DNA of 64,000 bases, taken from assembly GCF_003325455.1 (NCBI RefSeq), contig NZ_CP025198.1:1550001-1614000 (forward strand). The letters are read 5' to 3'. The stretch is from Acidipropionibacterium virtanenii (GTDB lineage Bacteria > Actinomycetota > Actinomycetes > Propionibacteriales > Propionibacteriaceae). The notes under the pieces are model-generated. The model had not been told where the DNA came from and did no database searches. It worked only from the letters and a program-made list of their open reading frames with translations. Positions 1 through 64,000 of the stretch are shown here, one piece after another (the first letter of the stretch is position 1; every line of letters starts with the position of its first letter). A program made the position numbers and the translations under genes.

Positions 1-252
1 GGAGGCAGCCAGGAGACGGTCCTCGCCGGCTGCGGCGGCCAGTTCGGCAAGCCGGGGCCCGAGGATGAAACGGCCCTGGAGGTCGCGTCCCACGAAGCGA
101 TGGTGCTCAAGAGCCCGGGCCAGTCGGTGGGCGGTCGGTCGCGCCAGCCCGGTCGCCTGGACCAGCCCCGCCAGGCTGGCCGGACCCGTCTCCAGCGCCG
201 CCATCACCAGCGCCGCCTTGTCGAGGACTCCGACCCCACTTGAATTGTCCAT
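1..252 (-). CDS. IclR-family transcriptional regulator, N-terminal part (LtbR/NdgR-like)
   Basis: Reading from the ATG at 252 towards the window edge gives 84 residues that begin MDNSSGVGVLDKAALVMAAL and continue with a winged helix typical of IclR regulators (AGLVQATGLARPTAHRLARAL, then FVGRDLQGRFILGPRLAELA). The ligand-binding half lies outside the window. It diverges from leuCD, the position held by LtbR in corynebacteria and NdgR in streptomycetes, which control leucine biosynthesis. That function is inferred from position and family. A palindrome in the shared intergenic region is a candidate operator. Confidence 0.85.
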   Translation of the reverse strand, partial: MDNSSGVGVLDKAALVMAALETGPASLAGLVQATGLARPTAHRLARALEHHRFVGRDLQGRFILGPRLAELAAAAGEDRLLAAS

Positions 253-279
253 ATGGCAAGATTAGCGTCTCAGTTCTTG

Positions 280-302
280 ATCGGCCAGCCACAATGGCCG
301 AT
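280..302. promoter_or_regulatory. Perfect inverted repeat between the IclR-type gene and leuC (candidate operator)
   Basis: The arms ATCGGCCA and TGGCCGAT are exact reverse complements separated by seven bases. The repeat lies 28 bases from the regulator start and 45 bases before leuC. Its position suits an operator for the divergent IclR-type regulator. It could instead be a small hairpin in the leuC leader. No U-run follows, so a terminator is unlikely. Confidence 0.45.
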
Positions 303-347
303 ATGGGTTCCCGGTGAGCGGGGATCGCAGCGCAGAAAGGGAGTGAG

Positions 348-1763
348 ATGGGCCGCACACTCAGCGAGAAGCTGTGGGATGCCCACGTCGTCCACAAGGG
401 AGAGGCGGGGGAGCCGGACCTCCTCTACATCGACCTTCACCTGGTCCACGAGGTGACCAGTCCCCAGGCCTTCGAGGGCCTGAGGCTGGCGGGGCGCCCC
501 GTGCGCCGTCCCGATCTCACGATGGCCACAGAGGACCACAACATCCCGACCATCAACATCGACCTGCCGATCGCAGACCCGGTGTCACGGGCACAGGTCG
601 ACACCCTGCGCAGGAACGCCGCCGACTTCGGTGTGCCGATCCACTCCCTGGGTGACGCCGACCAGGGCGTCGTACACATCATCGGTCCCCAGCTCGGACT
701 CACCCAGCCCGGCATGACCATCGTGTGCGGCGACTCGCACACCTCCACCCACGGCGCCTTCGGCGCCCTGGCCTTCGGCATCGGCACATCCGAGGTCGAG
801 CACGTCCTGGCGACCCAGACCCTGCCGCAGGCGCGGCCGAAGACCATGGCCGTGACCGTCAACGGGCAGCTGCCCGAGGGAGTCACCCCCAAGGATCTGG
901 TCCTCACCCTGATCTCCGAGGTCGGAACCGGCGGCGGTCAGGGCTACGTGGTCGAGTACCGCGGCGAGGCCTTCGAGACGATGTCGATGGAAGGCCGGAT
1001 GACGGTCTGCAACATGTCCATCGAATGGGGCGCCAAGGCAGGCATGGTGGCCCCCGACGAGACCACCTTCGCCTACGTCAAGGGCCGCCCGCACGCCCCG
1101 CAGGGCGACCAGTGGGACGAGGCAGTCGCCTACTGGCGGACGCTGCGCACCGACGAGGACGCCGTCTTCGACCGCGAGGTCGTCCTCGACGCCTCCACCA
1201 TCTCGCCCTTCGTCACCTGGGGCACCAACCCGGGACAGGGCGTCCCCCTCGCCGGCTCCGTGCCATCGGCCGAGGAGTTCACCGACGAGGTGGCGCGCAG
1301 CTCGGCCGAGCGGGCCCTGCAGTACATGGACCTGACTCCCGGCACCCCGATGCGCGACATCGGCATCGACACCGTCTTCCTCGGATCCTGCACCAACGGA
1401 CGCATCGAGGACCTGCGCCTGGCCGCCGGGATCATCAAGGGACACAAGGTGGCCGAGGGCACCCGGATGCTCGTCGTCCCCGGCTCCGCCCGGGTCAGGC
1501 TCCAGGCGATGGAGGAGGGTCTGGACACGATCTTCACCGAAGCCGGGGCCGAGTGGCGGGGAGCCGGCTGCTCGATGTGCCTGGGCATGAACCCCGACCA
1601 GCTGTCACCGGGCGAGCGCTCGGCGTCCACCTCGAACCGCAACTTCGAGGGACGCCAGGGTCGAGGGGGCCGGACCCACCTGGTCTCCCCGCCGGTCGCC
1701 GCCGCCACTGCCATCACCGGCCACCTGTCCTCACCCGCCGATCTCGTTGCCGTGGAGGCCTGA
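348..1763 (+). CDS. leuC: 3-isopropylmalate dehydratase large subunit
   Basis: The 471-residue protein is the catalytic subunit of isopropylmalate isomerase, which converts 2- to 3-isopropylmalate in leucine synthesis. The three cysteines that bind the [4Fe-4S] cluster are visible: C348 in GSCTNGR, and C408 and C411 in GCSMCLGMN. The substrate-side motif [20 protein letters not shown] is also present. Length is normal for the family. The ATG at 348 follows GGGAGTGAG, a plausible ribosome site. leuD follows after three bases, so the two subunits are translated together from one message. Confidence 0.97.
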
Positions 1764-1766
1764 GTC

Positions 1767-2357
1767 ATGGAGAAGTTCACCAGCCACACCGGCGTCCCCG
1801 TCCCGCTGCGCCGCAGCAACGTCGACACCGACCAGATCATCCCCGCGGTCTACCTCAAGCGGATCACCCGGACCGGCTTCGAGGACGGCCTGTTCTCCGC
1901 CTGGCGCAAGGATCCCGAGTTCGTCCTCAACCAGCCCGCATGGAAGAACGGCTCGATCCTCATCCCCGGCCCCGACTTCGGAACAGGGTCCTCCCGCGAG
2001 CACGCCGTCTGGGCCCTCCAGAACTACGGCTTCAAGGTGGTCATCGGGTCGCGCTTCGGAGACATCTTCCGCAACAACTCCGGCAAGGCCGGGCTGCTCA
2101 TCGCCACCGTCGACCAGCAGATAGTCCAGAAGCTCTGGGACTGGACCGAGGCCAACGCCGGAGAACCCATCTCCGTCGACCTCACCGAACGCGTCATCGT
2201 CGCCGGTGACCAGAGCTACCCCTTCGAGATCGACGAGTTCACCCGCCACCGTCTCCTCGAGGGACTCGACGAGATCGGCTCGACCCTGAAGCACGCCGAC
2301 CAGATCGACGAGTACGAGGCGGCCCGACTCCCCTTCAAGCCCGTCACTGTGCTGTAG
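1767..2357 (+). CDS. leuD: 3-isopropylmalate dehydratase small subunit
   Basis: This 196-residue protein is the small (swivel) subunit that completes isopropylmalate isomerase with LeuC. The N-terminal segment [19 protein letters not shown] and the central [17 protein letters not shown] are the hallmark motifs of the small subunit. Length is normal. It starts three bases after leuC stops, so it belongs to the leuCD operon, and a G/C hairpin follows its stop codon at once. Confidence 0.97.
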
Positions 2358-2377
2358 GAAGGGGGCGACCCCCCTTC
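2358..2377. repeat. GGGGGCGACCCCC-type hairpin after leuD
   Basis: The eight-base arms GAAGGGGG and CCCCCTTC are separated by CGAC directly after the leuD stop codon. A near-copy follows thiL at 6019-6034. In both places the sequence CGGGACTTGC recurs roughly 60-120 bases further on. The hairpin may end leuCD transcripts, although no U-run follows, or it may be one unit of a dispersed intergenic repeat. Confidence 0.5.
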
Positions 2378-2547
2378 GCTCGCGCGGGCGCTCGCTGACC
2401 CCTGCCGTCGGGTCCGAGGCGGTCGGGCAGGCGGCAGTGGCCTCGCGCTGCGGGTCGGGACGGTGCCCGCGCTCAGGGGGCCCTTCGCGTCCGGGACTTG
2501 CCACTGAGACGGTAAGTTGTGGCGCGTCGTCGATCGAGGAGGAATCC

Positions 2548-3300
2548 GTGCCCCTGCTGCCCCTGACCAACCCCGGGGACAGTCCCGGGCCGGTCTTCAA
2601 GCTCGGCGTCGGCACTCTCCTCCCGACCGCCAGACTGCTGACGCGGTTCGACCATCACGGTGCGGAGAATCTGCCCGCACCCGGCGGCGCCCTCATCGTC
2701 GCCAACCACATCTCCAACTTCGACCCGGTCGTGCTGGGGTCCTTCCTGGTGATGAACGGGCGCTGGCCGCACTGGCTGGCCAAGAAGGAGATCTTCGACG
2801 TGCCGGTGATCGGGTGGGTCGCCCGGCACGCCGACCAGATCCCGGTCAACCGGAAGGCCCCCGGCCCCGAGATCCTCGCCCACGCCCGCCGGGCGCTGGC
2901 CCGGGGCATGACCCTGGTGATGTACCCGGAGGGCACCATCACCGGTGACCCACTGCACTGGCCCATGGTGGGCCACACCGGCGCCGCCCGGCTGGCCCTG
3001 GAGACCGGCGCGCCGGTGATCCCCGTCGGGCAGTGGGGTCCCCACGAGGTGATGGGCTTCAAGACGATGACCTTCCCCAGGGTCTTCCCGCGCCGGACGA
3101 TGCACCTGCACTGCGGCCCGGCGGTCGACCTCACCGAGTTCCGCGGCGGCATCCATGACCAGCAGTCCGTGCGCCGGGCCACCGAGAAGATCATGGAGGC
3201 CATCGACGCCCAGACGGAGCTGGCTCGCGGCGAGAGCGCACCCGACACCCGCTACGACATCCGCACCGGGCAGCGGGTCGCCAAAGCATCCCTGAGTTAG
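2548..3300 (+). CDS. 1-acyl-sn-glycerol-3-phosphate acyltransferase family (PlsC-like)
   Basis: A 250-residue membrane-associated acyltransferase expected to acylate lysophosphatidic acid or a related acceptor in phospholipid synthesis. The catalytic H(x)4D motif is NHISNFD near residue 50. The substrate-binding block is MYPEGTITGD near residue 130, followed by GAARLALETGAPVIPVGQWG. The GTG at 2548 is chosen because GAGGAGG stands just before it; in-frame codons further upstream add only low-quality sequence. Paralogues with different acceptors exist in actinobacteria, so the exact substrate is open. Confidence 0.88.
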   Translation: MPLLPLTNPGDSPGPVFKLGVGTLLPTARLLTRFDHHGAENLPAPGGALIVANHISNFDPVVLGSFLVMNGRWPHWLAKKEIFDVPVIGWVARHADQIPVNRKAPGPEILAHARRALARGMTLVMYPEGTITGDPLHWPMVGHTGAARLALETGAPVIPVGQWGPHEVMGFKTMTFPRVFPRRTMHLHCGPAVDLTEFRGGIHDQQSVRRATEKIMEAIDAQTELARGESAPDTRYDIRTGQRVAKASLS

Positions 3301-3354
3301 ACCCGGGTCGTCCCACGGGTATCGTGTGGGGGCATTCGCAGCGGAAGGAACCCC

Positions 3355-4506
3355 ATGACTGATGCCACCGTAGATCCCACTGTGCAGGTCGACCATGCCC
3401 GTGACGACGGGCCCACCCGGGTCGCCGTGGTCTTCGGCGGAGTCAGCTCCGAGCACTCGATCTCCTGCCTGACGGCCGCCAACGTGATCGCCGCGATGGA
3501 CCCCGATCTCTACAGCGCTATTGGTATCGGCATCACCCGCGACGGCATCTGGACCCGCTGGAGTGCCGAGGAGATCCTGGCCCTGCCGAACCAGGGACCG
3601 CTTCCCGAGGTGACCGCCGGACACCGCGGGACCGGCCTCAAGAAACTCGACCGGGGCACCTTCCTGATCGACAACGACGGCACCTGCGATCTGGAACCGG
3701 TCGACGTCGTCTTCCCCCTGATGCACGGCCCGTTCGGAGAGGACGGCACCATCCAGGGGCTCTTCGAGATGACCGGCGTCCGCTACGTCGGATGCGGAGT
3801 CGCCGCCAGCGCCAACTGCATGGACAAGCACCTCACCAAGGCGCTCCTCGACGACGCCGGCCTGGCCGTCGGCCCCTACGCCGTGATCCGACCCCACGAA
3901 TGGTCCGCGGATCGCGCCGGCTGCCTCGACCGGCTCTCCGCCCTGAGCTACCCGCTCTTCGTCAAACCCGCCCGAGGCGGCTCCTCAGTCGGTATCACCC
4001 GCGTCAGCCGGCCCGAGGAGCTTGAGACGGCGGTCGATCAGGCCAGGCGCCACGACCCGAAGGTCATCGTCGAGCAGGGCCTGGTCGGCCGTGAGATCGA
4101 GTGCTCGGTGCTCGGCGGCCACGACGGACAGCCGCCCCGGGCGTCCCTGCCCGGCGAGATCATCGTCCACGACCCCGAGGGGTTCTACGACTTCGACGCC
4201 AAATACCTCACCGACGACGCCCTGGCCACCGTGGCGGTGCCCGCCGATCTCGACGAGGCCACCACCGCCAGGATCCGTGAGACGGCCGTCCGGGCCTTCC
4301 AGGTGCTCGGTTGCGAAGGCCTGGCGCGCATCGATACCTTCGTCACCGACGACGGCCGGGTCATCATCAATGAGCCCAACACCATGCCCGGATTCACCCG
4401 CAGCTCGGGATTCCCCCTGATGTGGCAGGCCAGCGGGATGGACTACCGGGCCCTCATCACCGACCTGCTGGAACTGGCCATGGAGAGGCCCCTCGGACTG
4501 CGCTGA
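3355..4506 (+). CDS. ddl: D-alanine--D-alanine ligase
   Basis: An ATP-grasp enzyme of 383 residues that makes the D-Ala-D-Ala dipeptide for peptidoglycan. It has the N-terminal VAVVFGGVSSEHSISCLTAANVI, the MHGPFGEDGTIQG block, the LFVKPARGGSSVGITRV ATP-grasp loop and the C-terminal metal-binding INEPNTMPGFT. All key motifs are present and length is normal. GGAAGG lies just upstream of the ATG. A TATCGT hexamer at 3320-3325 could be its -10 element. Confidence 0.96.
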   Translation: MTDATVDPTVQVDHARDDGPTRVAVVFGGVSSEHSISCLTAANVIAAMDPDLYSAIGIGITRDGIWTRWSAEEILALPNQGPLPEVTAGHRGTGLKKLDRGTFLIDNDGTCDLEPVDVVFPLMHGPFGEDGTIQGLFEMTGVRYVGCGVAASANCMDKHLTKALLDDAGLAVGPYAVIRPHEWSADRAGCLDRLSALSYPLFVKPARGGSSVGITRVSRPEELETAVDQARRHDPKVIVEQGLVGREIECSVLGGHDGQPPRASLPGEIIVHDPEGFYDFDAKYLTDDALATVAVPADLDEATTARIRETAVRAFQVLGCEGLARIDTFVTDDGRVIINEPNTMPGFTRSSGFPLMWQASGMDYRALITDLLELAMERPLGLR

Positions 4507-4510
4507 CCGG

Positions 4511-4978
4511 CTACCGGCAGGCGCTCACCTCCGGCATCGCCGAGACCGCCGCGGCCAGATCGACCAGGGCGTCGGCGGCGGGGGAGTGCACGGCCGGCAC
4601 CGTCACCTCCACATATCCGGACCGCCCGATCGTCGTGAACCGCCAGATCTCGGTGAACTCCTCGGAGTACCAGCCCACGCCGTCCACCTCGTCGCAGCGC
4701 GAGGTGGAGGTCAGGCCCGCGGGACGGGGCACCCCGCAGCGCAGGGTCACCGCGGGATCGCCCCAGGAGGCGGTGAACGTCCCCGTGGCGGTGCGCGACA
4801 GCCCGTCAACGGTCCCCGGCAGACGGGCCATCACCGCCCGGCAGCCCACGGCCGCCGAACCCGACGGGGAGGGCTCGGGGACAGGCGCCCCCGATACGGC
4901 GCCGCAACCGGAGAGCAGCAGGGCCCAGAGGACCGAGGACAGGAGCGCGGTGGCCGCCCGGGGATGGGTGCGGAACAT
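4511..4978 (-). CDS. DUF3515 family lipoprotein
   Basis: A 155-residue exported protein with an N-terminal hydrophobic signal ending in the lipobox LLSGC (lipidated Cys about residue 25), then a Pro/Ser-rich linker and a small domain with four further cysteines, probably disulphide-bonded. Lone convergent or divergent DUF3515 genes between ddl and thiL are a recurrent actinobacterial arrangement. Function is unknown. It faces ddl with a four-base gap and diverges from thiL across a 69-base region. Confidence 0.85.
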   Translation of the reverse strand: MFRTHPRAATALLSSVLWALLLSGCGAVSGAPVPEPSPSGSAAVGCRAVMARLPGTVDGLSRTATGTFTASWGDPAVTLRCGVPRPAGLTSTSRCDEVDGVGWYSEEFTEIWRFTTIGRSGYVEVTVPAVHSPAADALVDLAAAVSAMPEVSACR

Positions 4979-5047
4979 GGTGTCACGCTAGCGTTGCTCC
5001 CAGGGATCATGCAGCGCGTCCCGACCAGGAGAACCCAGGAGACGAAA

Positions 5048-6007
5048 ATGGCCAAGAACGGTCCGACCATCGCGGAGATCGGCGAGTTCCCGCTCATCAG
5101 ATCCCTGGTGCGCGACCTGCCGTCAGACCCGGCAGTGTCACTGGGGCCCGGCGATGACGGAGCCGTCTTCCTGGTCGACGGTTCCGCGGTGATCTCCACC
5201 GACGTCCTCGTCGAGGGGGTGCACTTCCGCCGCAGCTGGTCGGGCGCCCAGGACATCGGCCGCAAATCGGTGGCGGTCAACGTCGCCGACATCGAGGCGA
5301 TGGGCGCGGCCCCGGTAGCGATGGTGATCGGCTTCAGCGCACCCGCCGACCTGCCCGTCAGCTGGGCCCGGGAGTTCATGACCGGGCTTCGCGAGGAGGC
5401 CGCCCGGGCCCGCGTTGCCATCGTCGGAGGAGACACCACCGCGGGCCCGGTCGTCACCGTCTCGGTGACCGTCATCGGGCAGACGGCCGGCATCGCGCCG
5501 GTGCGCCGCGACGGCGCGGCCCCCGCGGACATCGTCGCCATCAAGGGCCGGCTGGGCTGGGCGGCAGCGGGACTCGTGGTGCTGGGACGCGGATTCCGCT
5601 CCCCGAGGGTCGTCGTCGAGGCCCAGAGATGCCCGGAGGTGGCCTATGGTGCGGGACGCCAGGCCGCACTGGCCGGAGCCCACGCCATGATCGACGTCTC
5701 CGACGGGCTCGTCGCCGACCTGGGCCACATCGCGGAGGCCTCGGGAGTCGCCATCGACATCGATCAGGCTCGCCTCGACATCCCCGACCCGCTGCGCACG
5801 GTCGGCATGGCCACCGGCCTCGACCCGATCACCTGGGTGCTGGGAGGAGGGGAGGACCACGCGCTGGCCGCCACCTTCGCAGTCGGGGAGGTGCCCGACG
5901 ACTGGCAGGTCATCGGCAGGGTCCTGGACAGCACCGAGCAGACCGAACCCACCGTGCTCGTCGACGGACGACCCTGGGAGCACGCCGGAGGCTGGACGCA
6001 CTTCTGA
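5048..6007 (+). CDS. thiL: Thiamine-monophosphate kinase
   Basis: A 319-residue enzyme of the PurM/ThiL fold that phosphorylates thiamine phosphate to thiamine pyrophosphate. Visible motifs are GPGDDGAVF for metal and ATP binding, STDVLVEGVHFRR, NVADIEAMGAAP, AIVGGDTT and the C-terminal GGGEDHALAATF. The ATG at 5048 follows an AGGAGA stretch and gives the family-typical N-terminus (IAEIGEFPLI). Upstream in-frame codons run antisense through the DUF3515 gene and were rejected. Confidence 0.95.
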   Translation: MAKNGPTIAEIGEFPLIRSLVRDLPSDPAVSLGPGDDGAVFLVDGSAVISTDVLVEGVHFRRSWSGAQDIGRKSVAVNVADIEAMGAAPVAMVIGFSAPADLPVSWAREFMTGLREEAARARVAIVGGDTTAGPVVTVSVTVIGQTAGIAPVRRDGAAPADIVAIKGRLGWAAAGLVVLGRGFRSPRVVVEAQRCPEVAYGAGRQAALAGAHAMIDVSDGLVADLGHIAEASGVAIDIDQARLDIPDPLRTVGMATGLDPITWVLGGGEDHALAATFAVGEVPDDWQVIGRVLDSTEQTEPTVLVDGRPWEHAGGWTHF

Positions 6008-6018
6008 TTCATCGAGGC

Positions 6019-6034
6019 AGGGGGGCGACCCCCT
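6019..6034. repeat. GGGGGCGACCCCC-type hairpin after thiL
   Basis: AGGGGG and CCCCCT flank GCGA twelve bases after the thiL stop codon. The core matches the hairpin after leuD (2358-2377), and the same downstream word CGGGACTTGC occurs in both places. It may be a terminator for thiL or a member of a dispersed repeat family. Confidence 0.45.
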
Positions 6035-6151
6035 TGCAACCCTCGTGGCGGCGGCCCGAGCAGGGGCCGAGTCGGCGTCGCGGGCCTGGCATTGCGGGAC
6101 TTGCGGCGTTGCTCCGCGGTTCTGGGGCGGGTGGTTGCTAGCCTCGGTGCC

Positions 6152-8680
6152 ATGGCGACCCGTGCGTCTTCCCCGGCGCGGTCCCGCAGTACCTCGGCCA
6201 AGAAGTCGTCGAGCCGCGGGAACACGCGCACGAGTGGAAGCAGGAAGAAGACGACGACCGGCTCGAAGAAGCGGCCGGCCACCTCGTCGAGCCCTGAGAA
6301 CCCGGTCGCCAGGGCCCTGTCGGCCATCTGGTTCGGTCTGGCCGGACTCGCCGGGCGGGCCGTTCGCCGCATCGGCTCACGGCTGGTGGACCCGGCGAAC
6401 CGCCGCGACGGGGCCGGCCTCATGCTGCTGCTGTGCTCCCTCCTGGTCGCGGCCCTGTTCTGGTTCCAGCTGCCCGGCCAGGTCTCGGGCGGACTGCGCA
6501 CCGGCGTCGTCACAGTCTTCGGATCGATGTCCTACGCCCTGCCGCTGTTCGGGCTGATCATGACCTGGCGCACCTTCCGCCACCCCGACCGCAACGGGCC
6601 GGCCGGTCGCCAGCTCATCGGCTGGGGCCTGCTCATGCTCGGCACCCAGGGGGTCGTCAACATCTCCGACGGGCTGCCGCGCCCCGATCACATGGAGCAG
6701 CTGCGTGCTGCCGGAGGGATGCTCGGATTCATCTCCTCCAGCTTCATCGCCGACCTGCTCACCAGGTGGGTGGCCGTGCCGCTTCTGGTGGCGATGGCCG
6801 TGCTGGGAGTGTTCATCATCATCGGCCGGCCCCTCATCGAGGCCCTCGGGCGGCTGCGCAGGACCGGTCGGGGGCGTCGCGACGAGACCGCGATCGAGTC
6901 CCGCGAGGCCTACGAGACCCCGCTGGTGAGCGAGGACGACACGCCCACCCAGGAACTCGACCCTCCGACCGTGGTGGACCGGCCCCGGTCCGGCCGCAGG
7001 CGCCGTCGCACGGGAGATCCCGGGGGCTCCCGGGAGATCTTCGACATCGAGGCGGAGGACACACCCGCGAAGGCGTCCGGAGCCGCCCAGGACGACCGGG
7101 AGCGCACCACCGCCGGCCTGCCCAAGGGATTCACGGTCCACGAGCACACCGATCTGGAACCTCCTCAGCACGAGCCGATGCCCGCCCGCGTCGAACAGCT
7201 GCAGCTGTCCGGCGACATCGCCTACACCCTGCCCGCTCCCGATCTGCTGGTCCCCGGATCCGTGCCCCAGGCACGCACCGAGGCCTCCGACGCGGTGGTG
7301 TCGAAACTGAGCGGGGTCTTCGACGAGTTCGGCATCGACGCCCAGGTCACCGGCTACTCCCGTGGGCCCACCGTCACCCGGTACGAGGTGGAGCTCGGCT
7401 CCGGTGTGAAGGTGGAGAAGGTCACCGCGCTGAGCCGCAACATCGCCTACGCGGTCGCCTCGCCCGATGTGCGCATCCTTTCCCCGATCCCCGGCAAGTC
7501 GGCCATCGGGGTGGAGATCCCCAACCTCGACAAGGAGATCGTCTCCCTGGGCGACGTGCTGCGCTCGGGCAAGGCCCGCAACGACCACAACCCGCTGGTC
7601 GTGGGCCTGGGTAAGGACGTCGAGGGCGGCTTCGTCATCGCCAACGTCGCCAAGATGCCGCACCTGCTCGTGGCCGGCGCCACCGGTTCCGGCAAGTCGA
7701 GCTTCGTCAATTCGCTCATCACGTCGGTGATGATGCGGGCCACCCCCGACGACGTGCGGATGATGCTCGTAGACCCCAAGCGGGTCGAGCTCAACCAGTA
7801 CGAGGGGATCCCTCATCTGGTGACTCCGATCATCACCAACGCCAAGAAGGCCGCCGAGGCCCTCCAGTGGGTGGTCCGCGAGATGGACCAGCGCTACGAC
7901 GACCTGGCCGCCTTCGGATTCCGCCACGTCAAGGACTTCAACAAGGCCGTCCGGGCCGGCCAGGTGGTCCTGCCCGAGGGCTCCCAGCGGGTCCTGGCCC
8001 CCTACCCATACCTGCTCGTGGTGGTCGACGAGCTCGCCGACCTCATGCTGGTGGCCCCCCGCGACGTCGAGGACTCCATCGTCCGCATCACCCAGCTGGC
8101 CCGGGCGGCCGGAATCCACCTGGTGCTGGCCACCCAGCGCCCGTCCACCGACGTCGTCACCGGCCTCATCAAGGCCAATGTGCCCTCCAGGCTCGCCTTC
8201 GCGACCTCCTCGATGACCGATTCCCGGGTCATCCTGGATCAGCCCGGGGCAGAGAAGCTGGTCGGCCAGGGTGACGGGCTGTTCCTGCCGATGGGCGCCT
8301 CCAAACCCGTCCGGGTGCAGGGATCCTGGGTCTCCGACAAGGAGATCCACGCCGTCGCCGAGCATGTCAAGGCCCAGATGGAGGCCCACTACCGCGACGA
8401 CGTCGCCGCCCCGGTCGCCGAGAAGAAGGTGGCCGAGGACATCGGCGACGACCTCGAACTGGTCCTGGAGGCCGCCAAGCTGGTGGTGGAGCTGCAACTC
8501 GGCTCCACCTCGATGCTGCAGCGCAAGCTGCGGGTCGGATTCGCCAAGGCCGGCCGGCTCATGGACATCCTGGAGACCCGGCAGGTGGTCGGCCCCTCCG
8601 AGGGATCCAAGCCGCGCGACGTCCTCGTCAAGCCCGACGATCTCGACGACGTCCTGGCCAATCTCCAGGCCGAGGGCTGA
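6152..8680 (+). CDS. ftsK: DNA translocase FtsK/SpoIIIE
   Basis: An 842-residue septal DNA pump that clears chromosomes from the closing division site. A short basic Ser/Thr/Lys-rich N-terminus precedes about four membrane segments between residues 70 and 230, a charged linker, and the RecA-like motor. Walker A is GATGSGKSS near residue 509 and Walker B is YLLVVVDELADLM. The C-terminal gamma winged helix (LGSTSMLQRKLRVGFAKAGRLMD), which reads KOPS-type sites, is intact. The ATG at 6152 is preferred: TAGCCT at 6139-6144 lies seven bases before it, suggesting a leaderless transcript, and no ribosome site is visible. Confidence 0.95.
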   Translation: MATRASSPARSRSTSAKKSSSRGNTRTSGSRKKTTTGSKKRPATSSSPENPVARALSAIWFGLAGLAGRAVRRIGSRLVDPANRRDGAGLMLLLCSLLVAALFWFQLPGQVSGGLRTGVVTVFGSMSYALPLFGLIMTWRTFRHPDRNGPAGRQLIGWGLLMLGTQGVVNISDGLPRPDHMEQLRAAGGMLGFISSSFIADLLTRWVAVPLLVAMAVLGVFIIIGRPLIEALGRLRRTGRGRRDETAIESREAYETPLVSEDDTPTQELDPPTVVDRPRSGRRRRRTGDPGGSREIFDIEAEDTPAKASGAAQDDRERTTAGLPKGFTVHEHTDLEPPQHEPMPARVEQLQLSGDIAYTLPAPDLLVPGSVPQARTEASDAVVSKLSGVFDEFGIDAQVTGYSRGPTVTRYEVELGSGVKVEKVTALSRNIAYAVASPDVRILSPIPGKSAIGVEIPNLDKEIVSLGDVLRSGKARNDHNPLVVGLGKDVEGGFVIANVAKMPHLLVAGATGSGKSSFVNSLITSVMMRATPDDVRMMLVDPKRVELNQYEGIPHLVTPIITNAKKAAEALQWVVREMDQRYDDLAAFGFRHVKDFNKAVRAGQVVLPEGSQRVLAPYPYLLVVVDELADLMLVAPRDVEDSIVRITQLARAAGIHLVLATQRPSTDVVTGLIKANVPSRLAFATSSMTDSRVILDQPGAEKLVGQGDGLFLPMGASKPVRVQGSWVSDKEIHAVAEHVKAQMEAHYRDDVAAPVAEKKVAEDIGDDLELVLEAAKLVVELQLGSTSMLQRKLRVGFAKAGRLMDILETRQVVGPSEGSKPRDVLVKPDDLDDVLANLQAEG

Positions 8681-8688
8681 GCCGCCGC

Positions 8689-8892
8689 TCAGTCGGAGGC
8701 CGGTGGACGACCGGTGTCATAGCGCCAGGCCGACGGCTTCGGCGGGAAGGCGAGCACCACGGTCAGCACGATCCAGCCGATGTACGGCATGAAGGACACC
8801 AGGTCGAACCATCCGGACATGTCGGCGTCGTCCGGCCGCGGAGGGGCCCAGAACAGATCCTCGGTGCTGTGGGGCTCACATCGCTGTGTCAT
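8689..8892 (-). pseudogene. Truncated DUF805-like membrane protein
   Basis: The 67-residue product from the ATG at 8892 has one hydrophobic segment and a tail, DMSGWFDLVSFMPYIGWIVL followed by PSAWRYDTGRPP. The tail matches only the last quarter of the two complete DUF805 proteins next to it (SGWFYLL...AWQRYDTGKLP). The first helices and the FNGRASRSE(Y/F)WW block are missing. It is most likely a decayed third copy of the DUF805 array, although an expressed small membrane protein cannot be excluded. A start at 8922 would add ten residues. Confidence 0.6.
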
Positions 8893-8956
8893 CGCGGCTC
8901 TCTTGTCGGCGGGTAGCCGCATGCTGTTGGAAGATGATCAGGCCTTGGCCGGGAGA

Positions 8957-9004
8957 TGCAGGGGCCGCATGGGGACCGTACTCGGTTCCCATGCGGCCCC
9001 TGCA
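8957..9004. terminator. Long hairpin after the second DUF805 gene
   Basis: Seventeen-base perfect arms (8957-8973 and 8988-9004) plus an inner ACC/GGT extension enclose a short loop. The hairpin lies nine bases beyond the stop codon of the minus-strand DUF805 gene. No U-run follows on either strand, so termination is inferred from position and stem strength. Confidence 0.7.
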
Positions 9005-9012
9005 GGTCGGAG

Positions 9013-9690
9013 TCAGCTCTCGACCGGCAGCTTCCCCGTGTCGTAGCGCTGCCAGGCCTGCGGCACCGAGGGCATCGCCAGCAGGATGAGCACGACGATG
9101 GAGCCCCCGGGGATGAGGCTCAGCAGGTAGAACCAGCCGGACTTGTCGGTGTCGTGGAACCTGCGGACCGCGATGGCGATCGAGGGGACCAGGATGGCCA
9201 GGCTCCAGATGCCCAGGATGATGTACATGAAGATGAGGCCGCCGCTGATGCCCGCGACCGCGGCATTCGGATCATAATTCGGGTCATACGGATCTGTGGG
9301 GATGGATGCGACGGCGGAGGCGGCCATGACTGCGGCGAAGATGCCGAAGACCAGGCCGATCAGGCCGTTGAAGAGCACCACCCACCAGTACTCCGATCTG
9401 GAGGCGCGGCCGTTGAACACGGCGTAGTTCTTGAAGAAGAGCTGGACGGCTCGGCCGAATCCCACCGAGGGCCTGGGGCGACCGCCGCCCGGACCGGGCA
9501 TCGCGCCGTAGGGGGCGGGAGCGTAGGGGCTCTGCCCGTACGGATTCTGCTGTCCGTAGGGGCTCTGCTGACTGTAAGGACCTGGCTGTCCCTGCTGACC
9601 GTAAGGACCGGGCTGGCCCTGCGCCTGCTGGTAGGGCTGCTGGTACGGATCGGGGTTCTGGGGAGCCGGTCCCCACTGTTGATTGGACAT
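9013..9690 (-). CDS. DUF805 membrane protein with PYGQ-rich N-terminus
   Basis: A 225-residue protein. The first 70 residues are a disordered Gln/Pro/Tyr/Gly stretch built from repeats such as GPYGQQ and SPYGQ. After this comes the DUF805 domain: FFKNYAVFNGRASRSEYWW before the first helix, then about four membrane segments, RRFHDTDKSGW and a short hydrophilic tail. Starting at MSNQQWGP (9690) removes an upstream stretch without family character. It is a paralogue of the gene at 9825-10313. Function of the family is not established. Confidence 0.85.
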   Translation of the reverse strand: MSNQQWGPAPQNPDPYQQPYQQAQGQPGPYGQQGQPGPYSQQSPYGQQNPYGQSPYAPAPYGAMPGPGGGRPRPSVGFGRAVQLFFKNYAVFNGRASRSEYWWVVLFNGLIGLVFGIFAAVMAASAVASIPTDPYDPNYDPNAAVAGISGGLIFMYIILGIWSLAILVPSIAIAVRRFHDTDKSGWFYLLSLIPGGSIVVLILLAMPSVPQAWQRYDTGKLPVES

Positions 9691-9775
9691 CCTCAGTCTT
9701 TCGTCGGAGTTACCTGTGGTACCGCTGCGATGATGGTAGCGGGGCGCGGCGTCAGAGGACCTTGATGAGACGGCG

Positions 9776-9806
9776 AGAGGGCCACGGCGATTGGCCGCGG
9801 CCCTCT
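9776..9806. terminator. Hairpin after the third DUF805 gene
   Basis: The arms AGAGGGCC and GGCCCTCT, with an inner CGG/CCG, lie 19 bases beyond the stop codon of the minus-strand gene at 9825-10313 and before the promoter region of the next one. This separates the two paralogues into independent transcription units. No clear U-run is seen. Confidence 0.6.
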
Positions 9807-9824
9807 GCAGAGCAGGTCTTCTGA

Positions 9825-10313
9825 TCAGCTCTCGGCAGGGAGCTTGCCGTTGTCGTACTGCTGCCAGGCGGCGGGATTCGAAGGGCTGGCGGTGAGGACG
9901 ATGAAGATGATCGTCCCCACGAACGGGATGAAGTTGATGAAGAACCATCCGCCGGAGCGTCCGGTGTCATGCAGTCGACGCCAGGCGATGGCAAGGCTGG
10001 GTACCAGAATCGCCAGGCTCCACAGCCCGCTCAGCGACATCAGGGCCGTGCTGCCCGAATCGCCCGCGGCCCTGCCGATGCCGTTGAGGACCACGTTGAC
10101 GAGCCAGGTGAACAGCATCACCCACCAGAACTCCGAGCGGGAGGCCCGGCCGTTGAACACGGCGTAGTTCTTGAAGAAGAGCTGGATCGCCTGGCTGAAA
10201 TTCACTGAGGGGCGCGGGCGTCCGCCCTGCGTCTGACCGAAGCTGTTCTGGCCGTAGGGATCTCCGGGAACCTGGCCGTAGGGATCTCCGGCCGGAGGCT
10301 GAGGAGTGCTCAT
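9825..10313 (-). CDS. DUF805 membrane protein
   Basis: A 162-residue protein with a short DPYGQ-containing N-terminus and a full DUF805 domain: FFKNYAVFNGRASRSEFWW, about four membrane segments, RRLHDTGRSGGWFF and the tail AWQQYDNGKLPAES. It shares the block before the first helix almost word for word with its neighbour, so the two arose by local duplication. The ATG at 10313 follows GGAAGGAC. Role unknown. Confidence 0.87.
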   Translation of the reverse strand: MSTPQPPAGDPYGQVPGDPYGQNSFGQTQGGRPRPSVNFSQAIQLFFKNYAVFNGRASRSEFWWVMLFTWLVNVVLNGIGRAAGDSGSTALMSLSGLWSLAILVPSLAIAWRRLHDTGRSGGWFFINFIPFVGTIIFIVLTASPSNPAAWQQYDNGKLPAES

Positions 10314-10520
10314 ATCTGTCCTTCCGATGTGGGACTGGGGACAGCACGAGACTATGGGGCCACCGGGTCCGGTCGCCAGCCCATGAGGCCGGCTCAGCCT
10401 CAAGCTGAGTCACTGAACCGTCCCGCCGACGTCACGGGCTGAGAATCACGACGTGTCGAGCCGTGCCATCGCCGCGATCATCCGACGCCTGATCAGACAA
10501 CGTCATTCCGGGGACCGGAC

Positions 10521-10542
10521 TTGACCTGGAGTTCGCTCCAGG
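10521..10542 (+). promoter_or_regulatory. MerR-type promoter palindrome upstream of the aldo/keto reductase gene
   Basis: TTGACC is followed directly by CCTGGAG-TTCG-CTCCAGG, a perfect palindrome placed where MerR-family regulators bind, between a good -35 and a weak, widely spaced -10. The site ends 16 bases before the reductase ATG. No MerR gene lies next to it in this window, so the regulator would be encoded elsewhere. Confidence 0.5.
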
Positions 10543-10558
10543 GAGCACGCTGGTCTTC

Positions 10559-11278
10559 ATGGAGCAGATGATGAGACTCGGCGACGACGGGCCGATCGTG
10601 CCGCCATTGGCGATCGGCACGATGTACTTCGGAACCCGAGTCGCCCTGGGCACCGCTGTGGATATCCTCGACGCCGCGTTGGATGTGGGGGCGACGTTCC
10701 TGGACGCCACCCTCGGACTGTCGGCGCCCGATGTTCGCGCGCAGACCGGGGAGAGCCTCCGACGGCTGCGCACGGATCATATCGACGTCCTCTACGCGCA
10801 CATCGATGACACTCGCGTCCCGCCCGAAGACACCGTGGGCGCCCTTCAGGACGGGATCCGGCGGGGCACGGTGCGTGCGATCGTCTGTTCCAACATCACG
10901 GCGTCCCGCCTGCGGGAGGCTCTGCGGGCGGCCGGGAGCGGACCCCGGTACGTCGCCGTTCAACAGCGATTCACCTACTTGAATCCGACGCCCGGCGCCG
11001 ACCTGTCGCCACACGTCCTCCTGGACGAGGTTCTCGCCCGGGAGGCCACCGAATCCGGCCTGCGTCTGGTCGGGTACTCACCGCTGCTCAACGGCTCCTA
11101 CACCCGTGCGGACCGCCCGCTGCCCGACGCCTATCGACATTCCGCGACCGCCAGGCAACTGGCGGCACTCACCCGGACGGCCAGGGCGACGGGGCTGGAC
11201 GTCATCGACGGCAAGATCGGTGATTACAAGGAGCGTCTGGCATCCGCGGGCCCGGTCAGGACCGAACAACCCGACTGA
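10559..11278 (+). CDS. Internally deleted aldo/keto reductase-like protein
   Basis: The 239-residue product follows actinobacterial aldo/keto reductases at its start (LAIGTMYFGTRV) and centre (SLRRLRTDHIDVLYAHIDD, AIVCSNITASRLREAL, GYSPLLNGSYTRADRPLP). After TFLDA it jumps straight to LGLSAPDVRAQ. About 50 residues normally found there, which carry the catalytic Tyr and Lys, are missing. The C-terminal NADPH-binding region is also replaced by an unrelated tail (VIDGKIGDYKERL). The frame is open throughout. Oxidoreductase activity is unlikely. It may be a decaying gene or a repurposed barrel. Confidence 0.7.
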   Translation: MEQMMRLGDDGPIVPPLAIGTMYFGTRVALGTAVDILDAALDVGATFLDATLGLSAPDVRAQTGESLRRLRTDHIDVLYAHIDDTRVPPEDTVGALQDGIRRGTVRAIVCSNITASRLREALRAAGSGPRYVAVQQRFTYLNPTPGADLSPHVLLDEVLAREATESGLRLVGYSPLLNGSYTRADRPLPDAYRHSATARQLAALTRTARATGLDVIDGKIGDYKERLASAGPVRTEQPD

Positions 11279-11325
11279 CGAACCCGTGTTGCGGTGCATC
11301 GGCCCCGGAAGCGTCATCAGGTCAG

Positions 11326-11399
11326 TGGGCACAGCCGGGCTCGAACCGGCGACCTCCAGCGTGTAAGGCAGGCGCTCTGACCAACTGAGCTATATGCCC
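11326..11399 (-). tRNA. tRNA-Val (anticodon UAC)
   Basis: The minus strand folds as a full cloverleaf of 74 bases: acceptor GGGCATA pairing with TGTGCCC (one G-U), D-arm GCTC/GAGC, anticodon loop CTTACAC, and T-arm GCCGG-TTCGAGC-CCGGC. The anticodon is UAC. No CCA is encoded. The anticodon stem CCTGC/GCTGG contains a central U-U mismatch, which is unusual for this tRNA. Confidence 0.93.
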
Positions 11400-11478
11400 C
11401 GCGACGCGCACACCCTACCGGTCCGGCGCAAGATCGGCTCGGTGCGGGGCTGTGGCCCACCCTGTAGAGTGGGCGCCC

Positions 11479-12585
11479 GTGGCACTGGCAGACCTTCAGC
11501 AGACCGTTGACGAACTCGATCATTCACTCTCCGAGATCGAGTCGGTTCTCGACCCCGAGGCCAAGCGTCGGGAGATCGAGGAACTCGAGAAGGAGGTCGC
11601 GGCCCCCGACCTCTGGGACGACCAGGAGCACGCCCAGCAGGTGACGTCGCGGCTGTCGGCCCTGCAGTCGCAGGTGGACAGACTCGAGCAGCTGCGCTCC
11701 CGGATCGAGGACGCCGGCGTCCTGCTGGAGTTCGCCGGCGAGGGCGGTGACGCCGAGTCGGCCGCCGAGGCCGAGGCGGAGGTCGCCTCGCTGCGCACCG
11801 AGATCGACGCCCTCGAGGTGCGCACCCTGCTGTCGGGCAAGTACGACGAGCGCGAAGCCCTGGTCACCATCCGTTCGGAGGCCGGCGGGGTGGATGCCGC
11901 CGACTTCGCCGAGATGCTCATGCGGATGTACCTGCGCTGGGCCGAGCGGCACCAGTACAGGATCGAGGTGCTCGACACCTCCTACGCCGAGGAGGCCGGC
12001 ATCAAGTCGGCCACCTTCATCGTCCACGCCCCCTTCGCCTACGGCACTCTCTCGGTCGAGCAGGGCACCCATCGGCTGGTACGGATCAGCCCCTTCGACA
12101 ATCAGGGACGCCGTCAGACCTCCTTCGCCGGGGTCGAGGTGCTGCCGGTGGTCGAGGAGACCGATCATGTCGACATCCCCGAGTCCGACCTGCGCGTCGA
12201 CGTCTTCCACGCCTCGGGCCCCGGAGGCCAGGGGGTCAACACCACGGACTCCGCCGTCCGCCTGACCCACCTGCCCACCGGCATCGTGGTGAGCTGCCAG
12301 AACGAGCGCTCCCAGATCCAGAACAAGGCCGCCGCGCTGCGCGTCCTGCAGGCCAAGCTCCTCGAGAAGGCCCGCGCCGATCAGGAGGCCGAGATGAACT
12401 CGCTGAAGTCCGAGGGCAACTCCTGGGGGGCGCAGATGCGTTCCTACGTGCTGCACCCCTACCAGATGGTCAAGGACCTGCGGACCAACCACGAGGTCGG
12501 AAACACCGACGCCGTCTTCGACGGCGACATCGACGCCTTCATCGACGCGGGAATCCGCTGGCGGCGCAGCCAGGAGACCGAGTGA
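11479..12585 (+). CDS. prfB: Peptide chain release factor 2
   Basis: A 368-residue release factor reading UGA and UAA. The stop-codon recognition motif SPF appears in [17 protein letters not shown]. The catalytic GGQ, residues 249-251, lies in [16 protein letters not shown]. The frame is continuous, with none of the programmed +1 shift used by prfB in many other bacteria. The GTG at 11479 lies eight bases after TAGAGT (11465-11470), which fits a leaderless message. An ATG nine codons upstream would overlap the promoter. ftsEX and smpB follow, a common actinobacterial order. Confidence 0.95.
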
Positions 12586-12678
12586 GCGACGCCCGCTGAA
12601 CCGAGTCGGAGAGGCGGGGACAGGCACAGTGGGCGAGTCGCCGCTTGCCCCCACGGGCTGGTCCAATAGACTCGGGAA

Positions 12679-12711
12679 CGGCCGTGCTGAGAAATTCTCA
12701 GGAAGCGGCCG
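12679..12711 (+). promoter_or_regulatory. Nested hairpin in the ftsE leader
   Basis: A perfect palindrome CTGAGAA-A-TTCTCAG (12687-12701) sits inside an outer pair CGGCCG/CGGCCG (12679-12684 and 12706-12711). It lies just downstream of a likely -10 (TAGACT, 12667-12672) and 52 bases before ftsE, so it would be in the 5' leader. It could be an operator or an RNA structure. No U-run follows it. Confidence 0.4.
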
Positions 12712-12762
12712 CCTGATCGGCCTCCCGGCGATCGGGCAGCTCTCAGACACAAGGACGGTCCG

Positions 12763-13449
12763 TTGATCACCTTCGACAATGTCACCAAGGTCTACGAGGG
12801 TCAGGCAAGACCCGCCCTCAAGGGTGTCAACGTCGACATCGACAAGGGGGAGTTCGTCTTCCTGGTCGGCCAGTCCGGTTCGGGCAAGTCGACCTTCATC
12901 CGGCTCATCCTGCGCGAGTACCGACCCACCAGGGGCACCGTCTACGTCGCCGGCAAAGACCTCAACACCCTGCACACCTGGAAGGTGCCCGCTCTGCGGC
13001 GTCAGATCGGAACCGTCTTCCAGGATTTCCGGCTGCTTCCGGGCAAGACGGTGTATGAGAACGTGGCCTTCGCCCTGCAGGTGATCGGCCGGTCCACCCG
13101 CGAGATCCGGAAGGTCGTCCCCGAGACTCTCGACCTGGTGGGCCTGGCGGGCAAGGAGAAGCGCCTGCCCGACGAACTGTCCGGCGGCGAGCAGCAGCGC
13201 GTGGCGGTGGCCCGCGCATTCGTCAACCGCCCCAAGATCCTCATCGCCGACGAGCCGACCGGCAACCTCGACCCGGCCACCAGCGTCGGCATCATGAAGC
13301 TCCTCGACCGTATCAACCGCACCGGAACCACTGTCATCATGGCCACCCACGACTCGACGATCGTCGACCAGATGCGCCGCCGGGTGATCGAACTCGACAC
13401 CGGGCGAGTCGTCCGCGACCAGACCGAAGGGGTGTACGGGACCGCCTGA
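12763..13449 (+). CDS. ftsE: Cell division ATP-binding protein FtsE
   Basis: The 228-residue ABC ATPase works with FtsX to activate peptidoglycan hydrolases at the division site. Walker A is GQSGSGKST near residue 37, the signature is [14 protein letters not shown], and Walker B is [12 protein letters not shown] with the switch His in MATHD. Translation starts at TTG (12763), supported by AAGGACG upstream and the exact N-terminus [11 protein letters not shown]. ftsX follows after 51 bases. Confidence 0.96.
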
Positions 13450-13500
13450 CCCCGGCGTCGCCCCGATCCATCCCGACTACCTCCAGAGGAACACACATTC

Positions 13501-14403
13501 ATGCGTCACACGTTGAGAGAGACCTGGACGGGCCTTCGCCGCAACCTCACCATGACGGTTGCCGTGATCGTCACCATGTGGGTCTCGTTGTCCCTGTTCG
13601 GGGCCGCCCTGCTGGCGACCCAGCAGGTCGATCTGGTCAAGGGCAAGTGGTACGACAAGATCGAGGTGTCGGTCTTCCTGTGCGTACCCAACGTCGACGG
13701 CGGGCAGTGCACGGGCAACCAGGCCGCGAGCCAGTCCCAGAAGGACGCCATCAAGAAGACGCTCGAGGCCAATCCTCAGGTCTCCACGGTCTACTACGAG
13801 TCCAAGCACCAGGCCTATGAGGAGTACCAGCGGGTCTACAAGGACTCCCCGGTCAAGGACGTCCTCACCGAGGACACCATCCAGGACTCCTTCCGGGTCA
13901 AACTGAAGAATCCCGAGCAGTACCAGGGAGTCGTCTCCCAGGCTCAGGGGCTGCCAGGGGTGCAGGCGGTGCTGGATCTCCATCCGGTGCTGGATCCACT
14001 CTTCATGTGGCTCAACGCCCTGAAGTGGGGGACCCTCGGCATGTCGGCCCTGCTGCTGGTCGCCGCGGCGCTGCAGATCGGCAACACGATCCGGATGGCG
14101 GCCTTCGCCAGACGCCGGGAACTGGGCATCATGAGACTGGTGGGCGCATCGAACGCGTACATCCTGACCCCCTTCCTGCTGGAGTCCCTGGTGGCCGGTC
14201 TCATCGGCGGGGTTCTGGCCTGCGGGACGGTGGCCCTGGGGGTCTACGCCATCATCATGGAGAAGGCCGCCAAGACGATCACCACGATCGTATGGGTCGG
14301 GTGGCATCAGACATTCCTCGCGATGGGTGCGGTACTGGTCGTCTCGGTGCTGCTCTCGGTGATACCGGCGCTCGTCGCCACCACGCGATATCTGAAGGTC
14401 TGA
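13501..14403 (+). CDS. ftsX: Cell division protein FtsX
   Basis: The 300-residue membrane partner of FtsE. It has one N-terminal helix (about residues 20-42), a large extracellular domain (about 45-165) that contacts hydrolases, and three C-terminal helices with the FtsX core RMAAFARRRELGIMRLVGASN between them. Two cysteines near residues 61 and 71 of the outer domain could form a disulphide. Length matches actinobacterial FtsX. It is cotranscribed with ftsE. Confidence 0.95.
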   Translation: MRHTLRETWTGLRRNLTMTVAVIVTMWVSLSLFGAALLATQQVDLVKGKWYDKIEVSVFLCVPNVDGGQCTGNQAASQSQKDAIKKTLEANPQVSTVYYESKHQAYEEYQRVYKDSPVKDVLTEDTIQDSFRVKLKNPEQYQGVVSQAQGLPGVQAVLDLHPVLDPLFMWLNALKWGTLGMSALLLVAAALQIGNTIRMAAFARRRELGIMRLVGASNAYILTPFLLESLVAGLIGGVLACGTVALGVYAIIMEKAAKTITTIVWVGWHQTFLAMGAVLVVSVLLSVIPALVATTRYLKV

Positions 14404-14480
14404 ATCCGGAGGCGCGACCGCGTCCGCGGCTCTGCGGGAGTCGCTAGAATGGCGGGTCTGTGCACGCAAGGAGGTCCGCT

Positions 14481-14963
14481 ATGCCCAGGGAGAAGGGTCA
14501 GAAGGTCGTCGCCCGCAACCGGAAGGCCTTCCACGACTACACGATCGGGGAGACCTGGGAGGCCGGAATGGTCCTCCAGGGCACCGAGGTGAAGTCGCTG
14601 AGGGCGGGCAAGGCATCCCTGGGGGACGCCTTCGCCCAGGTGGACGATCGGGGCGAGGTGTGGTTGTACAACCTTCATATCCCCGAGTACGCCTTCGGCA
14701 CATGGCGCAATCACGACGTCATGCGCAAGCGCAAGCTGCTCCTGTCGAAACGGGAGATCGCCAAGCTGGCCAGGGAGTCCACCGACTCCGGGAAGACGAT
14801 CGTTCCGCTCCAGCTGTACTTCAAGGACGGCTACGCGAAGGTTGAGATCGCCGTGGGTACCGGCAAGCGCGACTGGGACAAGCGCCAGTCCATCAAGGAG
14901 CGCGATGCGAAACGCGAGGCCCAGCGGGCCATCGGGACCCGCCTGAAGCGGGGGAGGCGCTGA
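14481..14963 (+). CDS. smpB: SsrA-binding protein
   Basis: The 160-residue partner of tmRNA in trans-translation. It shows [32 protein letters not shown] and the basic C-terminal tail [22 protein letters not shown] that mimics a codon-anticodon pair in the ribosome. The ATG at 14481 has an ideal AAGGAGG six bases upstream, which decides it over the GTG at 14460. A TAGAAT hexamer at 14445-14450 is a likely -10. Its RNA partner ssrA is in this window but 8 kb away. Confidence 0.97.
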
Positions 14964-14983
14964 GAGCGCCGCCTGCCTCAGAT

Positions 14984-15021
14984 CGACCGGACCATCCTGA
15001 ATATCCAGGGTGGTCCGGTCG
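14984..15021. terminator. Terminator after smpB
   Basis: CGACCGGACCA and TGGTCCGGTCG, extended by CCTG/CAGG around an AATAT loop, form a stem of about 16 pairs beginning 21 bases after the smpB stop codon. The following GTCGTTCGTCC is only mildly U-rich. It isolates smpB from the arginine operon. Confidence 0.8.
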
Positions 15022-15085
15022 TCGTTCGTCCCCTCGCCGGCCCGGTCACCGTCTGCTGTCAGGTTGTGAGCACTTCCCCCAGTGA

Positions 15086-15119
15086 TGTATAAATATTCGT
15101 ATGACTGCAAAGGCATTCA
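15086..15119 (+). promoter_or_regulatory. Two ARG boxes overlapping the argC promoter and start
   Basis: TGTATAAATATTCG (15086-15099) and TGCAAAGGCATTCA (15106-15119) resemble the ArgR consensus TGAATWWWWATTCA at 12 and about 8-9 of 14 positions. Their centres are 20 bases apart, two helical turns, as in known tandem ARG boxes. The first covers a TATAAA hexamer (15088-15093) seven bases before the argC ATG. Bound ArgR would therefore block a leaderless promoter. ArgR itself is not encoded in this window. Confidence 0.7.
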
Positions 15120-16174
15120 CTGTTGCGGTGGCCGGGGCATCCGGCTACGCGGGCTCGGAGGCCGCCCGGATCATCGCAGGACACCCGGGCCTGCGTCTCG
15201 GCGAACTCGCGGCGCACAGCAACGCCGGGCAACCGGTCGCGGCACTCATGCCGCAGCTGGCCGGAGCCCCCGGGCTGGCGACAAAGTTCACCGACCTGGA
15301 TCCCGACCATCTGGCTGGCCACGACGCCGTCGTCCTGGGCCTGCCCCACGGGGCCTCGGCCGAACTCGCCGGACGGCTGGCCGAGACCAACCCCGACATC
15401 GTCATCGTCGACGCCGGAGCCGATTTCCGGCTCGCCTCGGCCGCCGACTGGCGACGCTGGTACGGCTCCGAACACGCCGGCACCTGGGCATACGGGCTGC
15501 CCGAGCTGCCCCTGGCCGGTGGCGGTCGCCAGCGCGATCGGCTGGCCGGGCGGCGTCACATCGCCGGCCCCGGATGCAATGCCTCGGCCGTCGCTCTCGG
15601 ACTGGCGCCCGTGCTGGCGGGCGGGCTCGTCGATCCGGTGGCCCTGTCCGCAGCGCTGCCGGTCGGCACCTCCGGGGCCGGCCGGAAGGCGAAGGCCGAC
15701 ATGATCTTCTCGGAGATCAGCGGCGGGGCCCGGCCGTACTCCACCGGCGGCCGGCACCGCCACGTGCCCGAGATCCTGCAGTCCCTGCGCACCGCCGGAG
15801 CTCCGGAGACCACCAGCCTGTCCCTGACGGCGATCCTGGTCCCGATGAGCCGGGGAATCCTGGCGGTGTGCACCGGACGGACGCTCCCGGGCACCACCAC
15901 CGGCCGGCTGCTCGAGGCGTTCAACGACGCCTACAGCGACGAGCCGTTCATCACCGTGCTTCCGGCCGGGCAGATGGCCTCCACCCACCCGATCGTCGGA
16001 TCGAACATGGTGCAGATCTCGGCCGAGGCCGATCCCGACTCCGGGGTCTCCACCGTGCTGGTCGCCATCGACAACCTCGTCAAGGGCACCGCGGGGGCCG
16101 TGGTCCAGTGCCTCAACCTGGCACTCGGACTGCCCGAGACCCAGGGGCTGCCGCGAATCGGGCTGGCCCCCTGA
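15101..16174 (+). CDS. argC: N-acetyl-gamma-glutamyl-phosphate reductase
   Basis: The third step of arginine synthesis, NADPH-dependent reduction of N-acetylglutamyl phosphate. The 357-residue protein has the Rossmann start VAVAGASGYAGSEAARII, the catalytic Cys in GPGCNASAVAL, and the C-terminal STHPIVGSNMVQI. The residue after the Cys is Asn where many homologues have Tyr. The ATG lies seven bases after a TATAAA hexamer and lacks a ribosome site, so translation is probably leaderless. It opens the argCJBDFH operon. Confidence 0.95.
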   Translation: MTAKAFTVAVAGASGYAGSEAARIIAGHPGLRLGELAAHSNAGQPVAALMPQLAGAPGLATKFTDLDPDHLAGHDAVVLGLPHGASAELAGRLAETNPDIVIVDAGADFRLASAADWRRWYGSEHAGTWAYGLPELPLAGGGRQRDRLAGRRHIAGPGCNASAVALGLAPVLAGGLVDPVALSAALPVGTSGAGRKAKADMIFSEISGGARPYSTGGRHRHVPEILQSLRTAGAPETTSLSLTAILVPMSRGILAVCTGRTLPGTTTGRLLEAFNDAYSDEPFITVLPAGQMASTHPIVGSNMVQISAEADPDSGVSTVLVAIDNLVKGTAGAVVQCLNLALGLPETQGLPRIGLAP

Positions 16175-16221
16175 CAGCCATCCCGCTCCACGAACGACGA
16201 GAACCACCAGGGAGAACCCAG

Positions 16222-17388
16222 ATGTCCATCACTTACCCCAGAGGATTCCGGGCCGGGGGAGTCAGCGCGGGCCTGCGCCGCAACGGCAGTCCCGATCTCG
16301 GTCTGATCGTCAACGACGGACCTGTCCGGGCGACCGCCGGAGTGCTCACCAGCAACCGCGTCTTCGCCGCGCCCGTCGCATGGTGCCGCCCGGTACTGGA
16401 GGCCGGCACCGCCCACGCCGTCGTCGTCAACTCGGCCTGCGCCAATGCCTGCACCGGTCCCGAGGGACTGGCCGACAGCCGTGCCGAGGCCGAACTCGTC
16501 GGCGGGCTCATGGGCTGCGCCCCCGAGCAGGTGCTGGTGGCCTCCACCGGCGTGATCGGCCAGCGGCTCGACATGGTGAAGATCACCGAGGGCATCCACA
16601 CCGCCCACGCCGCCCTGGGAACCGGCGGGGTCGTCGATGAGGCGACTGCGCGGGCCATCATGACCACCGACACCGTTCCCAAGACCATCGAGACCCAGGT
16701 CGCCGGGGCGCGCTTCGGCGGTATCGCCAAGGGAGCCGGGATGCTCGCCCCTCAGCTGGCGACCATGCTCGTGTTCATCACCACCGATGCGGTGGCCACC
16801 CACGAGGAGCTTCAGGCGGCACTGGCGCCGGCCGCCGACGTCACCTTCTCCCGGGTCGACTCCGACGCCTGCATGTCGACCAACGACACCGTCATCGTGC
16901 TGGCCTCCGGGGCGTCCGGGGTGGCGCTGAGCCCCGAGGAGATGCGCGCCGGTCTCACCGAGGTGTGTTCCGGGCTGGCCCGCCAACTGGTCGCCGACGC
17001 CGAGGGCTCCCACCACGACGTCCTGGTCACCGTCACCGGGGCCACCACCGAGAAGGCCGCCGTGGCCGTCGCCCGGGAGGTCTCCCGCTCGAACCTCGTC
17101 AAGACGGCGATCGCCGGCAATGATCCCAACTGGGGCCGGATCCTCTCCTCGGTCGGCTGCGTGCCCGTCGAGGTGGCTCCCTTCGATCCCGATCAGGTCG
17201 ACGTCTCACTCAACGGCATCGTCATCTGCCGAGGCGGGCGCATCGGCGAGGACCGCGACCTGGTCGACATGACCCCCCGCGAGGTCCGCATCGATATCGA
17301 CCTGCATGCCGGAGATGCCACAGGCCACATCTGGACCAACGACCTCACCCACGAATACGTCGAAGAGAACAGCGCCTACACATCATGA
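16222..17388 (+). CDS. argJ: Glutamate N-acetyltransferase / amino-acid acetyltransferase
   Basis: A 388-residue ornithine acetyltransferase that recycles the acetyl group from acetylornithine to glutamate, making the pathway cyclic. The self-cleavage site lies in KGAGMLAPQLATMLVF, between Ala and the nucleophilic Thr. Other blocks are VNSACANACTG, GNDPNWGRILSSVG and the C-terminal NSAYTS. Whether it also uses acetyl-CoA cannot be told from sequence. ATG 16222 follows CAGGGAGAACCCAG; the stop codon overlaps the start of argB. Confidence 0.95.
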   Translation: MSITYPRGFRAGGVSAGLRRNGSPDLGLIVNDGPVRATAGVLTSNRVFAAPVAWCRPVLEAGTAHAVVVNSACANACTGPEGLADSRAEAELVGGLMGCAPEQVLVASTGVIGQRLDMVKITEGIHTAHAALGTGGVVDEATARAIMTTDTVPKTIETQVAGARFGGIAKGAGMLAPQLATMLVFITTDAVATHEELQAALAPAADVTFSRVDSDACMSTNDTVIVLASGASGVALSPEEMRAGLTEVCSGLARQLVADAEGSHHDVLVTVTGATTEKAAVAVAREVSRSNLVKTAIAGNDPNWGRILSSVGCVPVEVAPFDPDQVDVSLNGIVICRGGRIGEDRDLVDMTPREVRIDIDLHAGDATGHIWTNDLTHEYVEENSAYTS

Positions 17389-18335
17389 GCACCACACTTG
17401 ACGTTCCCCTGAACGCCTCCCAGGCCACCGCGCAGCGCAAGTCCGAGGTGCTCGTCGAGGCCCTTCCCTGGATCCGCCGGTTCCAGGGCTGCACCGTCGT
17501 CGTCAAGTACGGCGGCAACGCCATGGTCGACCCGGTCCTCCAGCAGGCCTTCGCCGATGACATCGTCTTCATGGCCTCGGTGGGCATCCGGCCGATCGTC
17601 GTCCACGGCGGTGGCCCGCAGATCAACGCCATGCTCGCCAATTCGGGAACCGCCGTGGAGTTCCGCAACGGGCTGCGGATCACCAGTCCCGAGGTCATGG
17701 AGGTGGTCCGGATGGTCCTGGTGGGCCAGGTCGGACGCCAGCTCGTCGGGCGCATCAACACCTTCGCACCGCTGGCCGCCGGCATGTCGGGGGAGGATTC
17801 CGGCCTGCTGTCCGCCCGGCGCACCCACGTCGAGGTGGACGGGGAGCCGGTCGACATGGGCTTGGTGGGAGAGATCGTCGACGTCAACGTCGGCCTCCTC
17901 AACGACATGCTCGACCGTGGCCAGATCCCCGTCATCGCCCCCGTCTCCCCGGAGGTCGACGAGCACGGCGGCACCACCGGACAGGTGCTCAACGTCAACG
18001 CCGATGCGGCGGCCACCGCCATCGCCCAGGCGCTGCGCGCCGAGAAACTGGTGATGCTCACCAATGTGGCCGGGATCTACCGCACCTGGCCCGACCCGCG
18101 CACACTGATTCCCGACATCTCGGTCTCCGACCTGCGCCGGATGATCCCGCGACTGGGCGAGGGGATGCGGCCCAAGGCCCAGGCCCTGCTCGAGGCCATC
18201 GACGGCGGCGTCACCAGCTCGGCCATCGTAGACGGGCGGATCGAGCACGCCCTGCTGCTGGAGATCTTCACCACCAAGGGCGTGGGCACCATGGCCCGGC
18301 CGGACGACTACGACTCGGGGGTCACCGATGACTGA
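17385..18335 (+). CDS. argB: Acetylglutamate kinase
   Basis: The 316-residue amino-acid kinase phosphorylates N-acetylglutamate, usually the arginine-inhibited step. It has VVVKYGGNAM, VHGGGPQI, the NVNADAAATAIA nucleotide site and the C-terminal DGRIEHALLLEIFTTKGVGTM typical of arginine-sensitive hexameric forms. An N-terminal extension (residues 1-30) fits the kinked helix that links dimers in sensitive enzymes. Its ATG overlaps the argJ stop by four bases. Confidence 0.96.
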   Translation: MSTTLDVPLNASQATAQRKSEVLVEALPWIRRFQGCTVVVKYGGNAMVDPVLQQAFADDIVFMASVGIRPIVVHGGGPQINAMLANSGTAVEFRNGLRITSPEVMEVVRMVLVGQVGRQLVGRINTFAPLAAGMSGEDSGLLSARRTHVEVDGEPVDMGLVGEIVDVNVGLLNDMLDRGQIPVIAPVSPEVDEHGGTTGQVLNVNADAAATAIAQALRAEKLVMLTNVAGIYRTWPDPRTLIPDISVSDLRRMIPRLGEGMRPKAQALLEAIDGGVTSSAIVDGRIEHALLLEIFTTKGVGTMARPDDYDSGVTDD

Positions 18336-19578
18336 TCAGCAGACCGAACAGCAGACCGAACAGTACGGACAGGCCTGGGGGGACCGCTACTCGCGCTCCC
18401 TTCTCGGGGTCTTCGGAGCGCCCCAGCTGTGCCTGGTCTCCGGGCACGGCTGCCGGGTCACCGATGCCGATGGGAAGGAGTACCTGGATCTGCTCGGCGG
18501 CATCGCCGTCAATGCTCTGGGATACGCGCACCCCGCCTGGGTGAAGGCCGTCAGCGAGCAGGCCGCCACTCTGTCCCACGTCTCGAACTTCTTCACCACC
18601 CCCACCCAGGTGGAGCTGGCCGAGAAGGTCCTGGAGATCGCGCAGGCGCCGCAGGGCTCGGCCGTGTTCTTCTCGAACTCCGGCACGGAGGCCAACGAGG
18701 CCGCCCTCAAGATGGTCAAGGCCCACCGGCGCGGCGGCCGGGTGCTCGCCCTGGAGCACGCCTTCCACGGCCGCACCCTGGGCGCTCTGGCGCTCACCTA
18801 CAAGGAGGCCTACCGGGCGCCCTTCGGGTCCCTGGGCGCCGACGTCACCTTCATCCCCGCAGGGGACGTCCGGGCACTGGCCGACGAACTCGACAAGGGG
18901 GACGTCGCCGGGCTCTTCATCGAACCGGTGCAGGGGGAGGCCGGGGTGTGGCCGCTGGCCCCCGAGTACCTGCGCGAGGCCCGCCGGCTGACCGCCGAGC
19001 ACGACGTCCTGCTGGTCGTCGACGAGGTCCAGTGCGGCATGGGTCGCACCGGACGCTGGTTCGCCCACCAGGCCTCCGGCATCACCCCCGACGTCATGAC
19101 CCTGGCCAAGGCTCTCGGCGGCGGCTTCCCGATCGGGGCCACCGTCACCTTCGGGGCGGACAACTCGGGGATCCTCACCCCCGGCCAGCACGGCACCACC
19201 TTCGGCGGCAACCCGCTGGCCTGTGCCGCCGGACTGGCCGTCATCTCCACCATCGAGTCCGACGGTCTTCTGGAGCACGCCCGCACGGTGGGGGAGCGCC
19301 TCGTCACAGCGATCACCGGGATCAGTCACTCCCAGGTGCTGGAGGTCCGGGGCCAGGGACTTCTGCTGGGTATCCAGCTGGCCTCGGAGATCGCTCCTGC
19401 GGTGGTGCGGGCCGGCCTCGACCAGGGTCTCATCCTCAACGCCGCCACCCCCACCACCGTGAGGCTGGCCCCGCCACTGATCCTCGACGAGGCCGACGCC
19501 GACCTCTTCGTCGACGCCCTGCCCGGTCTGCTGGACGCCGCCCGGAAATCACAGGACACCCAGGACAAGGAGAACTGA
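18328..19578 (+). CDS. argD: Acetylornithine aminotransferase
   Basis: A 416-residue PLP-dependent class III aminotransferase that makes N-acetylornithine. The PLP lysine lies in MTLAKALGGGFPIGA, and the cofactor aspartate in VVDEVQCGMGRTG. The start FVNALGYAHP-like block and SNSGTEANEAALK are present. It overlaps argB by eight bases and is followed by argF after one base, so translation is probably coupled. The first residues are Gln/Thr-rich (DQQTEQQTEQ), a small tandem duplication. Confidence 0.95.
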   Translation: MTDQQTEQQTEQYGQAWGDRYSRSLLGVFGAPQLCLVSGHGCRVTDADGKEYLDLLGGIAVNALGYAHPAWVKAVSEQAATLSHVSNFFTTPTQVELAEKVLEIAQAPQGSAVFFSNSGTEANEAALKMVKAHRRGGRVLALEHAFHGRTLGALALTYKEAYRAPFGSLGADVTFIPAGDVRALADELDKGDVAGLFIEPVQGEAGVWPLAPEYLREARRLTAEHDVLLVVDEVQCGMGRTGRWFAHQASGITPDVMTLAKALGGGFPIGATVTFGADNSGILTPGQHGTTFGGNPLACAAGLAVISTIESDGLLEHARTVGERLVTAITGISHSQVLEVRGQGLLLGIQLASEIAPAVVRAGLDQGLILNAATPTTVRLAPPLILDEADADLFVDALPGLLDAARKSQDTQDKEN

Positions 19579-19579
19579 G

Positions 19580-22704
<3,125 letters not shown>

Positions 22705-22849
22705 GGCCGACCCGCTACACTGGAATATGTGACGCGGCTTGTCCGTTGCACACGGTGTCGATCGCACAGGCGGTTGCACACAGGGTCGGCGTGAGCCGGG
22801 GCCCGTCCTCAGGGGATGGCGTCCAAGGCGCGCGATGACAACTCAACAT

Positions 22850-23215
22850 GGGGATGACTGGTTTCGACTTGGGACGGTGTTTCCAGGAGAAGCGGGCCGA
22901 GAATCCAGGGTTATCTCGTTAACGACCCCTGGGAACCAATAAGTGCCGATAACAAGCGCACTGACTTCGCTCTCGCTGCCTGATCAGTGATCGAAGGGTC
23001 AGCCCGGACGTAGCCTTCCGTCCGGAATCTGGCCTAATTTGAAGGCTTGCTGCGTGGTGATGGTCACGGGAACCACGCGGGACTTTACTGTGACTGGGCT
23101 TGTTCGCACCGTGTCGGTGGGAGTGTGAGAGCCGAGTAGAACGACAGCATCGACTGCGCCCGGAGAATGTCTGGTTCGCCTTTCAAGGACGCGGGTTCAA
23201 TTCCCGCCATCTCCA
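22850..23215 (+). ncRNA. ssrA: Transfer-messenger RNA
   Basis: The 5' end GGGGATGACTGGTTTCGAC and the 3' tRNA-like part (GCGGGTTCAATTCCCGC, CATCTCC, then A) form the alanine tRNA-like domain; GGGGATG pairs with CATCTCC. The tag frame at 22945-22983 encodes ADNKRTDFALAA and ends in TGA, with the hydrophobic LAA tail recognised by ClpXP-type proteases. Pseudoknot regions follow the tag. With SmpB it rescues stalled ribosomes. CCA does not directly follow the discriminator base, so it is probably added after transcription. Confidence 0.96.
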
Positions 23216-23222
23216 CCCCATG

Positions 23223-23255
23223 AAGACCCCCACCTGCTCGGCAGGTGGGGGTCTT
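23223..23255 (+). terminator. Terminator after ssrA
   Basis: Fifteen-base perfect arms (AAGACCCCCACCTGC and GCAGGTGGGGGTCTT) with a TCG loop start eight bases after the tmRNA 3' end. The right arm ends in TCTT and is followed by GTGCGTCC, so the U-run is short. Confidence 0.88.
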
Positions 23256-23358
23256 GTGCGTCCCTGGGAGCAGGATGAGGCATGTGGACGGAGGCGATAG
23301 TCCGCATCTACCGAGCCGGCCAGGACCGGCGCCCGGACGATCGTGGAAGGATGGCCAC

Positions 23359-23925
23359 ATGATCCTGGCTGATCCACCCCGCGCCGGCGAGCTGCTCGTC
23401 GCCACGTCTGCGGTCACCTCCGGGATCTTTTCCCACTCGGTGATCTATCTGCTCGACGCCGACGGTCAGGGAACCCTCGGCGTCGTGCTCAACATCCCCT
23501 CCACGATGGCTCTGGACGGCGTGCTGCCGGAATGGGTGCCGCTCACCACCCCTCCCCAGCGGCTCTTCCAGGGAGGTCCGGTCTCGCCCAACGGAGCGGT
23601 CTGCCTGGCCCGCCTCCAGCACCCCTCTGAGGAGCCCCCGGGCTGGCGACGGGTCTCCGGGGCCGTCGGGCTGCTCCACCTCGACACACCCGTCGAGCTC
23701 GTCGAGGGCGCCTATTCCGACCTGCGGATCTTCGCCGGCTACTCGGGGTGGGAGCCCGGGCAGTTGGAGGCCGAGATCATCCGCGGGGACTGGGTGCGCG
23801 CCCGTGCCCATGAGGAGGATCTCTTCGGCACGGACCCGCACACCCTGTGGCGCCGTGTGCTGCGCCGCCAGAACGGCTCTACGGCCATGATGGCGACCAT
23901 GCCGGATGACCGCGATCTCAACTGA
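23359..23925 (+). CDS. YqgE/AlgH family protein
   Basis: A 188-residue UPF0301-type protein. The family features are GELLVATSAVTSGIFSHSVIYLL, LGVVLNIPS, LFQGGPVSPNGAVCLARL and YSGWEPGQLEAEIIRGDWV. Homologues are widespread but their role is not settled; links to transcription of alginate genes are reported in pseudomonads. It lies 15 bases before the likely mtrA promoter. ATG 23359 is chosen because the conserved region begins at once and GGAAGG lies upstream. Confidence 0.88.
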   Translation: MILADPPRAGELLVATSAVTSGIFSHSVIYLLDADGQGTLGVVLNIPSTMALDGVLPEWVPLTTPPQRLFQGGPVSPNGAVCLARLQHPSEEPPGWRRVSGAVGLLHLDTPVELVEGAYSDLRIFAGYSGWEPGQLEAEIIRGDWVRARAHEEDLFGTDPHTLWRRVLRRQNGSTAMMATMPDDRDLN

Positions 23926-23939
23926 CGGCGACGCGCTAC

Positions 23940-23945
23940 TAGTAT
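23940..23945 (+). promoter_or_regulatory. Likely -10 element of the mtrAB-lpqB operon
   Basis: TAGTAT lies 15 bases after the stop codon of the YqgE-like gene and 56 bases before the mtrA GTG. Transcription would begin near 23952 with a leader of about 50 bases ending in GAGGAGG. No strong -35 is evident. Confidence 0.5.
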
Positions 23946-24001
23946 CTTGTGAAGCTGGTGAGTCTTTCACCGGTCCGCTCCGACCCGTGAGGAGGTCGAA
24001 C

Positions 24002-24724
24002 GTGTCCCTGCCCGGTACCGAGCCGTCCGGCCAGCGGATCCTCGTCGTCGATGACGATCCTGCTCTGGCAGAGATGCTCCAGCTCGTGCTGCGCAAGGAA
24101 CGGTTCATCACCGAGTGGTGCTCCAGCGGTACGGTCGCCCTCCCGGCCTTCGAGAAGTTCCGGCCCGACCTGGTCCTCCTGGATCTCATGCTTCCGGGCC
24201 TCAGCGGCATCGAGGTGTGCCGCGAGATCAGGAGGGTCTCCGGCACCCCGATCATCATGCTGACGGCCCGCTCCGACACCAACGACGTCGTCGCCGGCCT
24301 GGAGGCCGGCGCGGATGACTACGTGTCCAAACCCTTCAAGTCCAAGGAGCTGGTCGCCCGCATCCGCGCCAGACTGCGACAGCCCCTCGACGCAGCCCCC
24401 GAGGTCGACGTCATAACCATCGGGGACGTCACCATCGACGTGCGCGCTCACCAGGTGACTCGGGACGGTCAGGAGATCTCCCTCACCCCGCTGGAGTTCG
24501 ACCTGCTCGTCGCCCTGGCGCGCCGCCCCCACGAGGTGTTCAGCCGGGACCTGCTGCTCCAGGAGGTCTGGGGATACCGCCACGCCGCCGACAACCGGCT
24601 GGTCAACGTCCACGTCCAGAGACTCCGCTCGAAGATCGAGCGGGACCCCGAGCATCCCGGGATCGTCATCACCGTCCGCGGCGTCGGCTACCGGGCCGGC
24701 GACGGCGGCGAGGAGGATCGCTGA
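24002..24724 (+). CDS. mtrA: Response regulator MtrA
   Basis: A 240-residue OmpR-type response regulator. The receiver has the acidic VVDDDP (residues 15-20), the phosphorylated D61 in LVLLDLMLPG, and the Lys in YVSKPF. The winged-helix domain begins near residue 145 and contains VNVHVQRLRSKIE. In actinobacteria MtrA controls cell division, wall hydrolase and osmotic genes. GTG 24002 is supported by GAGGAGG eight bases upstream. It is followed by its kinase gene and lpqB. Confidence 0.95.
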   Translation: MSLPGTEPSGQRILVVDDDPALAEMLQLVLRKERFITEWCSSGTVALPAFEKFRPDLVLLDLMLPGLSGIEVCREIRRVSGTPIIMLTARSDTNDVVAGLEAGADDYVSKPFKSKELVARIRARLRQPLDAAPEVDVITIGDVTIDVRAHQVTRDGQEISLTPLEFDLLVALARRPHEVFSRDLLLQEVWGYRHAADNRLVNVHVQRLRSKIERDPEHPGIVITVRGVGYRAGDGGEEDR

Positions 24725-24751
24725 GCCGCCGGGCGGCTTCGCGGCACCACG

Positions 24752-26347
24752 ATGAAGCTGCGCGACAGGAAGGTACTCGGGGCCCCCGCCCGGCTGTGGT
24801 GGTCCTCCCTGGCGCTTCGGATGGTCACCACCACCCTCGGTGCCACGATCATCGTGCTCCTTCTGGCGGGTCTGTTCCTGATCCGACAGGTCACCACCGG
24901 AATCCTCCAGGCCAAGCAGAACGCGGCGGTGGCCGAGGCCACCACCTCCCTGTCGCGCATCCAGGATCAGCTGCGCAGCACGGACCTGCGCACCGCCTCC
25001 CTCTACGAGAGGCTCAACCAGCTCGCCGACGAGGCCGCCGGCCAGTCCGGCCAGTACCACGTCATCATTCAGGGGCCGGTCTCGAACCTCGTCTCCGAGG
25101 GCATCTCGGTCTCGTCCATCCCCAAGGCGCTCGAGGACACCGCGACCACCCGCGAGGGGATGTGGGCCCAGCCCACCACCGTGCGCTACACGACTGCTGA
25201 CCAGACCTCCCAGCCGGGCCTGGCAGTGGCGTCGACCCTGTGGGCGCCGGGGGAGTCCCGGGGGTTCCCGATCTACTTCATCTTCCCCGAGACCCAGGAG
25301 GCCGAGACCATCGCCCTGGTGCAGCGGGTCGTGGCCGCCACCGGGGGACTCATCGTTCTGGCGATGGGCATCGTCACCTTCCTCGGCACCAGGGCCATCT
25401 CGGCGCCTATCCGGCAGGCCAGCATCTCGGCGCAGCGGGTGGCCGCCGGGCAGCTCGACGAGCGCCTTCCGGTGCGCGGGACCGACGATCTCGCACGTCT
25501 CGCGGTCTCCATGAACGCGATGGCCACCGAGCTGCAACGCCAGATCCGCGAACTCGAGGAGCTGTCCTCCTTCCAACGCCAGTTCGTCTCCGACGTCTCC
25601 CACGAGCTGCGCACCCCGCTGACGACCGTGCGGATGGCGGCCGACATGCTGCGCGAGGCCCGCGACGAGACCGACCCGGCGATGGTCCGGGCCACCGAGC
25701 TGCTCCACGACGAACTCGAGAGATTCGAGTCGCTGCTCGCCGACCTCCTGGAGATATCCCGGTTCGACGCCGGGGCGGCGGTGCTGGCCCTCGACGAGAC
25801 CGATGTCGGGGATCTGGTCATCGACGAGGTGGAGGCCGCCAGACCGCTGGCGCGGCGGATGGAGACCCCGCTCGTGGTCCGGCGAGGCGGTGATGTGACC
25901 GCCGAGATCGATGCCAGGAGGATCCGCCGGATCATCCGCAACCTGGTGGCCAACGCCCTGGAGCACGGGGAGGGGCGGGCAGTGGAGGTCGCGGTGGCCT
26001 CGGACGCGCGAGCCGTCGCGGTCACCGTGCGCGATCACGGCATCGGATTCGAGCCCTGGCAGGCAGAACAGGTCTTCGCGCGGTTCTGGCGCGCCGATCC
26101 GGCTCGGGTGCGCACAGTCGGAGGCACCGGCCTGGGGCTGGCGATCTCTCTGGAGGACGCCCACCTCCATCACGGCTGGTTGCAGGCCTGGGGAATGCCC
26201 CGTCAGGGGGCGCAGTTCCGCCTCACCGTGCCCCGGCGCACCGGCGATGCGCTCAACGGGTCCCCGCTGCCCGCGATTCCGGCCGACGCGAACCTGCCCG
26301 CCCTGCCGCCCGGGCCGGGCGCCAGCTCGCCGGGAGATGCCGTATGA
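24752..26347 (+). CDS. mtrB: Sensor histidine kinase MtrB
   Basis: A 531-residue membrane kinase. Helices near residues 22-45 and 190-215 flank an extracytoplasmic domain, followed by HAMP, then the H-box FVSDVSHELRTPL with the phospho-accepting His near residue 284. The N-box IIRNLVANALEHG and G-boxes DHGIGF and GGTGLGLAIS are intact. The C-terminus has a Pro/Ala-rich tail. It phosphorylates MtrA. Its stop overlaps the lpqB start by four bases, consistent with LpqB acting on MtrB. Confidence 0.95.
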   Translation: MKLRDRKVLGAPARLWWSSLALRMVTTTLGATIIVLLLAGLFLIRQVTTGILQAKQNAAVAEATTSLSRIQDQLRSTDLRTASLYERLNQLADEAAGQSGQYHVIIQGPVSNLVSEGISVSSIPKALEDTATTREGMWAQPTTVRYTTADQTSQPGLAVASTLWAPGESRGFPIYFIFPETQEAETIALVQRVVAATGGLIVLAMGIVTFLGTRAISAPIRQASISAQRVAAGQLDERLPVRGTDDLARLAVSMNAMATELQRQIRELEELSSFQRQFVSDVSHELRTPLTTVRMAADMLREARDETDPAMVRATELLHDELERFESLLADLLEISRFDAGAAVLALDETDVGDLVIDEVEAARPLARRMETPLVVRRGGDVTAEIDARRIRRIIRNLVANALEHGEGRAVEVAVASDARAVAVTVRDHGIGFEPWQAEQVFARFWRADPARVRTVGGTGLGLAISLEDAHLHHGWLQAWGMPRQGAQFRLTVPRRTGDALNGSPLPAIPADANLPALPPGPGASSPGDAV

Positions 26348-28110
26348 GAGGCGAGATGCCGAGGCGCGGGTTCCTGGGCCTGCTGGGCGGCCTGGGTCTG
26401 CTGGTGGGGTGCGCCGAGGTGCCCACCAGCGGACCGGTGGTGCGGGTTCAGAGCAGCACAGAGGCGCCGCGGCGCCCGGGCATCGACGTCGCCCCCCAGC
26501 CGCCTGCCCGTGGAGCCTCACCGGAACTCATCCTGGCGGGGTTCCTCCAGGCGATGACCAGCTCGACCGACGGTTACCGACTCGCCCGCCAGTACCTCAC
26601 GACCAGCGCGGCCCGAGACTGGGATCCGGAGTCGGAGGCCGTGATCTACGACGCCACCCAGAACAAGCCGGTCACCACTGACCGGACGGCCGGGCTGAGG
26701 GCTCCGATCATCGCCAGGCTGGACCGGGGCGGCAGATACCGGGCGGCCGGGGGAGCGGTCTTCGACCACGACTTCGGCGTGGTGCAGGTCAACGGGCAGT
26801 GGCGGATCTCCCGGCCTCCTCGCGGGCTGGTGGTCTCCCAACTGACCTTCTCACGCAGCTATCGGACGGTCTCGCTCTACTTCCCCGGGCGCAGGAGCGC
26901 CTACCTGGTGCCGGACCTCATCCACCTGCCCCAGGCGGCTGCCACCCCGACCAGTGCCGTCACCTCGCTCCTGTCGGGCCCCAACAGCTGGCTCGCAGGA
27001 GCCGTCGAGAGCGTCATGCCGACCGGCACCAAGCTGTCGGCCAACTCCGTGCCGATCGACCACGGTGGGATCGCGGTGGTCAGTCTCACCGGGGAGGTCA
27101 CCCCGCTCACCGATGCCCAGCGACGCCAGATGGCTGGCCAGATGGCCTGGACCCTGTCCTCTTTCGGCGAGGTCGCGCGGGTGCGGCTGACGACCGGCGG
27201 TTCGAATCTGTCGATCCCGGGAGCCGCGGAGGACGACACGGTCTCGACCAGCCTGTTCACCTCCATGTCGCCGCTGATCTCCTCCGAGGTGCCGGCCATG
27301 ATGGCAACCCGTGACGGGCGGCTGGTGACCGTTCCCGACTCCGGATCCCCCACTCCGGTCGCGGGGCTGATGGGTTCGGCCGAGGCCCCGCGGATCTCCT
27401 CCATGGCCGTCGAGAGGGCGGGCAGGCGCTGGGCCCTGGTCGACGCCGACGCCGCCTCGCTGCTCCTGTGGACGGTCGGCGCCGACAGTGCCGACATCCT
27501 GATGCACGCGGCCGGTCTGATCCGTCCCCAGATCGCCACGGACGGATCGATCTGGACGATCGGGAGTCGTGGCGCGGGCTCGAGGATCTACGCGTTCAGC
27601 GAGTCGGGTGTCCAGCTCAAGGTGCAGTCGCCCGAGCTGGCCACCAGGCGGGTGCTGGCCTTCTCGCTGTCACCCGACCTCACCAGAATGGCGCTCGTGG
27701 TCGACGCCGACGGCGGTCCACGGCTCGCCATGGCGAGGGCGCGTCCCGGTGCGACCGATCCGCAGCAGATCATCGTCGACGGTCTGACCGAGCTGTCGCT
27801 GGGGATCGTGGACCGGGGCCTCACCCGGGTCGCGGACGTGGGCTGGATCACCACCGACTCGCTCATCATCCTTGCACGAGCGACTGCGGACGGGCCCGGA
27901 TCGCCCTTCCAGCTCTTCCTCGACGGTTCGGGGGGCACCACGATCGGCCCGATGAGCGGCACCGACATGGTGGCCCTGACCACTCTTCCCCGAGCCGACG
28001 GCATCAATGCGATGGTCCTCACCGCCGACGGGGACCTGCTGAGCTATGAGGACCGGTACCGCTGGCGGCAGGTGCTCAGCGGGGCGCGTCAGGCCGCCAT
28101 CAGCTTCTAG
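26344..28110 (+). CDS. lpqB: Lipoprotein LpqB
   Basis: A 588-residue lipoprotein with a lipobox LLVGC (lipidated Cys about residue 23), a GerMN-type domain around residues 190-290 (GPNSWLAGAVESVMPTGTKL and following) and a C-terminal beta-propeller-like part with DGS, WLTT-type repeats. In mycobacteria LpqB binds the MtrB sensor domain and tunes the pathway. A second in-frame ATG four codons in (MPRRGF) is an alternative start. It is the third gene of the mtrAB operon. Confidence 0.93.
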   Translation: MRGEMPRRGFLGLLGGLGLLVGCAEVPTSGPVVRVQSSTEAPRRPGIDVAPQPPARGASPELILAGFLQAMTSSTDGYRLARQYLTTSAARDWDPESEAVIYDATQNKPVTTDRTAGLRAPIIARLDRGGRYRAAGGAVFDHDFGVVQVNGQWRISRPPRGLVVSQLTFSRSYRTVSLYFPGRRSAYLVPDLIHLPQAAATPTSAVTSLLSGPNSWLAGAVESVMPTGTKLSANSVPIDHGGIAVVSLTGEVTPLTDAQRRQMAGQMAWTLSSFGEVARVRLTTGGSNLSIPGAAEDDTVSTSLFTSMSPLISSEVPAMMATRDGRLVTVPDSGSPTPVAGLMGSAEAPRISSMAVERAGRRWALVDADAASLLLWTVGADSADILMHAAGLIRPQIATDGSIWTIGSRGAGSRIYAFSESGVQLKVQSPELATRRVLAFSLSPDLTRMALVVDADGGPRLAMARARPGATDPQQIIVDGLTELSLGIVDRGLTRVADVGWITTDSLIILARATADGPGSPFQLFLDGSGGTTIGPMSGTDMVALTTLPRADGINAMVLTADGDLLSYEDRYRWRQVLSGARQAAISF

Positions 28111-28172
28111 ACGCGGGCTCCGGGCGCACGAACCCTTCCGCGCGCCGGGCCCGATGCGCCACCATTGCGGAC

Positions 28173-28820
28173 ATGGTGGTCTTCGAGCCTCTGGCCGATC
28201 TGCTGCTGGGAGCCTGCTGTCCCGGGTGCGGGAGCCCGGGTCTCGGGGTGTGCGCCGAATGCCTGGCAGCGGTCCGTCCGGCTCCCCGGGTCATCCTCGA
28301 CGGCCCACCGCCGGTGGTGGCCTGCCTTCCGTACCGGGCCCCGCTCACCAGCCTTGTGACCGCCCACAAGGATCGCGGCGCCGGCTGGCTGTGCGGGCTG
28401 CTCGGGGGCTGGCTCGCCCCGGGCCTGTCCGCGGTGGTCGAGGCCGCGACCCGATGCCCGAGGCTGGTACCGGTGCCCTCCAGCCCGCCCGCTGTCCGTC
28501 GTCGCGGCGCCGATCACGTGCTGGACCTGCTCCGTGCGGCATCGGCCCGATGCGAGTTGCCGGCCGGGGCAGTGAGCCCTCTGCTGCGGCGCACCCGCCG
28601 CGTGCACGACCAGGTGGAGGTCTCCCACGAGGCGCGATCGGGAAACCAGGCCGGTTCGATGAGGGCGCTTCCGGGAGCGGGGGAGGTGGTGGTCGTCGAC
28701 GACATCCGCACCACCGGCGCCAGCCTCGACGAGGCGGTGCGGGCCCTGACGGCCTCCGGATACCGGGTGCTGGCGGCGCTCGTTCTGGCCGACGCCGAAC
28801 ATCCGAGGCGTTGGGCGTGA
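28173..28820 (+). CDS. ComF-family phosphoribosyltransferase-like protein
   Basis: A 215-residue protein with an N-terminal zinc-finger pair (CPGCGS and CAEC near residues 16-33) and a type I PRTase fold. The PRPP-binding loop is VVVVDDIRTTGAS near residue 175. In naturally competent bacteria ComF helps DNA uptake. In actinobacteria the gene is nearly always in this position between lpqB and hpf, and its role is unknown. It begins 62 bases after lpqB. Confidence 0.88.
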   Translation: MVVFEPLADLLLGACCPGCGSPGLGVCAECLAAVRPAPRVILDGPPPVVACLPYRAPLTSLVTAHKDRGAGWLCGLLGGWLAPGLSAVVEAATRCPRLVPVPSSPPAVRRRGADHVLDLLRAASARCELPAGAVSPLLRRTRRVHDQVEVSHEARSGNQAGSMRALPGAGEVVVVDDIRTTGASLDEAVRALTASGYRVLAALVLADAEHPRRWA

Positions 28821-28985
28821 TCGGTGAGAGTCGGTCCCTGCCGATGTGAGGCGCCATCCGGTAGCGTGGATGCATGGCACGACCGATGATGATCCCGAGC
28901 CCGACAGGGACAGGGATTCTCGCGGAGTCGTGCCTTTGTCATGACCGGATGATCAGTCCGGTTCACACCAGCACAGGAGGTCGTC

Positions 28986-29603
28986 ATGGACGTCATCGTT
29001 TCCGGCCGTCATTGCAAGATCAGTGATGACATTCGGGCCCAGGTCGAGGACAGAATCTCCAGCGTCGAGAAGTGGCGGGACCGCGTCCAGCGGGTGGAGG
29101 TGGTCTTCACCGTTCAGGACACCAAGGGTTCCAGGGATCAGGCCATCACCTGCGAGATCACGCTCCGCTCGCGGGGCCCGGTGGTCAGGGCGGTCGGTCA
29201 GGCGGCCGACAAGATGGTCGCCTTCGACAAGGCCGCCGAGCGGCTCCGCGCCCAGCTCACCAAGGCCGCGGACCGGCGTCGCAGCCGCCGCGGGCTGCGC
29301 GTCTCCCAGGTGCTCGACGTCCCGGCCGCCGATGTGACCGGCGAGGCCCCCGATATCATCGCCACCCGGAAGATCGCCGGCGACGTCGAGGTCACCGGCG
29401 ACGGACCGCTCTACGTCAAGGAGAAGGTTTTCCCGGCCGCGCCGCTGACGCTGGCCCAGGCCCTCGACGAGATGGAGCTGGTCGGCCACGACTTCTTCCT
29501 CTACCTCGACTCCGAGACGAAGTCTCCGAGCGTCGTCTACCGCAGGCGCAAGGGCTACAACTTCGGCGTCATCCACCTCAACGTCGACGGGTCCGAGTCC
29601 TGA
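28986..29603 (+). CDS. hpf: Long-form ribosome hibernation promoting factor
   Basis: The 205-residue protein has an N-terminal HPF/YfiA domain (residues 1-100: MDVIVSGRHCKISDDIRAQVEDRISSVEKW) that blocks the decoding centre. Its C-terminal dimerisation domain (about 145-200: ALDEMELVGHDFFLYLDSETKSPSVVYRRR) pairs ribosomes into 100S particles. CAGGAGG lies six bases before the ATG. A TAGCGT hexamer at 28862-28867 is a likely -10. The next gene starts on the last codon. Confidence 0.94.
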   Translation: MDVIVSGRHCKISDDIRAQVEDRISSVEKWRDRVQRVEVVFTVQDTKGSRDQAITCEITLRSRGPVVRAVGQAADKMVAFDKAAERLRAQLTKAADRRRSRRGLRVSQVLDVPAADVTGEAPDIIATRKIAGDVEVTGDGPLYVKEKVFPAAPLTLAQALDEMELVGHDFFLYLDSETKSPSVVYRRRKGYNFGVIHLNVDGSES

Positions 29604-30829
29604 TCCGGACCGGACGCCGTCTGACCCGGCGGCAGGCGGCCAGGCTCGCCCTGGCCGCCCAGGGCCTGGGTCGTCGGCGCCCGGTCTCCACGGACCGGGC
29701 CGCGCTGCGGCGCACCGTCGGGCGCATCGGTCTGTTCCAGGTGGACTCGGTCAACGTCTTCGCCCGAGCCCATGAGATGCCTCTGTTCAGTCGGTGCGGG
29801 CCCTACGAGCCCGCGCTGCTGACCGGTGCCGTCGAGGGTCGCAGCCCGCTGCTTCACGAGACCTGGGCCCATGTTGCCAGCCTGGTCGACATCGACCTTG
29901 AACCGGCCCTGCGCTTCCGTCGGCGGGACGCCGCCAGGGAGGCGTGGCGGTCGATGGTGGATCTGCTGGACGAGAACCCGCGGCTGGTCGACGAGGTCGT
30001 CGCACGGCTGGCCGACAGCCCGGCCACCGCCCGCCAGATCTCGGGCGGACAGCGCGGCAACTCGCCCGAGAGCTGGGGATGGAACTGGTCGGCCTCCAAG
30101 ACCGCCCTGGAATGGGCGTGGCGCTGCGGGCGGGTGGCGGTGGCAGGTCGTACGGCCTCATTCGAGAAGATCTACGCGCTCCCCGAACAGGTGCTGCCGG
30201 CCCGGATCCGGGCAAGGCCCGAGCTCACCGCCTCGCAGGGACACCGGGAGCTGGCCGCCCGCGCGGCCAAGGCCCTGGGAGTCTTCACCCCCGCAGACCT
30301 GGCGGACTACTTCCGCACCCGCAGGAGACCGACCGATGCCGCCTTGGCGTCGCTGGCCGACGAGGGGTTCGTCGAGCCGGTGCGCGTCGGCGGGGATCCG
30401 GGCTGGTGGATGTGCGCCGGTTCTGCCCTCCCCCGGAGGATGGCGGCCTGCACCCTCGTCTCCCCGTTCGACCCGGTGATCTTCCGCCGCGAGCGCGCCC
30501 TGCGGCTCCACGACCTGGACTACCGGATCGAGATCTACGTCCCCCGAGCCAGGCGGAGGTTCGGCTACTACTGCCTGCCCTTCCTGCTGGGCCAGGACTT
30601 CGTGGCCCGGGTCGATCTGCGTGCCGATCGCGCGGCAGGCGAGCTCGAGATCGCCTCTGCCTGGCGCGAACCCGGTGCTGAGTCCGCTCCCGCCTTCCCC
30701 GGATGGTCGACGGTCGCCGCGGCGCTGGCCGGCCACCTGGAGGAGGTTGCCCGGTGGCGGGGTCTCGGGCGGATCCGGGTGCTCGACGTCGGGGATCTGG
30801 CTGAAGGGCTCGCCCGCTCGACGGACTGA
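29600..30829 (+). CDS. AlkX/YcaQ-type winged-helix DNA glycosylase with a probable CTG start
   Basis: About 409 residues of the HTH_42 (DUF1006) family, whose members excise bulky or crosslinked bases. The catalytic Q-x-D motif is QVD at residues 47-49 (GLFQVDSVNV), the YcaQ form rather than the QxQ of AlkZ. Other family blocks include FARAHEMPLFSRCG, LLHETWAHVASLV and VSPFDPVIF. No ATG, GTG or TTG precedes the conserved N-terminus; the first GTG is the Val of QVD itself. CTG 29600, which overlaps the hpf stop (CTGA), is the best start. Confidence 0.85.
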   Translation: MIRTGRRLTRRQAARLALAAQGLGRRRPVSTDRAALRRTVGRIGLFQVDSVNVFARAHEMPLFSRCGPYEPALLTGAVEGRSPLLHETWAHVASLVDIDLEPALRFRRRDAAREAWRSMVDLLDENPRLVDEVVARLADSPATARQISGGQRGNSPESWGWNWSASKTALEWAWRCGRVAVAGRTASFEKIYALPEQVLPARIRARPELTASQGHRELAARAAKALGVFTPADLADYFRTRRRPTDAALASLADEGFVEPVRVGGDPGWWMCAGSALPRRMAACTLVSPFDPVIFRRERALRLHDLDYRIEIYVPRARRRFGYYCLPFLLGQDFVARVDLRADRAAGELEIASAWREPGAESAPAFPGWSTVAAALAGHLEEVARWRGLGRIRVLDVGDLAEGLARSTD

Positions 30830-30978
30830 TCGGGCCGCTTTTGTGACGTCCGCTCTGGGTTGTGCCGGGCCGACCGCTTAGGATGGATTCCGGCCCGCAG
30901 CCTGTCCAGGTTGCCACGGCCGTGCCTGTCGGGTCATCGACCCGGGCGGCCCAACCGTCCACCTAGGAGGACCATCCC

Positions 30979-33765
30979 TTGAACCCCTTGGATCGCGTGC
31001 TGCATGCCGGTGAGGGGAAGGTGCTGCGGCACCTCAACCGGATCGTCGGCCAGGTCAACAGCATCGAGGACGACTACGTCGAGATGTCTGACGAGGAGCT
31101 GTCGGGGCAGACCGCAGACTTCAAGAAGCGGCTCGACAACGGCGAGGACCTCGACCGGCTGCTGCCGGAGGCCTTCGCGACGGTCCGGGAGGCCGGCAAC
31201 AGGGTGCTCAACAAGCGCCTCTTCGACGTCCAGATCATGGGCGGAGCCGCCCTCCACGAATGCAACATCGCCGAGATGAAGACCGGCGAGGGCAAGACCA
31301 TGGTCGGCCTGCTGCCCGCCTACCTCAACGGGCTCTCCGGTCTGGGCGTCCACGTCGTCACGGTCAACGACTACCTGGCCCGGATCCAGTCCGAGCAGAT
31401 GGGCCGGGTGCACCGCTTCCTGGGTCTGGAGACCTCGGCGATCCTCACCGAGATGTCCCCGGCCGAGCGCAAGGTGGCCTACGGCGCCGACATCACCTAC
31501 GGCACGAACAACGAGTTCGGCTTCGACTATCTTCGCGACAACATGGCGTCCACCCTCGAGGACTGCGTGCAGCGCGGTCACCACTTCGCGATCGTCGACG
31601 AGGTGGACTCGATCCTCATCGACGAGGCCCGGACGCCGCTCATCATCTCGGGCCCCGCCGAGGAGAACAAGCAGTGGTATCCCGAGTTCGCGCGCATCGT
31701 CAAGAAGCTGGTGCGCGACCGGGACTACGAGGTCGATGAGAAGAAGCGCACCGTCTCGGTGCTCGGCCACGGCATCGAGATGGTCGAGCAGAGGCTCGGG
31801 ATCGACAACCTCTACGAGTCCGAGAACACCCCGCTGATCGGCTACCTCAACAACGCCATCAAGGCCAAGGAACTCTTCCACCTCGACAAGGACTACGTCA
31901 TCAGCGACGGCGAGGTCCTCATCGTCGACGAGCACACCGGCCGCACCCTGGCCGGACGCCGCTACAACGAGGGTCTCCACCAGGCCCTGGAGGCCAAGGA
32001 GCACGTCGAGATCAAGGACGAGTACCAGACGCTGGCGACCATCACCCTGCAGAACTACTTCAGGATGTACGACAAGCTCGCCGGCATGACGGGAACCGCC
32101 AAGACCGAGGAGAGCGAGTTCCAGAAGATCTACGGTCTGGGCGTCATCCCGATCCCCACGAACGAACCGATGATCCGCCTCGATCAGAAGGACCTCATCT
32201 ACCGCACCGAGAGCGCGAAGTTCGACGCCGTCGTCGCCGACGTGGTAGAGCGCCATGAGGAGGGCCAGCCGATCCTCATCGGCACCGCCTCGGTGGCCAA
32301 GTCCGAGGTGCTCAGCGCCCAGCTCAAGAAGGCGGGAGTCCCGCACAAGGTCCTCAACGCCAAGCATCATGAGTCCGAGGCCGCGATCGTGGCCCTGGCC
32401 GGGCGCAAGGGGGCCGTGACGGTCTCCACCAACATGGCCGGCCGGGGCACCGACATCATGCTCGGCGGGAACCCGGAGTTCCTCACCGAGCTGGAGCTGC
32501 GGGAGAAGGGGCTCGATCCGGTCAAGGACGAGGAGGCCTACCGGCTGGCTTACAAGAACACTCTGACCAAGCTCGAGAAGCAGTCGGCCAAGGAGCACGA
32601 CGAGGTCGAGGAGCTCGGCGGGCTCTACGTCATCGGCTCCGAGCGTCACGAGTCGCGGCGTATCGACAATCAGCTGCGCGGACGCTCGGGACGCCAGGGC
32701 GATCCCGGCGAGTCCCGGTTCTACCTGTCCCTGCAGGACGAGCTGATGCGGCTGTTCAAGCCCGAGGTGATCGACCGGGCGATGGTGACCCTCAAGATGC
32801 CCGAGGATGTGCCGATCGAGTCCAAGTGGGTGTCCCGCCAGATCGAGAGCGCCCAGAAGCAGGTCGAGGCCCAGAACTTCGAGATGCGCAAGAATGTCCT
32901 CAAGTACGACGATGTGATGAACCGCCAGCGCCACGCCATCTACTCCGACCGCCGCAAGGTGCTGGAGGGCGCCGACGTCGAGAAGGAGCTGCGGGCCACC
33001 ACCGATCGGGTGGTCGAGGAGGGGGTCCGCCAGTACACCGACGGGTTCTCCGAGGACTGGGACCTCGACGAGCTGTGGTCGGAGATGGGCAAGATCTATC
33101 CGGTCGGGCTCGACAAGGACGAGTACGAGGACTGTCAGGAGCAGGACGAGCTGGTGGAGGCCTTCGTCGCCGATGCGGAGTCCGCCTACGACTCCCGGCA
33201 GGAGGCCCTCGGCGAGGACACCATGCGCGAGCTGGAGCGACAGGTGCTGCTCACGGTGCTGGACCGCAAGTGGCGGGAGCATCTCTACGAGATGGACTAC
33301 CTGCGCGAGGGCATCGGGCTGCGGGCGATGGCCCAGCGCGACCCCCTGGTGGAGTATCAGCGCGAGGGCGGCCAGATGTTCAACGCGATGATGGACGCCT
33401 TCAAGGAAGAGGTCGTCGGATTCCTGTTCAACCTCGACGTGCAGGCCTCCGCCACGCCGGACGTGGGGCTGGTCACCACCGAGTCCGGAGCGGCCGTCAC
33501 CGCCGACTCGCTGGTCGGTGCGGCATCAGTCGCGGCGGGAACCTCCTCGGGAACACAGGCGGAACTCAGCTACAGCGCCGCCGATGAGTCCGGTGAGATC
33601 CAGGAGCGGTCCGGAGCCGGTGCCGTCGGTGATCCGGGCGCTGCGGATCCCGACAAGGAACGGGTCGAGAAACCCGAGGGATTCAAGAACGTCGGACGCA
33701 ATCAGAAGTGCCCGTGCGGGTCGGGCAAGAAGTTCAAGCACTGCCACGGCCGGACGGCCGGCTGA
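30979..33765 (+). CDS. secA: Preprotein translocase ATPase SecA
   Basis: A 928-residue motor that drives proteins through SecYEG. Walker A is MKTGEGKT near residue 100, Walker B is [20 protein letters not shown], and the helicase-like block is [17 protein letters not shown]. The C-terminus ends in a Cys-rich zinc tail ([14 protein letters not shown]). This is the housekeeping SecA1 by length and context. Translation starts at TTG 30979 after TAGGAGG. A likely -10 (TAGGAT) lies at 30879-30884, giving a leader of about 90 bases. Confidence 0.97.
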
Positions 33766-34336
33766 GGGGGGAGGCGACGGATCTGGCTCCTCCCAGCAGC
33801 GCGGTGACGCCGGGGCTGGCGACCAGGCCGGCCTCGCTCACCAGCCAGCCCTGGCGGCGCCGTTCCAGTCGCAGGCCCATCGCCAGGCGATGGCCCGCGA
33901 CATCCAGCGTCACAACAGCGTCGATCACCCCGTCGACGGCCCCTGCGTGCGGGCTGGACACCAGTGCGGCACGGGCCCAGGCGGGCCCGCGCGGCCATTC
34001 GTGGAGCTGTTCGAAGGCCTCCTCGGTGCACAGCATTCGCAGGTGCGGCATGGCGCGGCGGCCCGAAACGCACTCGAGGATGATAGCCGCGACGGTGGTG
34101 GTCATCCGTGCGGCCACCCTGTCGGAAGACACCCGACCGTCGGAGATGGCACTGGCCGGGGGCCCCGTGCTGCCCGTGTCGAGGGACAGCAGCGGCAGAG
34201 GCTGCTGTCCGGTGACCCGGGGTGGAGGGCCGTCGAGGGCCCTGGGCACCCAGTCGGCCACCTGCTCCAGGACGATCCCGTCGACGGCCAGGAGGACGCG
34301 GCTGATGTCATCGCGGATCGGATCTGTCGGGCTCAT
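33734..34336 (-). CDS. Rv3235-family protein
   Basis: A 200-residue protein whose second half (about residues 80-175) matches the Rv3235 family seen beside secA in actinobacteria: [30 protein letters not shown], then [26 protein letters not shown]. The first 75 residues are unrelated linker-like sequence. Function unknown. It converges on secA and its last 32 bases overlap the secA 3' end. The ATG lies at 34336. Confidence 0.72.
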
Positions 34337-34513
34337 GGTCCAAGTCCACTAGAGACCCACACGATATGGCCAGAGTCTGTGACGACGAATGTGGACAATC
34401 TCCCAGCGGAGAGTCGGCGACGGCCCATCGGGTGGGACGGTACCGTCCGGAGGTCGAGACAGGCACCGCCGTACGGATACGGTGGCATGACAGCCGTCAC
34501 AGGAGGACACCAG

Positions 34514-35029
34514 ATGCCAGCACGTACATCACACAGCACGGGCGCCGATCGACTCGTATTCATCCCTGCCGATGCGAGCGGTGCCCGGAAGCTGGTGGAG
34601 GACGGCGGTTCGGATGTCCAGGGCTTCGCCGTCACCCCCGAGCTGCGCTCGATTCTCGATCTGGGCGCGGGCGGCGAGGAGGAGGCCGAGCGCGCCGCCA
34701 TGGTGATCGGATCCATCTGGGGCCTGGCGCGATTCGGCCGGCGTCTGGTGCTGGTGGCCCACCTGCCCGAGGCGGAGCTCGGGGAGAACTACGAGGTCGA
34801 CAACGGCGGGGTGTCCATCGCCCGTCTCCAGCCCTCCAGAATCACCGCATGGTTCGCCGACGAGGACGACCGGGTCTCGGAACCGGCCGCCGGCCAGATC
34901 GCCGGAATGGTCATCGATGACGCGTGGAACGACGTCTCGGTTCAGAGCCTGCTCGCCGAGCACGAGATGTCCTGGCACGACATCACCGAGCAGTTGCCGG
35001 CTCCCGGCACCGATCCCGTCCGCAGCTGA
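34514..35029 (+). CDS. DUF6912 family protein
   Basis: A 171-residue cytoplasmic protein. It starts LVFIPADASGARKLVEDGG, continues FAVTPELRSIL and has an acidic stretch GAGGEEEAERAAM, as in the DUF6912 family of actinobacteria. The centre includes VLVAHLPEAELGE and ITAWFADEDDR. Function unknown. ATG 34514 follows AGGAGG. A strong bidirectional hairpin separates it from the convergent DUF2505 gene. Confidence 0.72.
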   Translation: MPARTSHSTGADRLVFIPADASGARKLVEDGGSDVQGFAVTPELRSILDLGAGGEEEAERAAMVIGSIWGLARFGRRLVLVAHLPEAELGENYEVDNGGVSIARLQPSRITAWFADEDDRVSEPAAGQIAGMVIDDAWNDVSVQSLLAEHEMSWHDITEQLPAPGTDPVRS

Positions 35030-35052
35030 TCCGTCCCCGGATCCGCGGCCGA

Positions 35053-35087
35053 CGAGGGCCCCGCATCGCCATGATGCGGGGCCCTCG
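35053..35087. terminator. Bidirectional terminator between DUF6912 and DUF2505 genes
   Basis: Fifteen-base perfect arms CGAGGGCCCCGCATC and GATGCGGGGCCCTCG surround GCCAT, centred between two convergent stop codons. Such a symmetric stem can end both transcripts. U-runs are weak on both sides. Confidence 0.8.
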
Positions 35088-35108
35088 CACATCCGTGGGG
35101 GGCGCGGA

Positions 35109-35579
35109 TCACCTGGACAGGTAGTCGTCCCCGGCCTCCTGCTGCACATCGAAGGCGCGGGTGAGATAGGGCCCTGCGACCTTCTCGAGCTTCTTGCCGA
35201 CCACCGGCAGCGAGATGGTGAACTCGCCGGTGTAGGTGACGACGCTGCCGGGACCACCGGCGGCCAGGCTCGCATGACCCACGGCCTTGGCGGGCATCCC
35301 CTTCGGGTTGATGACGAGCTCGCCCTGCCGGGAGCCGTCCTCGGCGGGTGCCTGCCAGGTGAGGTCTTGGTGCGCCGACAGGGTCTCACCCACGATCTTC
35401 TGAACCTGGTGAGGGGCGGGGAGAGCCAGATCCAAGGAGATCCCGTTCTCGGTCGGAGTGATGTTGCTGGTCGTGGCGCCGATGCGGCGGTAGACGTCGA
35501 CCCACCATTCGGGGTCGGTCATCATGGCAGTCACCTTGTCGGGGGTGGCTGCGAACTGGGCGGTCGTGTTGATGTCCAT
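35109..35579 (-). CDS. DUF2505 (SRPBCC-fold) protein
   Basis: A 156-residue protein with the DUF2505 pattern: N-terminal MDINTTAQFAATPDKVTAMMTDPEWW, a central DLTWQAPAEDGSRQGELVINPKGMPAKAVGHASL, and the C-terminal GKKLEKVAGPYLTRAFDVQQEAGDDYL. The SRPBCC fold binds hydrophobic ligands, but no ligand is known for this family. It appears monocistronic and its start diverges from the PHP gene across 183 bases. Confidence 0.85.
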   Translation of the reverse strand: MDINTTAQFAATPDKVTAMMTDPEWWVDVYRRIGATTSNITPTENGISLDLALPAPHQVQKIVGETLSAHQDLTWQAPAEDGSRQGELVINPKGMPAKAVGHASLAAGGPGSVVTYTGEFTISLPVVGKKLEKVAGPYLTRAFDVQQEAGDDYLSR

Positions 35580-35762
35580 GACGACACAGTCTTGCACTCT
35601 CGGCGATGACGCCTCCAATCCCCTCCTACCCATCGCGGCTCCACGGTGGTTCTGCGGGCCGCCAGGGGGTCCATCCGCGGCTCGCCGCGCATGTGCGTAC
35701 GCTGGGGCCGTCGGCCGATCAGGAATCGCCCGCCGACGTGACGCTTCACGTGGAGGTGAATC

Positions 35763-36623
35763 GTGCGGATCGACCTGCACACCCATTCCGCCGTGTCCGA
35801 CGGGACAGACTCGCCGACGGGCCTGGTGATGGCTGCCGCCGAGGCCCGCCTGCAGGTCATCGCCCTGACCGATCACGACACCTTCGACGGGCTGCCAGAA
35901 GCGATCGCGGCGGGGCAGCGGTTCGGGGTGCGGGTGCTTCCGGGCGTCGAGGTCTCATGCAATCAGGGGGGCACCGAGGTGCACCTGCTCGGCTACGGCT
36001 GCAGAGTCTCCGACGAGGCGCTGGGCGCCGAGCTGGAGCTCATTCGCAAGGGCCGCGGCGGACGGCTGGCCAGGATGGTCGCCGCCCTGCGGGAAGCCGG
36101 TCTCGACATCACCGTCGACGAGGTGCTGGCCAGGGCCGGATCGGCCCCGAGCATCGGACGCCCCCACGTCGCAGACGTCATGATCGCGAAGGGCTACGTC
36201 GCCGATCGCGACGAGGCCTTCCGCGACTGGCTCGACGAGGGCCGGCCCGGGTTCGTCCGCCGTTACTCCTGCGACCTGCCAAGGGCGGTCGATCTCATCC
36301 ACGGGGCCGGCGGCGCGGCGGTCCTGGCCCACCCGTGGGGCCGGGGGGCCGAATCCGTGCTCACCACCGACGTCATCACCGCACTGGCGCGCCGGCACGG
36401 TCTTGACGGCATCGAGGTGGATCACCAGAACCACACCGCCGAGCAGCGCTCCCTGCTGTTCGACCTGGGAGGGCGGCTCGGTCTGATCCGGACAGGATCC
36501 AGCGACTACCACGGCACCGGGAAGAAGGATCACGCACTGGGCTGCAACACCACCCGCGAGACCGCCTATCGCGAGCTGTGCATCCGGATCCAGATCCGGG
36601 GCGGCGAGCTGTACCGGGTCTGA
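35763..36623 (+). CDS. PHP-domain phosphoesterase (RNase AM/YciV-like)
   Basis: A 286-residue protein with the metal-binding blocks DLHTHSAVSDGTD (residues 4-16), ALTDHDTFDGL, GVEVSC, HLLGY, LAHPWG and SSDYHG. These match the YciV/TrpH branch of the PHP superfamily, where E. coli YciV acts as a 5'-3' exonuclease on RNA and phosphorylated nucleotides. GTG 35763 is supported by GTGGAGG upstream. An ArdC-like metallopeptidase gene follows after 11 bases. Confidence 0.88.
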   Translation: MRIDLHTHSAVSDGTDSPTGLVMAAAEARLQVIALTDHDTFDGLPEAIAAGQRFGVRVLPGVEVSCNQGGTEVHLLGYGCRVSDEALGAELELIRKGRGGRLARMVAALREAGLDITVDEVLARAGSAPSIGRPHVADVMIAKGYVADRDEAFRDWLDEGRPGFVRRYSCDLPRAVDLIHGAGGAAVLAHPWGRGAESVLTTDVITALARRHGLDGIEVDHQNHTAEQRSLLFDLGGRLGLIRTGSSDYHGTGKKDHALGCNTTRETAYRELCIRIQIRGGELYRV

Positions 36624-36634
36624 GGAGGGCTTCG

Positions 36635-37579
36635 ATGGATCTGCACGATGCGGTCGGCGCCATCGGCGGTCAGACCCGCGACACGCCGGAGCTGCCCGGC
36701 CTGGACAGCCTCTATGCGGCCGCCGCGGCGGGCCGGCCCTCCGACGAGCTGGAGGATCTGCGGGCCGTGCTGTGCCGACTGCCGATGCTCGGCCCCTACA
36801 ACGCCATGCTGGTCGAGGTGCAGCGTCCAGGAGCCCTGTACGTCGCCACCGCCTGGACCTGGCGTCACGAGTTCGGACGGCATCCGCGCCCGGGAGCCCG
36901 GCCGCTGGTCATCCTCAAACCCTTCATGCCGGTGGAATTCGTCTACGACGTCAGCGAGACCGACGGAAGGCCGCTGCCGCAGGGCGTTATGGATCCCTTC
37001 CGTGCCAGCGGGCCGGTCACCGAGGAGGGGCTGTCGGCATTCACGGGCAGGCTGCCCGACGAGGCGATCAGCTACCGGGAGACACCCTTCGGTTCGGCCC
37101 AGGCCGGCCGGACGCAGACCGTCGGGTCCTGGGATCCGGGGCGGGCGCCGCGCAAGGGCGAGATCCGATACGCGATCACGGTCAACGATTCGACGGACCC
37201 GGCGACCCGCCTGGCAACCCTCTTCCACGAGTTGGGGCACATCTACTGCGGGCACCTGGCGGGGGCCGGTGCACAGCGTCATCAGCGCCGTGCCCTCAGC
37301 CCCGAGAGCCAGGAGTTCGAGGCCGAGATCGTCTCCTGGCTGGCCTGCGGACGCCTCCGCATCGACTCCCCGTCCGGGCGCTACCTGCACGGCCACCTGC
37401 AGCCGGACGGGACGATGCCACCTGTTTCGGTGCAGGCGGTCGTTCACGCCCTGGGCAAGGTGGAGGCGATCGCGGGCGGGATGAGGTCGCTGGCAGCCAT
37501 GGTGTCGGGGCCGCCGGCGCGCGACGAGGAGGAGCCCTCCGCCCAGGAGATGCTCGATTTCGGCGCGTGGGAGCCGTGA
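36635..37579 (+). CDS. ArdC-like zinc metallopeptidase
   Basis: A 314-residue protein. The N-terminal part (LGPYNAMLVEVQRPGALYVA, RHEFGRHPRPGARPLVILKP, VEFVYDVSETDG) resembles the ssDNA-binding module of plasmid antirestriction protein ArdC. The second half has a zincin site, ATLFHELGHIYCGHL, with a downstream EFEAEIVSWLACGRL that supplies the third ligand, as in ImmA/IrrE peptidases. The C-terminus is acidic. It probably cleaves or unfolds a protein target; which one is unknown. It is on the chromosome, behind a PHP gene, with no plasmid or phage genes nearby. ATG 36635 has GGAGG upstream. Confidence 0.72.
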   Translation: MDLHDAVGAIGGQTRDTPELPGLDSLYAAAAAGRPSDELEDLRAVLCRLPMLGPYNAMLVEVQRPGALYVATAWTWRHEFGRHPRPGARPLVILKPFMPVEFVYDVSETDGRPLPQGVMDPFRASGPVTEEGLSAFTGRLPDEAISYRETPFGSAQAGRTQTVGSWDPGRAPRKGEIRYAITVNDSTDPATRLATLFHELGHIYCGHLAGAGAQRHQRRALSPESQEFEAEIVSWLACGRLRIDSPSGRYLHGHLQPDGTMPPVSVQAVVHALGKVEAIAGGMRSLAAMVSGPPARDEEEPSAQEMLDFGAWEP

Positions 37580-37614
37580 CCGCCGGGCGCGGCGGCCACC
37601 GGCGTCAGGCTTGC

Positions 37615-37724
37615 TAAGCTGTGCCCCATGACCGTCGTGCGCCCGCCCCAGCTGATCTGGTGGCGCCGTTGCGTGCGGCCCTGAACCACCCCTTCCCGTC
37701 AACGGCCGCCCTGTGGCGGCCGTT
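37615..37724 (+). promoter_or_regulatory. trpS transcription-attenuation leader
   Basis: TAAGCT (37615-37620) is a likely -10 seven bases before the leader peptide ATG. After the peptide a hairpin, AACGGCCGCC-CTGT-GGCGGCCGTT (37701-37724), resembles a terminator. Two upstream segments can pair with its left arm instead: GCGGCC at 37675-37680 with GGCCGC at 37704-37709, and GGCGCCGTT at 37662-37670 with AACGGCCGCC leaving one bulge. A ribosome stalled on the Trp codons would leave 37675-37680 free; one at the stop codon would cover it. This is the logic of a trp-type attenuator. Confidence 0.75.
37628..37684 (+). CDS. trpS leader peptide with tandem Trp codons
   Basis: An 18-codon frame, MTVVRPPQLIWWRRCVRP, with two adjacent TGG codons at 37658-37663 and a TGA at 37682. 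It starts at an ATG seven bases after a -10-like TAAGCT, so it is probably leaderless. It sits 77 bases before trpS and just ahead of a G/C-rich hairpin. It likely senses charged tRNA-Trp rather than acting as a stable peptide. Confidence 0.75.
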   Translation: MTVVRPPQLIWWRRCVRP

Positions 37725-37760
37725 CGTGCGTCGTGCGCCGCGGGGGCCTGAAAGGACACC

Positions 37761-38858
37761 ATGACTGACAACTCTCCCGAGGCCGGTGAGGGCTCCAACG
37801 AGGCCACTCTGGCTCGCTCCCAGGCGCGAAGCGACAAGGTTGAGGCCGATCTGGCCGTGCATCCGGAGAACTGGCGGATCCTCACCGGTGACCGCCCCAC
37901 CGGCAAGCTCCACATCGGTCACTACTTCGGTTCCCTGGCCAACCGGGTGAGGCTGCAGGACCGTGGCGTGGAGTCCTTCCTGGTGATCGCCGACTACCAG
38001 GTGATCTACGACCGCGACGGGGTGGGCGATATCCAGGAGAACGTCCTGTCGGGGGTGGCCGACTATCTGGCGATCGGCATCGATCCAGCCCGGAGCACGA
38101 TCTTCACCCATTCCGCCCTGCCGGGCCTCAACCAGCTGTTGCTGCCCTTCCTGTCGCTGGTCACCGACGCCGAGCTGCGCCGCAACCCGACCGTCAAGGA
38201 CGAGCTGTCCACCTCGGAACGGCCCATGTCCGGGCTGATGCTCACCTTCCCGGTGCATCAGGCCGCCGACATCCTGTTCTGCAAGGCCAACCTGGTGCCG
38301 GTCGGCAAGGACCAGCTCCCTCATATCGAGCAGACCCGGGTGATCGCTCGTCGCTTCGACGAGCGGTACGGAAGGGTGGACCCCGATCACCCCGTCTTCC
38401 CCGAGCCCGAGGCCCTGCTGTCGGCCACCCCGCACGTCCTCGGGCTGGACGGCACCAAGATGAGCAAGTCGCGCGGCAACACCATCGAGATCGGGATGAC
38501 CGCCGACCAGACCGCCAAACTCATCAAGAAGGCCAAGACCGACGCCGAGCGTCACATCAGTTACGACCCGGACGCACGCCCCGAGGTGTCGAACCTGCTA
38601 CTGCTCACGGGGCTGTGCGAGGGCTCGGATCCGGAGACGGTCGCCGAGGAGATCGGCGACGGCGGGTCGGGGACTCTCAAGAAGAGACTCACCGCGTCGA
38701 TGAACGACTACTTCGCCCCGATCCGGGCGAAGCGGGCGGAGCTGGCCGCCGACGAAGGGTACCTGCGTTCCGTGCTGCGCGAAGGCAACGGGCGCGCCGG
38801 GGCGGTGGCCGACCGGACTCTCGACGAGGTCCGGCGCGCCATGAAGATGGTCTACTGA
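37761..38858 (+). CDS. trpS: Tryptophan--tRNA ligase
   Basis: A 365-residue class I synthetase. The HIGH motif appears as GKLHIGHYFGSL near residue 48, and KMSKS in LDGTKMSKSRGNTIEIG. Length is slightly above the usual 330-340 because of a charged N-terminal extension of about 35 residues. The ATG follows GAAAGGACACC. It is preceded by an attenuation leader, and its last four codons are repeated just downstream. Confidence 0.96.
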   Translation: MTDNSPEAGEGSNEATLARSQARSDKVEADLAVHPENWRILTGDRPTGKLHIGHYFGSLANRVRLQDRGVESFLVIADYQVIYDRDGVGDIQENVLSGVADYLAIGIDPARSTIFTHSALPGLNQLLLPFLSLVTDAELRRNPTVKDELSTSERPMSGLMLTFPVHQAADILFCKANLVPVGKDQLPHIEQTRVIARRFDERYGRVDPDHPVFPEPEALLSATPHVLGLDGTKMSKSRGNTIEIGMTADQTAKLIKKAKTDAERHISYDPDARPEVSNLLLLTGLCEGSDPETVAEEIGDGGSGTLKKRLTASMNDYFAPIRAKRAELAADEGYLRSVLREGNGRAGAVADRTLDEVRRAMKMVY

Positions 38859-38880
38859 GCTGGATGGTGTATTGAGCTGG
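38847..38880 (+). repeat. 17-bp tandem duplication of the trpS tail
   Basis: ATGGTCTACTGAGCTGG is followed at once by ATGGTGTATTGAGCTGG. They differ at two positions, both third bases of codons if read in the trpS frame, so each copy encodes Met-Val-Tyr-stop. The second copy is not translated as part of TrpS. Confidence 0.8.
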
Positions 38881-38886
38881 GAGACC

Positions 38887-38922
38887 ACGACGCCCCGGAA
38901 CCACGAGGTTCCGGGGCGTCGT
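38887..38922. terminator. Bidirectional terminator between trpS and the DEAD-box gene
   Basis: Sixteen-base perfect arms (ACGACGCCCCGGAACC and GGTTCCGGGGCGTCGT) with an ACGA loop lie between convergent stop codons. The plus-strand side is followed by TCATGCGG, so the U-run is poor. Confidence 0.85.
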
Positions 38923-38946
38923 TCATGCGGCTGGTCGGGGAGCGGC

Positions 38947-40800
38947 TCAGCTGGCCTCGTCGTGACCACGGGCCCTGCGGCGGCGTCGCTGGGAGGCCGT
39001 CGTGCCCCGCTGCTCGGTGATCTCGGCGGGCTGCTGGACGACGACGGTGGGGGCGACGTCATCGGCCGTGGTCCTCTTCGCCTTGCGGGTCCCGGTCTTG
39101 ACCACCCGCGCCTTCTTCGCCTCGGCCTTGCCGGAGCGGTCCTTGGCTCCGTCCTTCCTGGCCGTCGACGTCTTCCGAGCCGTCGTGGCCTTCTTCGCCG
39201 AGGCGGGCCTTCTGGATGTGCGACCATCCACCGCGGCCACTGCGCCGGCCTGCTCCAGCCTCTCTGCGACGGCCTGCTCGGTCGACACCGGTGAGCCCTG
39301 AACAGAGGCTGCCGGGGCCTCCTGAACCGCCTCGACCGGTGCCGTGCTGTCGGGCTGCTGAGTGCCGTCGGCCTGGGGCTTGTGCTCGATCACCTCGCCG
39401 TTGCGACGCCGGGTGCGCTTGCGCTTCGGGTGATCCTGCCTGGCCTCCTCGCGCTCGCCGCCGTCGCGGCGCGAGCGCCCGCGCTCGCGGTCCGAGCGGT
39501 GGCCGCGATCGTGCTTCTCGCGGTCCTTGCGGTGTTCGGCGGGGCGGCGCTCGGAGGGCTTGCTTCCCGGAAGATGACCCTTCGTTCCCTCGGGAATGTC
39601 GAGGTCGGTGAAGAGATGGGCCGAGGTGGAATAGGTCTCCACCGGCTCCTCGATGCCCAGATCCAGGGCCTTGTTGATCATCTTCCAGCGGGTGACGTCG
39701 GCCCAGTCGACGAGGGTCACCGCCACACCCTTGGCGCCCGCCCGACCGGTGCGCCCGATCCGGTGCACATAGGTCTTCTCGTCATCGGGGCACTCGTGGT
39801 TGATGACATGGGAGACGCCGGTGACGTCGATGCCGCGTGCCGCGACGTCGGTGGCGACCAGGATGGTGGCCTCGCCGGACCGGAACTTCTTGAGCGCCTT
39901 CTCACGGGCGACCTGGGTGAGGTCGCCGTGGATCGCGCGGGCCTTGAAGCCACGGTCGTCGAGGTCGTCGGCCAGCCGCTGGCAGGCGCGCTTGGTGCGG
40001 CAGAAGATCATGACCTTCTCGACGTCGCGGGACTGCAGGATCCGAGCGATCACCTCGATCTTGTCCATCGGGTGCGCCTGATACACGAACTGGGTCGTGT
40101 CGGGCACGGTGGCCTGGGCGTCGGCGCCCTCGGCGCGGATGTGCATCGGCTTGTTGAGGTGGGCCCTGGCCAGGCTCATGATCGCGGACGGCATGGTGGC
40201 CGAGAAGAGCATCGACTGGCGGTTGCTCGGCGTCATGGCGAGCAGCTTCTCGACGTCGGGCAGGAAGCCCAGGTCGAGCATCTCATCGGCCTCGTCGAGC
40301 ACCGTGATACGCGCAGCGGACAGGTCGAGGTCCTTGCGGTGGGCCAGGTCGAGGAGGCGGCCCGGGGTGCCGACGACAACGTCCACACCGTTCTGCAGTG
40401 CCTCGATCTGAGGTTCGTAACCGACGCCGCCGTAGATGGTGAGGACCCTCGCGCCGCGCACGCTGGCGGCGGTGGCGATGTCCCGGGAGACCTGCAGGGC
40501 GAGTTCGCGGGTGGGACAGGTCACCAGTGCCTGGGGTCTGCGCTCGGCGTGGTCGTCCCATCCCTCGTCCCCGGGAAGGATGATGCGCTGCAGGATCGTC
40601 ACGCCGAAGGCGAGGGTCTTCCCGGTTCCGGTGCGGGCCTGCCCGATGAGGTCGTTCCCCTCCACCGCGATCGGGATGCACATCGACTGGATGGGGAAGG
40701 GGGAGACGATGCCGACGCCGGCGAGGGCCTGGCAGATGTCGTCGCGGACGCCGAGATCGGCGAATGTCTCAGGTTCTGAAGTTTCAGTTGACAGGATCAT
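38947..40800 (-). CDS. DEAD-box ATP-dependent RNA helicase
   Basis: A 617-residue helicase. Motifs in order: Q-motif FADLGVRDDICQALAGVGIVSPFPIQ, Walker A ARTGTGKT, VGTPGRLLDL, VLDEADEMLDLGF, SAT in LFSATMPSA, then HGDLTQ, ATDVAARGIDV and HRIGRTGRAG. Beyond residue 400 comes a basic, disordered, Lys/Arg/Glu/His-rich tail of about 200 residues. It is the RhlE/DeaD-like housekeeping helicase found next to the ferritin-like gene in actinobacteria. ATG 40800 follows GAAGAGG. Expected roles are ribosome assembly and RNA unwinding at low temperature. Confidence 0.93.
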   Translation of the reverse strand: MILSTETSEPETFADLGVRDDICQALAGVGIVSPFPIQSMCIPIAVEGNDLIGQARTGTGKTLAFGVTILQRIILPGDEGWDDHAERRPQALVTCPTRELALQVSRDIATAASVRGARVLTIYGGVGYEPQIEALQNGVDVVVGTPGRLLDLAHRKDLDLSAARITVLDEADEMLDLGFLPDVEKLLAMTPSNRQSMLFSATMPSAIMSLARAHLNKPMHIRAEGADAQATVPDTTQFVYQAHPMDKIEVIARILQSRDVEKVMIFCRTKRACQRLADDLDDRGFKARAIHGDLTQVAREKALKKFRSGEATILVATDVAARGIDVTGVSHVINHECPDDEKTYVHRIGRTGRAGAKGVAVTLVDWADVTRWKMINKALDLGIEEPVETYSTSAHLFTDLDIPEGTKGHLPGSKPSERRPAEHRKDREKHDRGHRSDRERGRSRRDGGEREEARQDHPKRKRTRRRNGEVIEHKPQADGTQQPDSTAPVEAVQEAPAASVQGSPVSTEQAVAERLEQAGAVAAVDGRTSRRPASAKKATTARKTSTARKDGAKDRSGKAEAKKARVVKTGTRKAKRTTADDVAPTVVVQQPAEITEQRGTTASQRRRRRARGHDEAS

Positions 40801-40924
40801 GGCCTCTTCGTGAACGGGGCCCGGCAAAGGCCCGATGTCGTGTACTTCGGCCCTGGTGCGGATCGCGCGTGGCGCGCCGCGGCCGGGCCCGGTGTGGATT
40901 CAGGATCGACACACCGTCATACAT

Positions 40925-40930
40925 CATATC
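40925..40930 (-). promoter_or_regulatory. Likely -10 element of the DEAD-box helicase gene
   Basis: On the minus strand TATGAT lies 125 bases before the helicase ATG, in one of the few AT-rich patches of the region. It implies a leader of about 115 bases, long for this genome, as is often seen for cold-induced RNA helicase genes. No good -35 is visible. Confidence 0.4.
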
Positions 40931-40993
40931 GCGTCGGGGCCGGGGAGCGTGTTGGATGCGCGATGGGGCGGGTCTGGACCTAGGCTTGGCGGT

Positions 40994-41680
40994 GTGAGCA
41001 GCGATGACACCACCCGAACCCCTGGTACGCCGGATTCCTCGGCGGTGGCGACCTTCTGGGCGATCGTCAGCGCCTCTGCGCTGAACGGACTCGGCGCAGT
41101 GGTCGGCGGTATGCCGTTGGCCCCCGACGTGGCGCGGCGCCTTCTCCTGGCGGACCGTTCGCGCGAACTCTCGGACATCCTCAACGAGGCTCGCAACCAC
41201 CTGGACAGTCTGGTCCAGCTCGACGACGTGGAGCCCCTCATCGCCAGCATCTCGACCTATGTCCCGAGCAGTTCGTGGACCCAGGTGCTGCTGCGCGATC
41301 ACATCGTTGTCGGTCTGTGTGCCGATTTCCTCGATGAGGTGGAGCCTCATCTGGGCAAGGCGTTCACGCCTCCGAGCGGCACCTACGGCCCATGGCTGGG
41401 TCGGGGCACCGGCACCAGGGTGCGGTGGGACGAGGAGCTGCGGTCGCGTCTCGAGGCCGATCAGGATGCCCGCTCGGCGAACTCGGTGTTCGCCCGGAAG
41501 CTGGTGGGGGAGATGCTCAGTGTCGTCCAGCGGCTGGCCGCGGTGCACGCGGACCTCACCTCGGCGCTGACCGGCGCCGACGGCGGGGAGCTGGACGATC
41601 TTGCGGCCATCAACGAGGTGCTCGCGGCGGTCCTGTCGAAGCACGACGACCGGGTGGCGGGTCTCGGCCTGGAGCCCTGA
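40994..41680 (+). CDS. Ferritin-like fold protein (MiaE_2-like)
   Basis: A 228-residue mostly helical protein of the ferritin-like group that in actinobacteria stands next to a DEAD-box helicase (Rv3210c-like) and is distantly related to the tRNA hydroxylase MiaE. Acidic and His residues that could bind iron occur in RSRELSDILNEARNHL and LRDHIVVGLCADFLDE. GTG 40994 lies seven bases after TAGGCT (40981-40986), suggesting a leaderless message. The actual substrate is unknown. Confidence 0.72.
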   Translation: MSSDDTTRTPGTPDSSAVATFWAIVSASALNGLGAVVGGMPLAPDVARRLLLADRSRELSDILNEARNHLDSLVQLDDVEPLIASISTYVPSSSWTQVLLRDHIVVGLCADFLDEVEPHLGKAFTPPSGTYGPWLGRGTGTRVRWDEELRSRLEADQDARSANSVFARKLVGEMLSVVQRLAAVHADLTSALTGADGGELDDLAAINEVLAAVLSKHDDRVAGLGLEP

Positions 41681-41693
41681 CCCGCCCCTCTGA

Positions 41694-41921
41694 TCACACA
41701 GTCCCGAATCCGACCGGCCTGGCGTTCGGCTGGCCCAGGTCGAGGTAGGCGATGGTCCGGGTCGGAACAAGGATCGTGCGTCCCTTCGGATCGGTGAGGG
41801 TGAGCACGCCGTCGGGCTGACTCAACGTCTCCCGCAGCTTCGACGCGATGTCCTCGGGCGACTCGTCAGACTCGAGGGTCACCTCGCGGGGGACGTCGGT
41901 GATTCCGATCTTGATCTCCAT
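41694..41921 (-). CDS. DUF3107 family protein
   Basis: A 75-residue protein of the actinobacterial DUF3107 family: MEIKIGITDVPREVTLESD at the start, then LTLTDPKGRTILVPTRTIAYLDLG. Function unknown. It is the neighbour of the ferritin-like gene in many actinobacteria, here convergent with it across 13 bases. The PP2C phosphatase gene upstream on the same strand ends ten bases before its ATG, so they may share a transcript. Confidence 0.9.
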   Translation of the reverse strand: MEIKIGITDVPREVTLESDESPEDIASKLRETLSQPDGVLTLTDPKGRTILVPTRTIAYLDLGQPNARPVGFGTV

Positions 41922-41931
41922 GCCGTCAAAC

Positions 41932-42837
41932 CTACTCGACCGGGGCATCGGGGGACGCCGGGCTGTCCTCACGGCGAACGGGCACCGCATCGGCGCGCCA
42001 CAGAGCGACAGTGACGTTGTCGAATCCTCCCTGGGAATTCGCGAATTCGGCGAGAGCCGCCGCGACGGCCTGGGGGTCGGGCCGCCCGTCGGCTCCGGGC
42101 GCGGCATCGGCGGTGAACCTGCCCACCACCTCGCCGAGGGCCGTCGGATCGGGGACGTGGTTCCACAGCCCGTCGCTGCAGACCATCACCCAGCCAGGTG
42201 TGCGTGGCCGGATCGACAGCACCCGGGGGTCGAGGTCGGTGGCCCTGGCGCCGATCCATTTCGTGATGGCGTGGGCGCCGGCACCGGCCTCGGCCTCCTC
42301 GCGCGACATCCCCATGTCGATCTGGGCCTGGGCGACCGAGTCGTCGACGGTCAGGCGCCGGGCGGGACCCTCGGTGGGGAACCAGTAGGCCCTGGTGTCG
42401 CCGACATTGGCGACGAGAATGCGGTCGACCGAGCAGATCGCCGTCACCAGGGTGCAGGCTCCGGTGCCTTCCGGACCGGGGGCGTCCAGGACGGCCTGAT
42501 GGGCCCGCTGGACGGCCCGGCCGAACAGCGAGATGACGGCGTCGTCGCTCACCGGGAGCCCTTGGGTCAGCGCAGCGGTGAGGTAGTCGCATGCCGTGGA
42601 GGCGGCCGTCTGCGCCGCCTCCTCGGCGCCGTCGGTGGAGGACACCCCGTCGGCGACCACGAGCACGACATGGCATCCGTCACGGTCGACGTCGACGGCG
42701 GCGAAATCCTGATTGGTGGGGTGGCGCAGACCGACGTCAGTGGCGACACCGATATCGGGGCGGGCGCCGGCGATCTGGGAGATCCGTATCCGGGCGGGGA
42801 CGGGCGGGGTTGCTGATCCGATGTCGGATGTGGTCAT
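41932..42837 (-). CDS. PP2C-family serine/threonine phosphatase
   Basis: A 301-residue metal-dependent phosphatase. The Mg/Mn-binding aspartates are in VVLVVADGVSS, VMVCSDGLWNHV and GFDNVTVALW. Other motifs are GLRHPTNQDFAA and LVANVGDTRAYWF. No membrane segment follows the catalytic domain, unlike the cell-division phosphatase PstP. Targets may be serine/threonine kinases or anti-sigma pathways; none is encoded nearby. The ATG is placed at 42837, where the conserved region begins shortly after. Confidence 0.9.
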   Translation of the reverse strand: MTTSDIGSATPPVPARIRISQIAGARPDIGVATDVGLRHPTNQDFAAVDVDRDGCHVVLVVADGVSSTDGAEEAAQTAASTACDYLTAALTQGLPVSDDAVISLFGRAVQRAHQAVLDAPGPEGTGACTLVTAICSVDRILVANVGDTRAYWFPTEGPARRLTVDDSVAQAQIDMGMSREEAEAGAGAHAITKWIGARATDLDPRVLSIRPRTPGWVMVCSDGLWNHVPDPTALGEVVGRFTADAAPGADGRPDPQAVAAALAEFANSQGGFDNVTVALWRADAVPVRREDSPASPDAPVE

Positions 42838-42861
42838 CAGCTGCCTTTCGCTGCTGGACAA

Positions 42862-42897
42862 AAGCCGTCCCGCACCCGTTGAGGTGCGGGACGGCTT
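42862..42897 (-). terminator. Rho-independent terminator of the cold-shock gene
   Basis: Fifteen-base perfect arms (AAGCCGTCCCGCACC and GGTGCGGGACGGCTT) enclose CGTTGA. On the minus strand the stem is followed by TTTTGTCC, a genuine U-run. It starts 18 bases after the cold-shock gene stop codon. Confidence 0.92.
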
Positions 42898-42914
42898 CAC
42901 CTGAAGTTCTCCGG

Positions 42915-43121
42915 TCAGGCGAGACGGACGTTCTCGGCCTGCTGGCCCTTGCGGCCCTCGGTGATGTCGAACTCGACCCGCTGGCCCTCATCGAGGGTCT
43001 TGAAGCCCTCGATCTCAATCGACTTCCAGTGGACGAAGACGTCCTCGGAAGCATTTCCGTCAACGGCGATGAAGCCGTACCCCTTCTCGGGGCTGAACCA
43101 CTTGACGGTTCCCTGTGCCAT
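42915..43121 (-). CDS. cspA: Cold-shock protein
   Basis: A 68-residue CSD protein with RNP1 [10 protein letters not shown] and RNP2 DVFVHW. The RNP2 aromatic after His is Trp where Phe is usual. It binds single-stranded nucleic acid and melts RNA structures. The ATG at 43121 follows AAGGAG. About 250 bases separate it from the divergent adnA gene; most of that is likely its promoter and structured 5' leader, with a TTGACA on the minus strand at 43296-43301. Confidence 0.95.
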
Positions 43122-43379
43122 GTGCACTCCTTCTCAGCGCTACGGGACACACCTCGTATCCCGAACTGCCGGTCCCAACCCCGGCGACGCCAGTGATGAG
43201 CAGCAAAGCACGCAGGCCCGTCCTCACGGACGCTGCGTCTTGCCAGACAGCAGGACCAGCCTCTCACAAAGTGGGGCGGTTTCGCCCATCGGGGTGTCAA
43301 GAAGTTCCTCCGGGCACGGCGCGCGGCGCCCCGGCCGGCCTGTTGGGGCGGTGTCGCAGGGCCGTGATGGGATGGTGTC

Positions 43380-46300
43380 ATGTTGCCCTCAGGGATCTGC
43401 GAAGGAACCCGCGAACCGCTACCGGATGCCGACCAGTCGGCGGCCCTGACCGACCGTCACGGCACCGTCATGGTGCTCGGAGGGCCGGGCACGGGTCGCA
43501 CCAGCGTCTGCCTGGAGCGGGTCGCGGCGCACCTGCGCGACGGCGGCGAGCTCGGCTCGGTCCTGATGACCGGCCACAGCCGGGGTGCGGCCCAGGACCT
43601 GCGCAATGCGTTGCTGACGAGAGTCGGCGGGGCTCATCTGGCTCCCAGGGTCACGACCGTCCATGCCCTCGCGGCCTCGATCGTCTCGCGCTACAGCGAT
43701 CAGCCGCCACGGCTGCTCACCGCCCCGGAGCAGGAGTTCCGGATCAGGGAGCTGCTTACCGGATCGGATCTCGACGGCTGGCCCGAGCGCCTGCGGGCCG
43801 GAGCCTCGACGGCGAGATTCGCCTCGGACCTGAGAGTGCTGGCGGCCACGATCCGCCAGGAGGGCAGGGATCCGGCCGATCTGGCGGAGGCCGGGCGGCG
43901 ATTCGGGGTGGAGTCGTGGCAGGTCCTGGGGCCCTTTCTGTCCACCTACCTCGACGTCCTGGATCTGGAGCAGACCCTCGACTATGCGGAGGCTGTCCAC
44001 CGGGCTCGCATTCTGGTCGCCGATCCCCGGGTCCTGGATGCGGTCACCGACGGTCTGGAACTCCTCGTGGCCGATGAGTTCGGGGAGTGCGACCCCTCCC
44101 AGGCGGCACTGCTGGCCGCGATCGCCCGGGCGGGGGTGCCGACGGTGCTGGCCCTGGATCCGGACCAGACCGCGTTCGAGTTCCGTGGTTCGGTGCCCGA
44201 CCGGCTCGCCGAGCTGGCCGGGCTCTTTCCGGACCTGTCGGTCCATCACCTCACGACCGATCACCGGTGCGCGGCACCGGTACACCGTGCTGTGGAGCAG
44301 ATCCGCATGGGCATGCCGATGGTTCCTCCCGACCGGTTGCTGCGACGTCGTCCCAGCCGGTCGGTGCGCGAGGGGGGCCGGTTCACGCGCCTGGTCTCGG
44401 GTTCCCCGGCACGGGCCTCGCGCGCGGTGGCCGACGAGCTGCGGCGGGCGCACCTGCGGGACGGGGTGGGTTGGGACGAGATGGCCGTCATCACCCGGCA
44501 CGGCTCCGACATCGCCCCGCTGGCCGCTGTGCTGTCCTCGGAGGGCGTACCGGTGCACCGCAGCCGGGACGAGTCGGCACTGTCGGGGGTGCATGCCGTG
44601 CAGGTGGTGCTGACCGCCCTGGATGCGGCTGCAGATCTCGCCGGGGACGCGCAGCCGGGAGCGGCCTCGATCTCCGCGATGATGGAGGGCCCGCTCTCCG
44701 GGCTCGACCGGGCTGTCTGCGACCGGATCGGGGACTGGGTCCGCCGCGCCGGCGTCGCGCCCCTCGACTGGGATCTGCTCGGAGCCCTGCTGGGCGACTC
44801 CTCGGCCACCGGAGCCCGGCAGGGCGACCCATCCGGACCAGTATCAGTACCGCCCGGGCTGGCGCGCGCCGCGGCGCCGGCCCGCGACCTGGTGGACCGG
44901 ATCGGGAAGGCCGCCCGCGTTCTGGCCCGCTCCGGGGAGGTGCACGAGGCGCTGTGGGCGATCTGGGGGCGCAGCCCCTGGTCCGACACCCTGCGCGACC
45001 GTGCCCTGGGCGGGGACGCCACCGCCGACCGTGAGCTCGACGGGCTCTGCTCCCTGTTCGATCTCGCCGAGCGCAGCAGTTCCCTCATCGGGGCGATCGG
45101 CGCCCGCCGGTTCGTGCGGACCGTCCGGCAGGAGGAGATCCCTGCCGACCGCAGCCGTGAGTCGGACCGGGAGCGGCTCGGCGTGAGCCTCATCACCGCC
45201 CACCGCGCCAAGGGCCGGCAGTTCGCGGTGGTCGCCGTCACCGGCCTGGAGGAGGGCGGATGGCCGGCTCCCAACCACACCGGGTCTCTGGTCGGGGCCG
45301 ACCGCTGGTCCCCCGAGGGTCCGGTGAGTCCGCCGGGATGGTCCGAGACGGTGCGGGCCGAACGGCGACTGTTCCTGCTGGCCTGTTCCCGGGCCGGCGA
45401 CACCCTCATCCTCTCGGCGGTGCGCGATCAGAATGCCGGGCTGATGCCCTCGGCATTCTTCACCGAGCTGGCCGGTGACGTCCTCGAGTCACCCACCGAA
45501 CACCATCGCGCGACCAGGATGACCGACCTGGTCGGATCTCTGCGCAGGGCGGCCTGCGATCCGGGATCCTCGCCGCAGCTCCGCGATCAGGCCGCCGGGC
45601 TGCTGGCCCGGCTGACCGAGGAGGGGGTGCCCCAGGCGGACCCGGGACGCTGGTGGCGGCCCGGCCTCGTCCCCTCCCTCAGCGAACCCGCCGATGCACC
45701 GGCGGCCACCCGGACCGTCAACCTGTCGGCCTCCCACGTCGGCGAACTGCTCACCTGCCCCAGACAGTGGTTCCTCACCCGGCGCGGCGGGGCCTCCGGA
45801 GTGCGCAGCTCACGGGCCGGGGTCGGCACCCTGGTGCATCAGGTGGCCTCCGACACGATGACCGCGGGATGGGATCTGGACAGGGCCCTGGCGGGCCTGG
45901 AAGAGGGCTGGGGCCGGATCGACTTCGAGATCGCCTGGCAGTCGCAGACGGAGCTGAAAGGCGCCCGTGACGCGCTCACCCGGCTCGACCGGTGGCTCGA
46001 CGGGCGCCCCGGCCGGCTCATCGGCACCGAGGTGGCCTTCGACCACACCTTCGATCTGCCCTCGGCGCGCGTCCGCTTCCGCGGCAGCATCGACCGGCTC
46101 GAACGCGATGAGGACGGACGGCTGCTGGTGATCGATCTCAAGGCCGGCACCAGCACCTCGGCCCAGGTGGCCCGCTCCCACCTCCTCCAGGTCGGCGTCT
46201 ACCAGGCGGTGGTCGCGGCGGGCGGCGTGGACGGCCTGACCGACCAGGCGCCGGTGGCCGTGGGAGGCGCCGAACTGGTCCACCTGCGTCGCGGGGCGGG

Positions 46301-46571
46301 CCGTGGCGGAGCGGATCCCAGGGTGGTGCGCCAACCCTCCTTGACCGACGTCCCGTGGCCCGAGGGCGAGGAGCGGAACGACGATCCCCGGGTCCGCGAC
46401 TGGATCGGCGCCCGGATCGACGAGGCCGCCGCCATCGCCGTCTCCGGAGATCTGCGCGCGATCCCCAATCCCGGCTGCGGGTTCTGCCCGGTGCGCTCCG
46501 GCTGCCCGGCACTCACGCCCCCCGATGACGCGGTGGAGCCGGCCGGGCCGACCGGGAAGGAGTCGCGATGA
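43380..46571 (+). CDS. adnA: AdnA subunit of the AdnAB helicase-nuclease
   Basis: A 1063-residue UvrD-like motor fused to a RecB-type nuclease. The phosphate loop is GGPGTGRTS (residues 34-42), with Arg40 in place of the usual Lys. The DExx box is VADEFGECDPSQ. The C-terminal nuclease shows GSIDRLE...LLVIDLKAGT. Cysteines in TCPRQWF and in GCGFCPVRSGC frame it, the AddB-type Fe-S pattern. With AdnB it resects double-strand breaks in actinobacteria. Its stop overlaps adnB by four bases. Confidence 0.9.
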   Translation: MLPSGICEGTREPLPDADQSAALTDRHGTVMVLGGPGTGRTSVCLERVAAHLRDGGELGSVLMTGHSRGAAQDLRNALLTRVGGAHLAPRVTTVHALAASIVSRYSDQPPRLLTAPEQEFRIRELLTGSDLDGWPERLRAGASTARFASDLRVLAATIRQEGRDPADLAEAGRRFGVESWQVLGPFLSTYLDVLDLEQTLDYAEAVHRARILVADPRVLDAVTDGLELLVADEFGECDPSQAALLAAIARAGVPTVLALDPDQTAFEFRGSVPDRLAELAGLFPDLSVHHLTTDHRCAAPVHRAVEQIRMGMPMVPPDRLLRRRPSRSVREGGRFTRLVSGSPARASRAVADELRRAHLRDGVGWDEMAVITRHGSDIAPLAAVLSSEGVPVHRSRDESALSGVHAVQVVLTALDAAADLAGDAQPGAASISAMMEGPLSGLDRAVCDRIGDWVRRAGVAPLDWDLLGALLGDSSATGARQGDPSGPVSVPPGLARAAAPARDLVDRIGKAARVLARSGEVHEALWAIWGRSPWSDTLRDRALGGDATADRELDGLCSLFDLAERSSSLIGAIGARRFVRTVRQEEIPADRSRESDRERLGVSLITAHRAKGRQFAVVAVTGLEEGGWPAPNHTGSLVGADRWSPEGPVSPPGWSETVRAERRLFLLACSRAGDTLILSAVRDQNAGLMPSAFFTELAGDVLESPTEHHRATRMTDLVGSLRRAACDPGSSPQLRDQAAGLLARLTEEGVPQADPGRWWRPGLVPSLSEPADAPAATRTVNLSASHVGELLTCPRQWFLTRRGGASGVRSSRAGVGTLVHQVASDTMTAGWDLDRALAGLEEGWGRIDFEIAWQSQTELKGARDALTRLDRWLDGRPGRLIGTEVAFDHTFDLPSARVRFRGSIDRLERDEDGRLLVIDLKAGTSTSAQVARSHLLQVGVYQAVVAAGGVDGLTDQAPVAVGGAELVHLRRGAGRGGADPRVVRQPSLTDVPWPEGEERNDDPRVRDWIGARIDEAAAIAVSGDLRAIPNPGCGFCPVRSGCPALTPPDDAVEPAGPTGKESR

Positions 46572-49500
46572 CCATCACCGGACCCGAGCAGGTGCGCGAC
46601 CTTCTCGGCATTCCCTTCTCCGATGAGCAGCTGGAAGTCATCGGAGCCCCCCTGGAGCCCGAGGTCGTGATAGCCGGAGCCGGGACCGGCAAGACCACCG
46701 TCATGGCGGCCCGGGTGGTGTGGCTGGTGACCTCCGGCCAGGTCCGCGCCGATCAGGTGCTGGGACTGACATTCACCCGCAAGGCGACCGCCGAGCTTGC
46801 CGATCGCATCGATTCGGCGCTGCGCACCGCGGGTGCGCTGGACGAGGGGCGGGCCGGGGCGACCGTCGCCACCTACGACGGATTCGCCGCCTCGCTGGTC
46901 GACGAGTACGGGGCCTGGGACGGCATCGATCCCGGCGCCCGGCTCATCACCCGGGCCCGCTGCCACCAGCTCGCCCTGGAGGTGGTGCGCGAACTCGCGG
47001 ACCCGCCGGTGATGGCCGAGCGCCTCACCCCGGTCTCGATCGCGGGGGCGATCGTGGGACTGTCCGACCAGATGGGCGCCCATCTGGTCGACGCCGACCG
47101 GGTCCGCGAGGCCGACAGCCGCTGGCGCTCCCAGCTTGACGCGGCCCCGCCCAGGAAGAACGGCGGACCCTACGCCGACGTCCTGGCCGCCCTGGGCACC
47201 GTCGACGAGCGGGAGGAGCTGCTCGGACTGGTCGAGCGCTACCAGCAGCTCAAGGAGAGCCACCGGCTGGTCGAGTACGCTGACCGGATGGCCCAGGCCG
47301 CGCACCTGGCCGCGCACCGCCGGGAGGTGGGCCGAGACCTGCGGGAGCGCTTCGCAGTGGTGCTTCTCGACGAGTACCAGGACACCTCCTCGGCGCAGGC
47401 CAGCCTGCTCATCGGCCTGTTCACCGGGCCGGATCCCCGGCGGGGACTCGGCCATCCGGTCACGGCGGTCGGGGATCCTCTGCAGGCGATCTACGGCTGG
47501 CGGGGAGCGGCCGCCAGCAACATCCTGAGCTTCTCCCGCCAGTTCCCACGTGCCGGCGCCGACGGGTCGCCCGAACCCGCGATCACCCGCACCCTGCTCA
47601 CCAACCGCCGCTCGGGAACCCGCATCCTCGACTGCGCCAATGACATCTCCGCGCAGCTTCGCGGCTCGGCGGCGGTGAGCGGCCTGGTCGGGGCGTTGCG
47701 GGCCCCGCAGGACACCCGCGCGGGCCTGGTGGCCTGCCAGGGGCACCTCAGCTGGCCCCGTGAGTGCGCCTGGGTGGCCGACACCCTGGTTGAGGCCCAC
47801 GAGCGGGGCCGGATCGGCTCATGGTCACAGGCTGCGGTTCTGGTCCGCCGCAACTCCGACGTCGCCGACCTTCACGCCGCCCTGGCCGGGCGCCAGATAC
47901 CGGTGCTCATCGCCAACCTCTCCGGACTGCTGCAACTGCCCGACATCGCCCTGGTGGTCGCCCATCTCAGAGTGCTCGCAGACCGTCGCGACGACCAGGC
48001 GTGGGCGACGCTGCTCGCCGCTCCCCGGTTCGGTCTGGCACCGGCAGACCTGGCCGCGCTGAGTGCCAGAGCCCGCGAGCTGGCCCGCAGACGTCTCGCC
48101 GAGGACACCGCGGGAGACGATCCGCGGGGCACCGGGGACGCCCATCCCGACGCCCACCTGGCCGACGCGATCGCCGACCCTGGAGACCTCGCCGACAGAC
48201 CCGGGTTGCGAGCCGCCGTGTCGCGGCTGGCGGGGGAGAGGCGGATCCTGGCCGAGCACGCCGTCGACGGGCCCGATGATCTGGTGCTGAGGACCCAGCA
48301 GATCGTCGGGCTGGTCGACGAGCTGGCCGCCGACGACCCCGGGCGGGCACGCAGCAGGCAGAGCCACCTCGACGCCCTGTGGACGGAGATCCACGGCGCC
48401 CTCACCGAGGATCCCGACCTCACCCTTACCGGGGTGCTGGCCTGGCTGGCGGCCGAGGAGGAGTTCGGCGACAGCCTGGCCCGCAGTGCGCCCGTCGGCG
48501 ACGACGCGGTGGTCATCAGCACCGTCCACGGCGCCAAGGGACTGGAATGGCCGATGGTGATGCTGCCGGACATGGATGCCGGGGTCTTCCCCTCGGCGAT
48601 GGCTCCCGACAACCACATCACCCGGGCCGCCGTCCTGCCGGCGGCGGTCCGCGGTGACGCCGGCACCGTCCCGCAGCCGAGGTCCGGATCCCGGTCCGAC
48701 CTGGCCGGCTACAAGAAGGAGCTGGCCCTGGAGGCCCGCGGGGCCGAGGACCGGCTGGGCTATGTGGCGGCGACCAGGGCTCGCGATCTGCTGATCGTGT
48801 CCTGGCACCGCTGGCGGCCCTCGGCAAGCCGGGCGCGTACTCCGGGCGCCTACGCGGAGGCGGTGGCCGAGAGGCTGCGCGGATGGGGACTGGCGGTCGT
48901 CGAGCCGCCGGACGATGACGACCCGCCGGCAGAGATCTCGGCCGGTCCGACGGGGACCCGATGGCCGCAGAGCGCCGATCCGGAACGGGCCGACCGGCTG
49001 GCCGATCTGGTGGCGAGGATCCGGTCCGGCCGCAACGCCGACTCCCGTCTTCCCGATGACCCCGCCGAGGCGCAGACAGTGGCCCGGTGGCGGGAGGACG
49101 CCGAGATCCTGCTCGCCGCCGAGAGGCGCCGTCACCAGGCTGGCGGCCCGGCCCTGCCCCGCGGGTTGACGGCCTCCCAGGTGGTCGCCCTGCACGCCGA
49201 CCGCCGGCGTTTCATGGACCAGCTGCGCCGCCCCATGCCCCGCCCGGTGATGCGCGGCGCCGACATCGGAACCCGCTTCCACGAGTGGGTGGCCGAGCAG
49301 CTGCGTCCCGGTGGTCAGGAGCAGCTGCAGCTCATGGACGAGGAACCGGCGCGACCGGCGGGGACCTCCGATCCGGTGCTGGAGAGGCTCAAGGAGGCGT
49401 TCCGGACGAGCAGATGGTACGGGGCGAAGGTGCTGGCCGTCGAGGAGCCCTTCACCCTCACGGTGGCCGGCACTGTGATCCGTGGCCGTCTGGACGCCGT

Positions 49501-49792
49501 CCTGGAGGACCCCGACGACCCCGGGATCCAGGTCGTCGTGGACTGGAAGACGTCGGCCCCGAACACTGCCGATCCGGTCCAGCTCTCGGTCTACCGGCTC
49601 GCCTGGGCGGGCTCGACCGGAGTGCCGCTGGAGCGGGTCCGTGCCGCCTTCCACCATGTCGGGGCGAACCGGACGGTGGCGGCCGAACCCCTCCTGAGCC
49701 TGGCGGAGCTGGCCCGGGTGCTGGAGGCTCCTCAGCCGTCGGTGGACTCCGCCGGCCCGGGGGCCGACCGGTCTCTAAGCTCGGAGGGGTGA
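46568..49792 (+). CDS. adnB: AdnB subunit of the AdnAB helicase-nuclease
   Basis: A 1074-residue UvrD-like helicase with an intact Walker A, GAGTGKTT (residues 37-44), DExx box VVLLDEYQDTSSAQA, GDPLQAIYGWRGA, TVHGAKGLEWP and a C-terminal nuclease GRLDAVLED...VVVDWKTS. It is the catalytically dominant motor in characterised AdnAB. Here it would have to be, because AdnA has lost the phosphate-loop Lys. Its start and stop overlap its neighbours (ATGA with adnA, GTGA with nudC). Confidence 0.93.
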   Translation: MTITGPEQVRDLLGIPFSDEQLEVIGAPLEPEVVIAGAGTGKTTVMAARVVWLVTSGQVRADQVLGLTFTRKATAELADRIDSALRTAGALDEGRAGATVATYDGFAASLVDEYGAWDGIDPGARLITRARCHQLALEVVRELADPPVMAERLTPVSIAGAIVGLSDQMGAHLVDADRVREADSRWRSQLDAAPPRKNGGPYADVLAALGTVDEREELLGLVERYQQLKESHRLVEYADRMAQAAHLAAHRREVGRDLRERFAVVLLDEYQDTSSAQASLLIGLFTGPDPRRGLGHPVTAVGDPLQAIYGWRGAAASNILSFSRQFPRAGADGSPEPAITRTLLTNRRSGTRILDCANDISAQLRGSAAVSGLVGALRAPQDTRAGLVACQGHLSWPRECAWVADTLVEAHERGRIGSWSQAAVLVRRNSDVADLHAALAGRQIPVLIANLSGLLQLPDIALVVAHLRVLADRRDDQAWATLLAAPRFGLAPADLAALSARARELARRRLAEDTAGDDPRGTGDAHPDAHLADAIADPGDLADRPGLRAAVSRLAGERRILAEHAVDGPDDLVLRTQQIVGLVDELAADDPGRARSRQSHLDALWTEIHGALTEDPDLTLTGVLAWLAAEEEFGDSLARSAPVGDDAVVISTVHGAKGLEWPMVMLPDMDAGVFPSAMAPDNHITRAAVLPAAVRGDAGTVPQPRSGSRSDLAGYKKELALEARGAEDRLGYVAATRARDLLIVSWHRWRPSASRARTPGAYAEAVAERLRGWGLAVVEPPDDDDPPAEISAGPTGTRWPQSADPERADRLADLVARIRSGRNADSRLPDDPAEAQTVARWREDAEILLAAERRRHQAGGPALPRGLTASQVVALHADRRRFMDQLRRPMPRPVMRGADIGTRFHEWVAEQLRPGGQEQLQLMDEEPARPAGTSDPVLERLKEAFRTSRWYGAKVLAVEEPFTLTVAGTVIRGRLDAVLEDPDDPGIQVVVDWKTSAPNTADPVQLSVYRLAWAGSTGVPLERVRAAFHHVGANRTVAAEPLLSLAELARVLEAPQPSVDSAGPGADRSLSSEG

Positions 49793-50733
49793 GACAGGAC
49801 ACATCCACCCTCATCGGTGAGCCGGTCATCGACCGATGCCATATGGACCGCGACGATCCCTCGGCCAACGCGGCCCGGTGGACCGATCCCGGAGCGCGCC
49901 TGCTGCGGATCGGCCGGCACGGGGAGGCGGCGCTGGCCGGTGACCTGTCCCGGCTTGCCACCGAGAGCCCTGCCGGACGGAGGGATCCCCAGCGTCAGCT
50001 CCTCATCGGGGAGGTGGCCGGCCGACCCTGGTTCGTCACCCGCGCCGATCCCGTCCCCGGCCCGGGGAGACGGGTCGCGCCGCTGCGGCAGTCGGATCTC
50101 CCGCCGGCCGAACGGGAGATCGTCTGGGCGGGCCTGGCGGCTCTGAACTGGCACGAGTCGGCGCCACTGTGCCCGCGCTGCCACGGCGTCACCGAGGCCT
50201 CGCAGGGCGGTCTGAGCAGGATCTGCACGGCCTGCGCGGCGGTGGTCTTCCCGCGCACGGACCCGGCGGTGATCTCGGCGGTCCTCGACGACCGCGACCG
50301 GATAGTGCTCGCCCGACAGCCCTCCTGGGAGCCCGGCAGGGTCTCGGTGCTCGCCGGATTCGTGGAGGCCGGGGAGGCCGCCGAACACGCCCTGGTGAGG
50401 GAGGTCGGTGAGGAGACGTCGCTGCGGGTCACCGCCGCTCGCTACATCTCCTCCCAGCCCTGGCCCTTCCCCAGGTCGCTGATGCTGGGATACGTGGCCC
50501 GGGCCGAGGGGGACATCGCGCTGTCGGACCACGAGCTGGCCGAGGCCGCCCACTACAGCAGGGACCAGGTGCGCGATCTCACGACGGCCGGCACCCTCAT
50601 CCTGCCCGCGCCGATGTCCATCGCCCGCAGCCTCGTCGACGGCTGGCTGGCCGATCGTCTTCCCGCCCCGGAATCAGGGGCCGATCTGTCCACCCCGCTG
50701 GGTCCGGAGATTCCAGATCCGTCCCAGCCCTGA
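49789..50733 (+). CDS. nudC: NAD(+) diphosphatase / NADH pyrophosphatase
   Basis: A 314-residue Nudix hydrolase. The Nudix box is GFVEAGEAAEHALVREVGEE with TSL. A zinc ribbon (CPRC and CTAC near residues 129-147) precedes it, and the NudC signature SQPWPFPRSLM follows. It cleaves NADH and can remove NAD caps from RNA. GTG 49789 overlaps the adnB stop (GTGA). The last 60 bases overlap the convergent recD gene. Confidence 0.95.
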   Translation: MRQDTSTLIGEPVIDRCHMDRDDPSANAARWTDPGARLLRIGRHGEAALAGDLSRLATESPAGRRDPQRQLLIGEVAGRPWFVTRADPVPGPGRRVAPLRQSDLPPAEREIVWAGLAALNWHESAPLCPRCHGVTEASQGGLSRICTACAAVVFPRTDPAVISAVLDDRDRIVLARQPSWEPGRVSVLAGFVEAGEAAEHALVREVGEETSLRVTAARYISSQPWPFPRSLMLGYVARAEGDIALSDHELAEAAHYSRDQVRDLTTAGTLILPAPMSIARSLVDGWLADRLPAPESGADLSTPLGPEIPDPSQP

Positions 50734-52536
50734 GCGGCGCAGCGACGGCTGGGCGACCGCTCTGACCACCGATTCCCGGGATCCGACCACCATGAGGCCC
50801 GCGCGGGCGCGGGTGATGGCGGTGTAGATCAGTTCACGGGTGAGCAGCGGCGACTCGGGAGGCGGGAGCACCACCGTCACCCGGTTGAACTGGGATCCCT
50901 GCGCCTTGTGGACAGTCATCGCCTGGAGGGGGCGCAGCGACGCCACCAGGGCGCAGGGCAGCCGGCGCGCCGCCCCGGAACCACTGGGCAGCACCACCGT
51001 GGGCACCGGGTCCTGGGAGACCACGACACCGCAGTCCCCGTTGTTGATCTCGAGCTGGCGCATGTTCCGGTTGACGATCACCGGCTCTCCGAGCACCCAC
51101 CGGCCCCGGCCCAGACCGGGCAGCACATCCGACAGGGCCGCGTCCAGCTGCCGGGACCAGGCCTCCACGCCGTAGGGCCCCTGGCGGTGGGCGCACAGCA
51201 ACCGGTGCTCGTCAACCAACCCCAGCGCGGTGACGTCGTCGGACAGGTCGACCGCCTCCACCATCCTGGAGGCGACGGAGCGCACCTGACCAGCCACCCC
51301 TGGCAGGCTCTCCAGCGCGACGGTGGCCGCGTCGACGCCGACGAACCGCACCGACGGATCCTCGGCCTCCAGCACGTCCAGCGCCGCCTCATGGTCGCCG
51401 CGACGCACCGCCTCGGCGAGCCGGGCGATCGCCCCGCCGGAGCGGTGATTGCTGGTGAGGGTGGTGACCGGGAGCCGATCCGGGCCCAGATCGGCCGCCG
51501 AGGCCACGACATCGGTCAGGACGCTGCCGGCGTCGACCGATACCAGCTGGCCCGGATCGCCGACCAGTACCAGCCTCGTCGACGGGCCGATCGCCTCGAG
51601 CAGCCGGGCGGCCATCGGCAGGGACAGCATCGACGCCTCGTCGACGATCACCACACCGGCGGCCAGGGGATCGTGGCGTCCGTGGCTGAACCCCCGGCCC
51701 GGCCCTCTGGACCCGAGCAGCGAGTGGACAGTGGTGGCCTCGACCGCCGGTGGACGGATGGCCGCGGGCAGACCGACGGAGACCTCGGCGACAGCGTCGC
51801 GAAGCCGGGCCGCCGCCTTGCCGCTGGGGGCGGCCAGGCGGACCGGCCCCGGATCCCCCAGGGCACGTCGCAGAACCGCCAGGATCGCGCAGACGGTGGT
51901 CGTCTTACCCGTTCCTGGGCCTCCGGCCAGGATGCTGAGGCGACGTCTGCAGGCCTGTTCCGAAGCCCGGATCTGGGCCGGATCCAGGACCGTCCCCGTC
52001 TCGGCCAGGGCCAGATCCACCGCCCTCACCGCTGCCTCGACGGCGCTGCCGTCGAGACCCGCGGGCGGATCCTCGGCCAGCGCGGCCGTCAGGGCGGCGA
52101 CCTGCTGCTCGTCCTGCCAGTACCGCTCAGGGTGCAGCAGGCCGTCATCGAGTCTCAGGGCGCGCCGGTTGGGCGGTGTCATCGGGCCCGCGACCGCCGG
52201 GCTGGCGTCCAGCTCGGCGAGCCACCGATCGGGATCGGGCCATTCCAGTTCGCCGAACTCGGTGGCGGCCGCGAGTTCGGCGGGCCCGGCGCTGGCCATC
52301 ACGGCCGGGTCGAGGATCTGCTGGGTGACCTGTTCGCGGATGGTCGCGGGATCCATCTGGACCGATCCCAGGCGCAGCTCCCGGACCGTCAGGGCCGCGG
52401 CCAGCTCGACATCGGGGGAGGATTCCCCGCCGGCCCGGCAGACAAGCCTGGCCAGGTGGACGTCGGCGGCCTCCAGCACCCCGGCCCGGCAGAACGGGAC
52501 CAGGACGCCCGCGGCCACCGGGATCAGATCAGGCAT
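50674..52536 (-). CDS. recD: Exodeoxyribonuclease V alpha subunit RecD
   Basis: A 620-residue SF1B 5'-3' helicase of RecBCD. Walker A is LAGGPGTGKTTT near residue 210, Walker B VVIVDEASMLSLPMA, then VGDPGQLVSVDAGSVL and the C-terminal TVHKAQGSQFNRV and TAITRARAGL. An N-terminal RecB-binding region is present. It overlaps the end of recB by eight bases, and its 3' end overlaps nudC by 60 bases in antisense. Confidence 0.94.
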   Translation of the reverse strand: MPDLIPVAAGVLVPFCRAGVLEAADVHLARLVCRAGGESSPDVELAAALTVRELRLGSVQMDPATIREQVTQQILDPAVMASAGPAELAAATEFGELEWPDPDRWLAELDASPAVAGPMTPPNRRALRLDDGLLHPERYWQDEQQVAALTAALAEDPPAGLDGSAVEAAVRAVDLALAETGTVLDPAQIRASEQACRRRLSILAGGPGTGKTTTVCAILAVLRRALGDPGPVRLAAPSGKAAARLRDAVAEVSVGLPAAIRPPAVEATTVHSLLGSRGPGRGFSHGRHDPLAAGVVIVDEASMLSLPMAARLLEAIGPSTRLVLVGDPGQLVSVDAGSVLTDVVASAADLGPDRLPVTTLTSNHRSGGAIARLAEAVRRGDHEAALDVLEAEDPSVRFVGVDAATVALESLPGVAGQVRSVASRMVEAVDLSDDVTALGLVDEHRLLCAHRQGPYGVEAWSRQLDAALSDVLPGLGRGRWVLGEPVIVNRNMRQLEINNGDCGVVVSQDPVPTVVLPSGSGAARRLPCALVASLRPLQAMTVHKAQGSQFNRVTVVLPPPESPLLTRELIYTAITRARAGLMVVGSRESVVRAVAQPSLRRSGLGRIWNLRTQRGGQIGP

Positions 52537-55500
52537 CGATCCTCCCGGAGGCCGAGAGGAGGTCGCTGACCCGCACCACCAGCGCCGCCGAGGGGTACCA
52601 GCTGAACACCCCGGCGGGCATCCCCTGCTCGGGCGCCGGGCTGCCGGTCATACCGCGCACGAACAGGTAGCCGACCCCGCCGAGGTGACGGGAGGGGTCG
52701 TATCCGCGCAGCCGGGACTTCAGCATCCGGTGGAGGGCGGCGCTGTAGAGGACCGCCTGGAGGGGGTAGTGCGAATCGATCATGAGCTGCGTCATCGCCT
52801 CCTGGTCGTAATGGTCGGGACGCAGCGGCCGGCCCGCGGGCAGGGGCACCCGATTGGTCTTGTAGTCGACGACGATGTGCCGGCCGTCGGGCAGCCGCAG
52901 TACCGCGTCGATCGACCCGGTGAGGAATCCGCAGAGCATCCGTGGCGCGGCCGGGGACTCCGCCAGCACCTGGCCGTATCCCGCCAGCGGGTCGTCGTGC
53001 GGCACCAGGGCGGGGTCGCTGAAGGCGCCGGCCAGATCCGCCAGGGTCGCGGCTCCACTCGACCGGTCGGCCATCGACAGTTCGAATCCGAGCTCGGCGA
53101 GCCGGTTCCCCGGGCCGATGTCGCACAGCCGGCGCCCGGAGGCGAGGGTGCCCAGATCGGTCCGCATCACCGCGGCCAGCCCCTCGCTCAGCTGCGAGAC
53201 GTCCACTCCGGGAAGCGGTGCCGAGGCCATCACCAGCCGGGTCTGTTCGGCGACGTCGTCGTCGAGCCCTCGGGATACCGGCCGGACCCGTTCCAGGACG
53301 GCATGCACCAGGGTGCCGAAGGCCGTCCCACCAGGCATGGCGCACAGCCCCTCCGGAGAGGCTCCGGACTCGGAACCGGAGGGACTGGGGCCGGAGGGGC
53401 CGGGGAAGGCAGGGTCGTCGTCGGGTTCATCGAACCCACCGGTGGTCACGACGCCGCCCGGCGCGGTGTGCATCCCGGCGGTGAGTCCGGAGTAGGAGGT
53501 CCTGACCCAGTCCCGGTCCACGTCACGGGCCAGAGTCCGCGGTGCGCCGGCGGTCACGGTCTGGTCATCGGCGCTCAGATGCAGCCGACGCTGGCGGCGC
53601 ACCGGTACGACCTCGACGGACTCATCGAGCCAGCCGAGCCGGTAAGGGTCGATCCGGCCGGTGCCGGGCCCGGGGGTCGCGGGGGCCGAGTGGTCGAATG
53701 CGAGGAGGCGGTGCAGGGCCGACCCCCCGTGCTGACGCCTCACCGGCGTCCACCACAGGCGCAGCGCCGAACGGGCACGGGTCATCGCCACATAGAGGGT
53801 GCGCAGGTCCTCGGCCATCTCGTCGGCGCGGTGCGCGCTCCAGACCCTCTCCCGGGCCGGCCCCTGACCGCCCAGATCCAGCAGCCGGTGATCGCCGTCG
53901 TGCCACAGCAGCGGGTCGCCACGGTCCTTGGGTATCCAGCTCCGTGCCGCGTCGGGCAGCAGCACCACCGGGAAGCCGAGCCCCTTCGCCTGGTGGATCG
54001 TCATGATCGCGATCGCACGACGGTCGGTCTCCAGGCGACGGGGCGCCTCGTCCGAGCCCGCGGCCTCCTGGTCGCGGATCCAGTCGGCCACCCGTCCGGG
54101 AGTCCGGATGGTCGCGATGCGCCGGATCGATGCGGCTCCGGTGCTCATCGCCTCGTCGGCGATCTCGGCGACCTGCCGCAGATCGGTCACATAGCGCTCC
54201 CCGCCACGATCGCGCAGGATGGCGGCGAGTATGCCCGGCCGGTGCAGCGCCTCGTCGATCACTCCCCGGACGCCGAGATCGGGCCAACGCCGCGCCCAGG
54301 AACCGAGCCGGACCGCCAGTTCGGGACGCACCGGCGAGCTGGGGGCCATGAGTCCGGCCGGCGTGCCCCCGCCGAGCGGTGATAGGGCCAGCCGGGCCAC
54401 CACTGGCGGGTCCGGCCGTTCGAGGCCGTCGAGCAGGTCGGCCAGGTCGGCGGCCGCGGGGGACCGCCAGACCGAGCCCGCCCCGGTGAACACGGTCGGG
54501 ACGCCGGCCCCTGCCAGGGCCTGCTGGATCTGCGCCCCGCGTCGCCGGGTGCGCACCAGCACCGCGATGTCACGGGGTTCCAAGGGCCGGTCACCGCCCG
54601 AATCGGTCCACGTCGAGCCCCCCTCCAGCATCATCACGACCTGGTTGACGAGATCCTGCTCCACCAGGCGGTCGGCCTCATCGGGCTTCAGCGCGGACGG
54701 CCCCTCCTGCTCGATGCAGCGCAGCTGGACCGGTCGCGACCAGTCGTAGCGGCGGGCGCCGGAGACCGGACCGCGGATCCGTGACCGCCGATGCCAGGCG
54801 GTGACCGGTCCCAGATGGATGCGCGGGCCGCCCAGCAGGGCCGGGCCGAAGAGCCGCGAGATCCCCTCGACCACCGGCGCGTCGGCACGCCGGTTGACGG
54901 TGAGTGCCAGCACCCGGTCGACCGCCCCCACGGCGTCCAGGTAGGCGTGGATGTCGGCTCCTCGGAAAGCATAGATCGACTGTTTCGGATCGCCGATGAG
55001 CCACAGGTCCACCCGGCCGCGGAATGCCCGGTCCAGAACCCGCCACTGGAGAGGGTCGGTGTCCTGGAACTCGTCGACCAGCACCAGGCGGAATCGTGAC
55101 GCCAGTGCCCTCGCCGCGTCGGCGCCCCGCCCGGGATCGTCGAGGGCCGCCGCCAGGTCGGCGATGAGGTCGTCGAAGGTGTGGCGTCCCGCGGCGCGGC
55201 GGCGCCGGATCGACTCCCGGCGGACGGCCTGGGCCCAGGCCAGGCGGGCCGCCGATGCGGCGGAGGCCTCGGCCTGGCTCAGCGAGACATCCGGGTGGGT
55301 CACCGCCGCCTGCTGGCCCAGACGCAGCCAGGGGGCGGGTGCGGGGGGAGCGGCGTCGTCCAGGTGGATGCGCAGGAACAGGTCGCGCCCGACCTGGTCG
55401 GCCAGGGCCGAGGGGTCGGGCAGCAGCTGCGAGGTGGGGTCGTGATCGGCCAGCACGCCGAGCTCCGCCAGCATCCGGGCCGAGAATTCATGGGTGGTGG

Positions 55501-55897
55501 TGATCGTGGCGTCCTCGAAGCCGGCGACCGCGCGATCGAGGCGCCGGGTCATCTCGGCCCGCTGCCGGTCGTCGGCGCTGCCCAGCAGACCATCCAGCTC
55601 ATCGGTGGGCTCGCGATCGCCGGCGAGCAGGGAGCGGCAGCCGACCAGGCGGGCATGCACCCTCGCCCGCAGCTCGCGGGCGGCCGATCGGTTGAAGGTC
55701 ACCAGCAGAACCTGGCCGATCCTCACCTGACCGCTGGCGATCGCCCTGGCGACGATGGCGGCGATGGTCCACGTCTTGCCCGTCCCCGCACTGGCCTCGA
55801 GCAGGGTGGTACCGCGGGGCAGGTCGGCGGCGATGTCGAAGACGACGGTGTCCGACGAGGATGTGACGTCGTCCCCCGGTCGTGCCTGCGGGCTCAC
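52529..55897 (-). CDS. recB: Exodeoxyribonuclease V beta subunit RecB
   Basis: A 1122-residue SF1A helicase-nuclease. Walker A is EASAGTGKTWTIAAI near residue 26; the DExx box is LVLVDEFQDTDPLQW; GDPKQSIYAFRGAD and IHQAKGLGFPVVLLP follow. The C-terminal nuclease carries GSIDAVLRLPDGRHIVVDYKTN, so cleavage activity looks intact. GTG 55897 overlaps the recC stop (GTGA) and places the Walker motif at the usual distance. The open frame continuing upstream to 56308 is antisense-frame noise over recC. Confidence 0.94.
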   Translation of the reverse strand: MSPQARPGDDVTSSSDTVVFDIAADLPRGTTLLEASAGTGKTWTIAAIVARAIASGQVRIGQVLLVTFNRSAARELRARVHARLVGCRSLLAGDREPTDELDGLLGSADDRQRAEMTRRLDRAVAGFEDATITTTHEFSARMLAELGVLADHDPTSQLLPDPSALADQVGRDLFLRIHLDDAAPPAPAPWLRLGQQAAVTHPDVSLSQAEASAASAARLAWAQAVRRESIRRRRAAGRHTFDDLIADLAAALDDPGRGADAARALASRFRLVLVDEFQDTDPLQWRVLDRAFRGRVDLWLIGDPKQSIYAFRGADIHAYLDAVGAVDRVLALTVNRRADAPVVEGISRLFGPALLGGPRIHLGPVTAWHRRSRIRGPVSGARRYDWSRPVQLRCIEQEGPSALKPDEADRLVEQDLVNQVVMMLEGGSTWTDSGGDRPLEPRDIAVLVRTRRRGAQIQQALAGAGVPTVFTGAGSVWRSPAAADLADLLDGLERPDPPVVARLALSPLGGGTPAGLMAPSSPVRPELAVRLGSWARRWPDLGVRGVIDEALHRPGILAAILRDRGGERYVTDLRQVAEIADEAMSTGAASIRRIATIRTPGRVADWIRDQEAAGSDEAPRRLETDRRAIAIMTIHQAKGLGFPVVLLPDAARSWIPKDRGDPLLWHDGDHRLLDLGGQGPARERVWSAHRADEMAEDLRTLYVAMTRARSALRLWWTPVRRQHGGSALHRLLAFDHSAPATPGPGTGRIDPYRLGWLDESVEVVPVRRQRRLHLSADDQTVTAGAPRTLARDVDRDWVRTSYSGLTAGMHTAPGGVVTTGGFDEPDDDPAFPGPSGPSPSGSESGASPEGLCAMPGGTAFGTLVHAVLERVRPVSRGLDDDVAEQTRLVMASAPLPGVDVSQLSEGLAAVMRTDLGTLASGRRLCDIGPGNRLAELGFELSMADRSSGAATLADLAGAFSDPALVPHDDPLAGYGQVLAESPAAPRMLCGFLTGSIDAVLRLPDGRHIVVDYKTNRVPLPAGRPLRPDHYDQEAMTQLMIDSHYPLQAVLYSAALHRMLKSRLRGYDPSRHLGGVGYLFVRGMTGSPAPEQGMPAGVFSWYPSAALVVRVSDLLSASGRIDA

Positions 55898-58800
55898 CGG
55901 GAGCCCCCCGATGAGGCCGCCATCAGCGGTTCGAGGAGCCAGCAGGAGAGGTCCTCGGCGCTGGTGCCCAGGCCGATGCAGGCGTCGCGCCAGCTCTGTT
56001 CGGAGTCGTCGAGGAAGACCGCCCAGTCGGCATCGTGATCCCGTCCCCATTGCACGCCCACCCCGCTGCGCCCGGTGGCCCAGTCGGAGGAGGGGCCGCG
56101 GACCAGGCCCGCCACCACCGCGGCGGTACGAAGCGGGAGAGGGACGAGCTGCTGGCCCGACCACCAGGCGAGCCGGGCCAGGCCGGCCAGCAGCTCGGTC
56201 GCGCGTTCGGCGCCGGGCGCGGTCAGCACCCTCGCCGGCGAGTTGGACGCCAGTACCCCGTGCCAGGGACCGGTGGCGCAGGCACTCACGGCGAGAAGCT
56301 CGATCCACAGCGCCAGCAGGTCACGGGCCGAGGCCCTCGACGCCGTGGTGCGCACGACCGCACGGTCCCAGACCTGGACCAGATCCTCGAGGCGCAACGG
56401 CCGGTCGGGATCGGCGAGGGCTCCGTCAGGGAAGCTCAGTGGCGCCACGGCGCCGCCGCGCAGCTCCAGATCCACGCGCACCAGGTCGGGGGTCGAGCGG
56501 CCGCGCGCCCGCTGCGCCTCGGAGAGGACGGCGGCGGCCCGCTCGGCCTGACTGCGCAGCGGAGACAGCCCCAGCTCGCCCGGAGGGGTGGATCCCCTGA
56601 GGCGCTCCGCGGTGAGGGCCTCGGCCTGGGAGGCGCCCGACTCCAGATCTGCCAGCAGCCGGGCCCGGACCCCGTAGCCGTCCAGCGCATTGAGTTCCAG
56701 GGGGAGCTCCCCGGTCGCCTCCTGGCGCCAGGACCGGGTGTCAGTGCCGAGGCGGGTACGCAGCAGTGCCCGGGCCGGATGCCCCAGGATCGCCGCGAGG
56801 TCGGCCGGCGAGTAGATCCCCGTGGACAGATCGTGAGGAGGCGGCAGAAGGGTGCGGCGGGAGACTTGTTCCGGGACGGATGCGACAGGGTCGGGCATCA
56901 TGACCGGGTCGAAACTGCGCCATGACGGTCCCGCCGGCGCAGCGCCCGCGGGATGCTCGGCCGGGGAGAAGGGTTGGAGACCATGTCTGACGGTGACGTC
57001 GGCGGGGCAGACTCCCGCGTCGCACAGGGCCGAGTCCAGAGTGGTCGAGAAGGGGCCGGGCAGCATGACGGCGTTGGTCACCGGGTCGAGGGTCTGGCGC
57101 ACCACGACGAGGCGTCGTCGCGCTGAGGCGAGGGCGTCCAGGAGGAGTTGGCGGCCCAGTGCCGCGGGGTCCTGTTCGGGGTCGTCGGCGAGGTTCAGTC
57201 CGGGGAACTCGCCGGTGGGCAGGGGGGCGGTGTCGGGATCGGCGAGCACCACGACGGCATGCCCGATGCCGTCCAGATCGGCCGGCGCGCAGACCTGAAC
57301 GGCCCCGCTGAACCAGGCGGGCCGGGTGCGGCTGGTGGCGCGGCTCTCCAGAATGTCGGCGATCCTCTCCCGGCCGACGACCGCGCCCGGGCACGCCGTC
57401 GCGAGCTCCGACAGGCAGCCGACGGTCGCGGGACCGGCCCAGGGCTCGTCGGGGGAGTCGGTGATCTCCTCGACGATCCGGGACACCCGCCCTGACCACT
57501 GGTCCAGGGAGGTCGGCTCGGCGGTGTCCAGAAGTGCCCTGCGGATTCGCGAGACGAGTTCGGCGAGGCGTCCCACCAGGTCGATGTCGGCCGAGCCGAT
57601 GCCCTCCATGGGAGTCACCGTAGCCAGCCATCCCGGCGGGGTGGAGGCCATGGCCGCCCCCAGCAGCATGCGCTCGATCCCGGCGAGCCAGGTCGACTGC
57701 CGGACCCTGGGCAGTCCGGCGGAGGCTCGTGAACCGGCGTCGACCCCCCAGCGGATCCCGGAGTCCTCCACCAGCCGGGCGATGGTCATCAGATCCTCGG
57801 AGGAGAACCGGAACCTCCGGGAGACCGCCGGCAGCGCGCACAGATCGATCAGGTCGGCACTGGTGGCCCGGGCCCGGCCCAGTCGCAGCACGGTCAGCAC
57901 CGCCTCGGCCGCAGGATTGGGACGCTCGGGCGCCGTGGCGGCGACCCGGATCCGTCGTCCGGGATGCTGGGAGGCGCCCGCACCGGGATCTCCTGCCGCG
58001 GTGAGCCCGGTCAGCAGGCCCGGGAGCCCGCTGCCCGGAGCACAGATCACCAGCAGATCGCGTGGTTCCAGGTCCGTCATGTCGGCGAGTGCGTCGCACA
58101 GCACATCGCGGATCACCTCGGCCTGCCGGTCCGGGCCATGGCAGTCGTGGACGACGACGGTGCGATCGGGTGCGGGGCCGTCGGGTGCGCAGTCGCGGCC
58201 GGGTCTGCCGGCGACGCCGTCCCGGAGCCGGTCGAGCAGGGTGTCGCGCGAGGCCCGTCGTCCTTCAGCGTCGACGGCCCGGCAGGGGCGTGTCGCCAGG
58301 ACGCGGGTCCATCCGGCCGCCCCGGCCGGGCGCACCCGGTCGAAGGCGGCCCAGGGGCGCGCGGTGGGGCCCTCCTCCGAGGCGGCGGAGTGGTCGAGAT
58401 GGATCACGGTGGTGGTGATCCTCGCGCTCAGCGCGGCCGCGAGTTCGCGATCTGTCGGGCTGGTCGACGCCGCGGCGAGCCACAGACAGCTCCGCCAGGG
58501 CGGAGCGCAGGTCGAGACGGCGTCGAGAAGCATCCGGTGTCGCTCCAGCGGATCGGTCCGGCCGACATCCTGCTGGGCAAGGTGCCGCCACAGGGGCGCC
58601 CACCAGAGATGGCCCGGATCCAGGGCAGTTCCGTCCGGGAGGGTGTCGCGCCCGCGCGACCAGCCCGCGAGCATGTCCGGCCACCGCCCTGCGATCCTCA
58701 GCAGGGAGGTGGCGGTCTGGCGGGCCAGGTCCCAGCCGGGGGAGGCGACCCCGGACTCGCCCAGTCGGGTCAGGTGGGCATGCACCGCATCGAGCCAGGG

Positions 58801-59169
58801 CTCCGGGCCGCTCTCGATCACCCCGGCGATCCTCAGCGCCAGGGAGTCGGCCCGCCACGGATCGCCGTGCTCCGGCAGGCCGAGAAGCCTGCCCTCTAGA
58901 TCGTGGCGCAACTGCGACGGGGTGCAGCCGGCCATGCCGACGGCCACGCCGTGCCGGAGGGCCACCTGCTGGGACAGGGCCAACGAGTGGGCCCGCGAGG
59001 GGACCACCAGCAGCGGCAACGAGAACGGATCCTCGGTCGGTCCGGACAGCACCTCGACCGCCGTCGAGACGACCTGCTCCCAGTCGGAGGCCACGACGAG
59101 CCGCGCTCCCGCCCCGCCGGCGGGCGCTCCCTCGCCGGTGGCCTGCAGTCGAGCTGCGGTGGTACTCAT
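55894..59169 (-). CDS. recC: Exodeoxyribonuclease V gamma subunit RecC
   Basis: A 1091-residue RecC, the subunit that holds the strands and in E. coli recognises Chi. Family marks include LLVVPSRAHSLALSQQVALRHGVA, VHDCHGPDRQAEVIRDVL, LVICAPG and the RecC-specific SGIRWGVDAG. Helicase motifs are degenerate, as always in RecC. It opens the recCBD operon; ATG 59169 has GTGAGGAGG just upstream. What Chi sequence it reads cannot be predicted. Confidence 0.93.
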   Translation of the reverse strand: MSTTAARLQATGEGAPAGGAGARLVVASDWEQVVSTAVEVLSGPTEDPFSLPLLVVPSRAHSLALSQQVALRHGVAVGMAGCTPSQLRHDLEGRLLGLPEHGDPWRADSLALRIAGVIESGPEPWLDAVHAHLTRLGESGVASPGWDLARQTATSLLRIAGRWPDMLAGWSRGRDTLPDGTALDPGHLWWAPLWRHLAQQDVGRTDPLERHRMLLDAVSTCAPPWRSCLWLAAASTSPTDRELAAALSARITTTVIHLDHSAASEEGPTARPWAAFDRVRPAGAAGWTRVLATRPCRAVDAEGRRASRDTLLDRLRDGVAGRPGRDCAPDGPAPDRTVVVHDCHGPDRQAEVIRDVLCDALADMTDLEPRDLLVICAPGSGLPGLLTGLTAAGDPGAGASQHPGRRIRVAATAPERPNPAAEAVLTVLRLGRARATSADLIDLCALPAVSRRFRFSSEDLMTIARLVEDSGIRWGVDAGSRASAGLPRVRQSTWLAGIERMLLGAAMASTPPGWLATVTPMEGIGSADIDLVGRLAELVSRIRRALLDTAEPTSLDQWSGRVSRIVEEITDSPDEPWAGPATVGCLSELATACPGAVVGRERIADILESRATSRTRPAWFSGAVQVCAPADLDGIGHAVVVLADPDTAPLPTGEFPGLNLADDPEQDPAALGRQLLLDALASARRRLVVVRQTLDPVTNAVMLPGPFSTTLDSALCDAGVCPADVTVRHGLQPFSPAEHPAGAAPAGPSWRSFDPVMMPDPVASVPEQVSRRTLLPPPHDLSTGIYSPADLAAILGHPARALLRTRLGTDTRSWRQEATGELPLELNALDGYGVRARLLADLESGASQAEALTAERLRGSTPPGELGLSPLRSQAERAAAVLSEAQRARGRSTPDLVRVDLELRGGAVAPLSFPDGALADPDRPLRLEDLVQVWDRAVVRTTASRASARDLLALWIELLAVSACATGPWHGVLASNSPARVLTAPGAERATELLAGLARLAWWSGQQLVPLPLRTAAVVAGLVRGPSSDWATGRSGVGVQWGRDHDADWAVFLDDSEQSWRDACIGLGTSAEDLSCWLLEPLMAASSGGSR

Positions 59170-59240
59170 CGTGCCTCCTCACAGGATTCCGGGTGGGGAC
59201 GGTCGTCGTGCGGCACCCGACGACGCGTGGTCCATGAAGG

Positions 59241-59296
59241 ACGATAGCGTCCGTGACCGACAGCCGGGGCGGGGCGTCGGCCGGGGCACCTAGAGT
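59241..59296. promoter_or_regulatory. Divergent recC / uvrD2 promoter region
   Basis: On the minus strand TATCGT (59241-59246) is a candidate -10 for recCBD. On the plus strand TAGAGT (59291-59296) lies eight bases before a GTG in the uvrD2 frame. The spacer is only about 45 bases, so the two promoters are close enough to influence each other. No LexA-type SOS box is visible. Confidence 0.45.
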
Positions 59297-59304
59297 CTGT
59301 GGAC

Positions 59305-61407
59305 GTGACAGCACGACCCGCAGACCAGATTCTTGAGGCCCTCGACCCCGAGCAGCGCGAGGTGGCCTCCACCTTCGGGGTGCCGGTCTGCGTGGTCGCC
59401 GGGGCGGGCACCGGCAAGACCAGGGCGATCACCCATCGCATCGCCTACGCCGCGGCCACCGGCCGTGCGGATCCGCGCCGCACCCTGGCGGTGACCTTCA
59501 CCACCCGGGCGGCGGGCACCATGCGCGCCAGACTGGCCGGGCTGGGGGTGCCGGGGGTCCAGGCCCGGACGATTCATTCGGCGGCCCTGAGACAGGTGCG
59601 CTACTTCTGGCCGCGCGCCTACGGCTGCGAACTCCCGCCGGTCAGCGACGCGCGGTTCAGGATGCTCGCCGAGTCCGCCCGTCGGGCCGGCCTGAGCGTC
59701 GACACGGCGCTCCTGCGCGACCTGTCCGCCGAGATCTCCTGGGCGAAGGTCACCAATGTCTCCTCCGATGAGTACCCCCCTCTGGCCCGGGCCCAGGGGC
59801 GGGTGGTCGCAGGGGTCTCGGCGGCGACCGTCGGACGTGTGCTGGCCGGCTATGAGGCCGTCAAGCAGGAGGCCTGCGTGATCGACCTCGACGACATCCT
59901 GCTGTGCGCGGTGGGACTGCTCAGTGATCATCCCGAGATCGCCGCCGAGGTGCACGACCAGTACCGCCACTTCGTCGTCGACGAGTATCAGGACGTCTCC
60001 CCGGTGCAGCACACGCTGCTCGAGACGTGGTTCAACGGGCGGGACGACGTCTGCGTGGTCGGCGACCCGCACCAGTCGATCCACGCCTTCGCGGGCGCCC
60101 GTTCCGACTATCTCACCGGATTCGTCGAGGAGCATCCGGGCGCGGCCCGGATCGAGCTGGTGCGCAACTACCGGTCGACCCCGGAGGTGGTCGGACTGGC
60201 CAATGAGGTGCTGGTGCATCACCTGAGCGAGGGCGAGGATTCCACCGGGACAGGGGTGCATCTGGTGGCCCGCGGCGCCCACGGGCCGGCTCCTCAGTTC
60301 GCCGCGTACCAGGATGAGGCCGCCGAGGCCTCGTCGGTGGCCGGCTGGCTGTCGGCACTGCATGACGACGGCATCGGCTGGTCGGATCTGGCGGTGCTGC
60401 ATCGGGTGAACTCCCAGGCTCCGGCGATGGAATCGGCGCTGGCCGAGGCCGGTATCCCCTACCTGATCAAGGGGGCCGAGAGGTTCTACGACCGGCCCGA
60501 GGTCCGCCGGGCCATCACCTCGGTGACCGCGGCCGCCAGGAGCCGCGACCCGGAGCCGGGCCAGGCCCTCGCCCTCACCGACGAGAAGCTGTCGGGACTG
60601 GGATGGACCCCTCGGGCGCCCGAGGGCCAGGGCAGTGTCCGGCAGCGCTGGGAGTCTCTTCAGGCCCTGCACGATCTGGCCGTGAAGGTGGTCGCCGATC
60701 ATCCCGGCGCCACCCTGCTCGACGTCTCCGACGCCTTCACACGGCGAGCCCGGCTCCAGCAGGCTCCGACGATCGACGGCGTCACCGTCTCGACGATGCA
60801 CGCCGCCAAGGGGCTCGAGTGGCAGGGCGTGGCGGTGCTCGGAGCCAGCGACGCGATGATTCCGTTCATGATGGCCGAGGGCCCCCAGGAGATCGCCGAG
60901 GAGCGCCGACTGCTGCACGTGGCGATCACCAGGGCCCGCGAGCGCCTCCTCATCACCTACGCCAGATCCAGCACGGCGAAGGGGAGATACGGCCTCTCGA
61001 GGTTCCTGCGCGGATTGCCCGGCACACCCGACCAGACCGGCCCCTCCCGGGCGCGCGGACGGCGCCGTGGGGCGAGAGTCTCGACCTGCACGGTGTGCGG
61101 GGCGGCACTCACCGCCGGAGCCGATCGCAAACTCGGTCACCATCTGGCCTGCGAGGTGGACGTGGACCCCGCGGTGGTCGACCGTCTCAGGGCCTGGCGC
61201 AGTGATCGGGCCGGCCGCGACAAGGTGCCGGCCTTCGTGGTGCTCACCGACGCCACCCTGCTGGCCGTGGCCGAGAGGATGCCGGGCAGCGCCCAGGAGC
61301 TCGGCGCCGTCTCGGGGATCGGGGCCCGTAAGATCGAGCGTTATGCCGCGGAGCTGCTGGCTGTGCTGCATCCCGAGTCCTTCGGAGCCGGCAGGTCCGC
61401 GGTGTGA
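59305..61407 (+). CDS. uvrD2: ATP-dependent DNA helicase UvrD2
   Basis: A 700-residue SF1A helicase. Walker A is VAGAGTGKTRAI near residue 34; DExx box FVVDEYQDVSPVQ; GDPHQSIHAFAGA; TMHAAKGLEWQGV. A zinc-finger region and a C-terminal HRDC domain (about 620-695) mark it as UvrD2. The third zinc ligand is His rather than Cys (CTVCG...KLGHHLAC). GTG 59305 lies eight bases after TAGAGT, the same geometry as prfB; GTG 59299 would add two residues. The last 67 bases overlap the next gene in antisense. Confidence 0.93.
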   Translation: MTARPADQILEALDPEQREVASTFGVPVCVVAGAGTGKTRAITHRIAYAAATGRADPRRTLAVTFTTRAAGTMRARLAGLGVPGVQARTIHSAALRQVRYFWPRAYGCELPPVSDARFRMLAESARRAGLSVDTALLRDLSAEISWAKVTNVSSDEYPPLARAQGRVVAGVSAATVGRVLAGYEAVKQEACVIDLDDILLCAVGLLSDHPEIAAEVHDQYRHFVVDEYQDVSPVQHTLLETWFNGRDDVCVVGDPHQSIHAFAGARSDYLTGFVEEHPGAARIELVRNYRSTPEVVGLANEVLVHHLSEGEDSTGTGVHLVARGAHGPAPQFAAYQDEAAEASSVAGWLSALHDDGIGWSDLAVLHRVNSQAPAMESALAEAGIPYLIKGAERFYDRPEVRRAITSVTAAARSRDPEPGQALALTDEKLSGLGWTPRAPEGQGSVRQRWESLQALHDLAVKVVADHPGATLLDVSDAFTRRARLQQAPTIDGVTVSTMHAAKGLEWQGVAVLGASDAMIPFMMAEGPQEIAEERRLLHVAITRARERLLITYARSSTAKGRYGLSRFLRGLPGTPDQTGPSRARGRRRGARVSTCTVCGAALTAGADRKLGHHLACEVDVDPAVVDRLRAWRSDRAGRDKVPAFVVLTDATLLAVAERMPGSAQELGAVSGIGARKIERYAAELLAVLHPESFGAGRSAV

Positions 61408-62159
61408 GCGCACCACCAGCACTCCGGATGGGGGTCCAGGGACAGCCGCGCGTGGGCACGTGGCGTCCACGAACTCCAGGTGGGCTGGGCCCAGGCGGTC
61501 TCGTCGCAGCCCGCGGCGATCAGATCGGCCACCTGCCCGGCGATCCAGCTTCTGCCGGCCCAGCAGCTGTCACCCGAGGTCATGGCGGCGGCGGTGACCA
61601 GCCACAGCGGATCGCGGCGGGCCATGGCCATGTCGAGGCAGTTCTGGCAGCCCGCTCTCGCACTGGTGAGAACCGGTCCCGCCCAGGCCGACATCGGTCC
61701 GCACCACGCCATCATGGCCGGTACCCCTCGCTCCCGGCAGAGCTGGAGAACCGGCCTCAGTCCGAGCGGTTCGTTCGGGCAGATCACCACCAGATCGGGG
61801 GTGAGCCGGGTCGGGCTGTGCTCCTCCATGATCTGCCAGCCGCCGCCGGGACGCTCGACCTCATCGCTGTCTGACAGTTCGACGACGACGGTGCGGGCCA
61901 CTCCGCGGACGGCCTCGGCGGCGTCGGTGGCCAGCCGTCCCGAGCCGACCACCGCCACCGTGCGGACCGGCGCCGTGCGGAGCAGCCCGATCCGCCCCAG
62001 GGTGTGGATCAGTGGTGCCGGCAGCGGCGCCTCGGCGAGGCGATCCAGAGTGAGGCCCCGTAGCAGGAAGGATCGGCCGTCGGCGGCCAGCAGGCGGAGC
62101 CCCTGGGGCACCTCGACCACGTCGCAGTCCAGTGGGCCGGGGCATCGAATGATCGTCAT
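61341..62159 (-). CDS. E1-like (ThiF/TOMM cyclodehydratase-type) protein
   Basis: A 272-residue protein similar to those found beside uvrD2 in actinobacteria (Rv3196-like). An N-terminal RiPP-recognition-like segment (LLAADGRSFLLRGLTL) precedes a Rossmann-like VAVVGSGRLATDAAEAVRG. Two CxxC pairs, GCQNCLD and ECWWCAH, resemble the structural zinc of E1-like partners of YcaO enzymes. No YcaO gene or precursor peptide is seen nearby. ATG 62159 is the first Met before the conserved part. Confidence 0.68.
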   Translation of the reverse strand: MTIIRCPGPLDCDVVEVPQGLRLLAADGRSFLLRGLTLDRLAEAPLPAPLIHTLGRIGLLRTAPVRTVAVVGSGRLATDAAEAVRGVARTVVVELSDSDEVERPGGGWQIMEEHSPTRLTPDLVVICPNEPLGLRPVLQLCRERGVPAMMAWCGPMSAWAGPVLTSARAGCQNCLDMAMARRDPLWLVTAAAMTSGDSCWAGRSWIAGQVADLIAAGCDETAWAQPTWSSWTPRAHARLSLDPHPECWWCAHTADLPAPKDSGCSTASSSAA

Positions 62160-62402
62160 GGTCCGATGGTGGACGTCGTCGTGGCCCTGCCGCCAGGCTC
62201 TGGGGGACACGGACAACACATCGGCCGGTCCGGGCAACACCTGGAGCCGTCCGGACAACACCTCGGGCAACACCTCAGGAGGTTACTGTGAGTATCGAAT
62301 AGAAGAACTGTGACACGGATCCCGGATGTGACGGCTGCACATCCCGGGTCGATGCGCGTCCGCAGGGGCTCAGAGGCTGGTGAAGTGTCTGATCGGCCGG
62401 TC

Positions 62403-63026
62403 ATGATGGGGAGCATGCCCGTCTCCTCGCCCCCCGAATCCCCATCGGCCGGAAACGAACCGCCAGAATTCGAACAGCCGAAGGTGATCGTGCGCCGCAG
62501 TGCCCGTCGGCGGCGCACTCTGGCCGCACGGCGCGACGGGGATGCGATTCTGGTGATGGTTCCCGAGGGGATGGACCCCGATACGGAGTCCCGGCAGGTC
62601 GACGCCCTGGTCGCCCGGCTGTTGCGACGCGAGCAGGTCCGCGACCTGCCGCAGGATCCGGCGGAACTGGAGCGGCGCGCCGCCGACCTGGCACGGACCC
62701 ACCTGGATCCCGTGGTGGGCAGGCAGGTGCGCCCGAGTTCGGTGAGATGGGTCTCGAACCAGCATCACCGGTGGGGGTCCTGCACACCCTCCACCGGACG
62801 GATCCGGCTGTCGGACAGCATGCGGGGCTTCCCGTCCTGGGTGGTCGATCACGTCCTGCTCCATGAGCTCGCGCATCTCGTCGAGCCGAATCACGGGGCC
62901 CGGTTCGCAGCCCTGGCGAGATCCCACCCGCGTGCGATGGAGGCCGAGGGATTCCTCACCGGATGGTCATGGGCGAACCGGCGCGACGAACAGGCCGACG
63001 ACGGCTTCGCCGAAGATCTCGACTAG
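62403..63026 (+). CDS. YgjP/DUF45-type metallopeptidase
   Basis: About 207 residues with a zincin site, DHVLLHELAHLVEPNHGARFAALA, and the preceding family block RWGSCTPSTGRIRLS. These proteins are often annotated as M48-type or SprT-like peptidases; E. coli YgjP hydrolyses nucleotides in one report, so the activity is uncertain. The start is not settled: ATG 62403, ATG 62415 and GTG 62310 are all possible. Convergent with the next gene, ten bases apart. Confidence 0.82.
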   Translation: MMGSMPVSSPPESPSAGNEPPEFEQPKVIVRRSARRRRTLAARRDGDAILVMVPEGMDPDTESRQVDALVARLLRREQVRDLPQDPAELERRAADLARTHLDPVVGRQVRPSSVRWVSNQHHRWGSCTPSTGRIRLSDSMRGFPSWVVDHVLLHELAHLVEPNHGARFAALARSHPRAMEAEGFLTGWSWANRRDEQADDGFAEDLD

Positions 63027-63036
63027 GACCGGCCGC

Positions 63037-64000
63037 TCACTCGTCGCGACCCTGAGAGCGGAGCAGCTCCTCCAACTCGGCGTCCAGATCGTTCCCGGAC
63101 TGGTCGGGGTCCGCGGACTCGCCCGCCACATAGCCGAGCGGGTCGTCCAGATCGGAGGTCACCGGCATCAGATCGGGGTGGTGCCACACGGCGTCCCGGC
63201 CGACGGTTCCCCGGGCATCGCGCAGCGCCGCCCACAGATTGGTGGCATCGCGGACCCGGCGCGGCCGCAGTTCCAGGCCGAGCAGCGAGGAGAAGAAGAC
63301 CTCGGCCGGTCCGGTCGTGGCGCGTCGGCGGCGCACGGCCTCGGCCAGTTGAGCGTGCTGGGGCATCCAGGTGGCGGCGACCTGGCCGGTGACCTCGTCG
63401 ACCCAACCCTCGATGAGGGCCAGAAGGGTTTCCAGGCGTGCCAGGATGCCGTCCTGCTCGGGGGTCCGGGTCGGTTCGAAGAGCCGGCCCTGGAGCCGCT
63501 GGGAGAGCTCCTGCATCTTCTCGGGGGTCAGCTGCGACAGGTCGTCCACGTCGACGGCGTCCTCGATGGCCGAGGCGTCGATGCGGATCTCGCGTGCGTA
63601 GTGCTCCACCAGGGCCAGGAGCTGGGGAGCCAGCCAGCCGACGGCGTTGAACAGACGCTGGCGGGCGGCCTCGCGCAGTACCAGGTAGATCTCGACGTCG
63701 CGGGGATCCAGATCCAGGTCGTTCCAGGCCGGGCCGGCGTTGCTGGGCAGCAGCACCACCTGCGTCGAGTCCAGCACCTGGAGCCCGATCTCGGTACCGG
63801 TGACGGTCGTCACCGCCAGGTCGGCCAGCTTCTCGGCGAGTTGGGAGCCGTACAGCATGGCTGACATGCGCTGGAGGACCGGCGCCATCATCGCGCCCAG
63901 GGCGGCCATCGGATCGTCGCCCTCCTCGGGCTCGAACAGCGCCGTCATCGCGCTGGTGAGCGAGGTGAGGACCGGCTCCACGATCTTCTGCCATGCGCCG
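63037..64000 (-). CDS. DUF2342 (zinc-dependent metalloprotease-like) protein, C-terminal part
   Basis: The visible 320 residues match the C-terminal two thirds of DUF2342 proteins (Rv3195-like, sometimes linked to F420 metabolism): WQKIVEPVLTSLTSAM, MSAMLYGSQLAEKLADLAVTTVTGTEIGLQVL, VVLLPSNAGPAW, IYLVLREAARQRLF. At the place where the family zinc motif is expected the sequence reads REAAR, without a His pair. The N-terminus lies beyond the window edge. Confidence 0.85.
   Translation of the reverse strand, partial: GAWQKIVEPVLTSLTSAMTALFEPEEGDDPMAALGAMMAPVLQRMSAMLYGSQLAEKLADLAVTTVTGTEIGLQVLDSTQVVLLPSNAGPAWNDLDLDPRDVEIYLVLREAARQRLFNAVGWLAPQLLALVEHYAREIRIDASAIEDAVDVDDLSQLTPEKMQELSQRLQGRLFEPTRTPEQDGILARLETLLALIEGWVDEVTGQVAATWMPQHAQLAEAVRRRRATTGPAEVFFSSLLGLELRPRRVRDATNLWAALRDARGTVGRDAVWHHPDLMPVTSDLDDPLGYVAGESADPDQSGNDLDAELEELLRSQGRDE

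Follow-up and report, generated by a model that had tools for sequence, protein, structure and literature searches.

A candidate Trp-codon leader upstream of trpS in Acidipropionibacterium virtanenii and related Actinobacteria

The trpS locus and its upstream region

The 64-kb stretch of DNA analysed here (the window) belongs to a 3.43-Mb genome present as a single contig. It carries the only TrpRS gene found in that genome; the second PF00579 gene is tyrS. This trpS shares 94% identity with that of another member of the genus and about 85-87% with those of Cutibacterium species and 'Acidipropionibacterium timonense'. In window coordinates, the region comprises the following features:

36578-37579: IrrE-like (IrrE/M78-like) metallopeptidase gene (PF06114), placed between a PHP-domain gene and trpS
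37612-37620, + strand: extended -10 promoter element (TGC-TAAGCT), read from the sequence; relatives have TGnTAnnnT at the equivalent site
37628-37684, + strand: leader ORF MTVVRPPQLIWWRRCVRP, predicted to be leaderless, identified from the sequence and from WW-bearing counterparts in relatives
37658-37663, + strand: tandem Trp codons TGG TGG (putative sensor), identified from the sequence and from WW enrichment in relatives
37664-37672, + strand: segment 1, capable of a weak 1:2 pairing with segment 2 and resembling segment 4
37675-37680, + strand: segment 2, GCGGCC, putative left side of the antiterminator, pairing with 37704-37709; an A-U/G-C pair covaries among 15 leaders
37701-37710, + strand: segment 3, putative left arm of the terminator and right side of the antiterminator, assigned by pairing energies and covariation
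37715-37724, + strand: segment 4, putative right arm of the terminator, with a tail lacking a U-run, assigned by pairing energies and covariation
37750-37756, + strand: trpS Shine-Dalgarno sequence GAAAGGA, outside the hairpin and not sequestered
37761-38858, + strand: trpS, tryptophan--tRNA ligase (TIGR00233, above cut-off)

In several relatives, a PHP-like coding sequence apparently ends directly 5' of the trpS leader.

Upstream of trpS, the extended -10 (TGCTAAGCT) ends 7 nt 5' of the ATG at 37628, from which we predict that transcription starts on this ATG or no more than about 1 nt away from it. The ORF that begins there has 18 codons and stops with TGA at 37682-37684. Three leaderless-like short ORFs occur on the two strands of the window, and WW is found in the leader ORF only. 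Further 3', a perfect 10-bp hairpin (AACGGCCGCC-CTGT-GGCGGCCGTT, 37701-37724) is followed by the tail CGTGCGTC; when the intergenic region was shuffled 2000 times with dinucleotides preserved, perfect stems of at least 10 bp arose in four cases. The tail has no U-run of the kind that marks a classical intrinsic terminator; such a run is typical of classical attenuators and was not counted as defining in Actinobacteria. An earlier note on this DNA had described, between a likely -10 and trpS, a nearly leaderless 18-codon frame with adjacent TGG codons and a ten-pair hairpin behind it, read as a terminator without a U-run, and each of these elements is indeed present.

Perfect hairpins without U-runs are also found directly after the tmRNA (15 bp, 23223-23255) and just behind trpS (16 bp, 38887-38922), the former having the tail GTGCGTC in common with the leader hairpin. 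In the window, hairpins of this kind seem to be common at gene ends. An Rfam scan of the window returned tmRNA and tRNA only, no family matching the leader; a T-box riboswitch was rejected as a candidate, the scan having given no match to the T-box covariance model. We also sought a WW leader before trpE of the same genome and found none, trpE lying immediately downstream of a hisI-like gene.

The left arm of the hairpin has two alternative partners, namely GCGGCC (37675-37680) and, with one bulge, GGCGCCGTT just after the Trp codons. As duplexes, each alternative pairing yields -13.6 kcal/mol vs. -20.0 kcal/mol for the hairpin. A stalled ribosome covers about 12 nt past the first base of its A site. 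With the ribosome at the Trp codons segment 2 would be barely free, and with the ribosome at the stop codon, which starts 2 nt after the final base of segment 2, it would be masked; GCGGCC is therefore the likely antiterminator. This geometry, in which a stall at the Trp codons exposes segment 2 and a ribosome at the stop codon covers it, is that of an attenuator, the footprint being taken from general knowledge. We set GGCGCCGTT aside as a working antiterminator, since it would lie under a ribosome stalled at the Trp codons. Thus, both partners proposed in the earlier note can pair with the left arm, and GCGGCC is the likelier of the two to fill the role. The antiterminator, at -11.5 kcal/mol, is weaker than the terminator, at about -20 kcal/mol, and so would have to win kinetically.

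Conservation and covariation among relatives

In 152 distinct trpS upstream regions of relatives, we identified 43 leaderless short ORFs, and 42 of these contain Trp codons (34 WW, eight a single W, one none). The remainder of the same loci served as control and yielded 27 such ORFs, none with WW (0/27). The 43 leaders include some whose records overlap or stem from close relatives, which limits the independence of the counts; the contrast is nevertheless very large. A short leader ORF with cognate (Trp) codons, as expected of an attenuator, is thus conserved. Same-genus leaders are MTDAPSPQLFWWRRCVRP, MDPAPAPRCCWWRRCARP and MVPVPAPQLSWWRRCTRP, and that of Cutibacterium avidum is MTIAPANATSWWRRCVRH; the motifs in these two genera are WWRRCVRP, WWRRCARP, WWRRCTRP, WWRRTVRP and WWRR[CSW]VRH. 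WW leaders upstream of trpS are also present in other Propionibacteriaceae and in Georgenia, Ornithinimicrobium and Micropruina (e.g. MKQTGWWRS in Propioniciclava, MTPVRSWWPSTRRP in Ornithinimicrobium, VPTSLRSWWPSTRRA in Georgenia and MHQPNSWWPSA in Micropruina). Many Propionibacteriaceae, such as Tessaracoccus, have no such leader before trpS. A congener represented by a MAG (G003, locus L086) has neither leader nor hairpin, yet keeps the ribosome-binding site of trpS and a promoter-like TTGGTAGAGT; the locus resembles a natural deletion of the attenuator, though an assembly fault may be the cause.

All leaders found have a gap of 6-9 nt between the end of the -10 and the start codon. Behind the Trp codons the segments follow in the order 2 (GCGGCC in the genus, GACGGCC or GGCGGC elsewhere), 3 (GGCCGC, GGCCGTC or GCCGCC) and 4. 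Counted from the last Trp codon, the core of segment 2 starts at 15 nt in most leaders and at 14 nt in four, and this distance is the same for leaders with one and with two Trp codons.

For the covariation analysis, the segments were anchored by a script and a cleaner subset of leaders was used for the alignment. Cognate pairings were compared with permuted ones in 22 representatives, giving p=5e-5 for 3:4, p=0.001 for 2:3 and p=0.005 for 1:2, relatedness being not fully removed from these values. In an alignment of 15 sequences, 94.7% of the cells in 3:4 and 97.8% of those in 2:3 are paired, vs. at most 68% and 58%, respectively, in slid registers. Double changes between lineages include a G-C to A-U exchange in the antiterminator. 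Antiterminator and terminator are hence mutually exclusive and conserved, with covariation in both 2:3 and 3:4, as expected for an attenuator. The earlier note had named the alignment of related genera and a covariation analysis as checks, and loss of the Trp codons or hairpins in close relatives as a refutation. Such a loss was not the outcome: WW and both pairings are kept in related genera, and covariation from lineage to lineage is seen in the terminator as well as in the antiterminator.

From these leaders we built a covariance model, R1, without any Streptomyces sequence. In the genome under study it scores 65.7 bits at the trpS leader, and the next-best site, a hairpin just past an apparent gene end, reaches 25.3 bits; genome-wide uniqueness of the leader is judged by this model. 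Among 197 genomes of the family, R1 gave 35 matches at E<=0.001. Of these, 31 immediately precede trpS, a divergent trpS in one case, and one precedes trpB; the other three are an antisense copy of a true match and two noise hits. In one member of the Propionibacteriaceae, a WW leader of the same architecture, MDNVTRCWWPA, precedes an apparent trpB (L224, G023:C1:533444). The strongest matches in 396 genomes of the phylum include six Streptomyces-like leaders, e.g. MTTRTCTQLWWAA, upstream of a divergent, auxiliary trpS, and two leaders were found upstream of apparent trpE. We infer that the genomes with MTTRTCTQLWWAA-type leaders are Streptomyces, the leader being like trpL2 of S. lividans. 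We discarded weak R1 matches that fell within coding sequence or on ordinary hairpins at gene ends.

A variant arrangement was found in Cutibacterium-like genomes. Eight of these keep the leader and segment 2, with the 3:4 hairpin down to about six pairs; in one leader Cys-Trp takes the place of Trp-Trp. In another Cutibacterium-like genome, that of locus L096, the leader Trp codons are lost. A second hairpin, with about 9-13 pairs (e.g. CCTCGTCGCC...GGCGGCGAGG; loci L003, L004, L005, L006, L007, L090, L092, L095 and L096) ends directly at the Shine-Dalgarno sequence AAGGA, and it occurs in a shorter form in one genome without leader Trp codons. Pairing is also possible between the right arm of 3:4 and the left arm of this second hairpin.

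Proposed mechanism and alternative readings

We propose that the leader is very probably a ribosome-mediated transcription attenuator that sets the level of trpS according to the charging of tRNA-Trp. Control of trpS by attenuation, as the earlier note had suggested, is supported by comparison of sequences, because the Trp codons and their spacing to the antiterminator are conserved and the competing pairings covary. RNA polymerase would begin transcription at the leader ATG or immediately beside it; a ribosome would load on the leaderless mRNA and trail the polymerase. If charged tRNA-Trp is available, the ribosome would reach the stop codon and cover segment 2, the 10-bp terminator 3:4 would form and most transcripts would stop before trpS. 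Under a shortage of charged tRNA-Trp, the ribosome would stall at the Trp codons and cover segment 1, leaving segment 2 free; 2:3 could then form as the left arm emerges, 3:4 would be blocked and trpS would be transcribed. The comparative evidence covers the leader, its Trp codons, the spacing, the competing pairings and the link to Trp genes; the leaderless start, the stalling of the ribosome, termination at the hairpin and the direction of the response to starvation are what we infer beyond it.

A weak point of the terminator reading is the missing U-run, termination by such actinobacterial hairpins being disputed. Mycobacteria are reported to use U-less 'I-shaped' terminators, for which Ahmad 2020 is cited in favour and Czyz 2014 in opposition (PMC12288462). 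The same Trp codons might therefore act through Rho-dependent termination, or through a hairpin that merely pauses the polymerase, a stalled ribosome shielding or refolding the leader against Rho. The hairpin without a U-run would fit this, as would a C-rich stretch lying between the leader stop codon and the hairpin and the role of Rho as the dominant terminator in mycobacteria (PMC12288462). However, the 3:4 hairpin, in whose conservation compensatory changes are seen, adjoins TTT or TTTT, a partial U-run, in many relatives, and the U-less hairpins behind the tmRNA and trpS make this a locally common form. We consider termination by Rho, or mere pausing, rather unlikely.

Alternative folds could instead govern access to the trpS ribosome-binding site, i.e. 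attenuation might be translational. What speaks for this comes from Cutibacterium, where the 3:4 hairpin is reduced and the strong, conserved second hairpin abuts the Shine-Dalgarno sequence. In the window, on the other hand, GAAAGGA lies 25 nt 3' of the hairpin, and in the states examined it is for the most part unpaired or only very weakly folded. That the hairpin does not hold the Shine-Dalgarno sequence argues for transcription as the controlled step, and we regard translational control at this locus as very improbable. For Cutibacterium itself, the arrangement suggests a possible shift towards translational control of trpS. As a tentative possibility, a single Trp-codon sensor may have different outputs in the two sister genera. 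Acidipropionibacterium would employ a U-less transcription terminator and Cutibacterium a relay in which 2:3 would free 4, 4 would pair with 5 and 6 would be freed, the last hairpin abutting the trpS Shine-Dalgarno sequence and control having moved from transcription to translation. A chance short ORF next to an ordinary hairpin, without regulatory role, is hardly credible, for although high G+C makes GC-rich stems common, it would leave the Trp-codon enrichment, the spacing, the covariation and the near-uniqueness in the genome to coincidence.

The leader offers a clean setting for the question whether U-less hairpins terminate transcription in Actinobacteria. Its spacing rule and covarying arms make up a usable model for annotating such leaders.

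Comparison with known attenuators

Ribosome-mediated attenuation has reportedly been described for trpRS1 of Streptomyces coelicolor by Vecchione and Sello in 2010. The gene there reportedly encodes an auxiliary, antibiotic-resistant TrpRS, whereas the leader described here precedes the sole TrpRS gene. In E. coli, the pheST attenuator likewise places a synthetase gene under leader-peptide attenuation; it differs in its Phe codons, its canonical U-run terminator and its Shine-Dalgarno-led leader.

The pheST case is named by Seliverstov et al. (2005, PMC1262725), who also predicted trpS attenuators in some Streptomyces, including trpS2 of S. avermitilis. RNA-seq of S. lividans (2021) placed a leaderless trpL2 before trpS, without a uridine-rich stretch (PMC8079986). 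These Streptomyces systems resemble ours in having a leaderless or near-leaderless Trp leader, competing hairpins and trpS downstream, and the hairpin of trpL2 also does without a U-rich tract; leader peptide and arm sequences are unlike those found here. The attenuators of the trp operons of Corynebacterium and Streptomyces share the tandem UGG codons, the complementary triple gGCC-rGCy-GGCC and the same 2:3 / 3:4 switch, but control biosynthesis genes and have poly-U tracts (PMC1262725). The earlier note had regarded attenuation of trpS, a leaderless leader and a hairpin without U-run as worth describing for their novelty; all three are on record in Streptomyces (PMC1262725, PMC8079986; Vecchione & Sello 2010 as cited), and this part of its proposal does not stand.

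Among the papers searched, we found no report of a trpS attenuator in the Propionibacteriaceae. What is new is the lineage, the placement on the genome's only TrpRS gene, where an attenuator can feed back directly on an essential enzyme, and, in Cutibacterium, what looks like a drift to a hairpin that borders the ribosome-binding site. The Streptomyces-type trpS attenuator would thus extend to the Propionibacteriaceae and some other actinobacterial genera.
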